From NCBI RefSeq assembly GCF_016757965.1, contig NZ_JAEKIW010000007.1:1-64000 (forward strand): a stretch of DNA of 64,000 nucleotides, written 5' to 3'. The notes under the pieces were generated by a model that ran no database searches, was not told the DNA's origin, and worked only from the letters and a program-made list of their open reading frames with translations. This document shows positions 1-64,000 of this stretch, piece after piece. How positions within the stretch are numbered: the first letter of the stretch is position 1; each line of letters starts with the position of its first letter. The stretch is from Archaeoglobus neptunius. Lineage in GTDB: Archaea > Halobacteriota > Archaeoglobi > Archaeoglobales > Archaeoglobaceae. Position numbers and translations under genes: made by a program.

Positions 1-83
1 ACAGCGGCTATTTCCTTTACTGGAGTCCCCTTGTCGAGTTGTCTGATTATCCATCTGATCTTCTTGTTCGTTAGCTTTCTCAC
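1..83 (-). CDS. Transposase/integrase N-terminal fragment, cut by window start
   Basis: Reading leftward from a GTG at 83, the frame stays open to the window edge and encodes VRKLTNKKIRWIIRQLDKG followed by TPVKEIAA. This Lys/Arg-rich start followed by a helix-turn-helix (IRQLDKG-TPVKEIA) is typical of the N-terminal DNA-binding domain of archaeal IS481/integrase-core transposases. Only 27 codons are visible, so the family is inferred and the catalytic part lies outside the window. The frame is also open upstream of the GTG, but no ATG is present there. An insertion element here fits the broken toxin gene just downstream. Confidence 0.5.
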   Translation of the reverse strand, partial: MRKLTNKKIRWIIRQLDKGTPVKEIAA

Positions 84-129
84 AAGAGTTGGATGTTGGG
101 TTGTGAAATAATTTTGGGATACTACAAGC

Positions 130-411
130 ATGAGTCCAATACGATTAACACATAAAAGCTTCATCGCCTTATCTTCAGCTACAAGGTTGAGAATTCTAAA
201 GATTCTTGAAAAAAGAAGAATGACCCTGAGCGAGATCTCAAAGGAGATGGGCATGTCGAAATCAACTGTTAGTGAACATTTGGAAAAGCTGCTGGAAGCA
301 GAGCTGATCACAATTGAAAAAAGAGGAAGGTGGACGTATTTTTCACTTACCGATTTTGGCAGAAGAATTGTTGATGGTGAGGAGTTGGTGGTTAGAATAG
401 TGCTAGATTGA
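130..411 (+). CDS. ArsR-like winged-helix transcriptional regulator
   Basis: The 93-residue protein is a single winged-helix domain. Helices 2-3 carry the motif [19 protein letters not shown] (about residues 33-51), followed by the wing [21 protein letters not shown]. Such short ArsR/MarR-like proteins bind operator DNA as dimers. No metal-binding cysteine motif is visible, so the signal, if any, is unknown. It stands alone between a transposase edge and a vapBC pair, and its target cannot be read from context. Confidence 0.75.
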
Positions 412-481
412 AAAACTTTCAGATCCCTCAGGGCCGAAGGTTATGACAAAGAGCATATATATTGTTGTGATAATAATCTGC

Positions 482-670
482 ATGCCAAAGATTATTGAGG
501 CAATTTATGAGGATGGAGTGTTCAAGCCTTTGGAGAAGGTTGAACTTAAGGAAGGAGAAAAAATCAAATTGAGGATTGATGAAAGCATATCCGACATCAT
601 AAAAAAGTATAGGAAAAAGTTCAAACTGAATGAAGAAGATATTGAGGTGTTTTTGGCGAATAGAAGATGA
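482..670 (+). CDS. vapB: VapB-type antitoxin (DUF104/AF2212-like)
   Basis: The 62-residue protein starts [20 protein letters not shown], the signature of the AF2212-like/DUF104 antitoxins that pair with PIN-domain VapC toxins in archaea. I chose the ATG at 482 over an upstream in-frame start because three other copies in this window (36889, 37910, 38513) begin at exactly this MPKIIEA. The C-terminus (residues 35-62) is the usual helical toxin-binding tail. The stop codon overlaps the toxin start at 667 (ATGA), but the toxin is broken, so this antitoxin is probably an orphan. Confidence 0.8.
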
Positions 671-1081
671 CAAAAAGGGATCGGTTTGGTTGGATTTGTT
701 CCTTGAAAACGAACAACGAGCAAAAAGAGCAGAAACCATACTTGAACATGTTAAAAGCATTTATTTAAGGTATTTAAGGTGGAAATCGCTGGAACACTTG
801 CCAGGAGATTCAAAAAAGAAGATATTTCTGAGTTTTTAGACGAAATACTGACCAAAGTTGAAATCATCGAAAATCCAGATGGACTTGCCTTTAAGATAGC
901 TCTAAATACAGGTTGCAGAGCGATAGACGCATACTTCATTGCTACTGCAAAACTGACGAACTCAGTCTTGGTGACAAACGACCGGATCATGGCTGGGAAT
1001 GCAAGAAAAGCGAGGGTGGAGAGCTATTACATCATCAATGAGTTTGATACAGCAATAAAAAGACTTGCCGAAGTTGGTTGA
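667..1081 (+). pseudogene. vapC: VapC (PIN-domain) toxin broken by two frameshifts
   Basis: Aligning by eye with the intact toxin at 37071 shows homology spread over three frames. ATG at 667 reads MTKRD, then the frame shifts to SVWLDLFLENEQRAKRAETILEH (about 680-750). It then shifts again near 770-778 to FKVEIAGTLARRFKKEDI and continues in one frame to the stop at 1081, including [18 protein letters not shown] and LVTNDRIMAGNA (the C-terminal PIN acidic motif region). The first shift falls directly after the N-terminal Asp region and the second in the first third, so no full PIN domain can be made. Sequencing error in both places is possible but less likely than decay. Confidence 0.75.
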
Positions 1082-1375
1082 ACAAATCTAAAATGGTTGT
1101 GTACTCTCAAGTCAGATTAGTTCCGGGAGCACTCATGCTCTCCATATAAAGAATCCGTTCCTAGGGGTTTCTCTTTGTGTTTCTTGGTGCTACGAACAAT
1201 ATTCTTGGCCTTTTTGGCGTTCTATCCCAATATGTGTTTTGCTTCTTCCAACGGTTGTTTGTATGGTTTGATGTTGCTGGTGCTGATGGCTTATTGTTGT
1301 TATGCATCTTATTCCAAGTAGTTGTGTTCTCGCAAATTAAAAAACACTCTTTAAGATGTACTTTCAAAATATTCT
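1082..1375. other. Non-coding stretch with no recognisable gene
   Basis: Between the broken toxin and the MazG-like gene, no frame on either strand has a plausible start signal together with protein-like composition. A 68-codon minus-strand frame (1161-1367) is rich in Asn, Thr and Arg and resembles nothing I know. The last part (about 1335-1365) is AT-rich and probably holds the promoter of the gene at 1376. Confidence 0.5.
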
Positions 1376-1684
1376 ATGAGTCTCGAAGAACTCTTCAACA
1401 TATTGAGGAAGTTCAGAGATGAGAGAGGGTGGAAAAAGTACCACACGCCTAAGAACCTTGCTTCCTCGATAGTCATCGAGGCTTCTGAGCTGCTGGAGCT
1501 TTTCCAGTGGACGAGAAGTTTCGATGAGGAGCAGCGGGTTCTGAGAGAAAGATATGAGGAAGTGGAGGACGAGGTTGCGGACATCCTGATATATCTGCTG
1601 TTCTTCTGTGATATTGCGGACATCGATCCCGTAGAGGCATTTAAGAAGAAAATGGCAAGGAATGAGGAAAGATTTCAGAGGTAG
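1376..1684 (+). CDS. MazG-like nucleotide pyrophosphohydrolase
   Basis: The protein (102 residues) matches the all-alpha NTP pyrophosphatase (MazG-like/dCTPase) family. It has the helix motif EASELLELFQW (about residues 36-46) and the second motif EEVEDEVADILIYLL (about 61-75), whose acidic residues (ExxE and ExxD) bind Mg2+. It hydrolyses NTPs or dNTPs to NMP and PPi; family members clean up non-canonical nucleotides. Length is normal for the short single-domain type. It is followed by an unrelated transporter gene. Confidence 0.85.
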   Translation: MSLEELFNILRKFRDERGWKKYHTPKNLASSIVIEASELLELFQWTRSFDEEQRVLRERYEEVEDEVADILIYLLFFCDIADIDPVEAFKKKMARNEERFQR

Positions 1685-1746
1685 CCTACAGCTAGTCAAA
1701 ACATTATAAGTCAGAAAATAATATAACCTGCAGACATAATCAAACC

Positions 1747-2472
1747 ATGCTCCCCTTCCAGAATGAGATACTGTGGTTTGTACTGCTACTGGCGAACTTT
1801 CTCGGAATAATCATGGCTTACAGAATATTTGGCAGAATGGGGCTGTACGCCTGGACAGCTATGGCAATAATTCTGGCGAACATTCAGGTTATGAAGACCA
1901 TCCAGTTTTTCGGACTTGTTACAGCAATGGGCAACATCGTTTACGGGACAACATTCCTTGTTACAGATATCCTGTGTGAGAACTACGGCAGGAGAGAAGC
2001 GAGAAAGGCGGTAGAAATCGGATTTTTCGTTCTTGTGGCATTCACCTTCCTGATGCAAATCTGTCTGGCTTTTGTACCTCATGAAAGCGACACGCTGAGT
2101 CCTGCACTGGAGCAGATATTCGGAATAATGCCAAGAATAACGATTGCAAGCCTTACAGCGTATATTGTTTCGCAGATGCATGACGTGTGGGCATTTGATT
2201 TCTGGAAGAGGAAAACCGAGGGAAGGCATCTGTGGCTCAGAAACAACGCCTCGACTATGGTGTCTCAGTTGATAGACAACGTAATTTTCACGTGGATAGC
2301 ATTTGTGGGCTTCGGCATCTTCTGGGAGCAGGTTTTTCCGTGGGACCTCATTGCCCAGATATTCATCACCTCGTATATAATGAAGTTCATAGTGGCAGTA
2401 TTTGACACACCATTTGTCTATCTGGCAAGGAGCATCAAGGGTGCAGTGGAAAAAAATGAAATCATCCAATAA
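1747..2472 (+). CDS. Queuosine-precursor-type transporter (YhhQ/VUT family)
   Basis: This 241-residue integral membrane protein has about six hydrophobic segments and the family hallmarks NIVYGTTFLVTDILCENYGR (residues 60-79) and the later SQMHDVWAFDFWK (about 142-154) and NNASTMVSQLIDNVIF. YhhQ/DUF165 proteins carry 7-deazaguanine precursors in bacteria; in archaea the likely role is uptake of an archaeosine precursor, which is inference. Its 3' end overlaps the convergent marC-like gene by 11 bases. Confidence 0.85.
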   Translation: MLPFQNEILWFVLLLANFLGIIMAYRIFGRMGLYAWTAMAIILANIQVMKTIQFFGLVTAMGNIVYGTTFLVTDILCENYGRREARKAVEIGFFVLVAFTFLMQICLAFVPHESDTLSPALEQIFGIMPRITIASLTAYIVSQMHDVWAFDFWKRKTEGRHLWLRNNASTMVSQLIDNVIFTWIAFVGFGIFWEQVFPWDLIAQIFITSYIMKFIVAVFDTPFVYLARSIKGAVEKNEIIQ

Positions 2473-3109
2473 TGCCCATTTCCAAAAGCTCTCCGTAAAG
2501 ACCATCAAAGACGAATTCAATGGCTATTGCAGCCAGAAATATTGCGAATATCCTTGCAATAATATCCGCACCGCTCCTGCCGAGCAGTCTGATTATCGGG
2601 GAACTGTAAATGTGGCTCAGCCTCACAATTCCGTAAACGAGGAATGCGCTGAGCACAGCAATTGCCCTCATAAAGATGTCACTGGCCTGCGAGTATATGA
2701 CGATACCTGCAGTAATTGCTCCAGGACCGGAGTAAAGAGGAAGAGCGAGGGGAAATACGGCGATAGAATCTACATCTATGCTTTCCTCAGCCCTTCTTTT
2801 GTAAGCTTCCTTTCTCGTTCCACCGAGTAGTATATCCACGGATGCAATGAAAAGCAGTATCCCGCCTGCTATTCTCAGACTGTTAATCGACACGCCAAAG
2901 TAGTCAAGAATTTTCCCCCCAGTTACCATCGTGAGAATGAGGATTGATAGAGCTATTATTGTTGCTCGCTTTGAGATCCTTTCCCTCATCTCATCGCTGA
3001 ACTTTTCGGTCAGGGCAATAAAAATCGGAAGATTCCCGGGTGGGTCTATTATTACGAAGAGCGTTGTAAAGCATGTAAAAAAGTAACTTAGATACGGGCT
3101 CAGATCCAT
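2462..3109 (-). CDS. MarC-family (UPF0056) membrane protein
   Basis: The 215-residue protein has six hydrophobic segments and the MarC signatures FVIIDPPGNLPIFIALT (about residues 19-35), SLRIAGGILLFIASVDILLG and FPLALPLYSGPGAITAGIV. MarC proteins are inner-membrane proteins of unknown transport function, once wrongly linked to multiple antibiotic resistance. It lies two bases downstream of the MetE-like gene and is probably co-transcribed with it. Its end overlaps the convergent transporter gene. Confidence 0.85.
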   Translation of the reverse strand: MDLSPYLSYFFTCFTTLFVIIDPPGNLPIFIALTEKFSDEMRERISKRATIIALSILILTMVTGGKILDYFGVSINSLRIAGGILLFIASVDILLGGTRKEAYKRRAEESIDVDSIAVFPLALPLYSGPGAITAGIVIYSQASDIFMRAIAVLSAFLVYGIVRLSHIYSSPIIRLLGRSGADIIARIFAIFLAAIAIEFVFDGLYGELLEMGIIG

Positions 3110-3110
3110 G

Positions 3111-4052
3111 CTAACCCTCTACGGAGTCAACGGCTTTTCTGAGATTTTCGAGAAGCTGCAACGCAAGCTTTTGGGAGGGGAAGGAGAACAGACCACAATC
3201 CGGGCCAACGTACTCTACAAGATCACCAAATTTTTCAAGAGCAGCCCTTATTCTGCCCTCTATTCTCTCAACTGGTTCAATCTCATCGATGGCGAGTGAG
3301 ATCAACTCCTCGTTTCCCCATGCGTTCACGTTGTGGAGTGAATTGAACTCTGCAATTATACCATCGATATCGCTCCTAGCAACACCAATTCTGAGTTTTT
3401 TGTCAGCCGCCTCAACGATTTCGGCATCTATGAAATCCATGTTTTCCATCTTCTTTCCGCATTCAATGCCAATGACATCTATACCTGTTTCAAGCAGTCT
3501 GTCGTAGTAGAGGGGATCGTGCAGGTGAATCTGAACATCCGCCCTGACGCTGTAATCCAGAGCTTTGTTTAGTAGATCGATATCGGGCTGCAGGTCTGGA
3601 GCTATCCCGAGGCTCGGCTCGTCTATGCTTATGCACTTCACGTTTTCATATCTGGTTGCATTCTCTACAAATCTTCGGATCGATTCTGCGATGTTCAAAA
3701 GCACGTCCTCGTAGATCACCCCTCCAAACTCTTTGTAGTATAGCTCAAAGGGTCCGGTTATGCAAACCCTGACTCTTTCAACCCTCATTTTCTCCACGTA
3801 CTCAAGCTCCGGAATCAGGGCCTTTTTTCTGTCAATTAAGTATGGTTCTTCCTGAAACTTTTTGATAGGATCGAGAAACATTTCTATCATATCTCTGAAC
3901 TGCGGATAGGTCGGAAGGTCAAGGACCTTTGCCTTCATCAGAAAGGCTCGCTGAACCATCTCCTCGTATTCCCTGGTGTTGATGTTGCCGTTAATCCAGT
4001 CCCTGCCGATACCCTCTGGCAGCGGAAAGCTGCCAATATCATCCACCTTCAT
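3111..4052 (-). CDS. Archaeal cobalamin-independent methionine synthase (MetE core type)
   Basis: The 313-residue protein corresponds to the C-terminal catalytic barrel of MetE and lacks the N-terminal half found in bacteria and plants. Visible are the start motif DDIGSFPLPEG, the substrate/zinc region CISIDEPSLGI and VQIHLHD (zinc-site His region), and the closing VGPDCGLFSFP with the zinc-ligand Cys (near residue 287). Archaeal core MetE uses methylcobalamin or corrinoid proteins as methyl donor rather than folate. The gene lies between a coiled-coil protein and MarC in a tight operon. Confidence 0.85.
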   Translation of the reverse strand: MKVDDIGSFPLPEGIGRDWINGNINTREYEEMVQRAFLMKAKVLDLPTYPQFRDMIEMFLDPIKKFQEEPYLIDRKKALIPELEYVEKMRVERVRVCITGPFELYYKEFGGVIYEDVLLNIAESIRRFVENATRYENVKCISIDEPSLGIAPDLQPDIDLLNKALDYSVRADVQIHLHDPLYYDRLLETGIDVIGIECGKKMENMDFIDAEIVEAADKKLRIGVARSDIDGIIAEFNSLHNVNAWGNEELISLAIDEIEPVERIEGRIRAALEKFGDLVEYVGPDCGLFSFPSQKLALQLLENLRKAVDSVEG

Positions 4053-4053
4053 G

Positions 4054-4362
4054 CTACTTCTCCAGTATCTCCCCTCTTAATGCGAGCCTCTCTATCTGAT
4101 CCCTTAGTTCCTCCAGGTTATCCATGATCTCTCTCCAGCATCCTCTGTCGTCGCCGCAGTTCACCAGTTTGTCTCTGAGTTCGCGCAGCCTCAGTTTTAT
4201 TCTCCTGACCTGATCTGCGTAGACCTCTTCTGATTCGGTGCCGTAAAAGATATTCCCCACCCTTCCTATGGCTGCTCTCAAAAGCCTTATTCTCTCTTCA
4301 ACATCCCCGCTGTAATCGAAAGATTCGAGAAGTTCAACGAGATGGTCTTTTATGGAAACCAT
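4054..4362 (-). CDS. Small helical protein of unknown function
   Basis: The 102 residues are charged and strongly helical, with heptad-like leucines (IKLRLRELRDKL, LEELRDQIERLAL) that suggest a coiled coil or helical bundle. Two cysteines (NCGDDRGCW) are six residues apart and might form a disulfide or bind metal. I recognise no family. It sits one base ahead of the MetE-like gene and 30 bases after the glycosyltransferase gene. Translational coupling to the methionine synthase suggests a partner role, which is only inference. Confidence 0.7.
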   Translation of the reverse strand: MVSIKDHLVELLESFDYSGDVEERIRLLRAAIGRVGNIFYGTESEEVYADQVRRIKLRLRELRDKLVNCGDDRGCWREIMDNLEELRDQIERLALRGEILEK

Positions 4363-4392
4363 ATCAAAGATAAATTATCTTCTTAAAAAAGT

Positions 4393-5796
4393 TTATCTCG
4401 ACATCTCCCAGATGTAAACTCCCGCCCGCATCTCATACTCTCTGACTGGTTTGTAGCCCGCTTTTATGCACTCTCCCCTCTCAGAGGTGAACACGTAATC
4501 AAAACCTTCAGTACACCTGTCTCCAGAATATGCAACAGTCACGTGCCGCAGCATCCAGGGAAGCGGCCAGTAGTAATGTCCAGGCACGTAGACGAGAACC
4601 CTGTTCCCACTCTCAGCAAGGCTCTCTATTCTTTTTGCAATCTCAACTGCACCGGGTTGCGTCTGAATGTAGATAAGTGGTTCTCTTGTGTCCTGATAGT
4701 TCACGTAAGTAATGTGGACTGCAAAAATTAGTGTAAACAATCCGAGTATGCAGAAAGCAAACCTGAGAGCTTCCTTGTCCTCATCGAAAATTTCCTTGCC
4801 GGCAAAAACCGACCCGAAAAAGGCCAGAGGGGCGACAATATGAACAACAAGCCACGGGGTCTTGTAAGACATTGCATGGTAAAAAATTACCGATACAGCG
4901 GTCCAGAAAACTGCCAGAGCCTCCACGAAATTGAGCTCTCGCTTGACATAAAAGGCACCCAAAATGGCGATGCCCAAAGCGAGAAAATCGTATCTAAGCA
5001 GGATCAGTGCATAGTACCATACGGGATGGTAATGCACGCTTCCCCCAATGGCATTTTTCAGCCAGTAGGATATCGAGGAGCTGAGATAGTTTTCAATCCA
5101 TTGAGCATTCAGCAAAGCTTCCATGGCGTTATTGTCAACAAAAGCCGATGAGTACATGAAAGCAGAGAAGAGTGCGAATACGGTTGCAGATGCTGCCAGG
5201 GCGGGAAGATTGATGTTTCTGAAGTAGTCCCGGCCTTCTGAGTAGATCCCGTAAACTGGGATGAGGACCAGAAAGCTGAGGTACTGAATCCAGTTTTCCT
5301 TCGATGTGAATATAACTGCCAGAAACAGAGCTGAAATGCATGCGTCAGCAATCCTCTTACTCTCCCTGTATCTGAGGTAAAAAAACAGAGCAACCAGAAA
5401 GGACGAAAGAACGATTATGTCGTTTCTCGCATATCTGGAGTAGTACAGGATTGAGGGTGAGAAGAGAAGAAAGAATGTGAAGATGTATGCGGAATTGCCA
5501 ATCCATCTTTTAAGCATGAATCCGGCAACCACCCCCATAACACTGAATGCTGCTGCGGGAAGCCTGAGAGAGAAGTTGTTATCTCCCAGAATCCGGAATA
5601 TAACTGAGAGGATGAAGTACTGGAAGGGACCGTGGTATGCAGGGTCGTATACATAGTTTTGATTTTCGATTACTGATTTTAAGGCTATCCAGCCGTGGAT
5701 ACTTTCATCAAAGTCAACTATCCTTGCATCAAGCCAGAGAAATCTGGTTATCAGGGCAATAAGCAGAACGATTAAAATTTCCTTCCTCATTTCCAT
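4393..5796 (-). CDS. GT-C type membrane glycosyltransferase (TIGR03663-like)
   Basis: This 467-residue polytopic protein has about ten or more membrane segments. It has the GT-C hallmark near the first loop, LWLDARIVDFDESIHGW (Asp-Glu catalytic motif, about residues 23-39), then YHGPFQYFIL and SPSILYYSRYARNDI. These match the archaeal TIGR03663 family related to dolichyl-phosphate-sugar transferases, which move a sugar from a lipid-phosphate donor outside the membrane. The ATG at 5796 is preceded by a GGAG six bases upstream; an ATG at 5790 would give an ATGA overlap with the upstream gene. It is last in the gatB-glycosyltransferase run. Confidence 0.8.
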   Translation of the reverse strand: MEMRKEILIVLLIALITRFLWLDARIVDFDESIHGWIALKSVIENQNYVYDPAYHGPFQYFILSVIFRILGDNNFSLRLPAAAFSVMGVVAGFMLKRWIGNSAYIFTFFLLFSPSILYYSRYARNDIIVLSSFLVALFFYLRYRESKRIADACISALFLAVIFTSKENWIQYLSFLVLIPVYGIYSEGRDYFRNINLPALAASATVFALFSAFMYSSAFVDNNAMEALLNAQWIENYLSSSISYWLKNAIGGSVHYHPVWYYALILLRYDFLALGIAILGAFYVKRELNFVEALAVFWTAVSVIFYHAMSYKTPWLVVHIVAPLAFFGSVFAGKEIFDEDKEALRFAFCILGLFTLIFAVHITYVNYQDTREPLIYIQTQPGAVEIAKRIESLAESGNRVLVYVPGHYYWPLPWMLRHVTVAYSGDRCTEGFDYVFTSERGECIKAGYKPVREYEMRAGVYIWEMSR

Positions 5797-6623
5797 CCGC
5801 CACTCCTGCTTCTGAAGTACAGAAAAACCGCCACTGAGAGTATGATGACAACAGCAGCAGCAATCGGATCTGTTTTAAACTCGCCTCTTTTGAAAACAAG
5901 GTAGGGGCTACCGGAGCTCTCAAATACCTCGTACTTTGAGCTTTCGAAGTTTTTAACACCTTTGTAAACCACATTTTCGTACTTTTCCACCGGCAATGCT
6001 GATAGTATGAGGAGACTCTGATTTTTCTGATTTCTCAATTCGAATACGTTGGATACCAGCTTGTAAGACAGGCCGATTCTTCCGGTCGAGTTGGCGGGGA
6101 TAATGATGTCCTGGAACTCTAATTCATCGCCTTTTACTTTGTAGTTTATAAAACTGAGGGTGGATTCGTCAATTCTCAGGTTTCTGTGTGTGGGTAAGGT
6201 AACGGCCAGATCTCCTTCAAAATTTCTCCTACCCGAATTGGTTATCAGAATTATTTCGAAAACTTCCAGAGTGGGCTGAATGATGATATGCCTCATCAAC
6301 GAAATATTCTCAGTGCTGCTGGTGAAAAGGAGGTTGAAGGTCACGGATGTGTTGTCGGTAACGTTCAGCTCGTTAACAAACGTCTTGTTCATCGCAAATA
6401 GTTTGAGCTCGTACCTGCCTTCGGGCAGTGATATCACGCTGCCGTTCGTGACGTTAAAATTCGTGCTGAAATTCTGACCTGTGACATTTAAAAGACACTC
6501 TCCATTGTAGCCGATCAGCACAACCCTTACAGAGTATTCCGCAGCGCTTGCAGTGGAGAGCAAGATCAATGCGATGAGAAGAAGTGCTGGCCTCAATCTA
6601 CCACCCTCTCCATTGCACCCCAC
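5787..6623 (-). CDS. Exported membrane-anchored protein of unknown function
   Basis: The 278-residue protein has an N-terminal signal/anchor ([21 protein letters not shown], residues 10-30), a beta-rich outer domain with many N-glycosylation sequons (NVT, NGS, NKT, NDT-like positions), and a C-terminal membrane helix (AAAVVIILSVAVFLYF) followed by a basic tail. This is a typical archaeal type I surface protein. It overlaps both neighbours, a GT2 transferase and a GT-C transferase, so it may assist or receive a surface glycan. No family is recognised. Confidence 0.7.
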   Translation of the reverse strand: MGCNGEGGRLRPALLLIALILLSTASAAEYSVRVVLIGYNGECLLNVTGQNFSTNFNVTNGSVISLPEGRYELKLFAMNKTFVNELNVTDNTSVTFNLLFTSSTENISLMRHIIIQPTLEVFEIILITNSGRRNFEGDLAVTLPTHRNLRIDESTLSFINYKVKGDELEFQDIIIPANSTGRIGLSYKLVSNVFELRNQKNQSLLILSALPVEKYENVVYKGVKNFESSKYEVFESSGSPYLVFKRGEFKTDPIAAAVVIILSVAVFLYFRSRSGGWK

Positions 6624-7555
6624 TCAACATCCCTTCCTCTGATGAACGAAATTAATGCGCTTATTGATGCGATCTGCAGGAGTACGGCGTGTGCCATCAA
6701 TCCAATGGTGACCCTGATCTTAGAAATTTTTCTGTAGTGGTACAGCAAAAAAATCGGAGCGAGAATGAGAAGCGGGATGTAAAGTACCGGTACGAAGGTT
6801 AGAGTTAGCGCCATATACCACGAAACCCGGACTTTCCAGTGTGCATTCCTCATAATCTTCCTGTATCTCCAGAGCTGAAGGCCTCCGTGGTACCATCTTT
6901 TTCTCTGGTTGTACAGGTCGGTCCATGTGAGGGGAGCCTGCTCGTAAATTCTTGTGGTTTTCACAAGAGCCGCCTTGCACCCTTTTGCATGCATTCTAGT
7001 GGCATAGTCAGCATCCTCAGCCGTTGCCCACTCATGAAGTCTTTCCTTCATGAGCCACTCAGCTCTCAAAACGCCGATCATCCCGTTGAACTGCTTGAAA
7101 GAGCTTTTCTCCAGAAGAAAATTCAGAAGATAGTATTCTGCCTCCACAGTCTCCGAAACAAGGTTAATTCCGTTGTTGATGTATCTTTTCGAGGATGCGA
7201 TGTAGCAGTCTTCACAACCCTCCAGCGCCCTGACACATTCAGTAATAAAATTTCTCTCAGGTCTTGAATCGACGTCAAATATGGCGATATAATCCGGTTT
7301 GAATTTTTCCAGGTAGTTTAGGGCATCATTTATCGCTCCTGCCCTCTTGCCTCTCCGACCATCCCTCAGAAGCACCTCAATTCCAAGTTTTTCAACTGTC
7401 TCCTTTCTTCTATCGTTCTTTCCGGCCCTGTCTATGACATAGAGGATTTTTACCTCAAAATTGTCATATTCAAGAGATTTTAAATGCTCCGCACTTCTCA
7501 CCAAAATTTCTTCGCTCTCAAAGGGCGATACTGGTACCACTACTGCAACCCTCAT
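6593..7555 (-). CDS. Family 2 glycosyltransferase, membrane-attached
   Basis: The 320-residue protein starts [17 protein letters not shown] at 7555, which overlaps the gatB stop as ATGA; longer upstream starts lie inside gatB and are rejected. Visible are the GT-A fold donor motif IFDVDSRPE (DVD at 94-96), the second acidic ATAEDADY and the QRKRW motif of processive or polyprenyl-type GT2 enzymes, then two or three C-terminal membrane helices. It probably transfers a nucleotide-activated sugar to a lipid or polymer at the cytoplasmic face. The two following genes complete an envelope-glycan group. Confidence 0.85.
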
Positions 7556-8967
7556 GCAAGCATTTCTTCGAGCATTTTTGCCGTCTCTCCGGGATCGGCC
7601 CTTCCACGCGTCTTCTTCATTACCTGACCGACCAGAAAGTTTAATGCCTGTTTTTTGCCGTTCAGATAATCCTGAACAGCTTTGGGATTTTCCTCTATCG
7701 CTTCCTTGCAAAAACGAATAATTTCCTCCTTTGGTATGGCAAACAAACCCTTCTTTGCAATTATTTCGTCAACCTCGCCACCACTGTCAAGTTTGGTTCT
7801 GATAACCTCCACAACGCCTTTTTCTGTAATTCTGTCTTTGTCAAAATATTCTATCAGCTTGGCAAACTCAGAAGGAGGAAAAATCTCCATGCATTTCACG
7901 AAGCTCCATCCTCTGTAGTTCAACTCTCCCCTCAACACATCGACTATCCAGCTCGCAGCGAGTTTCGGATTTACATGCTTCGCCACATTCTCGAAATAGT
8001 CTGCCATCCTGACATCGAGAATAAGGACCCTTGCGTAGTTATCCCCGATGCCGTATTCAGCCTTCAATCTCTCCCTTTTCTCCTCTGGCATTTCTGGGAG
8101 GGTTCCCTCAACCTCCTTCAGAATCTCCTCTGTGTATATGGGGACGAGGTCCGGTTCGGGAAAGTAGCGATAGTCCTGCTCCTCCTCTTTGCTCCTGAGC
8201 GTCACTGTTATGTTTCTGGCTTCATCAAAGTGTCTTGTTTCCCTGGCAACTGCCCTTCCCCTCTGCATGAGATTCTTTTGCCTCATAACCTCGTAGGAAA
8301 GGGCCCTTTCGACACCTTTGAATGAGGATATGTTCTTTATCTCAACCCTCCCCCCTCCCCGGATCGATATGTTTGCATCCACCCTCATGGAACCCTCGAG
8401 ATCGCCATCAAAAACGTCCAGATACTCCAGAATCATCCTGAGCTTGTTAAGGAATAGTCTGGCCTCTTTGGGGGAATTCATCACGGGCTCGGTCACGATC
8501 TCCAACAGAGGGGCCCCACTTCTGTTGTAGTCTATCATAGAGTACTTGGCGGTGGTTATGGAACCCTTGTAGCTGAGTTTTCCGGGATCTTCCTCCATGT
8601 GGACTCTCTTGAGCTGTATCTTCTTTTCCTGTCCATCAATTTCGATACTAACATAACCCCCAAGAGCAAGTGGACGATCGTACTGACTTATCTGGAATCC
8701 TCTGGGGAGATCGGGATAAAAGTAATTTTTCCTGTCAAAAACAGTAAAATGCTGAACTTCGGAATTAAGGGCAAGCGCAACTTTTATAGCTGCCTTTACG
8801 GCTTCTTTGTTGATTACGGGCATGGCTCCCGGCATGCCAAGGCACACAGGACAGACGTGTGTGTTCGGCGGACTGTGGTGGTAGTCCAGCGGGCATGAGC
8901 AGAAAAGTTTAGTTCTGAGTTTGTTAAGCTGAACGTGAACTTCAAGTCCTATGACCACATCGTCCAT
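7552..8967 (-). CDS. gatB: Asp-tRNA(Asn)/Glu-tRNA(Gln) amidotransferase subunit B
   Basis: The 471-residue protein is full length. It opens with [17 protein letters not shown] and carries the zinc-site cysteines (CSCP and CPVCLGMPG), [25 protein letters not shown] and [19 protein letters not shown], all GatB signatures. A tRNA-binding YqeY-like tail ([15 protein letters not shown]) follows. GatB binds the misacylated tRNA and helps transfer ammonia to Asp or Glu on the tRNA. No gatA or gatC is in the window. The glycosyltransferase gene overlaps its stop codon, so the downstream envelope genes are probably expressed with it. Confidence 0.95.
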
Positions 8968-9008
8968 AAACTGTGAAAACGTGGACGTATTAAAAAGGTT
9001 GTGAAATC

Positions 9009-9884
9009 ATGTGGAAAATACGGCTTGATCACCCCGTAAACTGGAAGCTGAAGCTGAAATTCTTCGTTTTACCGGATAGTCCGACTCCGGACATGGTTTT
9101 TGATGGAAAATGGGTGAGAGCGCTTAGAGTGAAGGATGAGATCGTTCCGCTGGTAATTTATCCTGAAAGCAGTAACGTTCTGGTTGTGGATACCAGCGAG
9201 GTTTCGGAGGGGGAAAAGAAGGTGGTTGAGAGGAAGATTGTGGACTATTTCGGCCTTCATGACCCTTCTGGACTTTACAGTTTCATGGATGGGGATGAAA
9301 AACTGAAGTTTCTGAAGGAGAGGTTTTATGGGTTCGGTAGAGCGGGATTGATGTCCATGAGCGTCTACGAGGGAGTGATAAAGGCTGTAATTCAGCAGCA
9401 GATCTCATTCAGGGTGGCTGAGAAAATAACGGCCAGAATCGTGGAGAGGTTTGGAGAGCGTAGTGAGCATCGAGGATTTGTGGCTTACGAATTTCCGGAC
9501 CCCGAGTCGCTTGGATCTGCAGGAGTTGAGGATTTAAGGGATTGTGGTTTGAGCAGAAGGAAAGCGGAGGTCATAATTGACATCTCTGAGACGGCTACCA
9601 GCTTTGATTTTGAAATGCTAAGAAAAGCCAGGGAGGAGGAGGTTTATGAGTTTCTGACGTCATTCAGAGGAATCGGAAGGTGGACGGCTGAACTCGTGAT
9701 GTCAATGGCAATCGGAATGAATGTTTTTCCAGCAGACGATCTGGGGGTGAGAAGAGCAGTTTCAAACCTTTATTTTGATGGAGAGCTGAAGAGCATTGAG
9801 GAAGTAAGAAAACTGGCTAAAGAGAAGTTTGGAAATTATGCAAGAGATGTCCTCTTCTATCTTTTCCTCTATGATAGAAGCTAA
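9009..9884 (+). CDS. alkA: DNA-3-methyladenine glycosylase II (AlkA type, HhH-GPD)
   Basis: This 291-residue protein has an N-terminal AlkA-like beta domain (1-115), then a helical HhH-GPD domain. The key parts are AVIQQQISFRVAEKI (126-140), the hairpin TSFRGIGRWTAELVMSM (218-233) and FPADDLGVRRA (240-250), where the second Asp (D244) is the expected catalytic residue. It removes alkylated bases such as 3-methyladenine from DNA. Lack of a C-terminal 4-Cys cluster separates it from endonuclease III. It starts 41 bases from the divergent gatB. Confidence 0.9.
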   Translation: MWKIRLDHPVNWKLKLKFFVLPDSPTPDMVFDGKWVRALRVKDEIVPLVIYPESSNVLVVDTSEVSEGEKKVVERKIVDYFGLHDPSGLYSFMDGDEKLKFLKERFYGFGRAGLMSMSVYEGVIKAVIQQQISFRVAEKITARIVERFGERSEHRGFVAYEFPDPESLGSAGVEDLRDCGLSRRKAEVIIDISETATSFDFEMLRKAREEEVYEFLTSFRGIGRWTAELVMSMAIGMNVFPADDLGVRRAVSNLYFDGELKSIEEVRKLAKEKFGNYARDVLFYLFLYDRS

Positions 9885-9917
9885 AGTTTTTTAGGAGGAT
9901 GCTGAACTTTTATAAGA

Positions 9918-10472
9918 ATGTTTCCCGAAATAGAGGAACTCAGGAGAAAAAGGAAAAAGCTTGGGGTAAGCCAGAAAAAACTTGCAGAGCTCGTAGGAGT
10001 GAGTCAGCCTCTGATAGCCAGGATAGAATCCGGAAATTTTGATCCAAAACTTTCCCTTGTGAAAAAGATTCACAGAGTACTTGAGGAGATAGAGGGTGGT
10101 AGAGTTGAGGCGAGAGTTGTAATGAACTCACCCGTGATTTATGTGTCCCCGTCAGACAGCTTGAAGAGGGTGGCTGAGCTGATGACCAGAAAGGAGATTT
10201 CTCAGCTTCCCGTCATCGAGAGGGGAAGGGTTGTGGGCAGCATAACGGAGACTGATATTGTGAGGGCTGTGATTGAGAAAGGGTCTCAGGCGGAAAATAT
10301 CAGGGTTGGCGAGGTTATGGGTGAGCCTTTTCCCACCATAGACCCTGATGAGAGTGTGAGCGTTGTTTCTAAACTTCTGATGGAATATCCTGCAGTTCTG
10401 GTTGTACAGGGGGAGGAGATCGTTGGTATAGTGACGAAGCAGGACGTGATGAAAACCGTTACCAGGGATTGA
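9918..10472 (+). CDS. XRE-type HTH regulator with paired CBS domains
   Basis: Residues 1-60 form an XRE helix-turn-helix (KLGVSQKKLAELVGVSQPLI then ARIESGNFDPKLS). Residues 70-184 hold two CBS motifs (VSPSDSLKRVAELMTRKEIS with GSITETDIVRAV, and PTIDPDESVSVVSKLL with GIVTKQDVMKTV). CBS pairs bind adenosine nucleotides or related ligands, so this is a ligand-sensing repressor type common in euryarchaea. It follows the alkA-like gene by 33 bases and may share its transcript. The ligand is unknown. Confidence 0.85.
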   Translation: MFPEIEELRRKRKKLGVSQKKLAELVGVSQPLIARIESGNFDPKLSLVKKIHRVLEEIEGGRVEARVVMNSPVIYVSPSDSLKRVAELMTRKEISQLPVIERGRVVGSITETDIVRAVIEKGSQAENIRVGEVMGEPFPTIDPDESVSVVSKLLMEYPAVLVVQGEEIVGIVTKQDVMKTVTRD

Positions 10473-10509
10473 TCGAAAAATTTTAAGCGCCAACCGCTGT
10501 GACATTTTT

Positions 10510-11757
10510 GTGAAGCTGTCACACATGGTTATAATTCTGCTGATTCTTGCAGGTATCCCTCTAACACGGGCGTGGAGCATGGGATTTGACATAACGGGCA
10601 CGCCTGAAGGTGGGTATCTGATTGCCGGGGCTACTGGATTGAATTACGGATACAGCCATGCGTGGCTAATAAAGGTTGATCGGAATGGAAACGAGGTATG
10701 GGATAAAACCTACGGGGGAAATTGCAGGTCACAAGCCTGGAGTGTGGCAAGAGTTGAGGGTGGATATGTATTTGGGGGAATTACAGGCTGTCGTGATGAC
10801 GACGCATGGATTGTAAAGGTAGACGAGAATGGAAATATGGTCTGGAGCAGGGTTTTTGGCTACGGTGGTGGAGGGGACAGTGCGACAGCGGTTGCAAGGT
10901 CGGGAAAAGGTATGCTCGCTGCTGTAACTATAGCTCCCTGCAGGAATGGATGCACGAATGAGGATGTCTGGATAGTGAAGTTTGGGGCGAATGGGACTGA
11001 AATATGGAGAAAGGAAATCGACAACAGGAAGTACGACAGCATAAAAAGGATAATCAGAACCACCGATGGCGGGTACATCGGGGTGGGCGCTACTGGTGAC
11101 TATGAAAATGGGAGCTACACCAATCTCGACCTCTGGGTTTTGAAGCTGGATGAAAATGGAAGCGTAGAGTGGAGTGACGTTTTCGACTACGGTCTTCTTG
11201 ACGTAGCATGGGATGTTGTCGAACAGGATGACGGGTTCGTAATCGTAGGGGAGGTGTGGACATGTGCTTTGACAGGATCTACCAGCACATCAGCAAAATG
11301 CGTTTATCCCCTCGTTTATCCCATATTGCTGAAGCTGGATAAAGACGGACATCCTGTTGGGGAGAAGAAAATTGAGTGCGGCGGTATATGTGCGGGATGG
11401 GGAACAGTTGATGATGTTGTGGCGGGTGTGGCTGTGAAAAATTCCAGCGAGCTACTCTGGATATGCAACCGTACAGACTGCAAAAATATTGAAGGCAATT
11501 TCACATTTCTGCCCCTCATCTTCGGGCCGGTCAGAGTGGAGAAGGCGGAGGATGGTTTTGTTGTACTGGCCAGTGAAAACAACTCTGTCTGGCTGGGAAA
11601 GTTCAACAGCAATCTCGATCTCATGTGGGAAAAGACATTCAGGCATAAACTGGAAGAGGAGCATTTTGGTAAACCATCCGCACACAGCTACCTTTTTCAG
11701 GCCGGAGCGGCAATAGCTCTTGCAGCAATCCTTGTGGCGGTTTTGAGAAAAATTTAG
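10510..11757 (+). CDS. Exported repeat protein, probable beta-propeller with C-terminal anchor
   Basis: The 415-residue protein starts at a GTG (10510), has a signal peptide (LSHMVIILLILAGIPLTRAW) and about seven imperfect repeats of 45-60 residues. Each repeat includes a stretch like GGYLIAGAT followed by LIKVDRNGNEVWDKTYGG (other copies: IVKVDENGNMVWSRVFGYG, VLKLDENGSVEWSDVF). Such W-x-K-x-D-x-N-G-x-x-x-W blades are seen in archaeal and bacterial beta-propeller-like extracellular proteins. A hydrophobic helix near the C-terminus (residues about 395-412) anchors it. Cys pairs suggest disulfides. Function unknown. Confidence 0.75.
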   Translation: MKLSHMVIILLILAGIPLTRAWSMGFDITGTPEGGYLIAGATGLNYGYSHAWLIKVDRNGNEVWDKTYGGNCRSQAWSVARVEGGYVFGGITGCRDDDAWIVKVDENGNMVWSRVFGYGGGGDSATAVARSGKGMLAAVTIAPCRNGCTNEDVWIVKFGANGTEIWRKEIDNRKYDSIKRIIRTTDGGYIGVGATGDYENGSYTNLDLWVLKLDENGSVEWSDVFDYGLLDVAWDVVEQDDGFVIVGEVWTCALTGSTSTSAKCVYPLVYPILLKLDKDGHPVGEKKIECGGICAGWGTVDDVVAGVAVKNSSELLWICNRTDCKNIEGNFTFLPLIFGPVRVEKAEDGFVVLASENNSVWLGKFNSNLDLMWEKTFRHKLEEEHFGKPSAHSYLFQAGAAIALAAILVAVLRKI

Positions 11758-14195
11758 GAATTGGATATGAAGTTCCCGTAACCCCACCACGGATAATCCT
11801 GTGGATGCTCCATACCCGGCAGATTCTTTAGCAACTTGATAATCACTGAAAGCATCTGATCGAGTAGCTTCATCACCTCGAAGTCAGCCCTTTCCTTTTC
11901 CGAATACGGCATCAGAACTCTGAATTTCAGCAGATAGTTCAAACCGGTTCTTCCATCGGGTGGACCGGTGATGCTTGCCATATTCGTCACCAGGATACCG
12001 GTTACATTTTCAAGCTCCGATCTAAGCGTGCTGTTCATTACAATTTGTTTTATAATTCTGGCGCTGTCGTAGAACTGTGTGTAAGTTGCGATTATGAAGG
12101 TGTTGATCGTGTTGTTTCCGCTGACCTCCATAACCCACAGAGTCTGTTTCAGGTAGGGGAGAAAGTCGATAATGAATCTGTTGAGTGCAATATTGGCAAA
12201 AACTATGTTGTCTTCATTGGTCGGATTGGGAAGATGATCGGGCTCGGGATATCTTTTATCCCAGTTCAGAAGCTCCTCTGCCATAACCTTAATGTTGTAG
12301 GCGAGATTTCTCAGAAGGTAGTAGATCCATGTTGGGTAGAAGTTCTGCCATGCCGGGATGTCGTGATCGCCGGGATAACTGCCGGCAGGCATGCTCGTCA
12401 CGAGAGCTACAAATGGGTGGATGCCGTATCTGTGTCCGAGCAAAATACCGACTACATGTTCGTTATCAGCGGCAAGACCTATGAATCCCGGCAACCCGAG
12501 ACCGCTGTGGGGGTCGGGATCAAATATGTTTACAATTCCGATAATTCTGTAACCATTTCGAAAAGCCTCCTCAGAGCTGACGGTATTGATTGTGTAGTCC
12601 AGAGATATTATATGAACCGTGCAGGGGAGCGCATCAGGCCCCTCGATCCTGCTGTAGGGCTGCCTCATTATGTCGGGGATCGTGCTGTACTGTGTGCACA
12701 TCTCGATGGTTCTGCTGATTACCACTCCAAGAACGTGGTCTGGAGCGTTGAACTGAATAAAGGGGCCGAAACGGTAGCCGCTCAGATGTTCTCCGCAATT
12801 ATGTGCCCCCTCGTTGTCTAAATAGCAGCATTCACCATCGGCCTGACAGATGTATTTCCCGCAGTAAGCACCTTCATCAGGGCCTATGCAGGCTGGCTGA
12901 GTTTCGGCATCCACGTCATTTGTGTTTCCGTTTATCCCTTCGGTCTGGGAGTTATCATCATTGTTCGGGTCAACAATGCCCATCTTCCAGATGAGTAAAT
13001 CCCAGTGGTGAAAATGCTGGGCTGCCGGTATGCTGTAACCGTTTACATTTACAGGATCAACATCCTCCGGCTCGGCTATCCACCTCACTTTGACCCAGTC
13101 TCCCCCTCCAACGTCCCAGTATCTGCCAATGAGTGTGATATTGTAGCTTCCGGGTGTTACCGCAACATCTCTGGCAAATGTTTCCTCACCACACCCGGCA
13201 CCGACCTCGTAGGCCTTTCCGTTCACCATAACATCAGATATGGCCGCTTTGAAAGTCACACGCCATTTGTCACTCACCCCCCCGCTAATTGGCTCTCCAC
13301 TGAGCGTGGCGTAGCCACTACTGTTGGTTAATGCTATACCAAATGCACCGTATCCGTTATCCCACTCTCCCCTGATGTAGGCCGGGTAGTTCCCGACGGG
13401 ATTGCCACCGGATGTTACTTGAATCCTGACACCGATCGTGTCGTCGTCAAATATGCCATCCCAGTCCCTGGATATTCCGGTGACAGAGCCTGGAATAACG
13501 CTAACACAGGCTGTCTGTACGCTCGCATCGGGAACTGTGGCTCTGGCCTCTATGTAGTCTACGTCGATGTTTGCGGTATCCGAACCCCAGAGACGAGCGT
13601 ATGCCTGACTTTGGAACAGGACGTATACTTTTCCGGAGCTGGAGATGTAACTGGACGGAGAATCGGTTGTGAAGTTTATCCACGTCCATCCGAGATTGAC
13701 ATCTGAGTAGTTGGCATACATTTCCCAGGAACAGGTCTCAAAGTTCCAGATGTACGCCTGAATTCCATCATCCTCATCTCTCAGGTATGCGTTGATTTCC
13801 AGATGTGTGGATGATGTGGCAACGCTGAACATGAATTCCATAACAGCGTACTCGGCATCATCTCCGAGTAATGTATCTGATGCGGTTGTGGAACTTCTGG
13901 AATAAACACCGTCCAGTGCTTTGACTGCATCTATGTCAGACTGACTAAATTGCTGCCCAATTCCGGCGCTGTAGTCACTCCACGGACTTTCCCACGCACT
14001 GTCATCATTGGCCCACAAATTTCCGCTGTTCTTCCATCCTCTGGGGAAGGGTGATGACGGTGAGACCTCTATGACCCCACCGATTTTGTTGAAGTTTTCT
14101 AAATACGTTTTAGCCTCTGCAGCGTTGAAAGCAAAGCAGATAATGGTTGTTAACATGATAATTCTGACAGCTTTCACGAAATCAGGATAAAACAA
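11754..14195 (-). CDS. Large exported multidomain protein carrying a C-terminal copy of the paralogous helical domain
   Basis: The 813-residue protein has a signal peptide (VRIIMLTTIICFAFNAAEA, ending near residue 28) and a beta-rich domain (30-220). An Ig-like region follows, opening SVIPGSVTGISRDWDGIFDD and including a loop rich in Cys (CGKYICQADGECCYLDN). The C-terminal helical region is about residues 640-790. There, N721-S-T, N738, G744 and G751 match the spacing in all four proteins encoded at 14501-16285. Many sequons indicate an external, glycosylated protein. No known catalytic motif is visible. The gene converges on the repeat-protein gene with a four-base overlap and is divergent from the small gene at 14303. 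Confidence 0.75.
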   Translation of the reverse strand: MFYPDFVKAVRIIMLTTIICFAFNAAEAKTYLENFNKIGGVIEVSPSSPFPRGWKNSGNLWANDDSAWESPWSDYSAGIGQQFSQSDIDAVKALDGVYSRSSTTASDTLLGDDAEYAVMEFMFSVATSSTHLEINAYLRDEDDGIQAYIWNFETCSWEMYANYSDVNLGWTWINFTTDSPSSYISSSGKVYVLFQSQAYARLWGSDTANIDVDYIEARATVPDASVQTACVSVIPGSVTGISRDWDGIFDDDTIGVRIQVTSGGNPVGNYPAYIRGEWDNGYGAFGIALTNSSGYATLSGEPISGGVSDKWRVTFKAAISDVMVNGKAYEVGAGCGEETFARDVAVTPGSYNITLIGRYWDVGGGDWVKVRWIAEPEDVDPVNVNGYSIPAAQHFHHWDLLIWKMGIVDPNNDDNSQTEGINGNTNDVDAETQPACIGPDEGAYCGKYICQADGECCYLDNEGAHNCGEHLSGYRFGPFIQFNAPDHVLGVVISRTIEMCTQYSTIPDIMRQPYSRIEGPDALPCTVHIISLDYTINTVSSEEAFRNGYRIIGIVNIFDPDPHSGLGLPGFIGLAADNEHVVGILLGHRYGIHPFVALVTSMPAGSYPGDHDIPAWQNFYPTWIYYLLRNLAYNIKVMAEELLNWDKRYPEPDHLPNPTNEDNIVFANIALNRFIIDFLPYLKQTLWVMEVSGNNTINTFIIATYTQFYDSARIIKQIVMNSTLRSELENVTGILVTNMASITGPPDGRTGLNYLLKFRVLMPYSEKERADFEVMKLLDQMLSVIIKLLKNLPGMEHPQDYPWWGYGNFISNS

Positions 14196-14273
14196 ATAAA
14201 TTATTAAAATTTTCGTATTGTTATTGTTAATGATTATGGTAATAAAGGTTATAAAATAAATTTTTCAGAAAAG

Positions 14274-14281
14274 TTTATATA
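14274..14281 (+). promoter_or_regulatory. TATA box of the 62-residue hydrophobic gene
   Basis: TTTATATA is centred about 26 bases before the ATG at 14303 and preceded by AGAAAAG, a purine-rich BRE-like stretch. The spacing places the transcription start at the ATG itself, so the mRNA is probably leaderless. This also argues against the in-frame ATG at 14288. Confidence 0.65.
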
Positions 14282-14302
14282 TTCCTCTTGTCAGCATGTA
14301 TT

Positions 14303-14491
14303 ATGAACACCCTTGTAGATGTGGTGGCAAACCTGCTGCAGGCCCTGGGTGTGAGGGTTAGCTATGAGACGTTTATAACGCTGTTAAACGTGATTAACTG
14401 CATCTACAGCCTGCTGCCATCCTGGCTGCAACCAGTGGTGAGTGCAGTCCTCAGGCCACTTGTGGACGCTCTGATTTCCGCCATTGCCTGA
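14303..14491 (+). CDS. Leaderless small hydrophobic protein, unknown
   Basis: The 62-residue product is almost wholly hydrophobic: MNTLVDVVANLLQALGVRVS, then TFITLLNVINCIYSLLPSWL and PVVSAVLRPLVDALISAIA, read as two or three amphipathic or membrane helices split by a Pro-rich turn. It has very few charges and no sequons. It lies between the divergent 813-residue gene and the convergent end of the four-gene paralog operon, so it is placed inside that island and may work with it. The small size and amphipathic helices are reminiscent of membrane-active peptides or holin-like proteins, but that is speculation. Confidence 0.6.
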   Translation: MNTLVDVVANLLQALGVRVSYETFITLLNVINCIYSLLPSWLQPVVSAVLRPLVDALISAIA

Positions 14492-14500
14492 TTTTTTTGT

Positions 14501-14962
14501 TCAGCGATATACTGCAGAGAGCTTCGCACCAATCTTTGACAGTAAAATTATTACCCACTTGAGGGACTCAAGCCCCCAGTAAGTGATGCTCGAGCCGTAG
14601 GATTCGCAGTAACCGCCCGGCTGGATGCACTCGTACTCTTTTCTGAGGATGTAGGCCAAACCTCTGCTGGCATTCTCATCTCCTGCGATGTATGTGATAT
14701 TGCCAGCAACCTTCTGCCACATTCCCACGCTGTACTTGATCATGGTGGTGTTGTTCATGACCACATCCGTTGCATCTCTGATGCAATCTGAAAAATACTT
14801 CAAAAAGCCGAAAAGGTAGTAGATGTCCTCGGTTGCCCTTGTTACGAGGGTGCTGTTCTCGGCGATGATTTTCGCTATCTCTCCATTCAGCATGAACATT
14901 TTCTGAATGAACTGTAGGAGGTAGGATGCCGCCATCCAGACATCGACAGGCAACTTTTTCAC
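14501..14962 (-). CDS. Paralogous helical-domain protein, copy 1 of 4
   Basis: This 153-residue protein is predicted mostly helical with hydrophobic segments at 8-27, 47-60 and 125-148. The shared core is N71-T-T, N88-I-T, G94, then G101-LAYIL, spaced 17, 6 and 7 residues apart exactly as in the other copies. It has several sequons (NST, NNTT, NIT, NAS) and two extra cysteines ([13 protein letters not shown]) not seen in its paralogs. It is last in the operon; its start overlaps the preceding stop (ATGA). I recognise no family and no catalytic residues. Confidence 0.7.
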
Positions 14963-15429
14963 CCCGGAAAGTAAGTTGGAAATACCCTGAGGGCGTCGGA
15001 AACCAGTATCACCAGATGTTTGGCTGCATAGTACAGATTTGCCACAAATTCTGGATTGTTTGACACCCTCTCTGTCATCACCCTCAGCAGGAAGGATGTT
15101 CCGTTCGTTCCGGATGCCTCGCCAATTATCAACGTGGCGTTTTTTGCAGCCAGAGCTACCACTTCCGAAAATTTGTTTTCAAGGGTGGAGTTGTGGTTGA
15201 TCTGCCATACAAACCCGTATTTGTCGAAAAGAAGCTTTCGAAACCATGTGACAGAAACGTCTGCGTGGTACCATATTTCCCAGAAGCTCTGGTAAGCCCC
15301 TCTTGATGAATTCACGACCGTCTCGTTGTTTCCCGTGTACTTCAGGTAGATAAAGAATTTTCCAAGCGATCTGAGCACAGCGGCAAGCGCCTGAAGTATC
15401 ACATTGCCGAGTTCCGCTACCGTCGGCAT
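14959..15429 (-). CDS. Paralogous helical-domain protein, copy 2 of 4
   Basis: The product is 156 residues from the ATG at 15429, which has GAGGTGG five bases upstream; a GTG at 15441 overlapping the previous stop is an alternative. Core residues are N80-S-T, N97-A-T, G103, G110. The protein is helical with an N-terminal hydrophobic stretch ([20 protein letters not shown]) and a C-terminal one ([16 protein letters not shown]). Relative to its sisters it carries a longer aromatic-rich insert ([15 protein letters not shown]). Function unknown. Confidence 0.7.
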
Positions 15430-15437
15430 TGTCCACC

Positions 15438-15863
15438 TCACAGGAATTCAAAAACCTTCATGAAGTATATCACAGTACTGTTCATTGCCCTCACGAATCT
15501 TACAGCAATTTCCTCTGAAATCTGCTTGTTTTGAGTGAGTTCAATGTATGTGTGCCTGGCGATGTAGCTTATGCCGCTCAAACCGTCAATATCTCCGAAC
15601 AGACCTCTGGAGTTTGTCGAGAGGGAGTGGAGGGTGTCGGCGAATGCGAATAGAAGGGTGGAGTTCGAGGCTGTGAGGTCTGCAATGGCTCCAAAAAACT
15701 TTACAACCCATAAAATAGCGGAGATCTGGGCGTAAACGAAGTCTGTGTGCTCCGGCGTTATATGCTTTGTAACCAGTTCAAGCATGCCGTAAATTAAAGC
15801 AAAGAAATCTGAAATCGGAGTTAGAACTCCGTTCAGAGCGAAATCAGTTGCATTCGCTATCAC
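15438..15863 (-). CDS. Paralogous helical-domain protein, copy 3 of 4
   Basis: The 141-residue protein has the core N67-S-T-L-L, N84, G90, G97-ISYI with the same 17/6/7 spacing as its paralogs. Helical segments lie at 15-32, 43-62, 68-82 and 115-140. Its ATG overlaps neither neighbour by more than four bases, so the four genes form one translationally coupled unit. The hydrophobic N-terminus ([12 protein letters not shown]) could insert in a membrane but is not a clean signal peptide. Confidence 0.7.
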
Positions 15864-16285
15864 CCGATCACCTCATTCACTTTTTCGAGCATCTTTATGG
15901 CAACCTTTACTCCTAATTTCGCCGTTTTCCAGAACTTCATAGCGAAATTCTCATCGATATGTCCGGTCAAATTGCTCATAACAGCAGAAAGGCCATTACG
16001 CCCCATCTCATTGCCAAAGATGGTCTCGGGATTTCTTCCGAGGTAGTTCACCATGTTGCTGAAATTCTTCAGGGCGGAAGCGTTCTGGCCCGCAACATCC
16101 AGAGCCCCTCCATTACCTAAAAAAGGTTTTGCAAGCCAGTATCCTAACCCTGCTGCGTGGAGGGATACGTTCCATATGTCAGCGGTGTCTACCTTCAGCA
16201 TCAGGGTGAGCGTGCTGGACATCAGCTCGAGACCTGCCAGAATGAGCCTGTAGAAGACGTCAGCGAAATCCGCAGCGCTGGCCAT
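15860..16285 (-). CDS. Paralogous helical-domain protein, copy 4 of 4 (first in operon)
   Basis: This 141-residue protein leads the four-gene run. The core is N68-A-S, N85, G91, G98-LSAV. Hydrophobic helices at 11-31 and 41-57 flank a Gly-rich turn (FLGNGGALDVAG). An AT-rich stretch upstream (16286-16369) should hold the operon promoter. As with the other copies, sequons (NVS, NAS, NLT) suggest exposure outside the cell although no clear signal peptide is present. Family not recognised. Confidence 0.7.
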   Translation of the reverse strand: MASAADFADVFYRLILAGLELMSSTLTLMLKVDTADIWNVSLHAAGLGYWLAKPFLGNGGALDVAGQNASALKNFSNMVNYLGRNPETIFGNEMGRNGLSAVMSNLTGHIDENFAMKFWKTAKLGVKVAIKMLEKVNEVIG

Positions 16286-16369
16286 TCAATATTGATAATT
16301 CATTACTGAATAATAAATTTTTCGTATTGTTTGAAATTAAGGTGATGATGAGCATCAACAACCTGAAAG

Positions 16370-16819
16370 TTACTCAAAATTCTTTCGCGCTTCTTTCATG
16401 TTTCTCCAGGCGTTGAAGCTGTCTATAATAAAACTCAGTCCAAGCCTTACGGTGAAGTAGCCTATTGCCAGGAACATCGTGTATGAGAAAGCCTCGGAGT
16501 CTATGAAAAAGGTTGTGAGAAGCATGTATGGGCTCAAAAGCAAAAAGAACAGAGATGTGGTGAACATCATTTTTCTGAAAAACAGAGGCCAGTATTTTTC
16601 ATTTGCCATTCTCTGAAGTCCCTCGTAAGCTTCTCTGTCATTCATTGCAATTGCGAGAATCGAAAGAGCGTGGTATTCGTTGAGTTCAGCCTCAAGTCTT
16701 TCTACATCTTCCAGAAATCCTCTGAAAAACTTTCTGAGAACCAGCGATTCCAGCCGCTCGGCCAGAAGGATGACCACAAAAGTTACGGAAATAAAAAGGT
16801 AAAGAAACGGGCCGTTCAT
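16370..16819 (-). CDS. Small membrane protein with coiled-coil loop
   Basis: The 149-residue protein starts at 16819, giving an ATGA overlap with the TauE-like gene; longer starts run inside that gene. It has an N-terminal membrane helix (FLYLFISVTFVVILLAE), a charged helical section with leucine heptads (35-80), and two further membrane helices (TSLFFLLLSPYMLLTTFF, AIGYFTVRLGLSFII). The pattern loosely recalls DUF106/EMC3-like proteins, but I see no decisive motif. Coupling to the exporter suggests a helper role. Confidence 0.65.
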   Translation of the reverse strand: MNGPFLYLFISVTFVVILLAERLESLVLRKFFRGFLEDVERLEAELNEYHALSILAIAMNDREAYEGLQRMANEKYWPLFFRKMMFTTSLFFLLLSPYMLLTTFFIDSEAFSYTMFLAIGYFTVRLGLSFIIDSFNAWRNMKEARKNFE

Positions 16820-17835
16820 GGTGGGAGATGAATTCCGAAGAATCCTGCGGCAATGTACCTTGTTCCTACGTAGAACGCCAGACCGCCGAACATTGCAAAC
16901 AGCGCATCCATCGGGAGGTATTTCTGTGTTCTCGGTCCAATATAGCTGCCTATGAGGATACCGACCCATCCGATCGTTATTGGCCATACGAACTGCACAC
17001 CTCTGGCGAACCATCCTGCCAGGGCTGAACACTGGTTCAGGAATACCGTTAGTGCCGAAACTGCGGGAGTTATGTACATGGGCCATCCAATGGCTGTGAA
17101 GAACGGAACGATCATGAATCCACCGCCAACACCGATGAGGGCTGCGATAAATCCAATCAGCAATCCGTAGAAGAACGGCAGATAGTTCTTGGCGACGAAA
17201 TGTTCTCCGAAGAAGTCAAATTCAACCTGCGAGAGAGAGTACTTAACATTCGTTATTCCTTCAAGCTCGTCCAGTCTCCCACTCTTTCTAAGCTCCTCAA
17301 CTCTCTGCTGGAATCTTTTGGCGGCTTCTCTTCCCTTGGATTTTGAAGCCTTTGCCCTCGGAGTTATCTGATAGAACATGTAGAAGGACACTGCCCAGGT
17401 GCAGATACCGAAAAGACCCTTGTATAGCGCAACTCCAAGCTTGCCTCCCGTACCCCAGACGGCAACCTGCGCTCCTATAACCATTCCAAGACCCATCGCA
17501 ATTGCAGCAGGCCAGACAAGCCTTTTCTGGGTGTACCAGTTTATCGTGCTTGAAAGGGAGTTTAGCCAGGTAATTGCGGTGTTTGAGAATCTGATGTGGT
17601 CTGTCAGGTATTTTCCAGCATCGTTGTACATTCCAATGCTTACGGATTTTCCTTTAAGCTTGCTTGCCCAGTTTCCTATGCCGAGTATTGAAATGTGGCC
17701 AACACCGGCCATAATTCCTCCGAAAGCTCCAACGGTTGAGAAAATCCAGCCTACCCAGACACACCACAGTAAATAAACAATGGCGTTTATTTTGATCTCT
17801 TCACCGTGTATCACCATCCATGTTACGTCGAACAA
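16816..17835 (-). CDS. TauE/SafE-family sulfite/anion exporter
   Basis: The 339-residue membrane protein has the duplicated TauE/SafE repeat: VGWIFSTVGAFGGIMAGVGH (residues about 28-47) and the second copy LIGFIAALIGVGGGFMIVPF (about 211-230), each rich in Gly at the pore-lining turn. A charged cytoplasmic insert (about 155-200) separates the halves. Members export sulfite, sulfoacetate or related anions. In a sulfur-metabolising archaeon sulfite is a plausible substrate, but that is inference. It lies between a DUF169 protein and a small membrane protein in one operon. Confidence 0.85.
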   Translation of the reverse strand: MFDVTWMVIHGEEIKINAIVYLLWCVWVGWIFSTVGAFGGIMAGVGHISILGIGNWASKLKGKSVSIGMYNDAGKYLTDHIRFSNTAITWLNSLSSTINWYTQKRLVWPAAIAMGLGMVIGAQVAVWGTGGKLGVALYKGLFGICTWAVSFYMFYQITPRAKASKSKGREAAKRFQQRVEELRKSGRLDELEGITNVKYSLSQVEFDFFGEHFVAKNYLPFFYGLLIGFIAALIGVGGGFMIVPFFTAIGWPMYITPAVSALTVFLNQCSALAGWFARGVQFVWPITIGWVGILIGSYIGPRTQKYLPMDALFAMFGGLAFYVGTRYIAAGFFGIHLPP

Positions 17836-17847
17836 GTTTTCACCCCC

Positions 17848-18720
17848 TTACTCATCGTCCTTGGGCTTTCTGAACAGCAGGAAGTTACAGAGCTTGCACA
17901 CATTGAATCCCGGATATGTTTCGCCCGTCCTTGGATAACTGGCCCCTCCGTACTTTGCGGTTCTTTCCAGCAGTCTGACAATCAATGCCTCGAAATGTTC
18001 CCACGGTATGTAGACGTTGATTTCTCCCTGCTCGGTTTTTCCTGAAGTATAGCTGCTGCTGCACATCGGAACCACGTTGATTCTCTTGTTGTTGTACGTC
18101 CACACAACTCCACCGCACACAGCCGAGTTCATCATGAGATTCGGCTGAATCGGGTGGATGTCCAGGGCTGATGAGTAGTCATTGTAGATGTGGTAGCTCT
18201 GCAGGACATCGCATATAATGTGGATTACATCGGGCTCAAATTTTGCCTTGTGCAGCGGAGCTGTGGCAAATGCAATCAATCCTTCAGGCAATCTCGGCTT
18301 CGTCTTCACGAACTTTTCAGCCTGCTCCCTGTCCCGTACGTATTTCAGGTGGCTCTTAATTTCCTGCTCATCCAGATCCTTCCATCCGAAAAGAAATCGC
18401 GCATTGCTGCAGCCAAGCATTCTTCTGTCTCCGAGAAGTACATCGCCCTTCTGCCTTGACTCAGCCGAAAAATGGCAGAATGTGAATGGATTGCACGCCA
18501 CGAGGTACTCATGTTCTGCCTTAAACTTATCCAGCTCCTCCTCGCTGAAAAAGAATTTCACAGCCACAGGGTAGTATTTCAGTTTTAGCAGATTTCTCAG
18601 TGTAAAAACCATGTCAGCTCTGCTCAGACCTGTTTTGTCTCTTTTTAACAGCATTGTTTCTGCAAATTTCCTGTCGTCAAGCAGCGTTTCACTATCTATT
18701 GCCAAATTCGCTTGCTGCAT
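17848..18720 (-). CDS. DUF169-family protein (possible metal/cofactor binding)
   Basis: The 290-residue protein matches the DUF169 pattern: an N-terminal region ending LLKLKYYPVAVKFFFSEEEL, a Cys-containing CNPFTFCHF, LLGDRRMLGCSNARFLFGW, a central PDVIHIICDVLQSYHIYNDY and a C-terminal CxxC (FNVCKLCNFLLFRKP). The scattered conserved cysteines suggest an iron-sulfur or other metal site. The biochemical role of the family is unknown. It is followed after 12 bases by the TauE-like exporter and preceded by a LysR-type regulator gene, which fits a sulfur- or redox-linked function. Confidence 0.75.
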   Translation of the reverse strand: MQQANLAIDSETLLDDRKFAETMLLKRDKTGLSRADMVFTLRNLLKLKYYPVAVKFFFSEEELDKFKAEHEYLVACNPFTFCHFSAESRQKGDVLLGDRRMLGCSNARFLFGWKDLDEQEIKSHLKYVRDREQAEKFVKTKPRLPEGLIAFATAPLHKAKFEPDVIHIICDVLQSYHIYNDYSSALDIHPIQPNLMMNSAVCGGVVWTYNNKRINVVPMCSSSYTSGKTEQGEINVYIPWEHFEALIVRLLERTAKYGGASYPRTGETYPGFNVCKLCNFLLFRKPKDDE

Positions 18721-18751
18721 GTCTCCCGCTCGGGTGGGATATACTTAAATT

Positions 18752-18780
18752 TTTCGAAATTTTCTAAATAGGTTTCGAAA
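18752..18780. promoter_or_regulatory. Paired TTTCGAAA palindromes upstream of the DUF169 gene
   Basis: Two identical 8-base palindromes TTTCGAAA occur at 18752-18759 and 18773-18780, exactly 21 bases apart (two helical turns), 32 and 53 bases before the DUF169 start. A third TTCGAA sits at 19872-19877, directly before the LysR-gene start. CGAAA is also the archaeal BRE consensus, so each could simply be a promoter element. The repeat spacing makes a regulator site, perhaps for the neighbouring LysR protein, worth considering. Confidence 0.4.
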
Positions 18781-18912
18781 AAATTTGAAAATCTGGTTTT
18801 TTGCTCCCCTAACATTAGTTTTTAGAGTGCAAATTTTATCTTATATATTATTGTCAGTATTACAATTTAATTTTTAAATTAAAAGTAAAATTGATAAAAA
18901 TACCATTTCGAT

Positions 18913-18949
18913 GTGCTCGAAAAATTAAAATTAATCGAAACACGAGCAC
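18913..18949. terminator. Inverted repeat over the LysR-gene stop codon
   Basis: GTGCTCG at 18913-18919 pairs with CGAGCAC at 18943-18949, bracketing an AT-rich loop that contains the LysR stop codon. An AT-rich region with T runs follows in the transcribed direction. This could be a transcription end signal between the regulator gene and the DUF169 gene; archaeal terminators rely mainly on T tracts, so the hairpin itself may be incidental. Confidence 0.35.
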
Positions 18950-19869
18950 TGTCTTGCAAAATCCTGGAAAAGCTGCCTGCCTTTTTCGAGAATAAAATCC
19001 AGATACTCTTTCATTTTCTTGCTTTCGGTGGAAAGTTTGGAATACACCAGGAATATCTTTCTTTCTGACTTGAAGCCCTGTATTTTTCTCATTTTGATCA
19101 GACCGACCTCACAGGCACGACATGCAGCTATGTAGGACGTAATGGCTATTCCCATTCCGCCACTGACAGCGTTTATCTTGGAATAAAAGTCTCCAACGGT
19201 GTAGGCAATATTCAGCCGGTCAAACTTCAATCCGCTATCCATCAATGCTTTTTTTGTACTTGTGGTGATCCCGTAATCGTCGGTGAGCATCACTATCGGA
19301 TATTTTGTAATATCTTCCAGAGTCACAACGCTTTTGGAAACAAGGTCGTGGTTGGGAGGAACTATCAAAACAAGATGATCAATGCCCAGAACCTCGTATC
19401 CGAGTCTCTCTATCTCCAGATGCTCGTCCAGGAGATCGCCAGCTATTGCGAAATCAAATTTTCCGTTTAAAATTCCTTTGACACACTCATGTGCCCCCCT
19501 CAACGCTACGTTCACTTCGAGCTGGGGGTAGCTTGCCTTCAGCAGAGTTTGAATTGCGTGCACGACATTGATTCCGACCATTCCAGAAGCGATGGTTATT
19601 TTGTCCCCTCTAAGGTTGGATATAAGCTTTTTTGTCTCTTCAATACTGCTCAGAACGTTTTTCATGTTCTTGAATGCAATGTTACCCTCATCCGTAAGCC
19701 TTACTCCGTCCGTCCTTCTCTCAAGAAGTTTTGCTCCGTAAAATGACTCAACAGAGTTAATTTGAAAGCTTACGGAGCTTACGGACATTCCGAGACTTTT
19801 TGCGGCCTTTTTAAGGCTTCCAGACTGAACGACTTCTATGAAGGTTTTCATGAAGTCGACCCGCACCAT
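18931..19869 (-). CDS. LysR-type transcriptional regulator
   Basis: This 312-residue protein is full length for the family. The N-terminal winged helix reads FIEVVQSGSLKKAAKSLGMS then VSSVSFQINSVESFYGAKLLE (residues 10-50), and an effector-binding domain of periplasmic-binding-protein type follows (90-290; VNVALRGAHECVKGILNGKF, FAIAGDLL, LGIDHLVLIVPPNHDL). LysR proteins are rather few in archaea. It is oriented toward the DUF169-TauE operon and is the likely controller. The C-terminus ends with Cys-rich QCSCFD. Confidence 0.85.
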   Translation of the reverse strand: MVRVDFMKTFIEVVQSGSLKKAAKSLGMSVSSVSFQINSVESFYGAKLLERRTDGVRLTDEGNIAFKNMKNVLSSIEETKKLISNLRGDKITIASGMVGINVVHAIQTLLKASYPQLEVNVALRGAHECVKGILNGKFDFAIAGDLLDEHLEIERLGYEVLGIDHLVLIVPPNHDLVSKSVVTLEDITKYPIVMLTDDYGITTSTKKALMDSGLKFDRLNIAYTVGDFYSKINAVSGGMGIAITSYIAACRACEVGLIKMRKIQGFKSERKIFLVYSKLSTESKKMKEYLDFILEKGRQLFQDFARQCSCFD

Positions 19870-19991
19870 AGTTCGAAATTTTTTGTAGGGGTTTTTAAAT
19901 TTTTTTAAATTTTATTTTCTGTGACTTTTTCAGGCAATCTTTTCTGAGTGTAAAATATTAAATACTACTCACCGAATCTAAGCTGGTGGTA

Positions 19992-20426
19992 ATGATGGAC
20001 AAGGTTAAGCTCGGCATGGTGGTTGCAGAGTTCAACAGGGATATAACCTACATGATGGAAATTCTCGGAAAGGAACATGCGGAGTTTTTGGGAGCTGAAG
20101 TTTCGGAAGTTCTCAGAGTTCCCGGGACTTTTGACATTCCTCTGGCTGTAAAAAAGATGCTGGAAAGGGGTAGAGTTGATGCCGTTGTTGCGATTGGCTG
20201 CGTCATAGAGGGGGAGACGGAACATGACGAGATAGTTGCCCAGCATGCAGCAAGGAAAATAATGGATCTCAGTCTGGAATACGGCAAGCCGGTTACGCTG
20301 GGCATAAGCGGACCCGGTATGGGCAGGATTGCAGCTACGGAGAGAGTGGATTACGCAAAGAGGGCAGTTGAGGCTGCGGTCAAGCTTGTCAAGAGGTTGA
20401 AGGAGTATGATTCAGAGGGGAGCTAA
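19992..20426 (+). CDS. ribH: 6,7-dimethyl-8-ribityllumazine synthase
   Basis: The 144-residue protein joins 5-amino-6-ribitylaminouracil and 3,4-dihydroxybutanone phosphate to make lumazine, the last riboflavin precursor. Seen are [10 protein letters not shown], the loop [15 protein letters not shown] (ribityl binding), [20 protein letters not shown] (about residues 65-84, with the His that acts in catalysis) and the closing helix. The ATG at 19992 follows a GGTGGT; 19995 is also possible. The downstream aminotransferase gene overlaps its end by 20 bases. Confidence 0.9.
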
Positions 20427-21546
20427 CAGGATTGAGGTTGTTCAGCCATCTGCAACTCTAAGAGTTTCAACAATGGCAAAGGAGCTTGCAAGGGAGGGCA
20501 GGGATGTAGTGGACATGAGTGTGGGTGAGCCCGACTTTCCAACACCGGATTTTATCATTGAAGCTGCTTACAGGGCAATGAAGGAGGGCAAGGTATTTTA
20601 CACTCCGACAAGGGGAGTTCCGGAACTGACCGAAGCCATAGCTGAAAAGCTGAGAAAAGAGAATGGTATCGATGTGACGCCAGATAACATCATTGTCACG
20701 CCGGGTGCGAAGTACGCCATCTTTGAGGCAATGATGTGTTTACTGCAGGAAGGTGACGAGGTATTGCTTCTCGACCCCTCATGGGTTAGCTATGAGGCAT
20801 GCATTTTGATGGCAGGAGCAAGGCCGATCTGGGTTCCCCACGAGGAGGGTTTCGAGGATGCACCTATAGAGGACTACGTTACCGGGAACACAAAACTGAT
20901 AGTCGTAAACACACCAAGCAACCCGCTTGGCGTTGTTTATCCAAGAGAGTTTTTGAAGAAGGTAAGGGATGTTGCCGTTGACAATGACCTTCTGGTAATG
21001 TCCGATGAAATCTATGAGAAGATAATTTTTGAGGGCAGCCACCACAGTCTCGCTGCAATGGACGGGATGCTGGAAAGGACGATTACAGTAAACGGCTTTT
21101 CGAAGACATACTCAATGACCGGCTGGAGGCTCGGCTATGCCGCTGCTCCTGAGTGGATTGTAAAGCTGATGAACCGCATGCAGAGCCATTCTGTCAGTCA
21201 TCCAACCTCGTTTGTACAGTATGCAGGTGTGGCGGCCCTTAAAGGTAGCCAAGACTTTATTGAAGATGTGGTCAGGGAGTTCAAAGCAAGAAGGGATATG
21301 ATAATGGAGAAACTGGATGAGCTCGGTATAAAGTATGCACCGCCGAAAGGAGCCTTCTATATCTTCATGGATGTTGCCAGAGACAGCATGGAGTTCTGCG
21401 AGGAATTTCTGAAGAAGGAATATGTGGCACTAACGCCCGGTGCTGCATTTGGTGTGGCCTACAGGAGCTGGGTCAGGCTTAGCTACGCAACATCGAGGGA
21501 GAGAATAGCAGAGTTCCTGAAGAGGCTCGAGAGGTTCTTGAAATAA
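20407..21546 (+). CDS. Class I/II aminotransferase (aspartate aminotransferase-like, PLP)
   Basis: The 379-residue protein has the fold-type I pattern. Visible are [14 protein letters not shown] near the N-terminus, the PLP-binding [13 protein letters not shown] (about residues 161-173), the Asp-Tyr motif [13 protein letters not shown], and the Schiff-base Lys in [16 protein letters not shown]. The phosphate-binding end [10 protein letters not shown] lies near the C-terminus. Archaeal members include aspartate, aromatic and alanine aminotransferases; the substrate cannot be fixed from sequence. It overlaps ribH, so the two are co-expressed though not obviously in one pathway. Confidence 0.9.
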
Positions 21547-21562
21547 GATTTATTTTTAAAGT

Positions 21563-22426
21563 TCATCCGAAAGACTCGTACACCTTTCTCCTCTCACCCT
21601 CGTGGGGACAGAAGTGGACGGAAATGTGCTTTACCTCGGGGTGCTGTTGCCTTATCGCATCTGCAATTTCTTCAGACAGCCTGTCTGCATTGGCAACGGT
21701 CATCTCACCATCCACCGTCACGTGAAGGTCGAGGTGTATCGAGTTCTCTCCTGCATAAATCCCAACCATATCATGAACCCCCCTGATACCTTTAATACCG
21801 GAGCAGATTTTCTCCACACTCTCGTAAAATCCGTCAGATGGAGACATTCCAAGCAGAACCCTCGCATTTTCTCTTACGATTTTTATGGAGTTGTAGAGAA
21901 TGATCAGGGCTATGACGAGAGTCGCCACACCGTCAAAAATCGGATATCCTGCCCGGACAAGTCCTACACCCACTACAGCGGCGAGAGTTGAGAGAGAGTC
22001 GTTCATACTCTCAACCAGAAGGGTTCTGTTGAGTATCCCGCTCCTCCTTGCCGAGATTAGAGCAGCAAGAATCAGCAGTAGGAGAACCAGAAGTTCAGCG
22101 TAAATGGCAATCTCCGTGTTTTTGAATGATGATGGAGGATTCAGCACCTTTGTCATTCCCACCTTGATCAGTTCGAAGGACAGGAAGGTTACAAAACCAA
22201 CACCCACTATCAGCGAGGCAACGTTCTTGACCATCTCATGTCCGAGGGGGTGGGTTGGGTCTGGAGCTTTACGAGCCAGTCTTTCTGATGTGATCAGGAT
22301 TAAAATCATGGATATATCCACAACCGAATGTAGGGTGTCGGCCAGTATCGCTGAGTATCCGGATAGATAGTAGGCACCGGCCTTTATTCCCATGGTCACC
22401 AGATATATCAGCAGGATATCCATCAT
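21563..22426 (-). CDS. Cation diffusion facilitator (CDF) transporter
   Basis: The 287-residue protein has about five or six membrane helices and the CDF metal-site pattern ADTLHSVVDISMIL (DxxHxxxD, about residues 29-36) with PLGHEMVKNVASL in the next loop. The C-terminal cytoplasmic domain (210-287) has a ferredoxin-like fold with metal-binding HVTVDG, HISVHFCPHEGE. It exports divalent ions such as Zn2+, Fe2+ or Mn2+ in exchange for protons. It overlaps the serB stop by four bases, an operon link that may be only organisational. Confidence 0.9.
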   Translation of the reverse strand: MMDILLIYLVTMGIKAGAYYLSGYSAILADTLHSVVDISMILILITSERLARKAPDPTHPLGHEMVKNVASLIVGVGFVTFLSFELIKVGMTKVLNPPSSFKNTEIAIYAELLVLLLLILAALISARRSGILNRTLLVESMNDSLSTLAAVVGVGLVRAGYPIFDGVATLVIALIILYNSIKIVRENARVLLGMSPSDGFYESVEKICSGIKGIRGVHDMVGIYAGENSIHLDLHVTVDGEMTVANADRLSEEIADAIRQQHPEVKHISVHFCPHEGERRKVYESFG

Positions 22427-23580
22427 ATTCTCTTGACAAATTCTGCAGGGAGCTTAAGAACGCTTGCCAGACCGACGAAGTTCTCCTTTGAGATGCTTCC
22501 ATCGGCGATATCTTTGAGTGCCTCCTTGGCATTGAATGCTATGCCCAGACCTGCTCTCTCTATCATTAGCCTGTCGTTGGCACCATCACCAACCGCCACC
22601 ACGTTTTCGGGACTGATCCCTTCCTTTTTTGCTATCTCTTCCACTATTCTCGCCTTCTCCTTTGCGTCAATTATTCTGCCTTTTATCCTTCCGGTGAGCT
22701 TTCCATCTTTTACCTCGAGCTCATTTCCGAAGGCATAGTCCAGGCCAAGCTCCTCCTTCAGTCTGTCTGTGAAATAGCTGAATCCACCGCTGACAACGGC
22801 CACCTTGTACCCTGCTTCCTTCAGACTCCTTACCAGTTCCTTTGCTCCCTCGGTCAGCCTTATTCTCGAATAGATCTTCTCCAGAACTTCAACGGGCAGA
22901 CCCTGAAGCAGCTTAACTCTCTCCTCGAGTGCCTCCTTGAAGCTGATTTCACCTCGCATCGCCTTTTCGGTCAGCTCCGAAACTTCTCTGTCCACTCCTG
23001 CCTCCTTGGCAAGCTCGTCGATTATCTCTGCGTCAACCAGAGTCGAATCCATGTCGAATACTATCAGTCTCTTCTCCCTTCTGAAAGTTGAATAGGGCTG
23101 CATTACTATGTCGAGGCCAAGTCTCTCCGCCGCCTCCCTAAGCCTTCTTCTGATTTCAAAGGAATCTCTTTCACCCAGATCCACAAGAAACTCAATTGAG
23201 ATAAGTTCTTCCCTTGCTGTGAGGCTGGTTTTTTCGATATTCACGCCAAACTCGAGAAATATACCCGTAACATCCCTGACTATTCCAATCCTGTCCTTTC
23301 CAAGGACTGTAACCACGTACAGGTTTTTCCTTGGTTTTTCCTTCCTTTTGAAAGGCGTAAGGCTGACGTGAACGTTGGTTCTCTCTGCAGCCTTCTGAAC
23401 CTCTCTTTTCATGCACTCCTCATTCTCAACCTCCGCAACAATGAACATCACAAACATGCCCTGCAAAACCGTCTGTTCGATATCCACAATGTTTGCACCG
23501 CACTCTGCCAGCGCTCTGGCGATGTTATGCACGATTCCCGGTCTGTCCTCGCCGTACACAGAGACTGCAATTAGCTTCAC
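22423..23580 (-). CDS. serB: Phosphoserine phosphatase with two ACT domains
   Basis: Residues 1-165 contain two ACT domains (MKLIAVSVYGEDRPGIVHNI and VVTVLGKDRIGIVRDVTGIF), the usual amino-acid sensing modules. Residues 167-385 form the HAD domain with the nucleophile motif VFDMDSTLVDAEII, AVVSGGFSYFTDRL, and VAVGDGANDRLMIERAGLG. This is the last step of serine synthesis, phosphoserine to serine plus phosphate, and the ACT domains suggest serine feedback. The total length (385) is normal for the double-ACT type. Confidence 0.95.
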   Translation of the reverse strand: MKLIAVSVYGEDRPGIVHNIARALAECGANIVDIEQTVLQGMFVMFIVAEVENEECMKREVQKAAERTNVHVSLTPFKRKEKPRKNLYVVTVLGKDRIGIVRDVTGIFLEFGVNIEKTSLTAREELISIEFLVDLGERDSFEIRRRLREAAERLGLDIVMQPYSTFRREKRLIVFDMDSTLVDAEIIDELAKEAGVDREVSELTEKAMRGEISFKEALEERVKLLQGLPVEVLEKIYSRIRLTEGAKELVRSLKEAGYKVAVVSGGFSYFTDRLKEELGLDYAFGNELEVKDGKLTGRIKGRIIDAKEKARIVEEIAKKEGISPENVVAVGDGANDRLMIERAGLGIAFNAKEALKDIADGSISKENFVGLASVLKLPAEFVKRI

Positions 23581-23617
23581 AATGAAAGTGTATCTTATCG
23601 AATTTAAAACACTTTTT

Positions 23618-24223
23618 TTAATTGCTTAAAGTTTTGAAATGGTTCTCCACGAGCAGTGCGAAAAACCTGTTAATCTCGTAGAGCGGTGCTCTGAACCTAC
23701 CAAACCCACCACATCCGACACTCGGACTTATCAAGCCCGCTCCCTTTAACTCTGCTATGACAACACCGCCATCTCTGCCGAATCTCATCGAAATGTCCAC
23801 GATATCTTCTCCGCAAATAATCAGGTTTCTGCCCTTTTTGACAATCTCCTCAAAAATTTCCGCAAACTCCTCGGGCTCCGTCTCTCCGATATCCTTAAAG
23901 TATCTGACCACCGCACTTCTCCACTCCGCCTTTCCATTCTGCAGATCTTCGAAAAAATACCTGATTATGTAGGGTATCTCCATGCTGGATACCGAAAACA
24001 ATCGCATTTTCCATGAGAGAGAGCCATAGACAGAGTTTACTGGGACTGCAAGCCTGTAGTAGTCAAGGGTAAGTGCAACCTCTTCATCAAGCTTATCTGC
24101 CGGGATAGTCCCCTCTCCGGAGTACTCTAAAACGAGCTTCAGTGCTCTTTCTGTGTAGGGGTCTCTACCCAGAATATCCAGAATTTCCTTCAGTCCATGA
24201 CTATAAGAGCCCCGTACGGGCAT
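23618..24223 (-). CDS. Unknown protein at the end of a redox operon
   Basis: The 201-residue protein is soluble, with a helical N-terminal half and a beta-rich C-terminal part ([40 protein letters not shown]). No family is recognised. Its ATG at 24223 lies 34 bases inside the ferredoxin gene, and no later start codon fits, so the two genes truly overlap. Position after two thioredoxin-fold proteins, a winged-helix regulator and a ferredoxin suggests a redox-related task. Its late SVGCGGFG might bind a cofactor; this is inference. Confidence 0.65.
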
Positions 24224-24360
24224 GCTTTCACGCAGTCATAACATTCCTTGCATTTGCTGGCGTCGATTCTGACAACCTTTCCCCCCTCTCTGATTATCGC
24301 ATCAGTGGGGCAGACCCTACTGCAGGTTCCACAACCCTGACATCCCAGTACTGCGATCAT
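24190..24360 (-). CDS. Small 2[4Fe-4S] ferredoxin
   Basis: This 56-residue gene is easily missed for its size. The product has two classical cluster motifs: [16 protein letters not shown] (residues 7-22) and [16 protein letters not shown] (37-52), each CxxCxxCxxxCP, so it should carry two [4Fe-4S] clusters and transfer low-potential electrons. The start at 24360 overlaps the end of the regulator gene by 44 bases, and its 3' end overlaps the next gene by 34, giving a very compressed operon. Likely electron carrier for the neighbouring thioredoxin-fold proteins or the unknown protein. Confidence 0.9.
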
Positions 24361-24706
24361 TAATAAACTCCTCCAGCGTTTTTCTAATTTTCATACACAG
24401 TTCTTCAACCACTCTCTCCACTTCCTCGGCAATTTTCTCCTTAGGGGCAGGTTTGTAAATAAAGTAGTAACCGCCGCCGTTAAGCGGCATTTTTATACGG
24501 TAGGCCATCCCTGCAATGAGCAATCTCTGCAGGGACTTGTAGACGGCACTCTCGCCCCTTCCAACCTCTCTGCTGATATCCTCTACCCTCTCTCTACCGT
24601 GCAGCAACGCCTCGTAAACCATCATGTCCACGGCGGTAAGGCCAAAAATGCATTCAAGCAGATTTCCGCAATTGAGGGTGGAAATCATTTCCTTTATGGA
24701 CTTCAT
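24317..24706 (-). CDS. Winged-helix regulator (TrmB/ArsR-like) in redox operon
   Basis: The 129-residue protein has a winged-helix core: [20 protein letters not shown], then [29 protein letters not shown] (about residues 23-70), as in TrmB-type archaeal regulators. A C-terminal helix ([20 protein letters not shown]) probably makes the dimer. Two cysteines near the N-terminus (C13, C19) and one in the dimer helix could sense redox state. It overlaps the thioredoxin stop and the ferredoxin start, so it probably controls its own operon. Confidence 0.75.
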
Positions 24707-25020
24707 GATTGAAGGGCCTTGTTGATCTCAGCCTTCACCGCATTCTCGGGCATTGCTCCTATGAACCCGCCGACAACTTTTCCGTTCTTGAAGAACAGAA
24801 CTGTCGGAATGCTTGCAATGCCATATTCAAATGCGATGTCCTGGTTCTCGTCCACATCCAGCTTGTAGAACTCTGCCTGCCCGTCATACTCTTTCTCAAG
24901 TTTTTCCAGGATGGGAGAGATGTACCTGCAGGGCATGCACCAGTCCGCATAGAAGTCAACCACCACCAGCTTGTCACCTTCTATTGCCTTTCTGAACTCC
25001 TCACCACTAAGATGCCTCAT
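24703..25020 (-). CDS. Thioredoxin
   Basis: The 105-residue protein is a classical thioredoxin with active site WCMPCRYI (Cys about residues 27 and 30; CMPC in place of the usual CGPC), the cis-proline motif SIPTVLFFKNG, and the end GFIGAMPENAVKAEI. It reduces protein disulfides and needs a reductase not present in this window. The preceding thioredoxin-fold gene overlaps it by 14 bases. Confidence 0.9.
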   Translation of the reverse strand: MRHLSGEEFRKAIEGDKLVVVDFYADWCMPCRYISPILEKLEKEYDGQAEFYKLDVDENQDIAFEYGIASIPTVLFFKNGKVVGGFIGAMPENAVKAEINKALQS

Positions 25021-25279
25021 TCAAATCACCTCCTTTCAGTTTTCTTATCAAACTTCTCAGCTCACCTTCATCAGGCACACCGACTATCAGATACATATCG
25101 TTTATAACCAGGGCGGGAACCCCTCGAATACCATATTTGAGAGCCTCCTTCATACCCTCGTCAGTATTGACGGGAAGCTCTATTGCCAGCACTCCTTCCT
25201 CCTTCGCTACCTTGCTCACAACCTTTTCCGCCTTTGGACAGTACGGACAGGTTGGAGACGTGAACAGCTTCATCATGAC
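25007..25279 (-). CDS. Glutaredoxin-like thioredoxin-fold protein (CPYC)
   Basis: From the ATG at 25279 the product is 90 residues, beginning MVMMKLFTSPTCPYCPKAEK with the CPYC active site, the cis-proline stretch GIRGVPALVIND and a glutaredoxin-like fold. A longer reading from 25342 adds 21 unconvincing residues and would cross the likely promoter. The family in archaea acts as a protein disulfide reductase of the MTH895/Grx-like type. It is first in the five-gene redox operon. Confidence 0.85.
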   Translation of the reverse strand, partial: VMMKLFTSPTCPYCPKAEKVVSKVAKEEGVLAIELPVNTDEGMKEALKYGIRGVPALVINDMYLIVGVPDEGELRSLIRKLKGGDLNEAS

Positions 25280-25354
25280 CATTTTCCTCACCTCACTACT
25301 ACATTGTTCAGCGTATATAAATGGTTTTACTGGTTTTGACAAAATCGGTAAAAA

Positions 25355-26416
25355 CTAAGCATAAATAGTTACAGTATCTCCATCCATAACGACGTGATCG
25401 AGTCCCACCCTCTGGCCGTGAAACTTCACGGATTTGCCCCATACCTTTGCATATCTGAAATTCTCAATAAAGTCCCTGTGTAGCTTTCTGCAAATGTCTT
25501 CGACGGTTGCCCCTCTCCTTAAAATCATCGGATTTTCCATGTCTGCCTTTCCACCGGGCGGTTTGAGGAAGATCCTTATAAAATCGAGTTTTCTGTAAAT
25601 TTCCTCTTTAAGCAGGTCGAGATTGATCCCCTTTTCGGCAGAGATTTTTATTGCGTTATCGACATCAACATCCATCAGGTCTATTTTGTTAACCACTGTA
25701 ATTGACGGTATGTAAACTCTGTTTCCAGCAAGTGCGTCTATCAGCCTTTCAATGGTAATTTCCTCTCTGATGACGACATCTGCGCTGTGAATCCTGTACT
25801 CTCTGAGGATCTCCATAATGGTACTTTCGTCAATACTCTGTTTTACAGTTGAGCTTATTCTGACACCACCTCTCTCCTTTTTTCTTATCACAATGTCTGG
25901 AGGACTCTGATCGAGCCTGATTCCACCCTCGTAAAGCTCCTTTTTGACCACGTCTATGGTGTGGAGGTTGAAGACATCTGCCACAATTATGATCAGATCT
26001 GCAACCCTGACTGCAGAGATAACTTCTTTTCCCCTCCCTCTCCCCTTTGAAGCACCTTCGACTATGCCGGGAACGTCTATAATCTGTATGGCTGCCCCTT
26101 TGTAGTTCAGTATTCCCGGGACTGGTTTGAGGGTGGTAAAATCGTAGTCAGCGACCTCACTCTTTGCTCCCGTAAGCCTGTTAAGGATTGTGGATTTTCC
26201 AACCGATGGATAGCCGATAAGGACGGCAGTGGCGTCTCCTTCCTTTTTCAGGGAAAATGCTGCCTGTCTTCCGGTTTTTGCTCTCTGCTTCTCAGCTTCC
26301 TCTCTCAGTCTTGCAAGCTTGGCTTTAAGTCTGCCTATGTGATGCTCTGTTGCTTTGTTGTAGGGGGTCCTCTTTATTTCCTCCTCAAGCTCTCTGATTT
26401 GCTGCTCTATGCCCAT
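25355..26416 (-). CDS. DRG/Obg-like GTPase with TGS domain
   Basis: The 353-residue protein has an N-terminal helical DRG signature (IEQQIRELEEEIKRTPYNKA), the P-loop GYPSVGKS (68-75), the G2/G3 region DYDFTTLKPVPG and IIDVPGIVEGA, the NKID specificity motif (VVNKIDLMD), and a C-terminal TGS domain ending DHVVMDGDTVTIYA. Archaeal DRG proteins bind GTP and are linked to translation or ribosome function. It converges with no neighbour and stands alone as a housekeeping gene. Confidence 0.92.
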   Translation of the reverse strand: MGIEQQIRELEEEIKRTPYNKATEHHIGRLKAKLARLREEAEKQRAKTGRQAAFSLKKEGDATAVLIGYPSVGKSTILNRLTGAKSEVADYDFTTLKPVPGILNYKGAAIQIIDVPGIVEGASKGRGRGKEVISAVRVADLIIIVADVFNLHTIDVVKKELYEGGIRLDQSPPDIVIRKKERGGVRISSTVKQSIDESTIMEILREYRIHSADVVIREEITIERLIDALAGNRVYIPSITVVNKIDLMDVDVDNAIKISAEKGINLDLLKEEIYRKLDFIRIFLKPPGGKADMENPMILRRGATVEDICRKLHRDFIENFRYAKVWGKSVKFHGQRVGLDHVVMDGDTVTIYA

Positions 26417-26449
26417 CTAAAATCAGAGACTATTACCTGAATAAAATCC

Positions 26450-27037
26450 TTATTCTTTCAGAAAAAATACATCGCTCACCTCCGCAACACCACCATCAAC
26501 TGCAAATTTCAGTCTGGCCACATACGAGTGGTAGGACAGATAGGACTCTTCGCCCTTCTTTATTTCTATCACGGTATCATGGAACGGCAACAGTTTTTCA
26601 GACAGCTCTCCAATGGTGCATGTGCATAGTATTCCGCTCTCGTGCTCGATGATCATCTCAACCGCTTTTGAAATGTCATATCCGAAAAGTTCGAGAAAGT
26701 TCACACCGAATGAAATGATAATTCGATTGTCAAAGGACATCATTCTCATAATCTGGCCGAGATCCTCGAATATCTCGAATTTTCCCACCATATTCAGAAG
26801 TGAACACTCCTTTCTAGCCCCTATAGCCACAGCGTCACCGTACACCGGAAAATCGAACTTTCTGCCGAGATAGTTGATTCTCTCAACTGCTGCGTCGGTC
26901 CAGAGTACCCAGAAAGGCTCTCCAAACTGCTCGTAGAGCCATTTGCCCACGGTGTAGAAGCTGAGCACGTCTGGAAAAGAGATCATTATCCTGTCACCGT
27001 CATCGGCCTTGTTAAAGATGTTTGCGATTACATCCAT
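26450..27037 (-). CDS. RecA/KaiC-core-like protein lacking a P-loop
   Basis: The 195-residue protein begins MDVIANIFNKADDGDRIMI at 27037; longer upstream starts run across an AT-rich promoter-like region. Alternating hydrophobic strands and helices (RIIISFGVNFLELFGYD, SGILCTCTIGEL, DTVIEIKKGEE) resemble the half of the KaiC/RecA fold after the Walker B strand, and match in order the P-loop-less protein at 59333. No Walker A motif is present. It may be an accessory or sensing member of that superfamily; confidence in the relation is modest. Confidence 0.6.
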   Translation of the reverse strand: MDVIANIFNKADDGDRIMISFPDVLSFYTVGKWLYEQFGEPFWVLWTDAAVERINYLGRKFDFPVYGDAVAIGARKECSLLNMVGKFEIFEDLGQIMRMMSFDNRIIISFGVNFLELFGYDISKAVEMIIEHESGILCTCTIGELSEKLLPFHDTVIEIKKGEESYLSYHSYVARLKFAVDGGVAEVSDVFFLKE

Positions 27038-27148
27038 AGCACAAGTCTTTGAAGAGTAAAAATAAGATTTTCCCATGAAAATAAAATTTCTATAGAGCAA
27101 GTTCAAAACTGTAATTACTTTTTTAAACAGCGTAGGCAGTGGCGAGAG

Positions 27149-28024
27149 GTGGAAATTGAGGTGGTGAAGTTTAAATCGCCTCTGGGCAATCCCGAGCAGA
27201 TTTACGTCTATGTTATTGATCGGAAATTGATAATAGATGGTGGTTTTTGCAGCCCCACCCATTCTCTAGAGCTTCATGAATACGGAGTTGAAAACTGCGT
27301 GATCACCCACCACCATATTGACCACGTCGGACTGGTGTTTTTCTCGGATTATAGAGTAATGATTCATCCAAGGGAAATCGGTTATATTGAAATTTACTCC
27401 AACCCTGAAAAGTTCATAATGGCCTTTTCAAAGCTTTTTGCGTCCTACGGTGTTGGTGGAAGGTATGAAAAAACTCTTGAAGTGCTGGTGTCTCTCAATC
27501 TAAAGCCAAAAGCAAAAATTTGTAACTTTAGCGGTTTGAAAGATGTCAGAGTTGTTGAAACTCCCGGCCACAGCCCGGGTCATACAGCATTTCTTGTGGA
27601 CAAGTGCCTTTTTTCCGGAGATCTCGTGCTCAGCGATACGACCCCGAACATAAGCTTTTATCCCGGCTACACGAGTGGTGTGGATGACTATTTGGCTTCT
27701 CTGAAAAAGATTTTGGAAATGGAGATTGACGTGGTATATCCCGCTCATGAGAGGATTATAAAAAACCCGGAAAAGAGGGTCTATCAGCTTATGGAGCACT
27801 GCAAAAAAAGAGCTGAGGAAATTTACCTTGCGGTAGAAAATACGGCCACACTGGAGGAAATCGCTTCGAGGGTTAACTGGAGCATTGGATGTTACCGGGA
27901 TTTTGACGACCTCAATAAATTCATGGCGTTGAATGAAACTCTTGCTTTTTTGACCTATCTCGAAAGACAGGGTAAAATCAAAAGGAGGATTGAAGATGGA
28001 GTCATCAAATTCACCGTATGCTGA
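27149..28024 (+). CDS. MBL-fold hydrolase with C-terminal winged helix (LACTB2-like)
   Basis: From a GTG at 27149 the product is 291 residues. The metallo-beta-lactamase motif THHHIDHVG (HxHxDH, about residues 50-60), [17 protein letters not shown], the Asp in [10 protein letters not shown] and the His in [10 protein letters not shown] form the two-metal site. Residues 200-291 are a winged-helix-like tail ([10 protein letters not shown]). The type resembles LACTB2-like nucleases or glyoxalase-II-like hydrolases; the substrate is unknown. Its end overlaps the convergent DUF47 gene by 14 bases. Confidence 0.85.
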
Positions 28025-28646
28025 CGCTTAATACCTGAATGGTGTCGGCAGCATCTTCCATAAGGTCGCTGACGTTGATGAGCTTTTCAACAAACTTTAT
28101 GAAGAAGTACCATTCAGCGTAATTTCCAAAATTGATACCTTTCAGTTTCTGATAAATTCTGCTCTTGATGCTGTCCACTTCCTCCTCAGATATTTTTATT
28201 TTCAGCAGAATCTCACTCAGGTTGCCATCCTGGAGGGCTTTAAATGCATCAGAAAGCTGGTAGGCCATCCTTGAGTTAATTTCAGCGACTCTGGTGAAGT
28301 CTCCCCTTATCTCGTCCGGTATCGTTTTTACAAGAAGAAACAGTACTGCGATATCTTCAAGTTCGTCCAGAATTTCGTCCAGTTCCTCGGCAAGATTGCA
28401 GAAATCCGATCTGATTGCAGGAATGAACGCACCGGAGTGAATTTTAATCATGATGTCCCTTCTTATCGCATCACCCATTTTCTCTGCCTCGCACACGTCA
28501 CCAACAACAGCTTCGTCGTTCCGCTCAATAATCATTTTCATAAGCTCGCAGGTATCTATTATAATGCCAATCTGCTCGGCTATTAAATTCAAAACTTCCC
28601 TCTCCCTCTCTCCTCCGAAAACAAACTTTCTTATTCTGTCAATCAT
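28011..28646 (-). CDS. DUF47/PhoU-like protein
   Basis: The 211-residue, all-helical protein matches the DUF47 family (PhoU-like, TIGR00153): repeated acidic helix pairs such as [20 protein letters not shown] and [16 protein letters not shown] that bind metal clusters in PhoU folds. Members usually sit beside phosphate (Pit) transporters, which is not the case here. It follows moaC with a four-base overlap. Confidence 0.85.
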
Positions 28647-29113
28647 TTCCTACACCCTTTAACCTTCTCGACAACCCTCACAACCTCGATTAGAGTTCTG
28701 GGATAGTTTCCGTGCTCGTCCTTCTCCAAACTTTTCACCATATCCCATATTGTGAGCAGGGCAACGCTAACTCCTGTAAGCGCCTCCATCTCCACACCTG
28801 TTTTTCCCCTTGATCTGACCGTGCATCTGACCTTTATCCCGACGCTCTCTATATCGAAGTCAAACTTTACGGATGTGATCGGTATCGGGTGGCACATCGG
28901 GATAAGCTCGGGTGTTTTTTTGACGGCCAGAACGCCGGCAATATTGGCTGCTGCGATGACGTTGCCCTTTGCAACATCTTTCTTTAAAATTGCCTCTATG
29001 GTGGAACTCCTGAGTCTGATGTAGCCCTCAGCAACAGCGATACGATCAACATCCTCTTTCTCCGATACATCAACCATTCTAACCTTTCCATCCTCGATGT
29101 GCGTGAAGGCCAT
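28643..29113 (-). CDS. moaC: Cyclic pyranopterin monophosphate synthase
   Basis: From the ATG at 29113 the product is 156 residues, starting [20 protein letters not shown]; the longer reading to 29191 would overlap the divergent nicotinamidase gene and its promoter. Key motifs are [20 protein letters not shown] (about 64-83) and [22 protein letters not shown], with the catalytic Lys and His region intact. It carries out the step after MoaA in molybdopterin or tungstopterin synthesis. It is co-transcribed with a DUF47 gene. Confidence 0.93.
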
Positions 29114-29165
29114 AATCAATGTTTTCACAGGTAAAAATATATCTTCCCCACTTCTACCAGTAAAT

Positions 29166-29690
29166 ATGGAGGCTCTAATTGTTGTTGACATGCAGAAGGA
29201 TTTCTGCTATAAAAACGGAGCACTCTATATCCCGAATGCGGAGGATATCTTCGAGCCAACTGCTAGGATTGTGAATAAAGCCAGAAGGAAAATGCCTGTA
29301 ATTTTCACTCAGGACTGGCACAGAGAGGATGATGTTGAGTTCAAAATCTGGCCGAAACACTGTGTTATGAACACTGAGGGGGCGGAGGTAATAGATGAGC
29401 TTGAACCTCAGGAAAAAGACTACTTTATCAGAAAAAGGAGATATTCTGCCTTTTTCGGTACCGATCTTGATCTGTTGCTCAGAGAACTCGGGGTGGAAAA
29501 ACTGTACATCTGCGGGGTTGCAACGAACATATGTGTCCTTCACACCGCAGGCGATGCGGCATTGAGGGGCTATAAAGTGGCAGTCATAAAAGACTGCACC
29601 AAGGCATTGAGCGACTACGAATACGAGTACGGCATCAGGCACATGGAAAGCATCTTTAAAGCTGAAATTATCAGTTCTGAAATTTTTTAA
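29166..29690 (+). CDS. Nicotinamidase/isochorismatase-family hydrolase
   Basis: The 174-residue protein starts [20 protein letters not shown] with the catalytic Asp near residue 9, then [10 protein letters not shown] with metal-binding Asp and His, the Lys of [17 protein letters not shown], and the nucleophile Cys in [18 protein letters not shown]. This combination fits nicotinamidase (nicotinamide to nicotinate, NAD salvage). Start at 29166 is chosen because the family begins right there. Confidence 0.9.
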
Positions 29691-29728
29691 AATTAAAATT
29701 TATATAAAGCACTATTTCTTGCGAAAGG

Positions 29729-29736
29729 TTTATTAA
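29729..29736 (+). promoter_or_regulatory. BRE/TATA promoter ahead of a candidate non-coding RNA
   Basis: The box TTTATTAA follows a CGAAAGG BRE (29722-29728). The GGGG at 29758 lies about 25 bases from the box centre, the right distance for an archaeal transcription start, yet no protein gene begins there. A further TATA-like TTTATATAAAG at 29699-29708 lies upstream. Confidence 0.55.
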
Positions 29737-29757
29737 CTCTGGTCATCCATATTCTAT

Positions 29758-29825
29758 GGGGTGCCGGTGCATCGGTACCAGCTATCCCGCCGTCACCGCT
29801 GTGTTTTGTTTTTAGTCGGCACCCC
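29758..29825 (+). ncRNA. Candidate structured RNA between convergent genes
   Basis: GGGGTGCCG at 29758-29766 pairs perfectly with CGGCACCCC at 29817-29825 (nine base pairs). Inside, GGTG (29766-29769) can pair with CACC (29794-29797) and CGG with CCG, leaving a U-rich single strand (GTGTTTTGTTTTTAG) on the 3' side. It begins at the predicted start of a good BRE/TATA promoter. It is not a tRNA (no T-loop), lacks clear C/D boxes and has no ACA tail. A bidirectional terminator for the flanking convergent genes is the main alternative. Confidence 0.45.
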
Positions 29826-29826
29826 T

Positions 29827-30204
29827 CTACTCAATTAGTACGGCGTTTATAACTCCTTCCTGACTCGGGCGGTTCGTAACCCTCGCTTTGCCGATTTCAG
29901 TGGCTATTACTGCTCCCTTGGTGACAACGTTTCTTCTCGCATAATGGACGTGGGCGGGATTTTCAACAACACTTTTTATCTTCACTCTCACAACCTTCTT
30001 TTGTTTTGGATCGTAAACGTTAGCGTAACTTTCAGCGAACAGCTTAATCTTGTAGTTGCCCCCTCTAACCCTGACCTTTTTTATCTTCCTCTCGCCCACA
30101 AGCGTTTCAACCTGCTCTCTTCCCAGTTCATACTTTCTCTTTTTTCTCGCCCTTTTGTAGAACCCTCCAGTTGGTTTTCTTCTGCTTCTTCCCTGCCAGA
30201 TCAT
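29827..30204 (-). CDS. rps8e: Ribosomal protein S8e
   Basis: This 125-residue basic protein opens with [20 protein letters not shown] and has the S8e sequence [42 protein letters not shown] and [16 protein letters not shown]. It is a small-subunit protein found only in archaea and eukaryotes. It is transcribed alone, with its stop one base from the candidate structured RNA. Its divergent promoter region is shared with the MBL gene at 30295. Confidence 0.96.
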
Positions 30205-30294
30205 AAGACATCCACTCCTGATACAGAATAAAACCCTTCCGCCTTAAAAAGTTTAGCAGCGGTAAGATTTATAACAATTAAATGTACTACTGCT

Positions 30295-30921
30295 ATGGCG
30301 GAGAGCAGTTTTGTATTCAGTGGTGTGGAGGTAACGTGGCTGAAGCATGCGGGTTTCAAGATTAAAGGGTCGGTTGTTGTGTACATAGATCCTTACGAAA
30401 TCCCGGAGGGGCTTGAAAAGGCGGATGTAATTCTGGTAACACATGACCACTTTGACCACCTGGACATCAGGAGCATCAGAAGAATCTCGAAGGACGACAC
30501 CGTTGTTGTTCACCCGGCGGGGTGTATAATCGAGGGTTTCAGGAGTTGCGGGGTCAATATGCAGGAAACCACGGAGGTGAAGGGAGTTAAGATCAGGGCT
30601 GTCCCGGCCTACAACATAGACAAACCCTTCCACAAGGGAAACAGCGTTGGCTACATCATCAACATTGACGGGGTGAGTATTTACCACGCCGGAGACACGG
30701 ACAGGATTCCGGAGATGAAGGAGATTGAGGTTGATATCGCCCTTCTACCCGTTGGCGGAACGTACACAATGAATCTTGAAGAGGCAATTGAGGCAACCAG
30801 AGACATCGGAGCAAAACACTACATCCCGATGCACTACGGCGCTATACCGCAGACCGAGGCTGACCCGGAGGAATTCAGAAAAAGAGTTAAGGGAGCAGTG
30901 GTTCTCAAACCGCTATTTTAA
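30295..30921 (+). CDS. UPF0173-type MBL-fold metal-dependent hydrolase
   Basis: The 208-residue protein has the compact MBL layout: VEVTWLKHAGFKIKG-like start, ILVTHDHFDHLDIRS (HxHxDH), VVVHPAGC, ISIYHAGDTDRIPEM (metal-binding Asp) and YIPMHYGAIPQTEADPEEF (terminal His). It matches archaeal UPF0173/UlaG-like hydrolases, with an unknown, perhaps nucleotide or lactone, substrate. Three bases separate its stop from the convergent UPF0179 gene. Confidence 0.88.
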   Translation: MAESSFVFSGVEVTWLKHAGFKIKGSVVVYIDPYEIPEGLEKADVILVTHDHFDHLDIRSIRRISKDDTVVVHPAGCIIEGFRSCGVNMQETTEVKGVKIRAVPAYNIDKPFHKGNSVGYIINIDGVSIYHAGDTDRIPEMKEIEVDIALLPVGGTYTMNLEEAIEATRDIGAKHYIPMHYGAIPQTEADPEEFRKRVKGAVVLKPLF

Positions 30922-30924
30922 TTT

Positions 30925-31419
30925 TTATTCCCCTTCAAGCCTTCGGATTTCCGCCACAACAACGCTGTGCCCTTTCTGGCATTGCTCGGGTGCATCCCCT
31001 ATAATTCTCTCGACCACAACAGATTCTCCACTGTTCAATTCCACAGGGTGGCAGAGCGAGTACATGCTGCAGTTGAGTACATCGCACTTTCGCTCCTCGT
31101 AGTGGAATTTGGCCCCCTCCACCGCTATTTTTGAGTCAATTATGGCAATGATCGGTAGCTCGACAACCTCAACAGCCACAACACCCTCATCATGCAGCGG
31201 GCATTCGTGAATTGTGCCATCTCTCAGACCAACAATCTTGTACTTTGCCCCTTCTCTGAGCCTGAGACAGGCCTTTTTTATCTTGCAGTTCTCGCATTCA
31301 GCCTTTCCGCCGAGGAAAATAAACTCGGTACCTATTTTTGCCCAGTCTTTACCGCATAAAGTGATAATCTTGTTAACCTCTTCATCCATGAGCATCACCT
31401 TAGCTTCTTTGTCCGGCAC
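30925..31419 (-). CDS. UPF0179-family cysteine-rich protein
   Basis: The 164-residue protein has two cysteine groups typical of the archaeal UPF0179 family: GGKAECENCKIKKACLRL (about residues 38-55) and EERKCDVLNCSMYSLCHPVE (about 107-126). These could bind zinc or an iron-sulfur cluster. The function is unknown; distribution across euryarchaea suggests a core role. Start sites at 31419, 31395 or 31386 are possible. Confidence 0.85.
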   Translation of the reverse strand: MPDKEAKVMLMDEEVNKIITLCGKDWAKIGTEFIFLGGKAECENCKIKKACLRLREGAKYKIVGLRDGTIHECPLHDEGVVAVEVVELPIIAIIDSKIAVEGAKFHYEERKCDVLNCSMYSLCHPVELNSGESVVVERIIGDAPEQCQKGHSVVVAEIRRLEGE

Positions 31420-31423
31420 TATT

Positions 31424-32134
31424 TTAAATTTTGCTCAATCTCATCATATCCTCTGCAATAACAGCATCGCAGTCGAGGTACTCCAGAATTTCGTCTCTCA
31501 CCCTGTGTGTCATTGGGTAGAGATGGGTGAGATAAATTCTTTCAGCTTTGCAGCTTTTCAGGCAGCTTTTCAGATTTTCAGGGGTTGTATGGGTGTCAGC
31601 AATGTAATTAAAGGGCAGGGAGAGTTCGTGGATCATTATTGCGCATTCAGCGGATATAAACTCCTCAAAAGCCCTTGTGTCTCCGCTGATGGCAATCGCA
31701 TCTTCAATAACGTATCCCTGACTCTCAATCGAGTGGATTGTTGGAATAGCCTTAAACCTGACATCCCCTATTGCAAATTTGCTACCCTCTTCGACGTCAA
31801 AGCTCAGTTTATTTCTTAGATACGGATAGGCTTCCAGGAGGGATTCGATGAAGTATCTGGTGCCGGGTGGACCGAATATTTTCAGGGTACTGCAGTCCAG
31901 CAACCATCTTGCCTTCAGAATGTTAAGCAGGTCTCCGTTGTGGTCGAGGTGATGATGGGTGATGCACACGGCATCGATCTCGTCCAGTCCCACTCCGAGC
32001 TGCTCCAGCCTGTGGTAGCACCCTATCCCGCAGTCGATCAGCACCTTTTTGTCGTCAAATTCAAGTAGCACCGAGCTCTGCGCTCTGTTTTCAAACGGAA
32101 CTGCCACGCCTGTGCCCAAAAACGTCAGCCTCAT
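31424..32134 (-). CDS. MBL-fold ribonuclease Z-like protein
   Basis: From the ATG at 32134 the product is 236 residues, beginning MRLTFLGTGVAVPFENRAQS, the usual RNase Z-like N-terminus. ITHHHLDHNGDLLNIL gives HxHxDH, AISGDTRAFEEF the metal Asp and IYLTHLYPMT the late His. It lacks the exosite arm of a full RNase Z, so it may process other nucleic acids. The start overlaps the cca stop as ATGA, and association with cca fits a tRNA 3'-end role by inference. Confidence 0.85.
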   Translation of the reverse strand: MRLTFLGTGVAVPFENRAQSSVLLEFDDKKVLIDCGIGCYHRLEQLGVGLDEIDAVCITHHHLDHNGDLLNILKARWLLDCSTLKIFGPPGTRYFIESLLEAYPYLRNKLSFDVEEGSKFAIGDVRFKAIPTIHSIESQGYVIEDAIAISGDTRAFEEFISAECAIMIHELSLPFNYIADTHTTPENLKSCLKSCKAERIYLTHLYPMTHRVRDEILEYLDCDAVIAEDMMRLSKI

Positions 32135-33441
32135 ACCTTTACCCCCATCAGCTCGCAAACTTCGTGCAGTACAGGCTCAGAAAGAAGTTCATCTCCACTC
32201 AAAATTTCAAAGTGCTTCGAGATCGATTCACCAACATTTTTTCCAAGTGTATGCCAGTTTTTCGAGACGTAGTTGCTTACCGCCTCCCCGGGAGTTGTGT
32301 ATCTGCGGTACTCAAATGCCCACCATCTGCCGTTTTCGATGAATGGTTTAAATGGTCTGTTTCTGGACAAAAACTTTCTCACGTTCTTTTCATCCTCAAA
32401 TTGCGGACCGAGACGTTTGAAAACCTTTGATAGCTCTCTTACCTGGCATTCGAAGATCAGATAGCAGCTTTCCGCTGCTTTGTAAGTGTAGCGAAGCGGC
32501 ATGAAGTTCTCTCTCTCGAGAAACTCAAAAATTTTTCTTGCAGCCCTCTCAAGCTGCGGATACAGATTGTCATCAACGATGTCAGGCCTGGTGAACTTCA
32601 CGGCGAAGAGGGCGGTACCCCTGGTTTCCAGCACGTCTTTAACAAGTCCGGGATTTATCTGGGGCTTTTGGGGTGGTAGGAAGAATCCGATGTCCGGATT
32701 CTCGAGAAACCGTCTGGAGATGTGGACGAATTTTGCAAGGTTGTCGAGACTTAAGTTGGCAGCAACATTCCTCTTCTCGTCCACAGGATCCACGACAAAA
32801 AACCCCTCTCCCTTTCTTACCACCCTATTTGCGATATCAATGACTGTCCTTCTCGTCCAGTGTCTCGCATTTTTAAGAACTTCAACAAAGGATCCGTAGA
32901 ATACAACCAGAAGTTCGCAAAGGTAGCCCGAGAACCCCCTGACCTTGTACTCTGCTCCGTAGATGTTGTGTGCCTTCAGAAAGCCTTTCAGCAGTCTTAT
33001 ATCATTCTCCTTCCCCTTCACCCTGTCCTTCAGCCATCTATGGTGAAAGGGCGTTCTGTCAACAGCAGATTTTATTCTTCTTGCGTCTTTCAGCTTGTAG
33101 CAGGGAACGACATCAACATCGACGCCATTCAGGGTGCCGTGTACGTATGGATGCTCCGCATATCTTATTTCGTAATCATCCAGAACAGATTTACCGATTT
33201 CCAGCCCGTTCTCTCTGAGTTCGTCCTTTGACATCCCCTCAGGAAAGAGAAGGAAAACGTCTATCTCCAGATTTCCTTTGAGCCATGTATTTCTGGCATA
33301 GCTGCCGACAAACATGTACTCCACACCGATACCGTCAAGCCTCTTTCTAAGTTCCCTCTCAGCCTCCTTTGCCCTCCTGATCTCCTCCTGATCGGGGACA
33401 ACGAGCTTTAACGCCTGCTCGATAATTTCATCAACCTTCAT
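32131..33441 (-). CDS. cca: Archaeal CCA-adding tRNA nucleotidyltransferase
   Basis: The 436-residue class I enzyme has the nucleotidyltransferase motif YMFVGSYARNTWLKGNLEIDVFLLF read in two pieces: GSYARNTWL (about residues 41-49) and LEIDVFLLFP (catalytic Asp pair near 54-56), followed by VDVDVVPCYK with the third carboxylate. Also present are RLLKGFLKAHNIYGAEYKVRGFSGYLCELL and the tail domain. It adds or repairs the CCA end of tRNAs. It is needed because the one tRNA here (53129) does not encode CCA. Confidence 0.94.
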   Translation of the reverse strand: MKVDEIIEQALKLVVPDQEEIRRAKEAERELRKRLDGIGVEYMFVGSYARNTWLKGNLEIDVFLLFPEGMSKDELRENGLEIGKSVLDDYEIRYAEHPYVHGTLNGVDVDVVPCYKLKDARRIKSAVDRTPFHHRWLKDRVKGKENDIRLLKGFLKAHNIYGAEYKVRGFSGYLCELLVVFYGSFVEVLKNARHWTRRTVIDIANRVVRKGEGFFVVDPVDEKRNVAANLSLDNLAKFVHISRRFLENPDIGFFLPPQKPQINPGLVKDVLETRGTALFAVKFTRPDIVDDNLYPQLERAARKIFEFLERENFMPLRYTYKAAESCYLIFECQVRELSKVFKRLGPQFEDEKNVRKFLSRNRPFKPFIENGRWWAFEYRRYTTPGEAVSNYVSKNWHTLGKNVGESISKHFEILSGDELLSEPVLHEVCELMGVKV

Positions 33442-33970
33442 GGCCGAAAACCCTCAAATCTTTGTATACTGGACCCTGAGGTTTCAAAATACTCTGTTTC
33501 AGCTTGAAATCTCTCACTTCCATCTCTCCAAAACGATCCTTTGCCCATTTTTCGATAATTTCACTCACACCCGGATTTTTTCTTTTCACTCTCGCAACGG
33601 TAAGGTGGGCTGAGAACTCTTTGTCTCTCCTGAATCCGAGCTTTTTTAGATTCCCATGCACGGAATCAGCTAGCTCTCTCAGTTTTCCATCGTCTCTAAC
33701 TCCAATCCAGATTACCCTCGGAGCTCTAACACTGGGAAACGCCCCCATGCCTTCAAAGGAGATTCTGAACGGTTCAAAACTAATTTTTGATAGCGAGTCT
33801 TCAATTGCGGGAACCTTGCTTTCACCAACTTCTCCCAGGAATAGGAGGGTAATGTGAAGATTTTCCGGTTCAACAGCTTTTATCCCGTTTAGCCGTGAGA
33901 ACTCCTCAATCACTGGAGTCACATTTCTTCTTACATCATCGTCCAGGTCTACTGCAACAAACAGTCTCAT
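33431..33970 (-). CDS. thpR: RNA 2',3'-cyclic phosphodiesterase (ThpR/LigT)
   Basis: The 179-residue protein has the two HxTx motifs of the 2H phosphoesterase superfamily: LHITLLFLGEV (about residues 42-52) and SAHLTVARVK (about 127-136). It starts MRLFVAVDLDDDVRRNV. It opens cyclic phosphates in RNA, related to tRNA processing and repair. It overlaps cca by 11 bases, completing a tRNA-end group with cca and the RNase Z-like gene. Confidence 0.9.
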   Translation of the reverse strand: MRLFVAVDLDDDVRRNVTPVIEEFSRLNGIKAVEPENLHITLLFLGEVGESKVPAIEDSLSKISFEPFRISFEGMGAFPSVRAPRVIWIGVRDDGKLRELADSVHGNLKKLGFRRDKEFSAHLTVARVKRKNPGVSEIIEKWAKDRFGEMEVRDFKLKQSILKPQGPVYKDLRVFGHEG

Positions 33971-34134
33971 CAGTTTACAGACCTCTGACTGGATTATTAA
34001 CTTTTGGACTCTGTACTGCGGTGTTTATAGGAACCGGAAAATGGGCAGACATCCATATGTTCGGGGCAAACTCGTTGAAATACAGTCAAAAAAATGAGAA
34101 TTTTGTCATGGCGATCAATTTTCTCGCAAGCATC

Positions 34135-35061
34135 TCAAACCTTGCCTTTTTGCCTCCTCAACGCCAGGGCGCCTCCAATGGCAGCGAGACCGACAGCAAC
34201 TTCAAAACCCGGGATAGCCCCTGAACGGCGAGCGTAATCCTCTTCATTCTTGACGAACCTGTCTACCTCGAACTCCATATTCTCCTCCTTAACACCTTCA
34301 GGGATGATCTTTTTTGGAGCGAGATTCAGATAATCCTTCCAGGTTTTCACGAGCTTTCCGTTTCTCCAGATTTCAAGTTTGACCACGTAGTTGTATTTCT
34401 TTGGCACTGTGAAATCTGCCTCAACGATGTTGGTCTTTCCGCCTTCAAGGGTGATGTTTCTCCATTCATCCCCCACAAGAACGTTGGATTCGGACTGAAC
34501 GACCTTCGTTCTGGCTACAACGTCATAGTCAGACAAGCTCTCGATGTAAAATCTTGATTTAAAGCTAACAGTTTCGTTGTCACTTCCTGTTAGGAGAAAA
34601 TCTGCACCGGCCATTGATGCTTTGAGCGTCATATCCTCCGGTACAAGATATCTCAGGTTCCTCACGTTTACATGCGTTGTATCGTAGATTCTTTCTCCCT
34701 TCTTCAGTATAAGCTTGAGCTGATAATCGCGAGTTTTCTCAAAGGGAATCGTGAATTCAGCCCTGTAGTATTTTCCATACCCTGTGAAGCTCTTGCTGTA
34801 TTCTCCTACCAGCAGGTTTGTTCGCACGTCGTATATCTTTGCCCCGATCTCAAAACGATTGAAGCTGGGAGTCTTATCTATGTCAATAAGCAGAGTTATC
34901 ACTGCGTGACTCCCGTTTACACTCTCCAGTCTCATGTCGATCTCTCCAAACCTTCCGTAGCTCTCCGTCATGTTGATGGCAACCACAATAGCGGAGATTG
35001 CGATGATTATTCCTATTGCTACCACTACCAACTTGCCATTCATGTTGTTAGTTGGTATCAA
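34135..35061 (-). CDS. Exported surface protein with PGF-CTERM-like anchor
   Basis: The 308-residue protein has an N-terminal membrane/signal helix (LVVVAIGIIIAISAIVVAIN), two beta-sandwich-like domains (40-160 and 160-260) and a C-terminal tripartite sorting signal. The signal consists of GAIPGFEVAVGLAAIGGALA then the basic RRQKGKV. PGF followed by a hydrophobic helix and basic tail is the archaeosortase A (PGF-CTERM) signal, which leads to lipid attachment at the surface. No archaeosortase gene is seen in this window. Resembles archaeal DUF-type surface proteins such as DUF7490, by general shape only. Confidence 0.75.
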   Translation of the reverse strand: MIPTNNMNGKLVVVAIGIIIAISAIVVAINMTESYGRFGEIDMRLESVNGSHAVITLLIDIDKTPSFNRFEIGAKIYDVRTNLLVGEYSKSFTGYGKYYRAEFTIPFEKTRDYQLKLILKKGERIYDTTHVNVRNLRYLVPEDMTLKASMAGADFLLTGSDNETVSFKSRFYIESLSDYDVVARTKVVQSESNVLVGDEWRNITLEGGKTNIVEADFTVPKKYNYVVKLEIWRNGKLVKTWKDYLNLAPKKIIPEGVKEENMEFEVDRFVKNEEDYARRSGAIPGFEVAVGLAAIGGALALRRQKGKV

Positions 35062-35072
35062 GTGTAAAAAAT

Positions 35073-35252
35073 TTACTTCATAACCCTCTTAACAAGTTCG
35101 AGAGCTGCCTGCGTTTCGTCATCCATCTTCTCCTGCAGAAACACATGCTTCAGAACGGCTTTTGCAAGGAAACTTTCCAGCAACTCAGACGTCTCCGGAT
35201 CGAGGCGTTCCGGATTGTAGTTTGCCAGAATTTCATCGAGCAAGTCGGTCAT
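35073..35252 (-). CDS. Small acidic helical protein (59 residues)
   Basis: The product starts MTDLLDEILANYNPERLDPE and continues with ETSELLESFLAKAVLKHVFL, a predicted helical pair with strong charge. It is preceded by an even smaller gene that overlaps its start as ATGA, which argues that both are real. The codon choice and absence of a competing longer frame support coding. The family is not recognised. Confidence 0.6.
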   Translation of the reverse strand: MTDLLDEILANYNPERLDPETSELLESFLAKAVLKHVFLQEKMDDETQAALELVKRVMK

Positions 35253-35344
35253 TCTTCCCCTCCGTACTCTTCCACCTCTTCGGGATGCAACCTTCTGAGC
35301 ACTTCAATGCTGCTGATCCAGATTCCGGACATCATAAAGTTCAT
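35249..35344 (-). CDS. Mini-protein (31 residues) overlapping the next gene
   Basis: The product begins MNFMMSGIWISSIEVLRRLH and ends PEEVEEYGGEE, with a hydrophobic start and an acidic tail. The TGA overlaps the ATG of the 59-residue gene. It lies between two larger minus-strand genes. Being so short, it is supported only by the coupling and absence of any other gene here. Confidence 0.4.
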   Translation of the reverse strand: MNFMMSGIWISSIEVLRRLHPEEVEEYGGEE

Positions 35345-35372
35345 TTGACATCGAATCAAATAAACTTTTCGC

Positions 35373-36194
35373 TCAGTCGGTGCATAAACCTCTGACAGCG
35401 CACGATCTGCACTTCCATTCCTGCTTTGTTTTCACCGCTTCTCTCTCGCCAGTCCAGAACATCCTTGCAAACTTCAGGGCTTTGCTCACCCATACATCGT
35501 CCATTCTGCAATTCACAACACCAAAGACCTCACCAGATTTGCGGTGCTCATAGACAATATCTATCTCATTCGAAACAGGTGGCAGCATCTTAAAGAGGCG
35601 TGTCATCTTCAAGGCAAGTTCACAAATTCTCCTTTCGCCTATTCCGGCCCGTTCAGCAAAATCCCTGCTTATCATTGCCCTCTCACCAATAAGATATGCA
35701 GCTTTCAGGTTTTTTGAGAAATCCTGCTCTGAAAGAAGATTCAGCATTCTGTTGTAAAGCATTGCCTGAAGTTTGTGTGGTGTGCTTTCGGGTATTTTTC
35801 TACTTTCTCTTGTCTTTCTTTCAAGAATTCTTGTTTCGCCATTCGTAAGTCTGATCTCGTCAATGGATCCGGTTAAGTACCATTCTCTTTCATATCCAAC
35901 GTCAGCAACGAGAAAAATCTCTCTTGCTATGCCCGAACTCAGAAACTGTGATGTGGAGAGGCTGGAAAGGTAGATCTGAAGTCCCAGCCAGTCCAGGAAG
36001 TTCTCCGGTTCTGGGAAGGCATCTCTCATGGCAAGTTTTCTGTGCACTCTCTCTCCAACAGACATGCTCTTGGTTTTTTCTCTGATTCCATATACTAGCT
36101 TGATTTCAAGCTTCTTTTCGCACCAGAACTGTTCGACTACTCTGCTTACGGGTATTCTCCTTGCATACCTTCTTTTTATTCTGGACAGCTTCAA
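35373..36194 (-). CDS. Orphan Cas4/Exo5-like Fe-S PD-(D/E)XK nuclease
   Basis: From a TTG at 36194 the 273-residue protein has the RecB-family nuclease core: H51 in GERVHRKL, D112 in GSIDEIRL, E125 and K127 in ILERKTR. Cysteines C25 (EQFWCEKKLE) and C262, C265 and C271 near the end (WKCRSCAVRGLC) form the four-Cys iron-sulfur site seen in Cas4, Exo5 and Dna2 type nucleases. No CRISPR array or other cas gene is visible here, so it is not a CRISPR component by context. It probably cuts single-stranded DNA. Confidence 0.75.
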   Translation of the reverse strand: MKLSRIKRRYARRIPVSRVVEQFWCEKKLEIKLVYGIREKTKSMSVGERVHRKLAMRDAFPEPENFLDWLGLQIYLSSLSTSQFLSSGIAREIFLVADVGYEREWYLTGSIDEIRLTNGETRILERKTRESRKIPESTPHKLQAMLYNRMLNLLSEQDFSKNLKAAYLIGERAMISRDFAERAGIGERRICELALKMTRLFKMLPPVSNEIDIVYEHRKSGEVFGVVNCRMDDVWVSKALKFARMFWTGEREAVKTKQEWKCRSCAVRGLCTD

Positions 36195-36263
36195 TGCTGA
36201 TTTGTGGTAGCAGCTGTTAATTTATTTTTCCGGTGAAAAATTTCCACCTTTTAACCGAACAGA

Positions 36264-36279
36264 ACGAAAACTTTATATA
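36264..36279 (+). promoter_or_regulatory. BRE/TATA promoter of the pilin gene
   Basis: ACGAAAAC (BRE) is followed by TTTATATA at 36272-36279. Transcription should begin near 36300, leaving a leader of about 40 bases that contains GGAGGTGG (36330-36337), a good ribosome site five bases from the ATG at 36342. Confidence 0.6.
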
Positions 36280-36341
36280 GGCGATATTGTTATTATAATA
36301 ATGTTAATGGTGGCCTATGCCACTGACAGGGAGGTGGTTGG

Positions 36342-36716
36342 ATGAGAAGGTTGGATGAGAAGGGTGTGTCGCCAGTGATCGGCGTTATACTGATGGTGGC
36401 AATAACCGTCATACTGGCGGCAGTAATTGCGAGCTTTGTGTTTGGGATGGGATCAAGGTTGGAGCCTGTAAAGACACCTGGGTTTACCGTTACGCGAGTA
36501 AATAACTCGTATATACAAATTACGTTTACAAGCAAGGGTGGTGCCACAACTGTTGAGAATTGTAATATAGCAGAGCCATCTTCTGCAAAATGGACTACAG
36601 CTTGGGATCCAAGTGTTGGGGACACAAAGACTGCAAATGTTAATACTGGTACGCATCTTGTAATGACGTGCGATGTTGACGGAAAAACACAGGTTGTATT
36701 AGATACAACTGTATAA
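36342..36716 (+). CDS. Archaeal type IV pilin (class III signal peptide)
   Basis: The 124-residue protein begins MRRLDEKGVSPVIGVILMVA, with the prepilin cleavage region before a conserved hydrophobic helix (GVSPVIGVILMVAITVILAA), as in archaeal DUF1628-type pilins. The C-terminal domain (45-124) is beta-rich with two cysteines (NC at 69, TCD at 114) that could make a disulfide. No prepilin peptidase, assembly ATPase or membrane platform gene is nearby, so it relies on machinery elsewhere. Confidence 0.88.
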   Translation: MRRLDEKGVSPVIGVILMVAITVILAAVIASFVFGMGSRLEPVKTPGFTVTRVNNSYIQITFTSKGGATTVENCNIAEPSSAKWTTAWDPSVGDTKTANVNTGTHLVMTCDVDGKTQVVLDTTV

Positions 36717-36835
36717 CTGTTTTAGTAAAAAAAATTGAATTTAAATTTTTATTTTTATATTCTGTTATTTCAAATATTTAGTTTTCGATCACTGATGTTC
36801 CCACCTCCGACTGTCTGTTGAATCCTTAGCCTCCC

Positions 36836-36935
36836 TCACCTCATACTCAGACGAAACCTATTTTTAATTCCCCAACACAACTAACATTATGCCCAAAATC
36901 ATAGAGGCGGTGTACGAGAACGGGGTGTTCAAACC
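36836..36935 (+). repeat. Direct repeat copy A: vapB promoter plus first 15 codons
   Basis: This about 100-base segment contains TCACCTCATACTCAGACGAAA and the TATA TATTTTTA, then ATG at 36889 and the first codons of vapB. It is nearly identical to 37858-37956 about 1.0 kb downstream. The spacing of the TATA to ATG (26 bases) implies a leaderless transcript. Confidence 0.85.
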
Positions 36936-37074
36936 CCTCCAAAAGGTTGATCTTAGGGAGGGGGAGAAAATTAAACTAAGATTAGAAGAGGAGGGGATAG
37001 CCGACATTATCAGAAAGTACAGCATAAAGGTAAAACAAGATGCCTTAGAAGAGTTTCTTAAGGAGAGAAGATGA
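36889..37074 (+). CDS. vapB: VapB-type antitoxin (DUF104/AF2212-like), intact pair
   Basis: The 61-residue antitoxin begins [20 protein letters not shown] and ends [10 protein letters not shown]. It is the only vapB copy here that is whole and directly coupled to an intact toxin (ATGA overlap at 37071). The family neutralises a PIN-domain RNase and represses its own operon. The promoter lies in direct repeat A. Confidence 0.9.
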
Positions 37075-37508
37075 CTGTTGTTGATACTTCTGTGTTCATT
37101 GATGCTCTATTCAGGTTCAATGAAGAGAGGTCAAAATTAGCGGGAAAGGTGTTTGAAGTTTTACAGGTGCATAGAATTACGATTTTAGAGCCAGAAATCT
37201 TCAAAATGGAGCTAATTGGACAGCTTGTCAGGAGGATTCCAAAACGAGAAGCAATCGTACTTTACGAAAAGCTCGTGGATAAAGTGAACTTCATCGAATT
37301 TAAAGTTCTAAACGAAATAGCATTTTCAATATGTTTTGAAACCGGATGCAGAGCAATTGATTCGTATTTCATCGCAACGGCAAAGCTGACAAACTCGATT
37401 CTCATAACCAATGACAAAATTATGGCTGAGAATGCGAAAAAGGCTGGAATTAAAGCTTATTATCTTATAGAAGAATTTAGCGATTTGATGAAGAAGCTTT
37501 TAGAATAA
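37071..37508 (+). CDS. vapC: VapC toxin, PIN-domain ribonuclease
   Basis: The 145-residue protein has the PIN residues: Asp in [13 protein letters not shown] (D5), Glu in [11 protein letters not shown], and the C-terminal acidic pair in [18 protein letters not shown] and [11 protein letters not shown] toxins cut RNA (often tRNA) to stop growth unless bound by the antitoxin. The 667-1081 pseudogene is a recognisable relative, so this appears to be the surviving member of the local family. Confidence 0.92.
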
Positions 37509-37857
37509 AAAGTTCCCTTATCCGAAAAATTACCGGTACAATTGTTCTGGCAGGAACATTGTTCTTACTCCACCTCTACTCTCTAACGACAGTAACTTTA
37601 TTGATATATGTGTTATCTATTCCTCTCTGTAGTCATATTGGTTCCTCTCATGTTTTTGATAGATTAAACGAGCAAACGAAAGCAGACCTACCGATCATCC
37701 TCCTGATCTCCGACAGAACCCTCGGCTACTTCTCCCCCTACGACATCCACTTCTGCCTGCCGTTGCTCGACAGATTTATAGAGTTCCTGATCTGGCTTAA
37801 GTCCTTTTGAGTTTGAATAATCCTCACTCCCGCATTCTCATCGAATTCTCAGCCTTC
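37509..37857. other. Gene-poor stretch with a decayed coding remnant
   Basis: This stretch holds no confident gene. A plus-strand frame ending at 37810 includes YDIHFCLPLLDRFIEFLIWL, and a related DNA segment (PHFRLPC then LIELLVWLEG when translated) recurs at about 39185-39245 after the next toxin copy. The two are probably remnants of the same gene family, once attached to each toxin unit. The exact parent is not recognised. Confidence 0.45.
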
Positions 37858-37956
37858 TCACCTCATACTCAGACGAAACCTATTTTTAGATTCCCGAACA
37901 ACTACATCTATGCCCAAAATCATAGAGGCTGTGTACGAGAACGGGGTGTTCAAACC
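37858..37956 (+). repeat. Direct repeat copy B: vapB promoter plus first codons, then cut
   Basis: Starting with TCACCTCATACTCAGACGAAA, this segment repeats copy A through the ATG and 15 vapB codons ([16 protein letters not shown]). The match then stops abruptly at about 37957. Confidence 0.85.
37910..37956 (+). pseudogene. vapB fragment fused to the tail of relE
   Basis: The first 15-16 vapB codons are followed directly, nine bases on, by the stop codon of the oppositely oriented relE-like gene. The remaining vapB codons and its toxin are missing. The junction looks like an insertion, deletion or recombination scar. The vapB frame would run on into relE antisense sequence for about 25 meaningless codons. 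Confidence 0.8.
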
Positions 37957-37964
37957 TCGGACAA

Positions 37965-38219
37965 TCACAGACGATCGTAAATTCTTTTCCTCCAATCAAC
38001 CCTCACAACGAGAACGATACTCTTTTCAAAATTGATTTTAACGATGATCCGAATTTTTCCAACCGGGATGCGATAGTACTCCCCTTTTATTTTCTTTATG
38101 TCGAGAGAGAAGGGATTTTCGAGGCGTTCGATCGTCCTGAAAATCCTTTCGAGATCCTTTTTTCCGAACTGCTTGAGATCTTTTATTGCTCTGTCAGAGA
38201 GTCTGACTTCGAATTTCAT
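37965..38219 (-). CDS. RelE/ParE-family toxin
   Basis: The 84-residue protein has the RelE layout: MKFEVRLSDRAIKDLKQFGK, ERIFRTIERLENPFSL, GEYYRIPVGKIRIIVKI and IVLVVRVDWRKRIYDRL, with basic and aromatic residues expected for ribosome-dependent mRNA cleavage. It overlaps its antitoxin stop by four bases. Confidence 0.88.
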   Translation of the reverse strand: MKFEVRLSDRAIKDLKQFGKKDLERIFRTIERLENPFSLDIKKIKGEYYRIPVGKIRIIVKINFEKSIVLVVRVDWRKRIYDRL

Positions 38220-38422
38220 TCGAGTCCGAGCTCCTTCTTCGCTTCTTCGATCGTGTAAACTCTCATCTCTCCGCTCTCACAAGCCCGTGTTATCTCCTCG
38301 ATCTCTTTCAATTCCTCCTCGCTCAACTCGTCAAAAAGCTCTTCTTCGATTTTTCTTAGCCTCATGTCGATCTCCTGAAGCTTTAACTTGATCTCTCGAA
38401 GAAGTTCAATTGCTTCATTCAT
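38216..38422 (-). CDS. Antitoxin of the RelE-type pair
   Basis: The 68-residue acidic, helical protein (EAIELLREIKLKLQEIDMRL, then EEEELKEIEEITRACE-like acidic part) ends VYTIEEAKKELGLE, a C-terminal motif common in small archaeal RelB-like antitoxins. It directly precedes the RelE-like toxin in transcription order. The DNA-binding part is not obvious. Confidence 0.75.
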   Translation of the reverse strand: MNEAIELLREIKLKLQEIDMRLRKIEEELFDELSEEELKEIEEITRACESGEMRVYTIEEAKKELGLE

Positions 38423-38512
38423 ATACTTGGTTTGAATTGAGAAAATAAAAAAGTTATCTTCGGCATTTCTCGGAAACGAAACCCTTTTCTTCTTCTCAAG
38501 CCAAATAACACC

Positions 38513-38706
38513 ATGCCCAAAATAATAGAAGCCATCTACGAGAACGGGGTGTTCAAACCCCTCCAGAAAGTGGATCTGAAGGAAGGGGAGAGAGTGAAGA
38601 TAAAAGTAGAAAAAACATAAAAACGGATCTAGAGAAGTACAGGGGTATATTTGGAAAATCGAGCATGAAAGAACTCCAGAATATTGAATGGGAGGTAATT
38701 ATGTGA
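38513..38706 (+). pseudogene. Frameshifted vapB antitoxin
   Basis: The first 34 codons read [20 protein letters not shown] and so on, then hit TAA at 38618-38620. The missing tail is intact in another frame from 38623: TDLEKYRGIFGKSSMKEL then QNIEWEVIM and TGA at 38706. A run of A residues (about 38608-38623) is the likely slip site. The tail's stop overlaps the toxin's GTG, so it was once a coupled pair. Confidence 0.75.
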
Positions 38707-39153
38707 TATTTGTTGACACAAACGTGTTTTACAACTTTCTTTTTGAAACCGAGTTAACCGACAAGGGCTACAAAAATACTCGAAATGTATGAGGAGTACT
38801 GTACAACGTTTACTGTGCTTAACGAACTTGTATATGTGGTGTCCAGAAAGTTGGCTGAGAGAAAGTATGGAATTCGAACTTATCACGAATTCAGGTCTCT
38901 GGTCGCTGAGAATGGATATAACTTCTGCCTTCAAGAAATCAAAAGTGTGAAAGAGTTTGTTGATGACCTTAGAATAACTCTGCTCAGTGATTATCAAGAT
39001 GTGAACGCAGTTTGCAGAATTATGGAGAAATACCGTCTCTTGCCAAACGACGCCTTAATCGCAGCAACATGTAAACACTACGGCATCAGAAAGATAGCTA
39101 CATTCGATGAAGATTTTAAGCGGGTTGATTTTCTTGAAGTGGTTGAAATTTAG
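38703..39153 (+). pseudogene. VapC-like PIN toxin with a +1 frameshift
   Basis: GTG at 38703 starts VIFVDTNVFYNFLFETELTD, the catalytic PIN N-terminus. The reading then fails near 38762-38768 (GACAAGGGCTAC). Removing one G restores ATKILEMYEEYCTTFTVLNE and the rest to 39153, including LLPNDALIAATCKHYG and IATFDEDFKRVDFLEVV. A single extra base is enough, so sequencing error or programmed shifting cannot be excluded, but its antitoxin is also frameshifted. Confidence 0.75.
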
Positions 39154-39431
39154 GAGCAGTTTAATCTCCGACATGGTTACCCACTCCTACCCCCACTTCC
39201 GCCTACCGTGCTGATCGAGCTTCTGGTCTGGCTGGAAGGTCTGCACAACTTGCAGCACCTCCACATCCAACCGATAGCGAAACCCTTTTCTTCGCTTAGT
39301 GGATTGGTAACGTTTCTAAAACTTTTTGAGAGCTTTATGCAGATCTCGTGTAAAGCTAAATTCACTAAAAGTCAGGCTATAAGTTGACAGTCAACAGAAT
39401 TTTTGAGAATTAAATATACTTCTTAAAAAAA
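39154..39431. other. Gene-free stretch with degenerate toxin-unit remnants
   Basis: No gene is supported. Segment 39185-39245 resembles 37730-37795 (translated PHFRLPC and LIELLVWL versus IHFCLPLL and FIEFLIWL). GCGAAACCCTTTTCTTC at 39276-39292 recalls the sequence just before the vapB copy at 38513. The stretch is therefore probably eroded from one more toxin-antitoxin unit. Confidence 0.5.
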
Positions 39432-39439
39432 TTTATATG
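39432..39439 (+). promoter_or_regulatory. TATA box of the exported pair
   Basis: TTTATATG is centred about 26 bases before the ATG at 39462, again predicting a leaderless transcript starting at the ATG. Confidence 0.6.
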
Positions 39440-39461
39440 CTAACTATCGACACGAAGTAAC

Positions 39462-40187
39462 ATGAAGATGCAAATTGCCATCCTGTTGTTTTTAATAACT
39501 GTAACACCTGCGACCGGCTGGGAGCTGCTTGATGGTCCGGTGATAAAAAGTGTATACAAAGACTGGGATGGAGAGAACTGGCTTATTGTTCAGGCCTATT
39601 CTGATACTGCAGGAGAACGATGGATCTACACTCCAAGTCAGTATTCAACTGTACTCACGCATCAGTCATGCACATTTGGTTTTGGTTATGGCGAGGGCAA
39701 ATGCTACTTCGGAATTTGTTATTTACCTGACTCACGAGAACACAAAATCGTCGTTAAGGCGGAAAACACACCATCCAACGTTAGAATCACCGATCCATTT
39801 GGATACGACAATGAGGAGCGGCAAAGCATTCCAGAAATCGTTCGATTTGCACTCGATGCACTGTGGAATTTCGCAGTGTCGTATATTAAATTGCCATTAC
39901 CTTCTCCATGGGGACTCATGCTGCAGGAGGAGGGAAATAGACTGGACATATCTAGAAGTAGCGACTTAAAGGAATGTACGTTTCGATTTAAAGCAGAACC
40001 GAATTTACAAGGTGCTGATTGGTTGTGGTACATCGACAAACCGGTAAACGCTGGGTGGTATTTCATCAGTGTCTATGTCCAAGCAGAAGCTGGTTTGTTT
40101 ATTTCATCGCTGCATGGACAGGGATTTGTTAAAGTCGAGGATGTCAGTCTGCTCATGTGGCCGAATTTTAAAGTATATAGGGGGTGA
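39462..40187 (+). CDS. Exported protein of unknown function
   Basis: The 241-residue protein has a short signal peptide (MKMQIAILLFLITVTPATGW), then a beta-rich body with aromatic residues and two cysteine pairs (QSCTFGFGYGEGKCYFGICY, KECTFRF). The motif VIKSVYKDWDGENWLIV has a DWDG sequence seen also in the 813-residue exported protein (ISRDWDGIFDD), which may be a small shared Ig-like element. The next gene follows after four bases. Confidence 0.7.
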   Translation: MKMQIAILLFLITVTPATGWELLDGPVIKSVYKDWDGENWLIVQAYSDTAGERWIYTPSQYSTVLTHQSCTFGFGYGEGKCYFGICYLPDSREHKIVVKAENTPSNVRITDPFGYDNEERQSIPEIVRFALDALWNFAVSYIKLPLPSPWGLMLQEEGNRLDISRSSDLKECTFRFKAEPNLQGADWLWYIDKPVNAGWYFISVYVQAEAGLFISSLHGQGFVKVEDVSLLMWPNFKVYRG

Positions 40188-40191
40188 TTAA

Positions 40192-41331
40192 ATGAGAAGG
40201 GCATATTTGGTGATTGTAATTGTCTCTGCATTTATCAGCGCTGCCACGATCAACGCAGTTATGTTTGACACCAAAATCCACGAACTCAGAGAGACACTTA
40301 AATTAGAGTACAAGCGTATAAATTTAATCGAACCGGACAGAATCCTGATAGGGAGGGCGATAGCGATAGCAGAGGAGTTGATTTCTTCCATCAATAAATC
40401 AGCAATTCCAGAAGAAATGAGGGGTACCTACTTGGAATCCACAGAACTTCTCAGCAAGGCAAAAACAGGAACATCGTGGGACAGCCTGATTAACGCTCGC
40501 AAATCTGCTGTTGATGCTCGTATGATTCTGGCGTATGGCGAGGTGAAGAGAGGAGAGCTGACAAAAGACAGAATACTTAAGGAAAGAGCAATTTTAGATA
40601 AAAAATTGAAAGAAATCGAGTCCAGCACTTCATACCACTGCTCCGATCTTTCCGGCTGCATACCTTATTCAGAAGTTGAGGAGAGCATTTACTCAGCAAT
40701 AAAGTGGCTTGACCAAATCGATCAACTTGAGCCGATCTTCAAAACTTCAAAGGAAAGGGCTCTAATTTATGCTGCCGGGAGTATCGAGGCTGCTGAGGGA
40801 AACTTGGATGACGCCGAATATCTTTTGAAGCAAATTTCCAGAACTGAAAAGCGTCTTGATGGTTCAAGATACATCGATTCGGTGTACAGAAAGCTGTCAA
40901 AGAATGTGGAATTGGAAATTCAGAAATGCAGTGATATTAATGGAACTTTTGCCGAACAAACCTGTAAAGAAGCGGTTGGATACTACGAACGTGGAGTTGA
41001 GAAGTTTAAATTGGGATTAAAGGCTTCATCCATCGTCGATGTTATTGCTGCCAAGGCGTTGTTAGGCTGTGTGGATGACATGCTGAAAATCCCCGATCCG
41101 TGGAATTCAAGTGCTGTAGACAGTAAGTCCATTTACGGGGCAAAGCTCTCCGCTGTCAGCTCAGTAAACAGAGCATCCAGTAAAATCGCAGCGATGGTTG
41201 CTGAAGAGGACATCAAAGCTGGAGATAAGCTGGTCAAAAGGATTATTGAAACTGGAAGGAGTGGAGAAGCTGCGAATCTCGCATATGCTCTGTATCTCAG
41301 GGCAGCAGGCGTTGCGAATTTAAAAATCTAA
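40192..41331 (+). CDS. Exported helical protein, paired with the previous gene
   Basis: The 379-residue protein starts with a membrane or signal segment (AYLVIVIVSAFISAATINAV) and continues as a long helical repeat region (LISSINKSAIPEEMRG, AIKWLDQIDQLEPI, GSIEAAEGNLDDAEYLLKQI), TPR-like or coiled-coil in appearance, with paired cysteines (YHCSDLSGCIPY). It is probably anchored outside the cell with its partner. No known family is recognised. Confidence 0.7.
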   Translation: MRRAYLVIVIVSAFISAATINAVMFDTKIHELRETLKLEYKRINLIEPDRILIGRAIAIAEELISSINKSAIPEEMRGTYLESTELLSKAKTGTSWDSLINARKSAVDARMILAYGEVKRGELTKDRILKERAILDKKLKEIESSTSYHCSDLSGCIPYSEVEESIYSAIKWLDQIDQLEPIFKTSKERALIYAAGSIEAAEGNLDDAEYLLKQISRTEKRLDGSRYIDSVYRKLSKNVELEIQKCSDINGTFAEQTCKEAVGYYERGVEKFKLGLKASSIVDVIAAKALLGCVDDMLKIPDPWNSSAVDSKSIYGAKLSAVSSVNRASSKIAAMVAEEDIKAGDKLVKRIIETGRSGEAANLAYALYLRAAGVANLKI

Positions 41332-41404
41332 ATTTTACCAATCAAACAATTTTTTTGCGATGTAACAGCAAATATCTTTTTAAACTTAGATTGACATTAC
41401 ATCA

Positions 41405-42166
41405 ATGTCACACGATGTTAACTACAGAAAATTGTTCACTCCAGCGAAATACAGACTAATTCGAGAGTTGCAAACCCCAAAAAGACTTGCAGAATTATCA
41501 AGACAATTGAAAATCAGTAAGCAGGCAGTACATGCTCATCTACAAGAGCTTATTCGGATTGGATTTGTTAAAAAGTCCGGAAATATGTTCTTCATAACAA
41601 AAACAGGAAAAATTTTCTTAGATAAGGTCCGAGAAGTAACCGAGCTGACGAGTGTACTTACAAATTTAGGTGAATTCCTGAATACTCATGACTTAACACC
41701 TATCCCCCACGAAATGCTCCTCAAGATTGGAGATTTACAAAACGCTAAAGTTGCCGTCAGAAAACCATATGAAATTGATGAGCGTTTTTTGAGTATAATA
41801 TCCGATTCAAAGTGGGTTCTCGGTTTATCAACAGTATATCATCCAGAGTACCCATCAATTTTTTGCAAGCTATCCACTAAAGCAAATGTTTGTTTGATAC
41901 TTCAAAAAGATATCTACGAGAAAGTCAGAAAACGGAATTATGATGAGCTAGTAGATTATCTGAGGAGGGGCGAAATGTATATTTGCGAAGGAGCTAATTT
42001 AAACTTCATTGTAAGTGAGAGTGGTTTAATCATGGGTCTATACACAAACGATGGCATATATGATAGTTCAAGCTTCTTAATTTGTAGAAGTAAAAGTGCT
42101 TCGGAATGGGGAGCTAAATTATTTAGATACTACCTTAAAAAATCGCAAAAAATATTTAACCCTTAG
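41405..42166 (+). CDS. Winged-helix regulator with FilR1/DUF1724-like domain
   Basis: The 253-residue protein has an N-terminal winged helix ([20 protein letters not shown], residues about 26-45) and a C-terminal domain (120-250) resembling the methanogen FilR1/DUF1724 ligand-binding module ([28 protein letters not shown]-like region, [19 protein letters not shown]). It lies 73 bases after the exported pair with its own AT-rich upstream region, and may regulate it. Its 3' end overlaps rtcB. Confidence 0.78.
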
Positions 42167-43598
42167 CCACACCCAAAGGCTTTAACCTCGCCACAAGCCT
42201 CGAAATCCCCGCCCTGTGTACGACATCAACAACATCATCGCTCAGCTTGTAGGCTTCTGGAGCCTCTTCAGCCAGCAAAGCCCCGTGAGTTGCCCTGACA
42301 TAAATTCCTTTCCTCTCCAGATTCTGCTTCACAACATTGCCCCTCAATTTCCTCTTCGCAGCAGCCCTGCTCATAACTCTCCCACTACCATGACACGTGC
42401 TGCCAAAAGTTTCCTCCATCGCCTTGGCCGTGCCTACAAGAACATAGCTCGGCGTTCCCATGCTGCCTGGAATCAGCACGGGCTGCCCGACATCGCGGTA
42501 GTCTGCAGGTATCTCATCGCTTCCCGGACCGAAGGCCCTCGTAGCTCCCTTTCTGTGCACGCAGACCTTCACCTTCTTCCCATCAACCCGATGCTCCTCA
42601 AACTTCGCAATGTTGTGCGCAACATCGTATATCAGATCCATTCCCAGTTCATCTTCACCCATTCCGAAGACCTTCTGGAAAGTCTCTCTCGTCCAGTGGG
42701 CTATGATCTGCCTGTTGCACCATGCGTAGTTTGCTGATGCAGCCATCCCGGCAAAGTAGTCCTGCCCCTCCCTGCTGTTTATCGGAGCGCAGGCTAACTG
42801 TCTGTCGGGCAGCTTTATGCCGTACTTCCTCACAGCCCTGTCCAGCACCTCCAGAAAATCCGTGCAGACCTGATGCCCCAGTCCTCTGCTCCCGCAGTGG
42901 ATCATCACCGTCACCATCCCCTCTTCCAGCCCGAAAACCTTTGCAACCTTCTCGTCGAAAATCTTATCCACATACTGCACCTCAAGGAAGTGGTTTCCGC
43001 TCCCCAGAGTTCCGAGCTGAGGTCTGCCGCGATCCCTCGCCTTCCTGCTCACGACCTCAGGCTTTGCACCATCCAATGCTCCATTCTCCTCGCAGTGCTT
43101 CAGATCCTCCTCCCAGCCGTATCCATTCTCAACAGCCCATTTGGCTCCGGTTACAAAAATCTCGTCCAGCTCCCTATCGCTGACCCTCAACCTCCCCTCG
43201 CTGCCAACTCCCGAGGGCACCGCCACGAACAGTTCATCGATGAGCTTCCTTATCTTACCCTTTACATCATCCACTTTCAAATTGCTCCTCAGCAATCTGA
43301 CACCGCAGTTTATATCGAATCCGACCCCTCCAGGGGACACGACTCCACTATCGACATCAAAGCCCGCAACCCCGCCTATGGGGAAGCCGTAGCCCACATG
43401 CACGTCGGGCATAACGAGAGAGGCCATCTGAATCCCGGGCATCGTCGCCACATTTGCAGCCTGCTCCACAGCATCCCTCTCAAGTATCTGCATCAGCTTC
43501 CTGTTTATGTAGAAGTAAGCAGGAACTCTCATTCCCCGCTTATAACCTTCGGGCAATTCCCATTTGTAATCCGTAACCTTTTTCAAAACATTCTCCAT
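42156..43598 (-). CDS. rtcB: RNA-splicing ligase RtcB
   Basis: This 480-residue protein joins tRNA exon halves and repairs RNA ends using GTP and Mn2+. Motifs include [34 protein letters not shown] (metal Cys), [30 protein letters not shown] and the guanylylated His in [17 protein letters not shown]. No intein interrupts it, unlike some archaeal rtcB genes. Confidence 0.95.
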
Positions 43599-43620
43599 GT
43601 CCTTAAGTCAGTCAGACGAT

Positions 43621-44472
43621 TTAAAGCATTTTACTTTTCCTTTTATAAAGCTCGATCCACCACAATGTTGTGATGGGGCCCACAATAAGCCAGCCGGAAA
43701 CGGCCGACAGGGCATAGCTGATAAGCACGCCTTTCAACCCAAAAAACCGGAGAGGATAAAAAGGCAGCCCTACAAGCGTTGCTGTAAAGACAACAAAAAG
43801 CCAGAAAATGACAGTTTCGGAAACAGAAGCTCGCAAAACCCTGTATCCTCTCCTTATCCCACTAAGTGTCCCTTCTCCATCAATGACGATTGCATACGGG
43901 ACAAAAGTGAAGAGAAACTGGATTAGGCTGGTGAGTCCTAAAAGCAGCAGCATCCACAGAAAGAAGGCAAGGGCTGAGTAAACAAGGCTGTGTACATTGT
44001 TCGGATTAACTCCCTTCAAAATATGGTAAAGCGGTACTGCACCGGCAAAAATTGCGGACTGGATCAGGAGATTAAACCGAAGAAACGGAAAATAGCGTGA
44101 TTTTGCATGTTTCAGTCCGTCACCAAGCCGAACGTTGCACTTCAACGCATCACTGCAGACTTTTATCCACCAGGCTTTGAAAAAAGTTTCTGTTATCGTG
44201 TAAACCAGTATTCCAACCATTATTGCAGAAAATATCAGATCAAGGTTCTCCATGTACTCTGTGAATAGGTTTCCAACGTATTTTTCACTTATACCAGCTA
44301 TCTTGCCTGTAAAAATTAATTCCGGAAGCTCGGGAGAAATCTTGTATACGATAAAAGCCGTTAGCAGCAGAAAAATTGCCGAGCTTATCACACCATAAGA
44401 AAAAAATGGGATACACGTAATTTTATGCTCTTTCCACGTGTACCAGCCCTTTCTGACGATCTCCCAGATCAT
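43621..44472 (-). CDS. Polytopic membrane protein (DUF4013/DUF7847-like)
   Basis: From the ATG at 44472 the product is 283 residues with about six membrane segments. It begins MIWEIVRKGWYTWKEHKITC, and GEGTLSGIRRGYRVLRASVS is a cytoplasmic loop typical of archaeal membrane proteins of the glycerophosphoryl-diester-esterase-membrane-domain-like kind. Function unknown. It overlaps the stop of the next upstream gene, so the two are coupled. Confidence 0.7.
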   Translation of the reverse strand: MIWEIVRKGWYTWKEHKITCIPFFSYGVISSAIFLLLTAFIVYKISPELPELIFTGKIAGISEKYVGNLFTEYMENLDLIFSAIMVGILVYTITETFFKAWWIKVCSDALKCNVRLGDGLKHAKSRYFPFLRFNLLIQSAIFAGAVPLYHILKGVNPNNVHSLVYSALAFFLWMLLLLGLTSLIQFLFTFVPYAIVIDGEGTLSGIRRGYRVLRASVSETVIFWLFVVFTATLVGLPFYPLRFFGLKGVLISYALSAVSGWLIVGPITTLWWIELYKRKSKML

Positions 44473-44864
44473 ACTCCGAAGTACTCCTTCACATGGGGGC
44501 GTGTGAGGTAGTAGAGTATCACTGCACCTATCACAATCCCGACCACGCCTGCTGGTAGAGTTAGCAGTGACTGGAGTACGTTGAGGGCAGTCAGTATCAC
44601 GGAAATCCACCACGCCCAGCTTGCCCCAATCCAAAGACCGTAACCCACGATTATGGCTACAGCTCCGAGAACTACAAAGATTAATCCGCCCACGGAGAAT
44701 ATGAGTGATGCCAGTGGGCCAAACTCCTCAAATGCGCTTGGTGGGATCACGGCTGACAACCAGACCAGGGTTACAGCACCTATGAAGCAGAAGATTCCAC
44801 TGATAAAGTTCAGCAGGGCCAGTAGTGTCACACCAAGTGGCCTGTCCATGCAATGTTTTATCAA
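44469..44864 (-). CDS. Small four-helix membrane protein
   Basis: The 131-residue protein (start at 44864, or 44849 with MDRPLGVTLLALL) has four hydrophobic helices with Gly-rich segments (LALLNFISGIFCFIGAVTLV, SLIFSVGGLIFVVLGAVAII, ASWAWWISVILTALNVL, GIVIGAVILYYL). It resembles DUF2127-type proteins. It overlaps the next membrane protein and the previous hydrolase gene by four bases each, forming a three-gene unit. Confidence 0.7.
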   Translation of the reverse strand: MIKHCMDRPLGVTLLALLNFISGIFCFIGAVTLVWLSAVIPPSAFEEFGPLASLIFSVGGLIFVVLGAVAIIVGYGLWIGASWAWWISVILTALNVLQSLLTLPAGVVGIVIGAVILYYLTRPHVKEYFGV

Positions 44865-45655
44865 AAACTAAATTTAAATTTTACTGTGGAAAGGAAGCTG
44901 TCAATTGCTTCATTAACATCATCGGGCCTCTCAAGCATGACACAGTGTCCCGCATCCGGAATCACAACCAGCTTAGAATCCCTTATGATTCTGTTGAGCT
45001 CTGCAGATTTACTCACAGGTAGCATAGCGTCACTCTCCCCCACGATCAGCAGTGTGGGTTTGTCTATCCTCGATGCATCTTTTCTGAGATCGATTTTTGT
45101 GAGAGTTCTGTAGACGTTCAAGGCAGAGTGCTGTGGTGTGTGCTTCATTGCCTCCATCCATCCCCATTCTTTCAGATCTCCTGCATTTTTGCCAAATGAC
45201 ATGTTCGCAACGATCCTAGAAGACGGGATGTAGGCAATTCTGGCGATGATTTTTGCCAGGGGGTAGCCGTATTTATGAAATGTTCTGATTCTTGCACCTC
45301 CACCGATCAGTATCAGTGCCAGAACTTTTTCTGGATATTCGACGCAGTACTTCATGGAAATCATTGTTCCGAAGGAATGTCCGATGAGTACGAACCTCTC
45401 AAGCCCAGCGTCTTCAATAACACATTCAACATCAGAAACGAAGTTTTCAAATTCGTAATATTTTTTGTCAGCCGGTTTGTCTGACCTGCCATGCCCCCTG
45501 CTGTCGATGAAGAGCATTCTGTTGGAAAAGTGTCTCCTCTGCTCTCTCCAGAAGTTCATGTTTGCGGTCCATCCGTGGATGAAGACCAGTGGAGGCCAGT
45601 CACCCTCCTCAATTTCGTAGTATATCCGGATGTTCCCGTTTGCTGCATATGGCAT
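44861..45655 (-). CDS. Alpha/beta-fold hydrolase
   Basis: The 264-residue protein carries the oxyanion motif VFIHGWTANMNFW, nucleophile Ser in VLIGHSFGTMISMKY, acid Asp in VGESDAMLPVS and catalytic His in DAGHCVMLERPDDV. This is the esterase/haloperoxidase-like class with unknown substrate. It leads the small membrane gene group on the minus strand. Confidence 0.88.
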   Translation of the reverse strand: MPYAANGNIRIYYEIEEGDWPPLVFIHGWTANMNFWREQRRHFSNRMLFIDSRGHGRSDKPADKKYYEFENFVSDVECVIEDAGLERFVLIGHSFGTMISMKYCVEYPEKVLALILIGGGARIRTFHKYGYPLAKIIARIAYIPSSRIVANMSFGKNAGDLKEWGWMEAMKHTPQHSALNVYRTLTKIDLRKDASRIDKPTLLIVGESDAMLPVSKSAELNRIIRDSKLVVIPDAGHCVMLERPDDVNEAIDSFLSTVKFKFSF

Positions 45656-45719
45656 ATCAAGTTAATGATTTATCCATTTAAAAATTTAACGCCGAACCTG
45701 TATGGAGCGATACATACTG

Positions 45720-47195
45720 TTAGACTTTCAGATTTTTCGCCACCTTCAGCAGGTTTTGCCACCTTTTGTACTTTCCCCTCAGATCCACTCTCCTTTCAAA
45801 GGTATCGGAGAACGGCATGCAAAAATCTCTGCCCCACTTCCCCAGCGCTCTTCCGGCAATCAGGTTGGCTCCGAAAGATGTACCTGAGAGTATCGCTCCC
45901 CTCACAACAGGAATACCGGTTACATCGGCAATTCTCTGAAGGAAAAAGTCGTTGGATGACATCTCACCGTCGCATCTTATTTGCTCATTCAACGGGAACT
46001 CCCTCTTCATTATGTCCATGATCTCCGCAATTCTAAAGGCAAGTCCTTCGAGCAGAGCCTTTACGATATCTTCCCTTCGCATTGCATTTGAAATCCCGTA
46101 CAGCAGGCCGGGAATTGTGACATAGTGTGGTGTGGCCAGTCCGGTAAAGGCTGGAATCAGCAGCATATCCTCATCTTTCGATCTGAATGCCAGTTCCGAA
46201 GTCTCCCTGACATCGCTATATATGCCGATATCTCTGAGCAGTTCAACAGCCGAACCGCTGTAGAATAGCATACCCTCAAGCATGTACTTCAGGTCTCCTT
46301 TCAGTTTCCATGCAATCAAGGGTAGAAGTCCTCTGGAAGATGCACACGGCTCCTCCCCTACATTCAGATCCACAAAGGTGCCTGTTCCGTTTGTTATCTT
46401 TACATCGCCCCTTTTCCAGCAACCCAAGGCATAGAGTGAGGCGGATTGATCGGCTATGACACCGGTAACGGGAACGTTTCTGTATTCTCCGAAAATCTCG
46501 TCACTGTGCTTTGGAACAGGGAGCATGCAGGTGTCTGCCCCGATGATTTCAAGAATCGGCTTGCTCCATCTGAGATAGAAGGAGTCGTAAAGTCCAGTTG
46601 CAGCGGCGTTGGAGTAGTCCGTAGAGTGCTCACCTGTTAGACTGTAAACCAGCCAGCTATCTATGGTCCCCACTCTGAGGTCGTAGTTATTGGCTCTATC
46701 ACCAAGCTCGTTAAGCATCCAGCACAGTTTTACGCTTGTGTGATTCGGCCTCAGCGAGAGTCTTGAGAGTGTTACAAACCATTTGGCCCTCCTCCTGTTT
46801 TTGATTGCCGGAATCACCTCTGACAGTCCTGCCACCATTTTTCCAATGGTTCTTGCGATCCTCAACGTCGAATTTCTGTTGAGTCTTTCAGCGAGCTCAT
46901 TGGCCCTCATATCCTGCCAGCCCATAGCGGGAAAAACAGTTTTACCGGTTTTGGCATCCCATAGAACGGCTGTGGTCCGCTGGTTAGTGATTGCAAGGGC
47001 CTCAATGGAGTATTTGTCTATGGCATAGTCTGCAAGCCTTTTGCACTTTTTCGCCATGTCCTCAGCATCGATTTCGACCCATCCGGGCTGGGGGTTGTTT
47101 TTAACCACCGGTTCCTTCACGATGTCAACAAGTCTGTCCTCGTCGTAGACAACGAGCTTCACTGTGGTTGTACCTGCATCGATCACACCGATCAT
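45720..47195 (-). CDS. glpK: FGGY-family glycerol kinase
   Basis: From the ATG at 47195 the product is 491 residues beginning MIGVIDAGTTTVKLVVYDED. The ATPase fold parts are DAGTTTVKL, VIADQSASLYALGCW with TNGTGTFVDL, and IRCDGEMSSNDFFLQRIADV; AITNQRTTAVLWD and QDMRANELAE match glycerol kinases. It phosphorylates glycerol to sn-glycerol-3-phosphate. In archaea, whose lipids use glycerol-1-phosphate, this serves catabolism. The gene is last in a six-gene operon with gpsA. Confidence 0.88.
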   Translation of the reverse strand: MIGVIDAGTTTVKLVVYDEDRLVDIVKEPVVKNNPQPGWVEIDAEDMAKKCKRLADYAIDKYSIEALAITNQRTTAVLWDAKTGKTVFPAMGWQDMRANELAERLNRNSTLRIARTIGKMVAGLSEVIPAIKNRRRAKWFVTLSRLSLRPNHTSVKLCWMLNELGDRANNYDLRVGTIDSWLVYSLTGEHSTDYSNAAATGLYDSFYLRWSKPILEIIGADTCMLPVPKHSDEIFGEYRNVPVTGVIADQSASLYALGCWKRGDVKITNGTGTFVDLNVGEEPCASSRGLLPLIAWKLKGDLKYMLEGMLFYSGSAVELLRDIGIYSDVRETSELAFRSKDEDMLLIPAFTGLATPHYVTIPGLLYGISNAMRREDIVKALLEGLAFRIAEIMDIMKREFPLNEQIRCDGEMSSNDFFLQRIADVTGIPVVRGAILSGTSFGANLIAGRALGKWGRDFCMPFSDTFERRVDLRGKYKRWQNLLKVAKNLKV

Positions 47196-48205
47196 AGTCC
47201 TTCCCCTATCAGCTCCAGGATATCGACAGCATCTAAAGCAATCCTGCAGGCGGGACAGGCGGTGACGATCTGGCATTCAAAATGACCTTTTCTTTTTTTG
47301 GCCACTTTTTCTGCCAGTTCGGGATACAGGATCCTGTACACTCCGCCATAACCGCAGCAGTGAGTATCTTTTCCGCTGAAAGCCGTCTCTTTAACGCTGC
47401 ATCCCATTTCCTCAAGCAGCTTTCTGGGCTCCTCTATGATGCCAAGTTTTCTCGCCATTAAGCATGGATCATGGAAGGAAAACTCGCCACCAACCTTTAC
47501 GGGTTTCAGGACGCTTATTAAGTGGACTGCTTTGATCCCGCTCTCTCTGAGAATGGACACGCAGTGGGGACAGTTGCTGATCACGCCCTCATACTTTGAG
47601 GCCACACCTTTAAGCCTCTCAACAGCATCTCTGAATTCCTTCATCATCCCCAGTTCGTGGTACGGCATTCCGCAGCAAACTACTTCATCCACTGCAAAGT
47701 CGACATTGAGCTTCTCCAGAACTTCAACTGTCTTGCTGAAGAGTCTTGCCTCAAAGGTCCTGCATCCGGGGAAGTAAAGGACTTTACCGTCCCTTCTTTC
47801 TTTTTCTGCCATTTTTGAGTGTTTCATGACTTCATCCTCGAATTTCCTGACAGCCTTTTTGGCAGTCTCTGATACGAATCTGCCCCTCACGTCTCTTAAA
47901 GCATCATTTACGCTAATTTCCATTGGACAGGCGTTCTTGCAGGCATCGCAAGGCAGGCAGTGGTACACTGCGTCATAGATAACGTCTTCTGAGAAGTAAC
48001 CGAGCCTGGATTTTACGGATGGTGAGACGGTCAGCCTCCTCTCAGCATCGAACACGGGACAGACGTGGAGACACATGTTCGGACACATCATGCATTTTGT
48101 AAGTTCGTCAACCCTGCCGAACTTTGGTATTACCCTGGCCAGCCTGAGCTTGGTCCTCATGTCCGTATTTGCAATTATCCTCTGAATGACTCTGGGATTT
48201 ATCAA
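47192..48205 (-). CDS. Fe-S/CCG-domain oxidoreductase subunit (GlpC/HdrD-like)
   Basis: The 337-residue protein has two [4Fe-4S] motifs, CMMCPNMCLHVCPVF and CLPCDACKNACPMEI (residues about 38-100). Two CCG domains follow: CCGMPYHELGMM and THCCGYGGVYRILYPEL. These modules pass electrons in GlpC, LutA, GlcF and HdrD type proteins. The gene overlaps the flavoprotein and glpK genes, and the pair probably forms a membrane-linked G3P-oxidising or related complex that hands electrons to quinone or another carrier. Confidence 0.85.
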   Translation of the reverse strand: MINPRVIQRIIANTDMRTKLRLARVIPKFGRVDELTKCMMCPNMCLHVCPVFDAERRLTVSPSVKSRLGYFSEDVIYDAVYHCLPCDACKNACPMEISVNDALRDVRGRFVSETAKKAVRKFEDEVMKHSKMAEKERRDGKVLYFPGCRTFEARLFSKTVEVLEKLNVDFAVDEVVCCGMPYHELGMMKEFRDAVERLKGVASKYEGVISNCPHCVSILRESGIKAVHLISVLKPVKVGGEFSFHDPCLMARKLGIIEEPRKLLEEMGCSVKETAFSGKDTHCCGYGGVYRILYPELAEKVAKKRKGHFECQIVTACPACRIALDAVDILELIGEGL

Positions 48206-49542
48206 TCCAGCATCACCCCCCTGTTGAGTATGTTTCTCCTGTCAAGCATGCTCTTCAGATCTCCCAGAATAGAGGCATATTCTCCTATCTCTTCCCTGAG
48301 CCACCTCTTTCTCAACCTGCCAATTCCGTGATGGTGGGTGAGGTTTCCGCCGTTCTTCAGCGATGCATGAATTGCTCTACTCCACACCTCCCTGTAGTAC
48401 TCCTCTATATTTTCCGGAAGCCCGGCGAACGTAAAGTAGAAACACAATCCACTTTCGTAGAAATGTGAAGCGTGAGCTGAAGCGGTCACAGTTCCCGAAA
48501 CGTTCCTGATTTCATCGATAACAGAACTGTAAATTCTCTCAGCATCACTCCAGAAACATGAGACCTCTATTGTGTCGAATACAAAACCAAGTGGGACAAT
48601 TTTTGAGATGTCTGAAACATTGAACCTCTTCTCCAGCCATTTCTCAGCGTATCCCTCCACAACCTTTCCTGATGTTTCCTTCCTTGCCAGATTAAACCGG
48701 GATTCCGAACCTCTACCTTCAAAAACGGATATTAAACAGAATTTTTCCGAATCGAAATACCTCAAGCTCTCTTCGTCATCGAAAATTCTCATTAGCTCTG
48801 GTTTTAATGCCATCAGCTTCTTCGCACCTCTCACAGCCTCCCCCATCGAATCATATTCGATTGACAGATAGTGTGTCTCATCTGGAATTTCAAATACCTT
48901 CAGAAGAACCTCTGTGACCACACCAAGCAACCCTTCACTGCCTACAAACAGCTTTTTGAGGTCTGGACCAGCTCTTCTTGGCGCAGCTCTCTCGGTAACT
49001 ATTTCGCCGTCAGGCAGGACTGCAGTAAGGGAAACGATCAGGTTCTCTATGTTGCCGTAGCCCGTCGAAAACTGACCACTGGCAGCAGTGGCAACCCATC
49101 CACCAACCGTGGAGCAGAAGAGGCTTTGTGGAGAGTGGCGTAGTGTAAGGCCATGGTGGTTGAGAATTTTCTCCAGCCTTCCTCCGACAACACCTGCTCC
49201 GGCTCTAACGAGCATGTTCTCCGCATCAATCTCAATCCTGTCGAGGGCGAGGGTGGAGAGCGCGATTCCTCCCTCGTACGGCGTTGCGGCATCGATAACT
49301 CCGCTTGCCCCACCAAAGATGTAGACAGGAATGCCGTGGACGTTTGCAACTTTCAGAATTGTTGAAACTTCCTCAGTTGTTTTGGGAAATGCAATCGCAT
49401 CAGGCATTGCTGGAGTCTGGCGTTTCAACAGTTTGTAGAGGTGGAGGGGATTGTAGTCCTTGCAGTAAGCTATTTTATCCTCCATCGCCGTGGAAACCTC
49501 AATCCCTGCAGCCCTCAGCTCATCCAGTGCCGCCCCTATCAT
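48202..49542 (-). CDS. FAD-binding oxidoreductase (GlcD/AGPS-like)
   Basis: The 446-residue protein has the vanillyl-alcohol-oxidase-type FAD domain: TEEVSTILKVANVHGIPVYI, GGASGVIDAATPYEGG and TVGGWVATAASGQFSTGYGN (FAD binding). Its C-terminal substrate domain ends NGGNLTHHHGIGRLRKRW with the active His-His. It is related to D-lactate/glycolate dehydrogenases and alkyl-DHAP synthase. With its Fe-S partner and glpK/gpsA it may oxidise G3P or a related alpha-hydroxy compound; the substrate is inferred from context. Confidence 0.85.
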   Translation of the reverse strand: MIGAALDELRAAGIEVSTAMEDKIAYCKDYNPLHLYKLLKRQTPAMPDAIAFPKTTEEVSTILKVANVHGIPVYIFGGASGVIDAATPYEGGIALSTLALDRIEIDAENMLVRAGAGVVGGRLEKILNHHGLTLRHSPQSLFCSTVGGWVATAASGQFSTGYGNIENLIVSLTAVLPDGEIVTERAAPRRAGPDLKKLFVGSEGLLGVVTEVLLKVFEIPDETHYLSIEYDSMGEAVRGAKKLMALKPELMRIFDDEESLRYFDSEKFCLISVFEGRGSESRFNLARKETSGKVVEGYAEKWLEKRFNVSDISKIVPLGFVFDTIEVSCFWSDAERIYSSVIDEIRNVSGTVTASAHASHFYESGLCFYFTFAGLPENIEEYYREVWSRAIHASLKNGGNLTHHHGIGRLRKRWLREEIGEYASILGDLKSMLDRRNILNRGVMLD

Positions 49543-49769
49543 TCATCCACCCTTTTCAGCTTGACTGCTGTTCCATATGCCAGAAATTCAGCAGCCTCGA
49601 TTCCTGCATCACTGAGCATTTCCATGCACTCCTCAATCTCTCTCCCAACGATGTTCTTCAAACCTGCAGGAATATCTTTGCCTGTGTGTTTTGTCGTGTT
49701 TCCAAAAACAATACCGGGAACTTCACACACCTTAAATCCGGGGATAGAGTCTGTGGTGGTTGCAATCAC
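49539..49769 (-). CDS. YbjQ/UPF0145-family protein
   Basis: From a GTG at 49769 the product is 76 residues, beginning VIATTTDSIPGFKVCEVPGI. The GTG has GGAGGTGA five to six bases ahead, which decides this start over the earlier in-frame ATG at 49802. The family (heavy-metal-binding-like, pentameric) contains GREIEECMEMLSDAGIEAAE and LAYGTAVKLKR. Its role is unclear. It overlaps the flavoprotein gene. Confidence 0.85.
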   Translation of the reverse strand: MIATTTDSIPGFKVCEVPGIVFGNTTKHTGKDIPAGLKNIVGREIEECMEMLSDAGIEAAEFLAYGTAVKLKRVDE

Positions 49770-49782
49770 TTTTTCACCTCCT

Positions 49783-49926
49783 CTATCTTTCTCCCCCTCC
49801 AAAAATGAGCAGGAGTATGCCAGCAGCTATTAGCAGCGTGTCAATAAGAAGGATGAAGGGCAGCGTAACCTCCATAATCACTCCGATAACGATAAAGCCT
49901 ATGCCCCACTTTACATGGCTTTCCAT
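49783..49926 (-). CDS. Small two-helix membrane protein (47 residues)
   Basis: The product starts MESHVKWGIGFIVIGVIMEV and continues TLPFILLIDTLLIAAGILLL then IFGGGER: two membrane helices separated by a short acidic turn, as in many small archaeal membrane proteins. It is four bases downstream of gpsA and 13 upstream of the YbjQ-family start, inside the operon with no competing gene. Function unknown. Confidence 0.6.
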   Translation of the reverse strand: MESHVKWGIGFIVIGVIMEVTLPFILLIDTLLIAAGILLLIFGGGER

Positions 49927-49930
49927 CCTT

Positions 49931-50959
49931 TCACTTCTCCACGATCAGCTCCTCGAAAACACTTGCGACTTTTTTACCCTCATAGAGAACCTGGTATATG
50001 TTTTCAAGCAATCTGAACCTCCCCTCTTCTGCCTTTCCATCCTCTTCTAGTCTTTTCAGAAGCTTGTAGGCTTTTTTGGCCGTTTTGTATCCCTCAACAA
50101 CTCCAACTCCCTTTCTGCTCAACTCATCAAGCGCTTGCTGTATTGTATATCCTTTCCCAAGCAGTTCACCGAGCATTCCGTTCCTCCCACCTCTGAAGGT
50201 TGCTATGAGATCACCAAAACCCGAAAGACCAAAAGCGGTCATTCTGTTACCGCCCAGCAATTCGATAAACTCTGCAATTTCATTAATGGCCTTTGTTGCG
50301 ATAACACCCTTAGCATTGCTCATTTCAACGTTCATTGTGCTCTCGTAACCCCTTACCCAGGCTATTGCAATTGAATATACGTTTTTCAGAGCTGATGTAA
50401 CCTCCGTCCCCTCGATATCGTCCGTTACCTCCACTCCGAAATGGTGGGTTTCAAAAACTCTCTTCATCTCAATTGCGGACTCTATGTTTGTGCTGCTGAA
50501 AACAACTCTTGTCGGCATTCTCTTTGCAACTTCTCTCGCTATAGCCGGACCTGTGATAGCAACCGTTTTGTCTCTCAGGCTCTTCTTCATTCTCCATATC
50601 GCCTCAGGTACCGTCATTATTTCTCCATCAATCTCCAGAAGCCCCTTAGAGATCAGTACAAGGTACTGGTCTTCAATAAACTCCGAGATTCGTTCGAATA
50701 CAGGCAACACACCATCTGTACTGACACCAAGAACAATAACATCCGATCCTTCAAGAGCTTCATGGAGCTGGTCTGAATAGAATAGACTGACATTGTTCAG
50801 TTTAACACCAAGTCTCGGATGTTCCATCCCCTTCCGCATGAGATCAAGTATCTCAACATCGTATTCTGTCCCCCAGATTCTCACCTCATTCCTGTTATCG
50901 GTAAGGGGAACCGAGAGAGCGGAACCCATTGCTCCTGCACCAAGTATTGAAACAATCAT
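49931..50959 (-). CDS. gpsA: NAD(P)-dependent glycerol-3-phosphate dehydrogenase
   Basis: The 342-residue protein has the N-terminal dinucleotide motif ILGAGAMGSALSVPLTDN (5-22), then VLISKGL, AITGPAIAREVAKR, the catalytic-Lys region VTSALKNVYSIAIAWVRGYE and GLSGFGDLIATFRGGRN. It interconverts DHAP and sn-glycerol-3-phosphate. A well-studied relative exists in Archaeoglobus fulgidus. It is first of the G3P operon and so probably oxidises G3P made by the kinase, or supplies G3P for a non-lipid use. Confidence 0.9.
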   Translation of the reverse strand: MIVSILGAGAMGSALSVPLTDNRNEVRIWGTEYDVEILDLMRKGMEHPRLGVKLNNVSLFYSDQLHEALEGSDVIVLGVSTDGVLPVFERISEFIEDQYLVLISKGLLEIDGEIMTVPEAIWRMKKSLRDKTVAITGPAIAREVAKRMPTRVVFSSTNIESAIEMKRVFETHHFGVEVTDDIEGTEVTSALKNVYSIAIAWVRGYESTMNVEMSNAKGVIATKAINEIAEFIELLGGNRMTAFGLSGFGDLIATFRGGRNGMLGELLGKGYTIQQALDELSRKGVGVVEGYKTAKKAYKLLKRLEEDGKAEEGRFRLLENIYQVLYEGKKVASVFEELIVEK

Positions 50960-51035
50960 GTGATAACTGTTTCGTAAAAATTGAAAAGTCTTTTGATTTA
51001 CGAACCTTTTTATAATCCTTTAGCGAGGGAGGGTC

Positions 51036-51230
51036 ATGCCGGGAATAGTTCCACACAGACACTGTGTTGTTTGTGGAAAGGCGATAGAGCCTGACCAGCA
51101 GGTTTGCAGTGAGGAATGCGAGGAAGTTTTGAGCAAGGAGAGGAAGAGGCAGAGAAACTTCATGATTCTCATGTTTCTGATACTGATACTTCTGCTGGTA
51201 TTCATGTGGATGCCATATTTAAGAGGGTGA
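51036..51230 (+). CDS. Membrane-anchored zinc-ribbon protein (DUF2116)
   Basis: The 64-residue protein has a zinc-binding motif HCVVCGKAIEPDQQVCSEEC (residues about 9-28; CxxC plus CxxxC) and a C-terminal membrane helix (FMILMFLILILLLVFMWMPY). This matches DUF2116, seen across archaea and of unknown function. It converges with purF, overlapping by 12 bases. Confidence 0.88.
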   Translation: MPGIVPHRHCVVCGKAIEPDQQVCSEECEEVLSKERKRQRNFMILMFLILILLLVFMWMPYLRG

Positions 51231-52598
51231 ATCGTAGATCTCTCCCGGAACAGGAACGGGGTATCTCTCCGTCAGGCAGGCCAGGCAGTAATCTTTCCGA
51301 CCACCTGCCTTTTTTATTGCCTCCAGCAATCCGCTGAGGCTGAGATAGGCTAGACTGTCTGCACCCATGATTTTCCCAATCTCTTCAACCGTGTGGTTGG
51401 CGGCAATCAGTTCCTCTCTCGTCTTCATGTCGATTCCAAAGTAGCATGGTGCAACGATGGGTGGGCTGCCGATTCTGACGTGAACTTCTTTTGCACCCGA
51501 GTTCTTTATCATCTCGATAATTCTCTTTGATGTTGTTCCCCTTACAATGCTGTCATCAACGAGCACTATTTTCTTTCCTTCCACATTTCCCCTCACAACA
51601 TTCACTTTAAGCCTCACGGAAAGCTCTCTAAGCGTCTGTGCTGGCATGATGAATGTCCTTCCCACATATCTGTTTTTAATCAGGCTTTCCATATACGGCA
51701 GGCCCGACTCCTCTGCGTAGCCGATGGCTGCAGTTATACCGCTGTCGGGAACGGCGGAGACGTAATCTGCATCTACTGGTGACTCTCTGGCCAGAATCTT
51801 TCCCATTTGAGTTCTTGCTTCGTAGACACTTATACCGTCTATAATCGAGTCAGGTCTTGCAAAGTAAATATACTCAAAAATGCAGGTAGCCCTTCTCTTT
51901 GATTCCGCAATACGCTGAAATTCAATCTCTCCGTCTCTGACTATCACGGCTTCTCCCGGTTCAACGTCTCTAACAAACTTTCCACCCAGAGCGTCAATTG
52001 CGCAGCTTTCGCTGCAGATTATGTATCCATCATCGAGTTCACCCACACAGAGCGGTTTGAATCCAACAGGGTCTCTGTAGCCTATCAGCGTGTCATCAAC
52101 AAGCATCGTCATTGTATAGCTTCCAATAAGCACACTGTTGAGGTTTTCCAGCGCATTTATGACATCTCCATTGCCCAGCAGGAACTTCGATAGCAGTTGG
52201 GTAATGATCTCTGTATCTGAGTTGGTCGTAAACACCCTCCCCTCGTTTTCGAGCTGATTTCTTAGCAGAGTGTAGTTGACCAGATTCCCGTTGTGGGCAA
52301 CAGCGATAAATCCTGCTTTTGACTTTACAACAAATGGTTGTGCGTTTTCAATTCTTGACAGTCCTGTTGTGGAGTATCTCACATGGCCGATTACGGATCT
52401 GCCTGCGAGCAGGTCGAAGTCCTCATCACTGAATACCTCCGTTACGAGCCCCATTCCCTTTTTGTACCTTATGAGGTTGTCGTAAGATGCTAAACCAGCA
52501 GATTCCTGCCCTCTGTGCTGCAGGGAGAACAAGGCGTAATATGCCAGCCTGGGAGCGAGTTCCGCATCTGGATAATACACTCCAACAATTCCGCACAT
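51219..52598 (-). CDS. purF: Amidophosphoribosyltransferase
   Basis: The 459-residue enzyme starts MCGIVGVYY with the N-terminal nucleophile Cys exposed after Met removal and no propeptide. Glutaminase motifs (SLQHRGQESAGLASY, VAHNGNLVN) are followed by the phosphoribosyl part (VLVDDSIVRGTTSKRI). Cysteines in ATCIFEYIYF, APCYFGIDM and YCLACL fit the [4Fe-4S] type. It makes 5-phosphoribosylamine, the first step of purine synthesis. Its ATG follows the rpl37e stop directly. Confidence 0.94.
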   Translation of the reverse strand: MCGIVGVYYPDAELAPRLAYYALFSLQHRGQESAGLASYDNLIRYKKGMGLVTEVFSDEDFDLLAGRSVIGHVRYSTTGLSRIENAQPFVVKSKAGFIAVAHNGNLVNYTLLRNQLENEGRVFTTNSDTEIITQLLSKFLLGNGDVINALENLNSVLIGSYTMTMLVDDTLIGYRDPVGFKPLCVGELDDGYIICSESCAIDALGGKFVRDVEPGEAVIVRDGEIEFQRIAESKRRATCIFEYIYFARPDSIIDGISVYEARTQMGKILARESPVDADYVSAVPDSGITAAIGYAEESGLPYMESLIKNRYVGRTFIMPAQTLRELSVRLKVNVVRGNVEGKKIVLVDDSIVRGTTSKRIIEMIKNSGAKEVHVRIGSPPIVAPCYFGIDMKTREELIAANHTVEEIGKIMGADSLAYLSLSGLLEAIKKAGGRKDYCLACLTERYPVPVPGEIYDSPS

Positions 52599-52777
52599 TC
52601 AAGTTTTATTCTTCTTTTTCTTTATCCAGCTGTAGCTCCTGAGTCTTTTGCTCCTGCCGAAGCCACATGCTGCGCAGTAACCCTTCCTTCTATGGAAAGA
52701 ATGCCTTCCACAACGCCTACACCTTATATGGACTCGTTTTCTACCCTTTTTACCCATCGCCGCTGTCCCATCAGACA

Positions 52778-52778
<1 letters not shown>
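52599..52778 (-). CDS. rpl37e: Ribosomal protein L37e
   Basis: The 59-residue basic zinc protein has two CxxC pairs: [12 protein letters not shown] and [16 protein letters not shown], ending [10 protein letters not shown]. This is the archaeal/eukaryotic large-subunit protein L37e. Its start overlaps the Lsm stop (TGATG) and it ends one base before purF. The Lsm-L37e pair is a conserved archaeal gene order, and purF appears attached to it. Confidence 0.95.
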
Positions 52779-53101
<323 letters not shown>

Positions 53102-53128
53102 TTAATCCATTCATTTATGATGAGCAGA

Positions 53129-53199
53129 GCGCGGGTAGTCTAGTGGTAGGACAACGCCCTTCCGAGGCGTTAGCCCGGGTTCAAATCCCGGCCCGCGCA
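53129..53199 (+). tRNA. tRNA-Gly (anticodon TCC)
   Basis: The sequence folds fully: acceptor GCGCGGG/CCCGCGC, D-arm GTCT/GGAC, anticodon stem ACGCC/GGCGT with loop CTTCCGA (anticodon TCC), four-base variable loop TAGC, T-arm CCGGG/CCCGG with loop TTCAAAT, discriminator A at 53199. No intron. CCA is not encoded, so it depends on the cca product. A T-rich TATA-like stretch (GTTTTTAAT) lies about 25-30 bases upstream. Confidence 0.96.
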
Positions 53200-53442
53200 T
53201 CCAGATATATCCCCGTTGGGGGCTGCAGTCCACGGCAGTCAGTTTTAGGGCGCTTTGGCTTCATCACGCATCTGTCAGCGTAACGTTGGATAGGTTTGAC
53301 CGCCCGGTAATCTTTTAGATTTATTTTTTAAAAACAATAAAATATCGATTTTTTTCCGGAGCCTCAATGCTGCCCGGTGATTGGAAAAAGTTCACCTCAC
53401 ATAATTTCGAAAAATTTAAAGCTGGCATTACAAACCAGGCAC

Positions 53443-54096
53443 ATGAATCTGATTTTTCTGGGTGCTCCCGGTGCGGGTAAGGGAACGCAGGCAAAGAGAG
53501 TGTCTGAAAAATATGGAATTCCGCAGATTTCTACTGGAGATATGCTCAGAGAGGCAGTAGCTAATGGTACAGAACTTGGAATGAAGGCTAAAGAGTATAT
53601 GGATAAAGGAGAACTCGTTCCTGACGAAGTTGTTATAGGGATTGTAAAGGAAAGGCTTCAGCAGCCGGATTGCAATAAGGGGTTCATCTTGGACGGGTTC
53701 CCCAGAACTCTGGCTCAGGCTGAGGCGCTTGATGAGATGCTGAAGGAACTGAACAAAAAAATAGATGCTGTGATAAACATAGCAGTTCCTGAGGAGGAAG
53801 TTGTCAGGAGAATAGTGTACCGCAGAACCTGCAGAAAGTGCGGGGCAGTTTACCACCTCATCTATGCTCCCCCAAAAGAGGACAACAAGTGCGACAAATG
53901 TGGAGGAGAGCTCTATCAGAGGGATGACGATAAAGAGGAGACAGTCAGAGAGAGGTACAGAGTTTACAGGGAAAACACAGAGCCTCTGGTTGAGTATTAC
54001 AGGAAAAAGGGCGTCCTGTATGATATAGATGGGACAAAGGACATAGATGGAGTCTGGCAGGAGATTGAGTCTGTTCTGGAAAAAATCAAAGGATAA
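53443..54096 (+). CDS. adk: Adenylate kinase with zinc-type LID
   Basis: The ATG at 53443 gives 217 residues starting MNLIFLGAPGAGKGTQAKRV (P-loop GAPGAGKGT). ISTGDMLRE, GFILDGFPRTLAQA (AMP site) and a LID with four Cys (CRKCGAVYHLIY and CDKCGGELY) show a zinc-binding bacterial-type adk. A BRE/TATA (TTTCGAAAAATTTAAA) centred 26 bases upstream implies a leaderless mRNA and fixes this start. The enzyme converts AMP plus ATP to two ADP. Confidence 0.95.
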   Translation: MNLIFLGAPGAGKGTQAKRVSEKYGIPQISTGDMLREAVANGTELGMKAKEYMDKGELVPDEVVIGIVKERLQQPDCNKGFILDGFPRTLAQAEALDEMLKELNKKIDAVINIAVPEEEVVRRIVYRRTCRKCGAVYHLIYAPPKEDNKCDKCGGELYQRDDDKEETVRERYRVYRENTEPLVEYYRKKGVLYDIDGTKDIDGVWQEIESVLEKIKG

Positions 54097-54802
54097 TCCT
54101 TTTATCTTTTATTTTTCCTAAAAGCCAGTCGGCAATAACCCCGCTCACCTCAGCATTCTGTCTGAGGAAGTGATCCCCTTCTTCAATTTCAAAAAAGGCT
54201 TTCGGCTCTTTCGCAGCATCGTAGAGTTTCAGACCGTTCTCAAATGGAACGATATCGTCTCTTCTTCCGTGGACTATCAGCTTTTCCTCTCCGACCTCTC
54301 CTATCCAGTTTTTGGGTTCGATCTCTGTGAATTCCCTCAGGAACAGATTTTTAAAGTTCTCGTAACTTCCAGCACCTCTCAGTAAATTTTTCATTCTTGC
54401 ATTTTCGTAAATCATCCTCAGCACTTTTTCGTCGAACAATTCCGTACAGCAGGGGGATGCAGCGATGACGAGTTTTTCCAGATTTTCCATTTCAACAGCG
54501 GCTCTTACGGCGACAGCCCCTCCCATGCTGTAACCGAGAACCGATACTTTTTCGAATTCATGTGAGATATTTATCAGATCCTCAACCCATAGTTTCAGAC
54601 TGAAGGTTCCATCACTCAGACCAGTTCCGGAAAAGTCGAAGACCAATGACGGAATACCTCTTAAAGCAAAAAATTGGGCAAGATCGGAATATCCTTTCTC
54701 GATCACAGACCCGGGTTCGTATGGCAGTCCATGACAGATTATAAGGACGTGCTCAATTGCAATTCTTGTATAGTTCCTGCCAATTTTTTTATCCAGATAC
54801 AT
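54086..54802 (-). CDS. Alpha/beta-fold hydrolase
   Basis: The 238-residue protein shows the serine-hydrolase pattern: LIICHGLPYEPGS, nucleophile in SVLGYSMGGAVAVRAA, Asp in VHGRRDDIVPFENG and His in IEEGDHFLRQNAE. It resembles small carboxylesterases and acyl-ester hydrolases; substrate unknown. Its ATG overlaps the stop codon of the regulator gene ahead. Confidence 0.88.
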   Translation of the reverse strand: MYLDKKIGRNYTRIAIEHVLIICHGLPYEPGSVIEKGYSDLAQFFALRGIPSLVFDFSGTGLSDGTFSLKLWVEDLINISHEFEKVSVLGYSMGGAVAVRAAVEMENLEKLVIAASPCCTELFDEKVLRMIYENARMKNLLRGAGSYENFKNLFLREFTEIEPKNWIGEVGEEKLIVHGRRDDIVPFENGLKLYDAAKEPKAFFEIEEGDHFLRQNAEVSGVIADWLLGKIKDKRIIL

Positions 54803-55170
54803 TATTTAAGACCAACAAGTTTTTCAAGCTCCTCGAGGTCCCTTTCAATCTTTTTGATTTCCTCTCTTTTATTCTGAACGAGTTCTGCTACGATTTCCTT
54901 CAAATCACGGGTCAGTTTGTAGCATTTCAAGGGTCTACCCTTGCCCTTTTTCTTTAGCTCCCTTTCCTTCACCCATCCCCAGTCTTTGAGGTCTTTCATT
55001 GCAAGGCTGACTTCTGGCTGTCTCAGATTAGCGGCTCTTTCTATATCTCTTGAGACTGCTTCGCCAGCTTTGGACAGGAAAACAACTACTTTTGCGATGT
55101 TTCTGTTTAGTCCTGTCTCTGAGAGCAACGTGACGACCCTTTCCTCTTTTTCTGAGAGCTCTTCAACCAT
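54802..55170 (-). CDS. Winged-helix transcriptional regulator
   Basis: From the ATG at 55170 the product is 122 residues: an N-terminal winged helix (EKEERVVTLLSETGLNRNIA; AVSRDIERAANLRQPEVSLA) and a long C-terminal coiled coil (EIVAELVQNKREEIKKIERD) for dimer formation. The pattern recalls archaeal TrmB/MarR-type proteins. It probably regulates itself and the hydrolase. Confidence 0.8.
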   Translation of the reverse strand: MVEELSEKEERVVTLLSETGLNRNIAKVVVFLSKAGEAVSRDIERAANLRQPEVSLAMKDLKDWGWVKERELKKKGKGRPLKCYKLTRDLKEIVAELVQNKREEIKKIERDLEELEKLVGLK

Positions 55171-55337
55171 AATCAGGTCACCTCCTATTACCGTTACGTG
55201 CAACATGTGTTACTTATACTAAGAACTATATAAATTTTTTTGCATTTAGCTATTTATCTAATATCTATCCGCTATTTTATCTGATAAATCATTAGTGCCA
55301 AAATATTTTAAAGTTACAGAGGTTAAAGTTCTCCGAG

Positions 55338-55733
55338 ATGAAGAAGAAGGATAGGTACACGATATCGGAACTGGCAAAGGAATTTGAGATAAGCACGAGA
55401 ACTATAAGGTATTATGAAGAGATAGGATTGCTGTCTCCAGACAGAACTGCCGGAAACCAGAGGATTTTCACGAAGAAAGACAGAGCAAAGTTGAAACTTA
55501 TTTTAAGGGGAAAGAGACTCGGATTCAGCCTTGATGAGATAAGGGAAATGATAGAGATGTATGATGTTGCAGGGGAACCAGAGCAAATCCGTCTGACTCT
55601 GAAATACGGTGAAAAAAAGCTCAGAGAAATTGAGGAAAAGATAAGAGAACTTGAATTGCTTAAGGAAGACATTTTGAATCTCAGGGAGATTCTCATCAAC
55701 CGTTTAAAGGAGATCGAAAAGGATAACAGTTAA
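55338..55733 (+). CDS. MerR-family transcriptional regulator
   Basis: The 131-residue protein has the MerR winged helix (YTISELAKEFEISTRTIRYY, then EEIGLLSPDRTAGNQRIFTK) and a long dimer coil (residues 75-131). No metal-binding cysteines are present, unlike the metal-sensing members, so an organic ligand such as an acyl-CoA is plausible from context. Its stop codon lies inside the dyad (55730-55745) that precedes the fatty-acid genes. Confidence 0.88.
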   Translation: MKKKDRYTISELAKEFEISTRTIRYYEEIGLLSPDRTAGNQRIFTKKDRAKLKLILRGKRLGFSLDEIREMIEMYDVAGEPEQIRLTLKYGEKKLREIEEKIRELELLKEDILNLREILINRLKEIEKDNS

Positions 55734-55745
55734 CGTAAACGTTAA
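55730..55745. promoter_or_regulatory. Inverted repeat operator candidate TTAACGT-AA-ACGTTAA
   Basis: Two perfect 7-base arms are separated by two bases, directly upstream of the TATA box TTTAAATA (55747-55754) of the acyl-CoA ligase gene. The position overlaps the BRE site, so a bound protein would influence promoter recognition. The adjacent MerR regulator is the obvious candidate binder. Confidence 0.6.
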
Positions 55746-55787
55746 GTTTAAATATTATTTATGTCCATTCTTTAGAGGTGATGTCCT

Positions 55788-57275
55788 GTGTTTACGATAC
55801 CGTACATTCTGGAACGGGCAGCTAGGCTGTTTCCAAGCGTTGAGGTTGTTGGTACGGATGTGAGAAAAGGCTATGCGGAGACAAGAAAAAGGGTTTCAGG
55901 CCTGGCAGCCTACTTTGATAAGATTGGAGTCAAAAATGAGGTGGTGGCTGTTGCAGACTGGAACACACCCGAGTTCTTCGAGCTGATTTACGCAATAACC
56001 GCTGCCGGCGGCGTTCTGTATCCTGTAAACATTCGCCTGCCCCCGGATCAGATTGCCTACACTCTGAAAAAGTCGGAATCTCAGCTTCTGATCTATTCTG
56101 ATGATTTTTCAGCGCTTGCAAAAGTCCACGATGGCGAGAAAATGCATGTGAAGGAGGTATTTGAAAAGGCAGAGATGAAGGCTGAGGTTGAAGTAAATGT
56201 AAGGCAGGAGGATATGGCTGTGATGCTGTTTACAAGCGGAACAACAGGTTTGCCCAAAGCCGTGAGGTACACGCACGAGAGGATGATTCACGGGGCTTTG
56301 AGCATAGCACATCAGTTGGCCCATCACGAAACCCCTGCCAGACTCACGAGTGCTGATGTCATATTTCCGCAGATACCCATTTACCACATTCTTGCCTGGG
56401 GGACGGTGTTCATCGCTCCATATATGGGTTTAAAGCTCATAATGGGCGGTAGATTCGATCCGGCCGAAACTGTCAGAATTATTAAGAAAGAAGGTGTAAC
56501 GTGGATAAACGCAGTTCCAACAATGGTGAACATGCTGTTAGAGACGAAAGAAGACCTGAATGGTCTTAAGGTGCTGATCGGAGGGAGCACGATAACGAGC
56601 GATTTAGCGAAGAGGATGAACGAAGCGGGTATGAAGTTTACGACGATTTACGGTGGTACTGACATGCTCGCCGCATCAATAGCCATTATGACGGAAGAGG
56701 CAAAAAGGAAGGGAATTGATTATATCAGGCGCGTAACACATCCCGTTCCGTTTGCAGAGTTCAAAATTGTTCAGCAGGAGGGAATGGGTGGAGATTCAGG
56801 TGAGATATACTTTAGAGCGCCATGGCTGCCGATGGAGTATTACAAGGACGAGGAGAAAACGAGAGAGGCATACACTGAGGATGGATGGTTTAAAACCGGA
56901 GATCTTGGTGTGGAAATGCCGGATGGAGGCATTATGGTTCTTGACAGGGTGAAAGATGCCATCAAATCTGGTGGTGAGTGGATACCCAGCAGCATTCTGG
57001 AATCGGTGATCTCTGAGGTGGAGTGGGTGGAATACGTTGCGGTGTTGGGTAAGCCTGATGAGAAGTGGGGCGAGAGACCTTACGCTGTTGTAAAGCCCCT
57101 TGAGAAGGGTGCAGCAAATATTGACGAGATAAGAGAGCATTTGTTGAGGGCTGTTGAGGAAGGCAGGATCGCAAAGTGGTGGATTCCTGAGGAGATTGTG
57201 GTGGTCGACGAGATGCCCCTTACCAGCACTGGAAAAATTAACAAACTTTCGTTAAGAAATATGCTGCTGAAGTAG
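55788..57275 (+). CDS. Acyl-CoA ligase (long-chain fatty-acid type AMP-binding)
   Basis: The 495-residue enzyme starts at GTG 55788 with GAGGTGATG in front. AMP-binding motifs are present: MLFTSGTTGLPKAVRYTHER (P-loop), IYGGTDMLAA, YFRAPWLPMEYYKDEEKT, DGWFKTGDLGVEMPDG and DRVKDAIKSGGEWIPSSILE, with the catalytic Lys in TSTGKINKLSLR. It activates a fatty or other acid with ATP and CoA. It is coupled to an acyl-CoA dehydrogenase gene nine bases on, as in a beta-oxidation operon. Confidence 0.92.
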   Translation: MFTIPYILERAARLFPSVEVVGTDVRKGYAETRKRVSGLAAYFDKIGVKNEVVAVADWNTPEFFELIYAITAAGGVLYPVNIRLPPDQIAYTLKKSESQLLIYSDDFSALAKVHDGEKMHVKEVFEKAEMKAEVEVNVRQEDMAVMLFTSGTTGLPKAVRYTHERMIHGALSIAHQLAHHETPARLTSADVIFPQIPIYHILAWGTVFIAPYMGLKLIMGGRFDPAETVRIIKKEGVTWINAVPTMVNMLLETKEDLNGLKVLIGGSTITSDLAKRMNEAGMKFTTIYGGTDMLAASIAIMTEEAKRKGIDYIRRVTHPVPFAEFKIVQQEGMGGDSGEIYFRAPWLPMEYYKDEEKTREAYTEDGWFKTGDLGVEMPDGGIMVLDRVKDAIKSGGEWIPSSILESVISEVEWVEYVAVLGKPDEKWGERPYAVVKPLEKGAANIDEIREHLLRAVEEGRIAKWWIPEEIVVVDEMPLTSTGKINKLSLRNMLLK

Positions 57276-57284
57276 GAAGGTGAT

Positions 57285-58532
57285 ATGATGCTGGAAAACA
57301 ATGCCCTTTTAACGGAAGAGGAAATAAAAATTAGAGAGGAAGCCAAGGAGCTTGCCAGTGCCATCGATCCTGAACTTTTGAGAAAGATGGATAGAGATGA
57401 GGTGGACTATCCATTCGAGTTCCTTGAGGAAGCTGCAAAAAGGAAAATGCTGGGCCTCAGATTTCCTGAGGAATACGGTGGGAGAGGACTTACCTGGGCA
57501 GCGGAAAGTGTTGCTGTTGAGGAAGTGGGCGTGCTTGGCAATGGAATTGGCTGCAGCTATGCGATGGTGAGCATTGTTGGAGAGGCAATCTACAGATTCG
57601 GGCAGGAATGGCAGAAAGAAGAGTTTCTGAAGCCGATAATTAAGGGCAAAAAAGTTTCTGCAGAAGGCTTAACCGAGCCAAGAGGGGGGAGCGACTTCTT
57701 CGGAACGACCACGAGGGCAGAGAAGAAAGGGAATGTCTGGGTTCTGAATGGGGCGAAGAGGTTTATCGCAGGCGGCAAGGTTGCGGATTTCTACCTCATT
57801 TATGCCAGAACAGACCCCAGTGCTCCGGGACACAAGGCCCTGACAGCCTTTCTGGTTGAGAGAGATATGGGTGTTGAAGTGGAGGAACTTTACAACCTTC
57901 TCGGTTTCAGAGGGATGGGGACGGCCAGGATAGTTTTCAAGGACGTTGAGGTGCCGGATGAGTACAGAGTGGGGGAGGTAAACGGGGCAAGGATGATTTT
58001 CAACAGAATGATGATCCCTGAAAGGTTGACTTCTGCAGCAGGAGCTTTGGGAGCAGCCAGAGCTGCTTTAGAGGTTGCTGTGAAGTATTCAAACAAAAGA
58101 AAGGCTTTTGGCAGGAAGATACGGGAGTTTCAGGGTGTAAACTTTATGGTCGCTGAGGCCATAACAAAGCTTGATGCTGCAAGGGCTCTGACGTATAATG
58201 CGGCAAGGGCTGTTGACCTGTACGATGCCGGTAATGGTCCAGATCCAAGGAGACTTGTGAGTGAGGCGAAGTACTTTGCCACAGACGTTGGCTGGGATGT
58301 CGTGAACAAGGCGATGCAGATCATGGGGGGCATAGGCTATACTCAGGTTTATCCGGTTGAAAGGATGCTCAGGGATATGCGCCTCTCTCCGATATGGACA
58401 GGCAGCAATGAGATAATGAAGATGCTCATCCAGCATGAAACTTACAAGCTTATGGGATTGCCATCAAAGGACAGAGACGTCGAGAAGGATGCGATGGACT
58501 GGTACAAAGAGTGGGAGAAGGTTTATGAGTAG
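57285..58532 (+). CDS. Acyl-CoA dehydrogenase
   Basis: This 415-residue flavoprotein carries the family motifs AEGLTEPRGGSDFFGTTTRA and GAKRFIAGGKVADFYLIYAR, the FAD stretch AFGRKIREFQGVNFMVAEAI, VNKAMQIMGGIGYTQVYPVE and SPIWTGSNEIMKMLI. The Glu in GSNE lies where the catalytic base region is in some subfamilies. It catalyses alpha,beta-dehydrogenation of an acyl-CoA. It is the second gene of the MerR-associated operon. Confidence 0.92.
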   Translation: MMLENNALLTEEEIKIREEAKELASAIDPELLRKMDRDEVDYPFEFLEEAAKRKMLGLRFPEEYGGRGLTWAAESVAVEEVGVLGNGIGCSYAMVSIVGEAIYRFGQEWQKEEFLKPIIKGKKVSAEGLTEPRGGSDFFGTTTRAEKKGNVWVLNGAKRFIAGGKVADFYLIYARTDPSAPGHKALTAFLVERDMGVEVEELYNLLGFRGMGTARIVFKDVEVPDEYRVGEVNGARMIFNRMMIPERLTSAAGALGAARAALEVAVKYSNKRKAFGRKIREFQGVNFMVAEAITKLDAARALTYNAARAVDLYDAGNGPDPRRLVSEAKYFATDVGWDVVNKAMQIMGGIGYTQVYPVERMLRDMRLSPIWTGSNEIMKMLIQHETYKLMGLPSKDRDVEKDAMDWYKEWEKVYE

Positions 58533-58638
58533 CACCTCTGTTTTTTGACCACTGGGAAAGCCGGGAAACCTCAAATTTTTATTTTTATGTTTCGAGATTG
58601 TAAGTTAAATTTAAGTAGTAAAATATCTCATTACAATC

Positions 58639-59358
58639 ATGGTTGAGAATCATGCGAAATTTGGGATTCAGAAACTCGACGATTATCTCGGTGGGGGGCT
58701 GAATAGACACTCCGAAAACCTGATCATTGGAAGAAGCGGCATCGGAAAAACAATACTGGCAGCTCACTGGGCAGCAGAGGGGGCGAGAAATGGGGAAACG
58801 GTTGTTTACCTCTCCACAACCATGAACAAGAATGTCGCAAAAAATTATCTGAAACGGTTTCCGTTCATGGAGGATGTTTATGAAAAGATCCACTGGAGGT
58901 TTATCAGGGTTGACCCCAAGTTTCTGCTACCCCTCACCAGGGAGAAAATAGTAGAGGGTCTCAAGTTTACGTTTGGGATGGATGGAGAGGACATCGACAG
59001 GGTCGTATTTGATTCATGCACGGATCTCGAGAAAACACTCGCCGATCCGGTCCTCTACAGAAGAGCCATAACGTACATGGCCGATCTATCATACGAGTAC
59101 GGAATAACATCGCTCTGGGTTGAGGAAGCTCCGATGAAGGGCGAATGGAGCGACACTAAAAACATAACCGAGTCCGTTATCTTCCTCGACCTTCTCAGGG
59201 TTTCAGAGGGATACACCAGAGCGTTGAGGATTCTCAAAAAATACGGAAGTAAAATACCGCTGGAGTGGATTCCCTACGACATAACTGAAAACGGGATTGA
59301 GATCAAAGATGGTTTTCTGGTAAGAAGGGAATATGAGTACGAGTTCAAATGCGATTGA
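58639..59358 (+). CDS. KaiC/RecA-like ATPase, intact P-loop (quartet gene 1)
   Basis: The 239-residue protein opens FGIQKLDDYLGGGLNRHSEN with Walker A GRSGIGKT (31-38), a Walker B-like strand DRVVFDSCTDL and the KaiC-like following part. It should bind and hydrolyse ATP. The family (single-domain KaiC-like proteins) is common in archaeal sensory and motility contexts. Its end overlaps the second gene by 26 bases. Confidence 0.85.
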   Translation: MVENHAKFGIQKLDDYLGGGLNRHSENLIIGRSGIGKTILAAHWAAEGARNGETVVYLSTTMNKNVAKNYLKRFPFMEDVYEKIHWRFIRVDPKFLLPLTREKIVEGLKFTFGMDGEDIDRVVFDSCTDLEKTLADPVLYRRAITYMADLSYEYGITSLWVEEAPMKGEWSDTKNITESVIFLDLLRVSEGYTRALRILKKYGSKIPLEWIPYDITENGIEIKDGFLVRREYEYEFKCD

Positions 59359-59893
59359 GTTAATTCAGGAGGCCATTGACAACGGCGCAGAGATAGTCCT
59401 GGTTAAGGTGGACTCTAAAAAGTACGTCAAGGTATGTCTTGAGATCGTAAAGCATTTCACCGGTATCGCTGAGGGGATTTTCGTCACCCTTAACCGGCCG
59501 TACTTCAGCCTCAAAAAAATGCTGGCAAAGGAGGGAGTTGATCTCTCAAAACTCTACTTCATCGACTGCATCACCCTCCAGCTCGGTGGCGAGGTTGTTG
59601 ACGAGAACCGATGTTTCTACCTTACCTCTCCCGATCCGGTGCAGCTTCAGATTACGATTGAAAGAGCTATGGATCTCGTAACTGCTGAAAACAGGTTCAT
59701 ATACCTTGATTCTCTTTCAACGATCTCTCTCTACAAGTCCTTCGAAACACTGATCAAATTTCTCAGGCATCTTACCGGCAAGATGCGCCTGAGGGGGTTT
59801 GTGGGAACGATTTTTACACTGGAGAAGGAAATGGATGAGAGCTACTACTCCCAGATTTCTCTGATGTGTGATGAGGTTATAGAGGTGGATTGA
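59333..59893 (+). CDS. KaiC-like core without P-loop (quartet gene 2)
   Basis: The 186-residue protein has strands and helices of the RecA core: AEIVLVKVDSKKYVKVCLEI, FIYLDSLSTISLYKSFETLI (Walker B-like) and RGFVGTIFTLEKEM. The P-loop segment is missing altogether. It is predicted not to use ATP and may serve as regulator or sensor partner of its neighbours. It resembles the isolated protein at 26450. Confidence 0.75.
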   Translation: MSTSSNAIELIQEAIDNGAEIVLVKVDSKKYVKVCLEIVKHFTGIAEGIFVTLNRPYFSLKKMLAKEGVDLSKLYFIDCITLQLGGEVVDENRCFYLTSPDPVQLQITIERAMDLVTAENRFIYLDSLSTISLYKSFETLIKFLRHLTGKMRLRGFVGTIFTLEKEMDESYYSQISLMCDEVIEVD

Positions 59894-60642
59894 TGAAGTT
59901 TCCGACTGGCATAGAATTTCTTGACAAGCAGATTGAGGGCATTGAACCGGGTATTGTTGTTCTTTGCGAGTCCTCGGGGTCGGGAGGCAAAGAGTTTGGC
60001 ATCACGTCCATACTGAACAATGCGAAAAAATTCAGAACGTGGTATCTTGCGATAGCCAGGCCGCAGGACATCGTGGAAAGAGATATAAAACTGATATTTC
60101 CAGAAAGAGAGGTTGAAATTGACTTCGAAATCGTCAGCTTTGCTGATTACTACTTCATGGATACACTTGTCCCGCTGAAATGGGTTTCGGACAGAAAGCC
60201 GGGCATCGAATTCCTGAAAGGTGAGAAAAATATCTTCAACAAGCTTGTAGAGTTTTTTGATGCCATTGAAGAGGAGAGCATCGTTTTCCTTGATTCCCTC
60301 ACGGATCTTGCAAGAATTGCCAAATCGAAGCTCGGGTGGGAAAATCTGGTTAACGTTCTCAAAGGTCTGCATGTGCTGTGCGTGAGAAAGAACGTGCTGC
60401 TTATGACGCTGCTCACGTCAAACATCTTTGACAGAGGTGAAGAGGAAGAACTTCTCGATCAGGCTGATGGAGTCATCATTTTTGAGTGGGAGGTGCAGAA
60501 GGAGTCGATGGCAAGGTGGATGTACTTCAGAAAGTTTATCGGAGTTCTGCCAAAGCTTGAAAAGGAGAGGATTTCGAAGTACAATGTGCGGATAGACCCT
60601 GCGCTTGGCTTTACGATTTCGAAGGTCATGAGGGTACTGTAG
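59893..60642 (+). CDS. KaiC-like protein with degenerate P-loop (quartet gene 3)
   Basis: The ATG at 59893 follows GAGGTGG and gives 249 residues. The start KFPTGIEFLDKQIEGIEPG is KaiC-like but the Walker A reads SSGSGGKE (27-34): the first Gly is Ser and the Ser/Thr after Lys is Glu, so normal Mg-ATP binding is doubtful. Walker B SIVFLDSLTD is present. The TGA of gene 2 overlaps this ATG. Confidence 0.8.
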   Translation: MKFPTGIEFLDKQIEGIEPGIVVLCESSGSGGKEFGITSILNNAKKFRTWYLAIARPQDIVERDIKLIFPEREVEIDFEIVSFADYYFMDTLVPLKWVSDRKPGIEFLKGEKNIFNKLVEFFDAIEEESIVFLDSLTDLARIAKSKLGWENLVNVLKGLHVLCVRKNVLLMTLLTSNIFDRGEEEELLDQADGVIIFEWEVQKESMARWMYFRKFIGVLPKLEKERISKYNVRIDPALGFTISKVMRVL

Positions 60643-60652
60643 AGGTGGTGGT

Positions 60653-61333
60653 ATGCTTAAAACGGGAATCGAGGGGCTTGATGCCATGCTCGGAGGGGGC
60701 ATTCCGGAAGGACATGTTGTGGCAGTGGTGGGGAGTTACGGTACGGGTAAAACTATACTCGGACTGCATTTTATTTATGAGGGTTTAAAAAATGGTGAAA
60801 ACTGTCTGATCATAAGTTTTGACGAGGATGAACAGAGTATTATTGAGAATGCCAGGAGCGTGGGCATGAACTTGGAAAACTTTGGAGATCTGCTGCAGAT
60901 AATAAGGCTTGAGGCAATTGAGATGAAAAGGAGTTTTGAGAAAATCGAGAGCGACATTCCGGAAATTATAAAGAACATGGGTGTAAAGAGGGTGCTGATG
61001 GATTCAATAAGTGTTCTTGAAACGCTTTTTGATGATGCCGGCAGATATCGGATGCTTGCGGCATTCAGAAAGATTCTGAAGGAGGCGGGAATTACTGCAA
61101 TCCTGACGAGCGAGGCAGACAAATACCAGCCGACCACGTCCAAGTATGGGATTCTGGAGTATGTCTGTGATGGTTTAATCTCCCTGAAGGTGGTGAGAAA
61201 AAGCGAGCTTGATGAGCCAACCCTCGGTATTGAGGTTGTGAAAATGAGGAGGGTTAGGCATTCGAGAAAGCCGAAGCCCTACATGATAACCGATAACGGA
61301 ATTGTGGTTTACGAGGAGGCTGAGATTTTTTAA
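60653..61333 (+). CDS. KaiC/RecA-like ATPase, intact P-loop (quartet gene 4)
   Basis: The 226-residue protein has the classical KaiC start KTGIEGLDAMLGGGIPEGHV, Walker A GSYGTGKT (27-34), FDEDEQSIIENARS, Walker B VKRVLMDSISVLETLF and the KaiC end GIEVVKMRRVRHSRKPKPY. GAGGTGGTGG lies just before the ATG. This is the most KaiC-like of the four and probably an active ATPase. Confidence 0.88.
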   Translation: MLKTGIEGLDAMLGGGIPEGHVVAVVGSYGTGKTILGLHFIYEGLKNGENCLIISFDEDEQSIIENARSVGMNLENFGDLLQIIRLEAIEMKRSFEKIESDIPEIIKNMGVKRVLMDSISVLETLFDDAGRYRMLAAFRKILKEAGITAILTSEADKYQPTTSKYGILEYVCDGLISLKVVRKSELDEPTLGIEVVKMRRVRHSRKPKPYMITDNGIVVYEEAEIF

Positions 61334-61410
61334 AATGGACATCGACACGTATAACCTGAAATCGAAAATGCATCCTGCGAAAAAATGAAATTTAAAAGAT
61401 ATTTTAAAAA

Positions 61411-61995
61411 TCAGCTCGCCCACGCCACCAGATATGTGTCTCCGTCATCGGCCAGCTCCTGTGGAGCCACATTGTAGCCGTATCTCCAGCTCCATCCCGG
61501 ATTCTGGTCGATATCGGGACCGCCATTTGCCAGATAGGCTGCCCAAATTAACTCGCTGCAGTAGTAACTGCTCCCGTAAACTTCCTTACCACCGATGTAT
61601 GTTAGCCATTTGTAGTCGTATGGATAACCCACCTTGGTCAGGGCCCAGCTTATCGCACTGGACTTAACTCCACTGCTGGTTTTTACCCTGTAAACTGCAA
61701 CTTCATCTGCATTTCTGACCATGTCCACCGATACAACCCTCACACCATCTTTCCAGGCTTCAACCATCTGACCGTTTCCTATGTACATCGCCGCATGGTG
61801 CCAGTGGCCTATTATGTCGCCAAAGGTATCCTCCAGCCATCCGGCACATCCTCTGCAGAGAATTATATCTCCCGGCTGCAGAACGCTTAGATCCAGATTG
61901 TTTCCATCCCCAGTCCACTCTGATGGAATCAGTGCTTCTGCCGGGGCCACGATCAGCAACAGGCCAACCATCAGTAACACCGCACGCATGGACAC
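61411..61995 (-). CDS. Secreted YiiX-like (permuted NlpC/P60, papain-fold) hydrolase
   Basis: The 194-residue protein has a signal peptide (RAVLLMVGLLLIVAPAEALI), LQPGDIILCRG, the His region DIIGHWHHAAMYIGNGQ (H64-H67) and the Cys nucleophile in SSYYCSELIWAAYLANGG (C146). These fit the YiiX/DUF830 circularly permuted papain-like family, which cleaves peptide or ester bonds. In an archaeon without peptidoglycan the target is unclear. Confidence 0.82.
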   Translation of the reverse strand: MSMRAVLLMVGLLLIVAPAEALIPSEWTGDGNNLDLSVLQPGDIILCRGCAGWLEDTFGDIIGHWHHAAMYIGNGQMVEAWKDGVRVVSVDMVRNADEVAVYRVKTSSGVKSSAISWALTKVGYPYDYKWLTYIGGKEVYGSSYYCSELIWAAYLANGGPDIDQNPGWSWRYGYNVAPQELADDGDTYLVAWAS

Positions 61996-62045
61996 CTTAA
62001 TTATCTTTAATTTAAAAATTTTTCGATGATAAAACAGAAAAAATA

Positions 62046-62921
62046 TTAAAAATGAGAGTAACCCCTAAACTCAACTCTCACAGTCTCTCCCTCAAGTTCA
62101 GCAAAAACACCTGATCCCTCCTCCACTCGCCCTATTCTTATCCCATCTTTACTCTCCTTGGCCGTGTAGAGCAGCTCGAAGTCTCCACCTCCATAGAGAA
62201 AAGTTTCCAGTGGGTCTTGCGCAAGCTCTAAATGGGAAATATCGATACTGTCCAGAATTATTCTAACACCACTGCTTTCGGCAATCTGGTGGAGGGAGAT
62301 TGCGAGACTGTCGCTCACGTCTGTCAGGGCTCCGGCGTACTTTGCGATTCTAATTCCCTCCGCAATTCTTGGTTCTGGAGTGTACAATTTCTCTGCATAC
62401 GGGAGGTCTTCTCTCCTCGCACCTTTTTCGAGCAGCTCAAGGCACACCTGAGCTTTGCCGGGCAGATCGGTGACGTAAACATTATCGCCGGGTTCAGCCC
62501 CTTTTCGTGTAATGATCCTCTCAGCCTCTCCAATCGCAAAACCTGCAATGGTTGTTATTTCCGAAAAGTCTATGTCTCCACCAACAACCCTCACTCCGTA
62601 CTTTTCCGCCACACTCTTTATCCCCTTAAGTATGGCCTCAAAAAGTTCGGGAGATTTCAGCGATATGGAGCTCAGGAAATACAGCGGTTTTGCTCCACAT
62701 GCAGCAATGTCGGAGAGGGTGACAGCAATCGCCATCCATCCCATTTCCTCAGGCTCCATGAAGGGTGGAAAATCGCTCCTTTCATTCACCGTGTCACAGG
62801 TAAGAACAATTAGACTGTTTCCAATTTCAATGTACGCTGCATCATGTTTACCGGCGGGAACGACAACATCCTCTCCACCAAAAAATCTCTCAACGATTTT
62901 CAACAGCTCGAACTCTTTCAT
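62046..62921 (-). CDS. thiL: Thiamine-monophosphate kinase (ThiL-like)
   Basis: From the ATG at 62921 the product is 291 residues with the AIR-synthase-like fold: VVPAGKHDAAYIEIG, VLTCDTVNERSDFPPFMEPE, WMAIAVTLSDIAACGAKPLY, VVGGDIDFSEITTIAGFAIG and LTDVSDSLAISLHQIAESSG, ending GGGDFELLYTAKES. The variant DTV and AGKHDAA differ a little from classical ThiL, so a related kinase (AIR-synthase-like archaeal) is possible. It overlaps nep1 by 32 bases. Confidence 0.8.
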   Translation of the reverse strand: MKEFELLKIVERFFGGEDVVVPAGKHDAAYIEIGNSLIVLTCDTVNERSDFPPFMEPEEMGWMAIAVTLSDIAACGAKPLYFLSSISLKSPELFEAILKGIKSVAEKYGVRVVGGDIDFSEITTIAGFAIGEAERIITRKGAEPGDNVYVTDLPGKAQVCLELLEKGARREDLPYAEKLYTPEPRIAEGIRIAKYAGALTDVSDSLAISLHQIAESSGVRIILDSIDISHLELAQDPLETFLYGGGDFELLYTAKESKDGIRIGRVEEGSGVFAELEGETVRVEFRGYSHF

Positions 62922-63552
62922 ACTCGCACACCACCCTGGCTGTGACGTAAAGACTTGTGTAGCCTTTCTCACCGAGACTTACGATATTTGCATTTTTGAG
63001 CATTTTTCTGGTCTCCGGAAAGAAATCTCCGTGTGGGAATGCACCTATGCATACCGCAAAATCACCCTTCAGGTATTTGCCGATATTTTCTCTTCTGCCT
63101 TTCTCGCTCATCAGAATTACGTTCCTGTGGGCCAGTATATCGGAAAGAGTTTGATCAACGATCTCGAGCAGAATTTCGTTACCTGCTACGATTCTTCTTT
63201 TTCTAAACAGATCCTCCATCAGCCCGACAAATCGATTGTAGTTTCTTGGTAGCCGTGTTTTCGGATTAACTTTTATTATGTGTCCGCTCAGGGTATGGAC
63301 GTAGATTTCAAGGTCTTTACTCACCGGCGAATCGAGCAGGAGAAGGAGGCATTGATGAATGATGTCCGGTCTGCCCCTTTTTTCCCTAAATGGAAGCTTT
63401 TTCATAGCCGAATGGTGCTTTGAGTCGTCCAGAATAATACTATCGGGATTTTTACCCCTCCTTCTTGCATCGAATGCAACAGATGGATGACAGGCTATTT
63501 CCGGCGGGACAAGTTCCAGAGATGTCTCAAGGAATACGAATGCACTTCGCAC
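62890..63552 (-). CDS. nep1: rRNA pseudouridine N1-methyltransferase Nep1
   Basis: The 220-residue SPOUT-class enzyme has ILDDSKHHSAMKKLPFREKR, RPDIIHQCLLLLLDSPVSKD, IKVNPKTRLPRNYNRFVGLM and GAFPHGDFFP, then the knot region SLGEKGYTSLYVTARVVCEY. It N1-methylates a pseudouridine in small-subunit rRNA and helps ribosome assembly in archaea and eukaryotes. Confidence 0.93.
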   Translation of the reverse strand: MRSAFVFLETSLELVPPEIACHPSVAFDARRRGKNPDSIILDDSKHHSAMKKLPFREKRGRPDIIHQCLLLLLDSPVSKDLEIYVHTLSGHIIKVNPKTRLPRNYNRFVGLMEDLFRKRRIVAGNEILLEIVDQTLSDILAHRNVILMSEKGRRENIGKYLKGDFAVCIGAFPHGDFFPETRKMLKNANIVSLGEKGYTSLYVTARVVCEYERVRAVENR

Positions 63553-63603
63553 AAAGGAAATAAACCGAAAAAGTTTAAGTTCTTTTCTCTGAAAAGTTTT
63601 AAC

Positions 63604-64000
63604 GTGAAGGAATTGCTGAAAAAAGCATCAACAATTGCATCCGCAATTGCTTCTCAGGAAGAGATCCTGATCGTTACCCATATCGATGCTGATGGTATCA
63701 CATCCGGGAGTATAGCACACATTGCTCTCGAAAGGTTTGGAATTGAGAACCGAATGAAGTTCGTAAAACAGCTCGATGAGGATGAAATTGAGAAGATAAA
63801 GGATGAAAACGTCTTTGTATGGTTCACAGATATTGGAAGTGGTCAGATTGAGATGTTTGATGAGCTTGAGTTTGCCATAACCGACCACCACGTTCCACAG
63901 GCGACTCATCCGATGCAGCTCAATCCGCATGAATTTGGCTATGACGGCACCTTTGAACTCAGTGGAGCTACGACGACTTTCCTCGTTGCTAAATACATGA
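63604..64000 (+). CDS. DHH-family phosphoesterase (RecJ/GAN-like), cut by window end
   Basis: From a GTG at 63604 the frame is open to the window edge (132 codons) and reads EEILIVTHIDADGITSGSIA (DHH motif I), FVWFTDIGSG and FAITDHHVPQAT (the DHH motif itself). This is the N-terminal part of an archaeal RecJ-like single-strand exonuclease such as GAN, which works with GINS at the replication fork. It is divergent from nep1. Confidence 0.85.
   Translation, partial: MKELLKKASTIASAIASQEEILIVTHIDADGITSGSIAHIALERFGIENRMKFVKQLDEDEIEKIKDENVFVWFTDIGSGQIEMFDELEFAITDHHVPQATHPMQLNPHEFGYDGTFELSGATTTFLVAKYM

Follow-up and report, generated by a model that had tools for sequence, protein, structure and literature searches.

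One important question raised by this locus of Archaeoglobus neptunius is whether four small adjacent genes (A, B, C and D) and the C-terminal end of the large exported protein encoded by gene E carry the same domain, and what kind of structure their products would form. The window, i.e. the whole stretch of DNA that was analysed, comprises 64,000 nucleotides (contig NZ_JAEKIW010000007.1). A preliminary description, made from the sequence alone, had noted in these five proteins a core of Asn and Gly residues with identical spacing, and had proposed an unrecognised domain and the subunits of one assembly.

A search of the six frames of the window with the pattern N.{16}N.{5}G.{6}G gave exactly five matches, all at the residues originally claimed: N68/N85/G91/G98 in A, N67/N84/G90/G97 in B, N80/N97/G103/G110 in C (counted from ATG 15429; N84/N101/G107/G114 from GTG 15441), N71/N88/G94/G101 in D and N721/N738/G744/G751 in E. 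Pairwise identity among the window copies of the domain is low (~20–25%), as had been noted. Homology was assessed with held-out profiles, in which profiles built from orthologues were searched against 255 window ORFs. The profile built only from A matched C (9e-10), B (9e-8) and D (1e-3), and the one built only from E matched C (2e-5), B (5e-4) and D (5e-4). Leave-one-out profiles regained the omitted slot (A 2e-16, B 1e-16, C 3e-16 and D 9e-12), and these same profiles matched E at 1e-4 to 4e-6. Among the 255 ORFs, none of the slot profiles matched an unrelated one. In whole-genome searches, a helical-domain alignment without any E sequence (A3) matched the C-terminal region of E at 3e-6 in genome G007 and 2e-5 in G000, and profile-profile comparison of the domain with the E C-terminus gave E=1.3e-7. 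Since held-out profiles regain the other copies, chance is excluded as the source of the shared motif, and these profile comparisons show that A, B, C, D and the C-terminus of E contain one homologous domain, as the preliminary description had held.

The AlphaFold2 model of gene A, the single-chain prediction that had been proposed as a check, was confident and all-helical (pLDDT 88.4, pTM 0.67), and a helical fold is predicted for the ~150-residue domain. The helix order predicted for residues 661–790 of E, a low-confidence part of that protein, resembles the gene A model. No significant fold match was found in the PDB (Foldseek, best E 3.5) and none in BFVD; there was no significant sequence match in the PDB, no Pfam or NCBIfam family above its curated cut-off and no match in PHROGs. 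The best library score for the window copies, that of RP-C_C for gene D, was sub-threshold (19.2 bits against a cut-off of 32.6) and was rejected. Nothing relevant to the family was found in the literature, including a search with the presumed A. fulgidus locus numbers. Profile searches of archaeal genomes retrieved homologues, and none of the libraries searched contained the domain. The claim is one of an undescribed family; arCOG, eggNOG or the AlphaFold DB may already group such sequences in a cluster that has not been characterised.

The features of the locus are collected in Table 1. Shine-Dalgarno-like GAGGTGAT sites often precede the starts of A–D. On the basis of these sites and of the orthologue starts, the start of C was placed at ATG 15429, downstream of the GTG 15441 at which the listed ORF begins, and that of D is probably TTG 14953. 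With the revised starts, what had been described as four overlapping genes is a tightly packed group in which A and B do overlap (4 nt), the genes at the remaining two junctions being separated by 5–8 nt. The distance from D to the downstream gene E is 305 nt, and E may therefore lie outside the A–D transcript. The D–E gap contains, on the opposite strand, an ORF for a very hydrophobic 67-aa peptide (14288–14491, +), of which no homologue was found in the relatives compared.

Table 1. Positions of the A–E genes and of the two adjoining genes in the window
Feature	Positions	Strand	Product	Remarks
Gene A	15860..16285	-	141 aa; helical domain, no signal peptide	immediately preceded by an in-frame stop
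Gene B	15438..15863	-	141 aa; helical domain, no signal peptide	4-nt overlap with the end of A
Gene C	14959..15429	-	156 aa from ATG 15429; helical domain, no signal peptide	orthologues start MPT..
Gene D	14501..14962	-	153 aa (GTG 14962) or 150 aa (TTG 14953); helical domain, no signal peptide	
Gene E	11754..14195	-	813 aa; signal peptide, CBM/Ig-like beta-sandwich N-part, conserved centre, C-terminal helical domain	
E C-terminal helical domain region	11757..12362	-	residues 612-813	
Beta-propeller-like protein	10510..11757	+	415 aa; has a signal peptide and, at the C-terminus, a TM helix	convergent with E; optional partner
Membrane protein	16373..16819	-	149 aa; TM, coil, TM, TM	conserved beside the cluster, Archaeoglobus only

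In a maximum-likelihood tree, A, B, C, D and E each formed one clade in 94–100% of the bootstrap trees, and the leaderless solo copies and the copies with signal peptides also formed separate clades; the deep branching between these groups is unsure because of long branches. A–D and both solo classes span two genera (Archaeoglobus and g10) in this tree, in which all E sequences come from Archaeoglobus, the E of genome G038 having been aligned separately. The order A-B-C-D was kept in the other Archaeoglobus genomes sampled wherever a contig shows the cluster, and four of them (G004, G005, G006 and G007) have E next on that contig. In G038 the genes are rearranged but still clustered: A and E face each other, and two propeller genes, D, C and B come next. 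Among the 55 genomes of the family, full-length E was found only together with A–D, in a subset of the domain-bearing genomes. B, C and D are present in the fragmented assembly of G189, where E and A were not found. A truncated D-like remnant of 67 residues and an E frame with 11 stops occur on different contigs of G052; this parallel decay of unlinked D and E indicates that the set behaves as a unit and argues for one function. The comparison shows that A–D occupy orthologous slots and are co-conserved with E, as expected of distinct subunits of one assembly; they are probably four ancient, non-interchangeable paralogues. Some local variation was also seen. Genome G006 (L022, L114, L023) has two A–D sets and two E genes, and the TauE gene beside one of the sets seems to be split into two frames. 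In G004 (L006/L077 1191-1401), the segment from DUF169 to A lacks TauE and the beginning of the 149-aa membrane protein.

Distribution was sampled within one phylum, and it proved wider than the preliminary description foresaw, with solo exported paralogues and, in other orders, giant proteins that contain tandem repeats. Among the 55 family genomes, matches were confined to Archaeoglobus (5–12 per better assembled genome), G038 (9–10) and G189 (5), both outside that genus, G052 and G054 (one). Genomes with the A–D set also hold solo paralogues at scattered sites, alone or in tandem. One paralogue with a signal peptide is identical in G054 (L064, an 8-kb contig) and G007 (L065), which belong to two genera; contamination or recent transfer is the probable cause. 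Rare copies were found in three other orders, each represented by a single genome (G177, G305 and G244). G177 contains small helical-domain proteins with signal peptides, and tandem copies in proteins of 928 and 1232 residues with 3keto-disac_hyd/lectin-like domains; two large distant proteins with the helical domain carry signal peptides and lectin-like folds. Leaderless small proteins and a truncated 462-residue frame with three copies were found in G305, and two copies end a 5700-residue frame in G244. The occurrence of the domain in solo exported, tandem and giant proteins suggests a reusable extracellular building block, and not only an operon product.

The absence of signal peptides on A–D was not foreseen. 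E and the solo paralogues have, by inspection, typical Sec signal peptides, and in the solo paralogues the presumed cleavage site is immediately followed by the helical domain. No cleavable Sec signal peptide was found in A–D when the upstream codons and the orthologues were inspected, and an in-frame stop lies 0–14 codons upstream of the start in nearly all orthologues, so close that these proteins cannot carry one. Nor do A–D look like transmembrane proteins: no clear TM segment is present in the window copies, none of whose segments reaches the hydropathy of the TauE and propeller TM controls. The 149-aa neighbour, whose 238-aa entry in the ORF list has a falsely long start, was considered as an Oxa1-like insertase or export route and rejected; it is like the Oxa1/DUF106 insertases in topology only, with no match to PF01956 and an hhalign probability of 0.2% with the DUF106 protein of the same genome. 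Earlier work has already put forward candidate leaderless glycoproteins in archaea, among them M. mazei MM0002 (PMC4350412).

A–D contain 17 N-x-[S/T] sequons against 4.5 expected, a count reached in 0 of 5000 shuffles; the reversed motif occurs 4 times against 4.45 expected, and shifted spacings are also near expectation. The whole leaderless set has 172 sequons against 50.8 expected, the controls (reversed, i+1, i+3, i+4) lying at 0.92–1.15 of expectation; the orthologues in these counts are not independent, and the window A–D alone suffice. Twenty-three other sampled window proteins contain 27 sequons against 26.5 expected, and the C-terminal domain of E is weakly enriched (18 against 13.1). 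The N-x-[S/T] column of the shared motif is a sequon in every sequence of A (7/7), C (9/9), D (9/9) and E (6/6) and in most of B (7/9), and the second motif Asn belongs to a sequon in nearly every C, D and solo copy. Helix capping or composition was rejected as the cause, since the reversed and shifted motifs show no excess in the leaderless set. In the signal-peptide paralogues a mild excess is seen for the shifted controls as well, and the glycosylation argument is for that reason based on the leaderless set, in which the sequon excess expected of an exported N-glycoprotein was found with flat controls. This pattern suggests that A–D are N-glycosylated. Since archaeal N-glycosylation by AglB acts at the outer membrane face, the sequon signature points to A–D being exported. 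Three AglB oligosaccharyltransferases, one of them structurally solved, are present in A. fulgidus (PMC8342417). Of the surface or membrane structure originally suggested, the surface is consistent with the sequon enrichment and with the signal peptides on E and the paralogues, whereas a membrane-embedded structure finds no support, the window copies of A–D having no clear TM segments.

The AlphaFold model of full-length E is poor beyond residue 345, and its second half is unreliable because homologues are too few. Residues ~110–345 are mostly confident beta-sandwiches, CBM-, Ig- and adhesin-like, for which Foldseek retrieved GH85, CBM4 and Epf adhesin folds at 7–14% identity, a likeness confined to this beta-sandwich N-terminal part. 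No catalytic domain was found in E. Residues 577–603, in the middle of the protein, form a strongly conserved stretch (D..H..G...GHR.G.HPF) with no family match, possibly a metal or catalytic site. Residues ~75–217 recur C-terminally in signal-peptide proteins of ~600 residues in five Archaeoglobus genomes (e.g. L028:9540-11333), and the main part of these proteins resembles, by eye, a C45-type N-terminal hydrolase. The propeller gene convergent with E is optional: G005 lacks it, and in G002 it seems to be broken.

The reading we prefer, with a probability of roughly 0.6, is that A–D are leaderless, N-glycosylated subunits that form, with E, a hetero-oligomeric surface assembly, joined in many species by a membrane-anchored propeller. 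A–D would be made from one tightly packed operon, cross the membrane without a cleavable signal peptide and be N-glycosylated outside the cell. The shared domain would join them to one another and to the C-terminal copy on E, a protein that would display carbohydrate-binding/Ig-like beta-sandwich modules; the TM-anchored beta-propeller may join as an optional partner. The product would be a cell-surface structure serving as an attachment or envelope component. The fuller version, in which four helical glycosylated subunits travel by a route without cleavable signal peptides and dock on the E copy, and giant surface proteins of other orders are likewise made from this domain, is put forward tentatively.

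The solo signal-peptide paralogues, which lie dispersed in these genomes, alone or in tandem, would fit A–D as independent secreted glycoproteins of an expanded family, with their own ligands or a part in envelope decoration and no single complex; four one-clade slots in a constant order and the fact that G052 has lost D and E in parallel make this rather unlikely. The lack of signal peptides on A–D and a neighbourhood common to Archaeoglobus could instead indicate an intracellular helical complex tied to the TauE, DUF169 and LysR-type neighbours, e.g. in sulfur-compound handling. Such a complex is improbable, because the enrichment is specific to N-x-[S/T], the same domain occurs on exported proteins, and the set persists in G038 without these neighbours. 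A viral origin of the A–E genes, as remnants or derivatives of a virus or virus-like particle with A–D as glycosylated coat proteins, comes to mind because leaderless, sequon-rich helical proteins are reminiscent of capsid proteins in certain archaeal viruses; the vertical conservation of the set, always in one chromosomal context, with no match in PHROGs, phage records or viral contigs and no BFVD fold match, renders it scarcely credible.

A surface assembly, the preferred reading, is an already-known kind of job, and the surprising part is its leaderless, sequon-rich subunits. The locus combines a domain without a relative in the libraries searched with a four-subunit-plus-anchor set in a genus that includes cultured hyperthermophiles. 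The missing signal peptides and the geometry-specific sequon signature make signal-peptide-free archaeal export directly testable, since the same genomes hold normal signal-peptide paralogues as built-in controls. Among known systems, archaeal type IV pilins and archaellins are likewise short clustered subunits of a (here putative) surface assembly, but A–D have neither a class III signal peptide nor a continuous hydrophobic N-terminal segment, their N-terminal helix being interrupted by charges, and no assembly ATPase or platform gene was recognised in the A–E clusters when the neighbourhoods were read by eye. SBBP/LipL53-like beta-propellers (NF047494) are matched only by the convergent neighbour, weakly and below the family cut-off (35 bits against 400). 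S-layer and other archaeal envelope glycoproteins differ from the present set in that its domain is small and helical, with no sequence or fold match, and A–D are leaderless; they resemble it in the export of E and the paralogues, in dense sequons and in modular extracellular domains.
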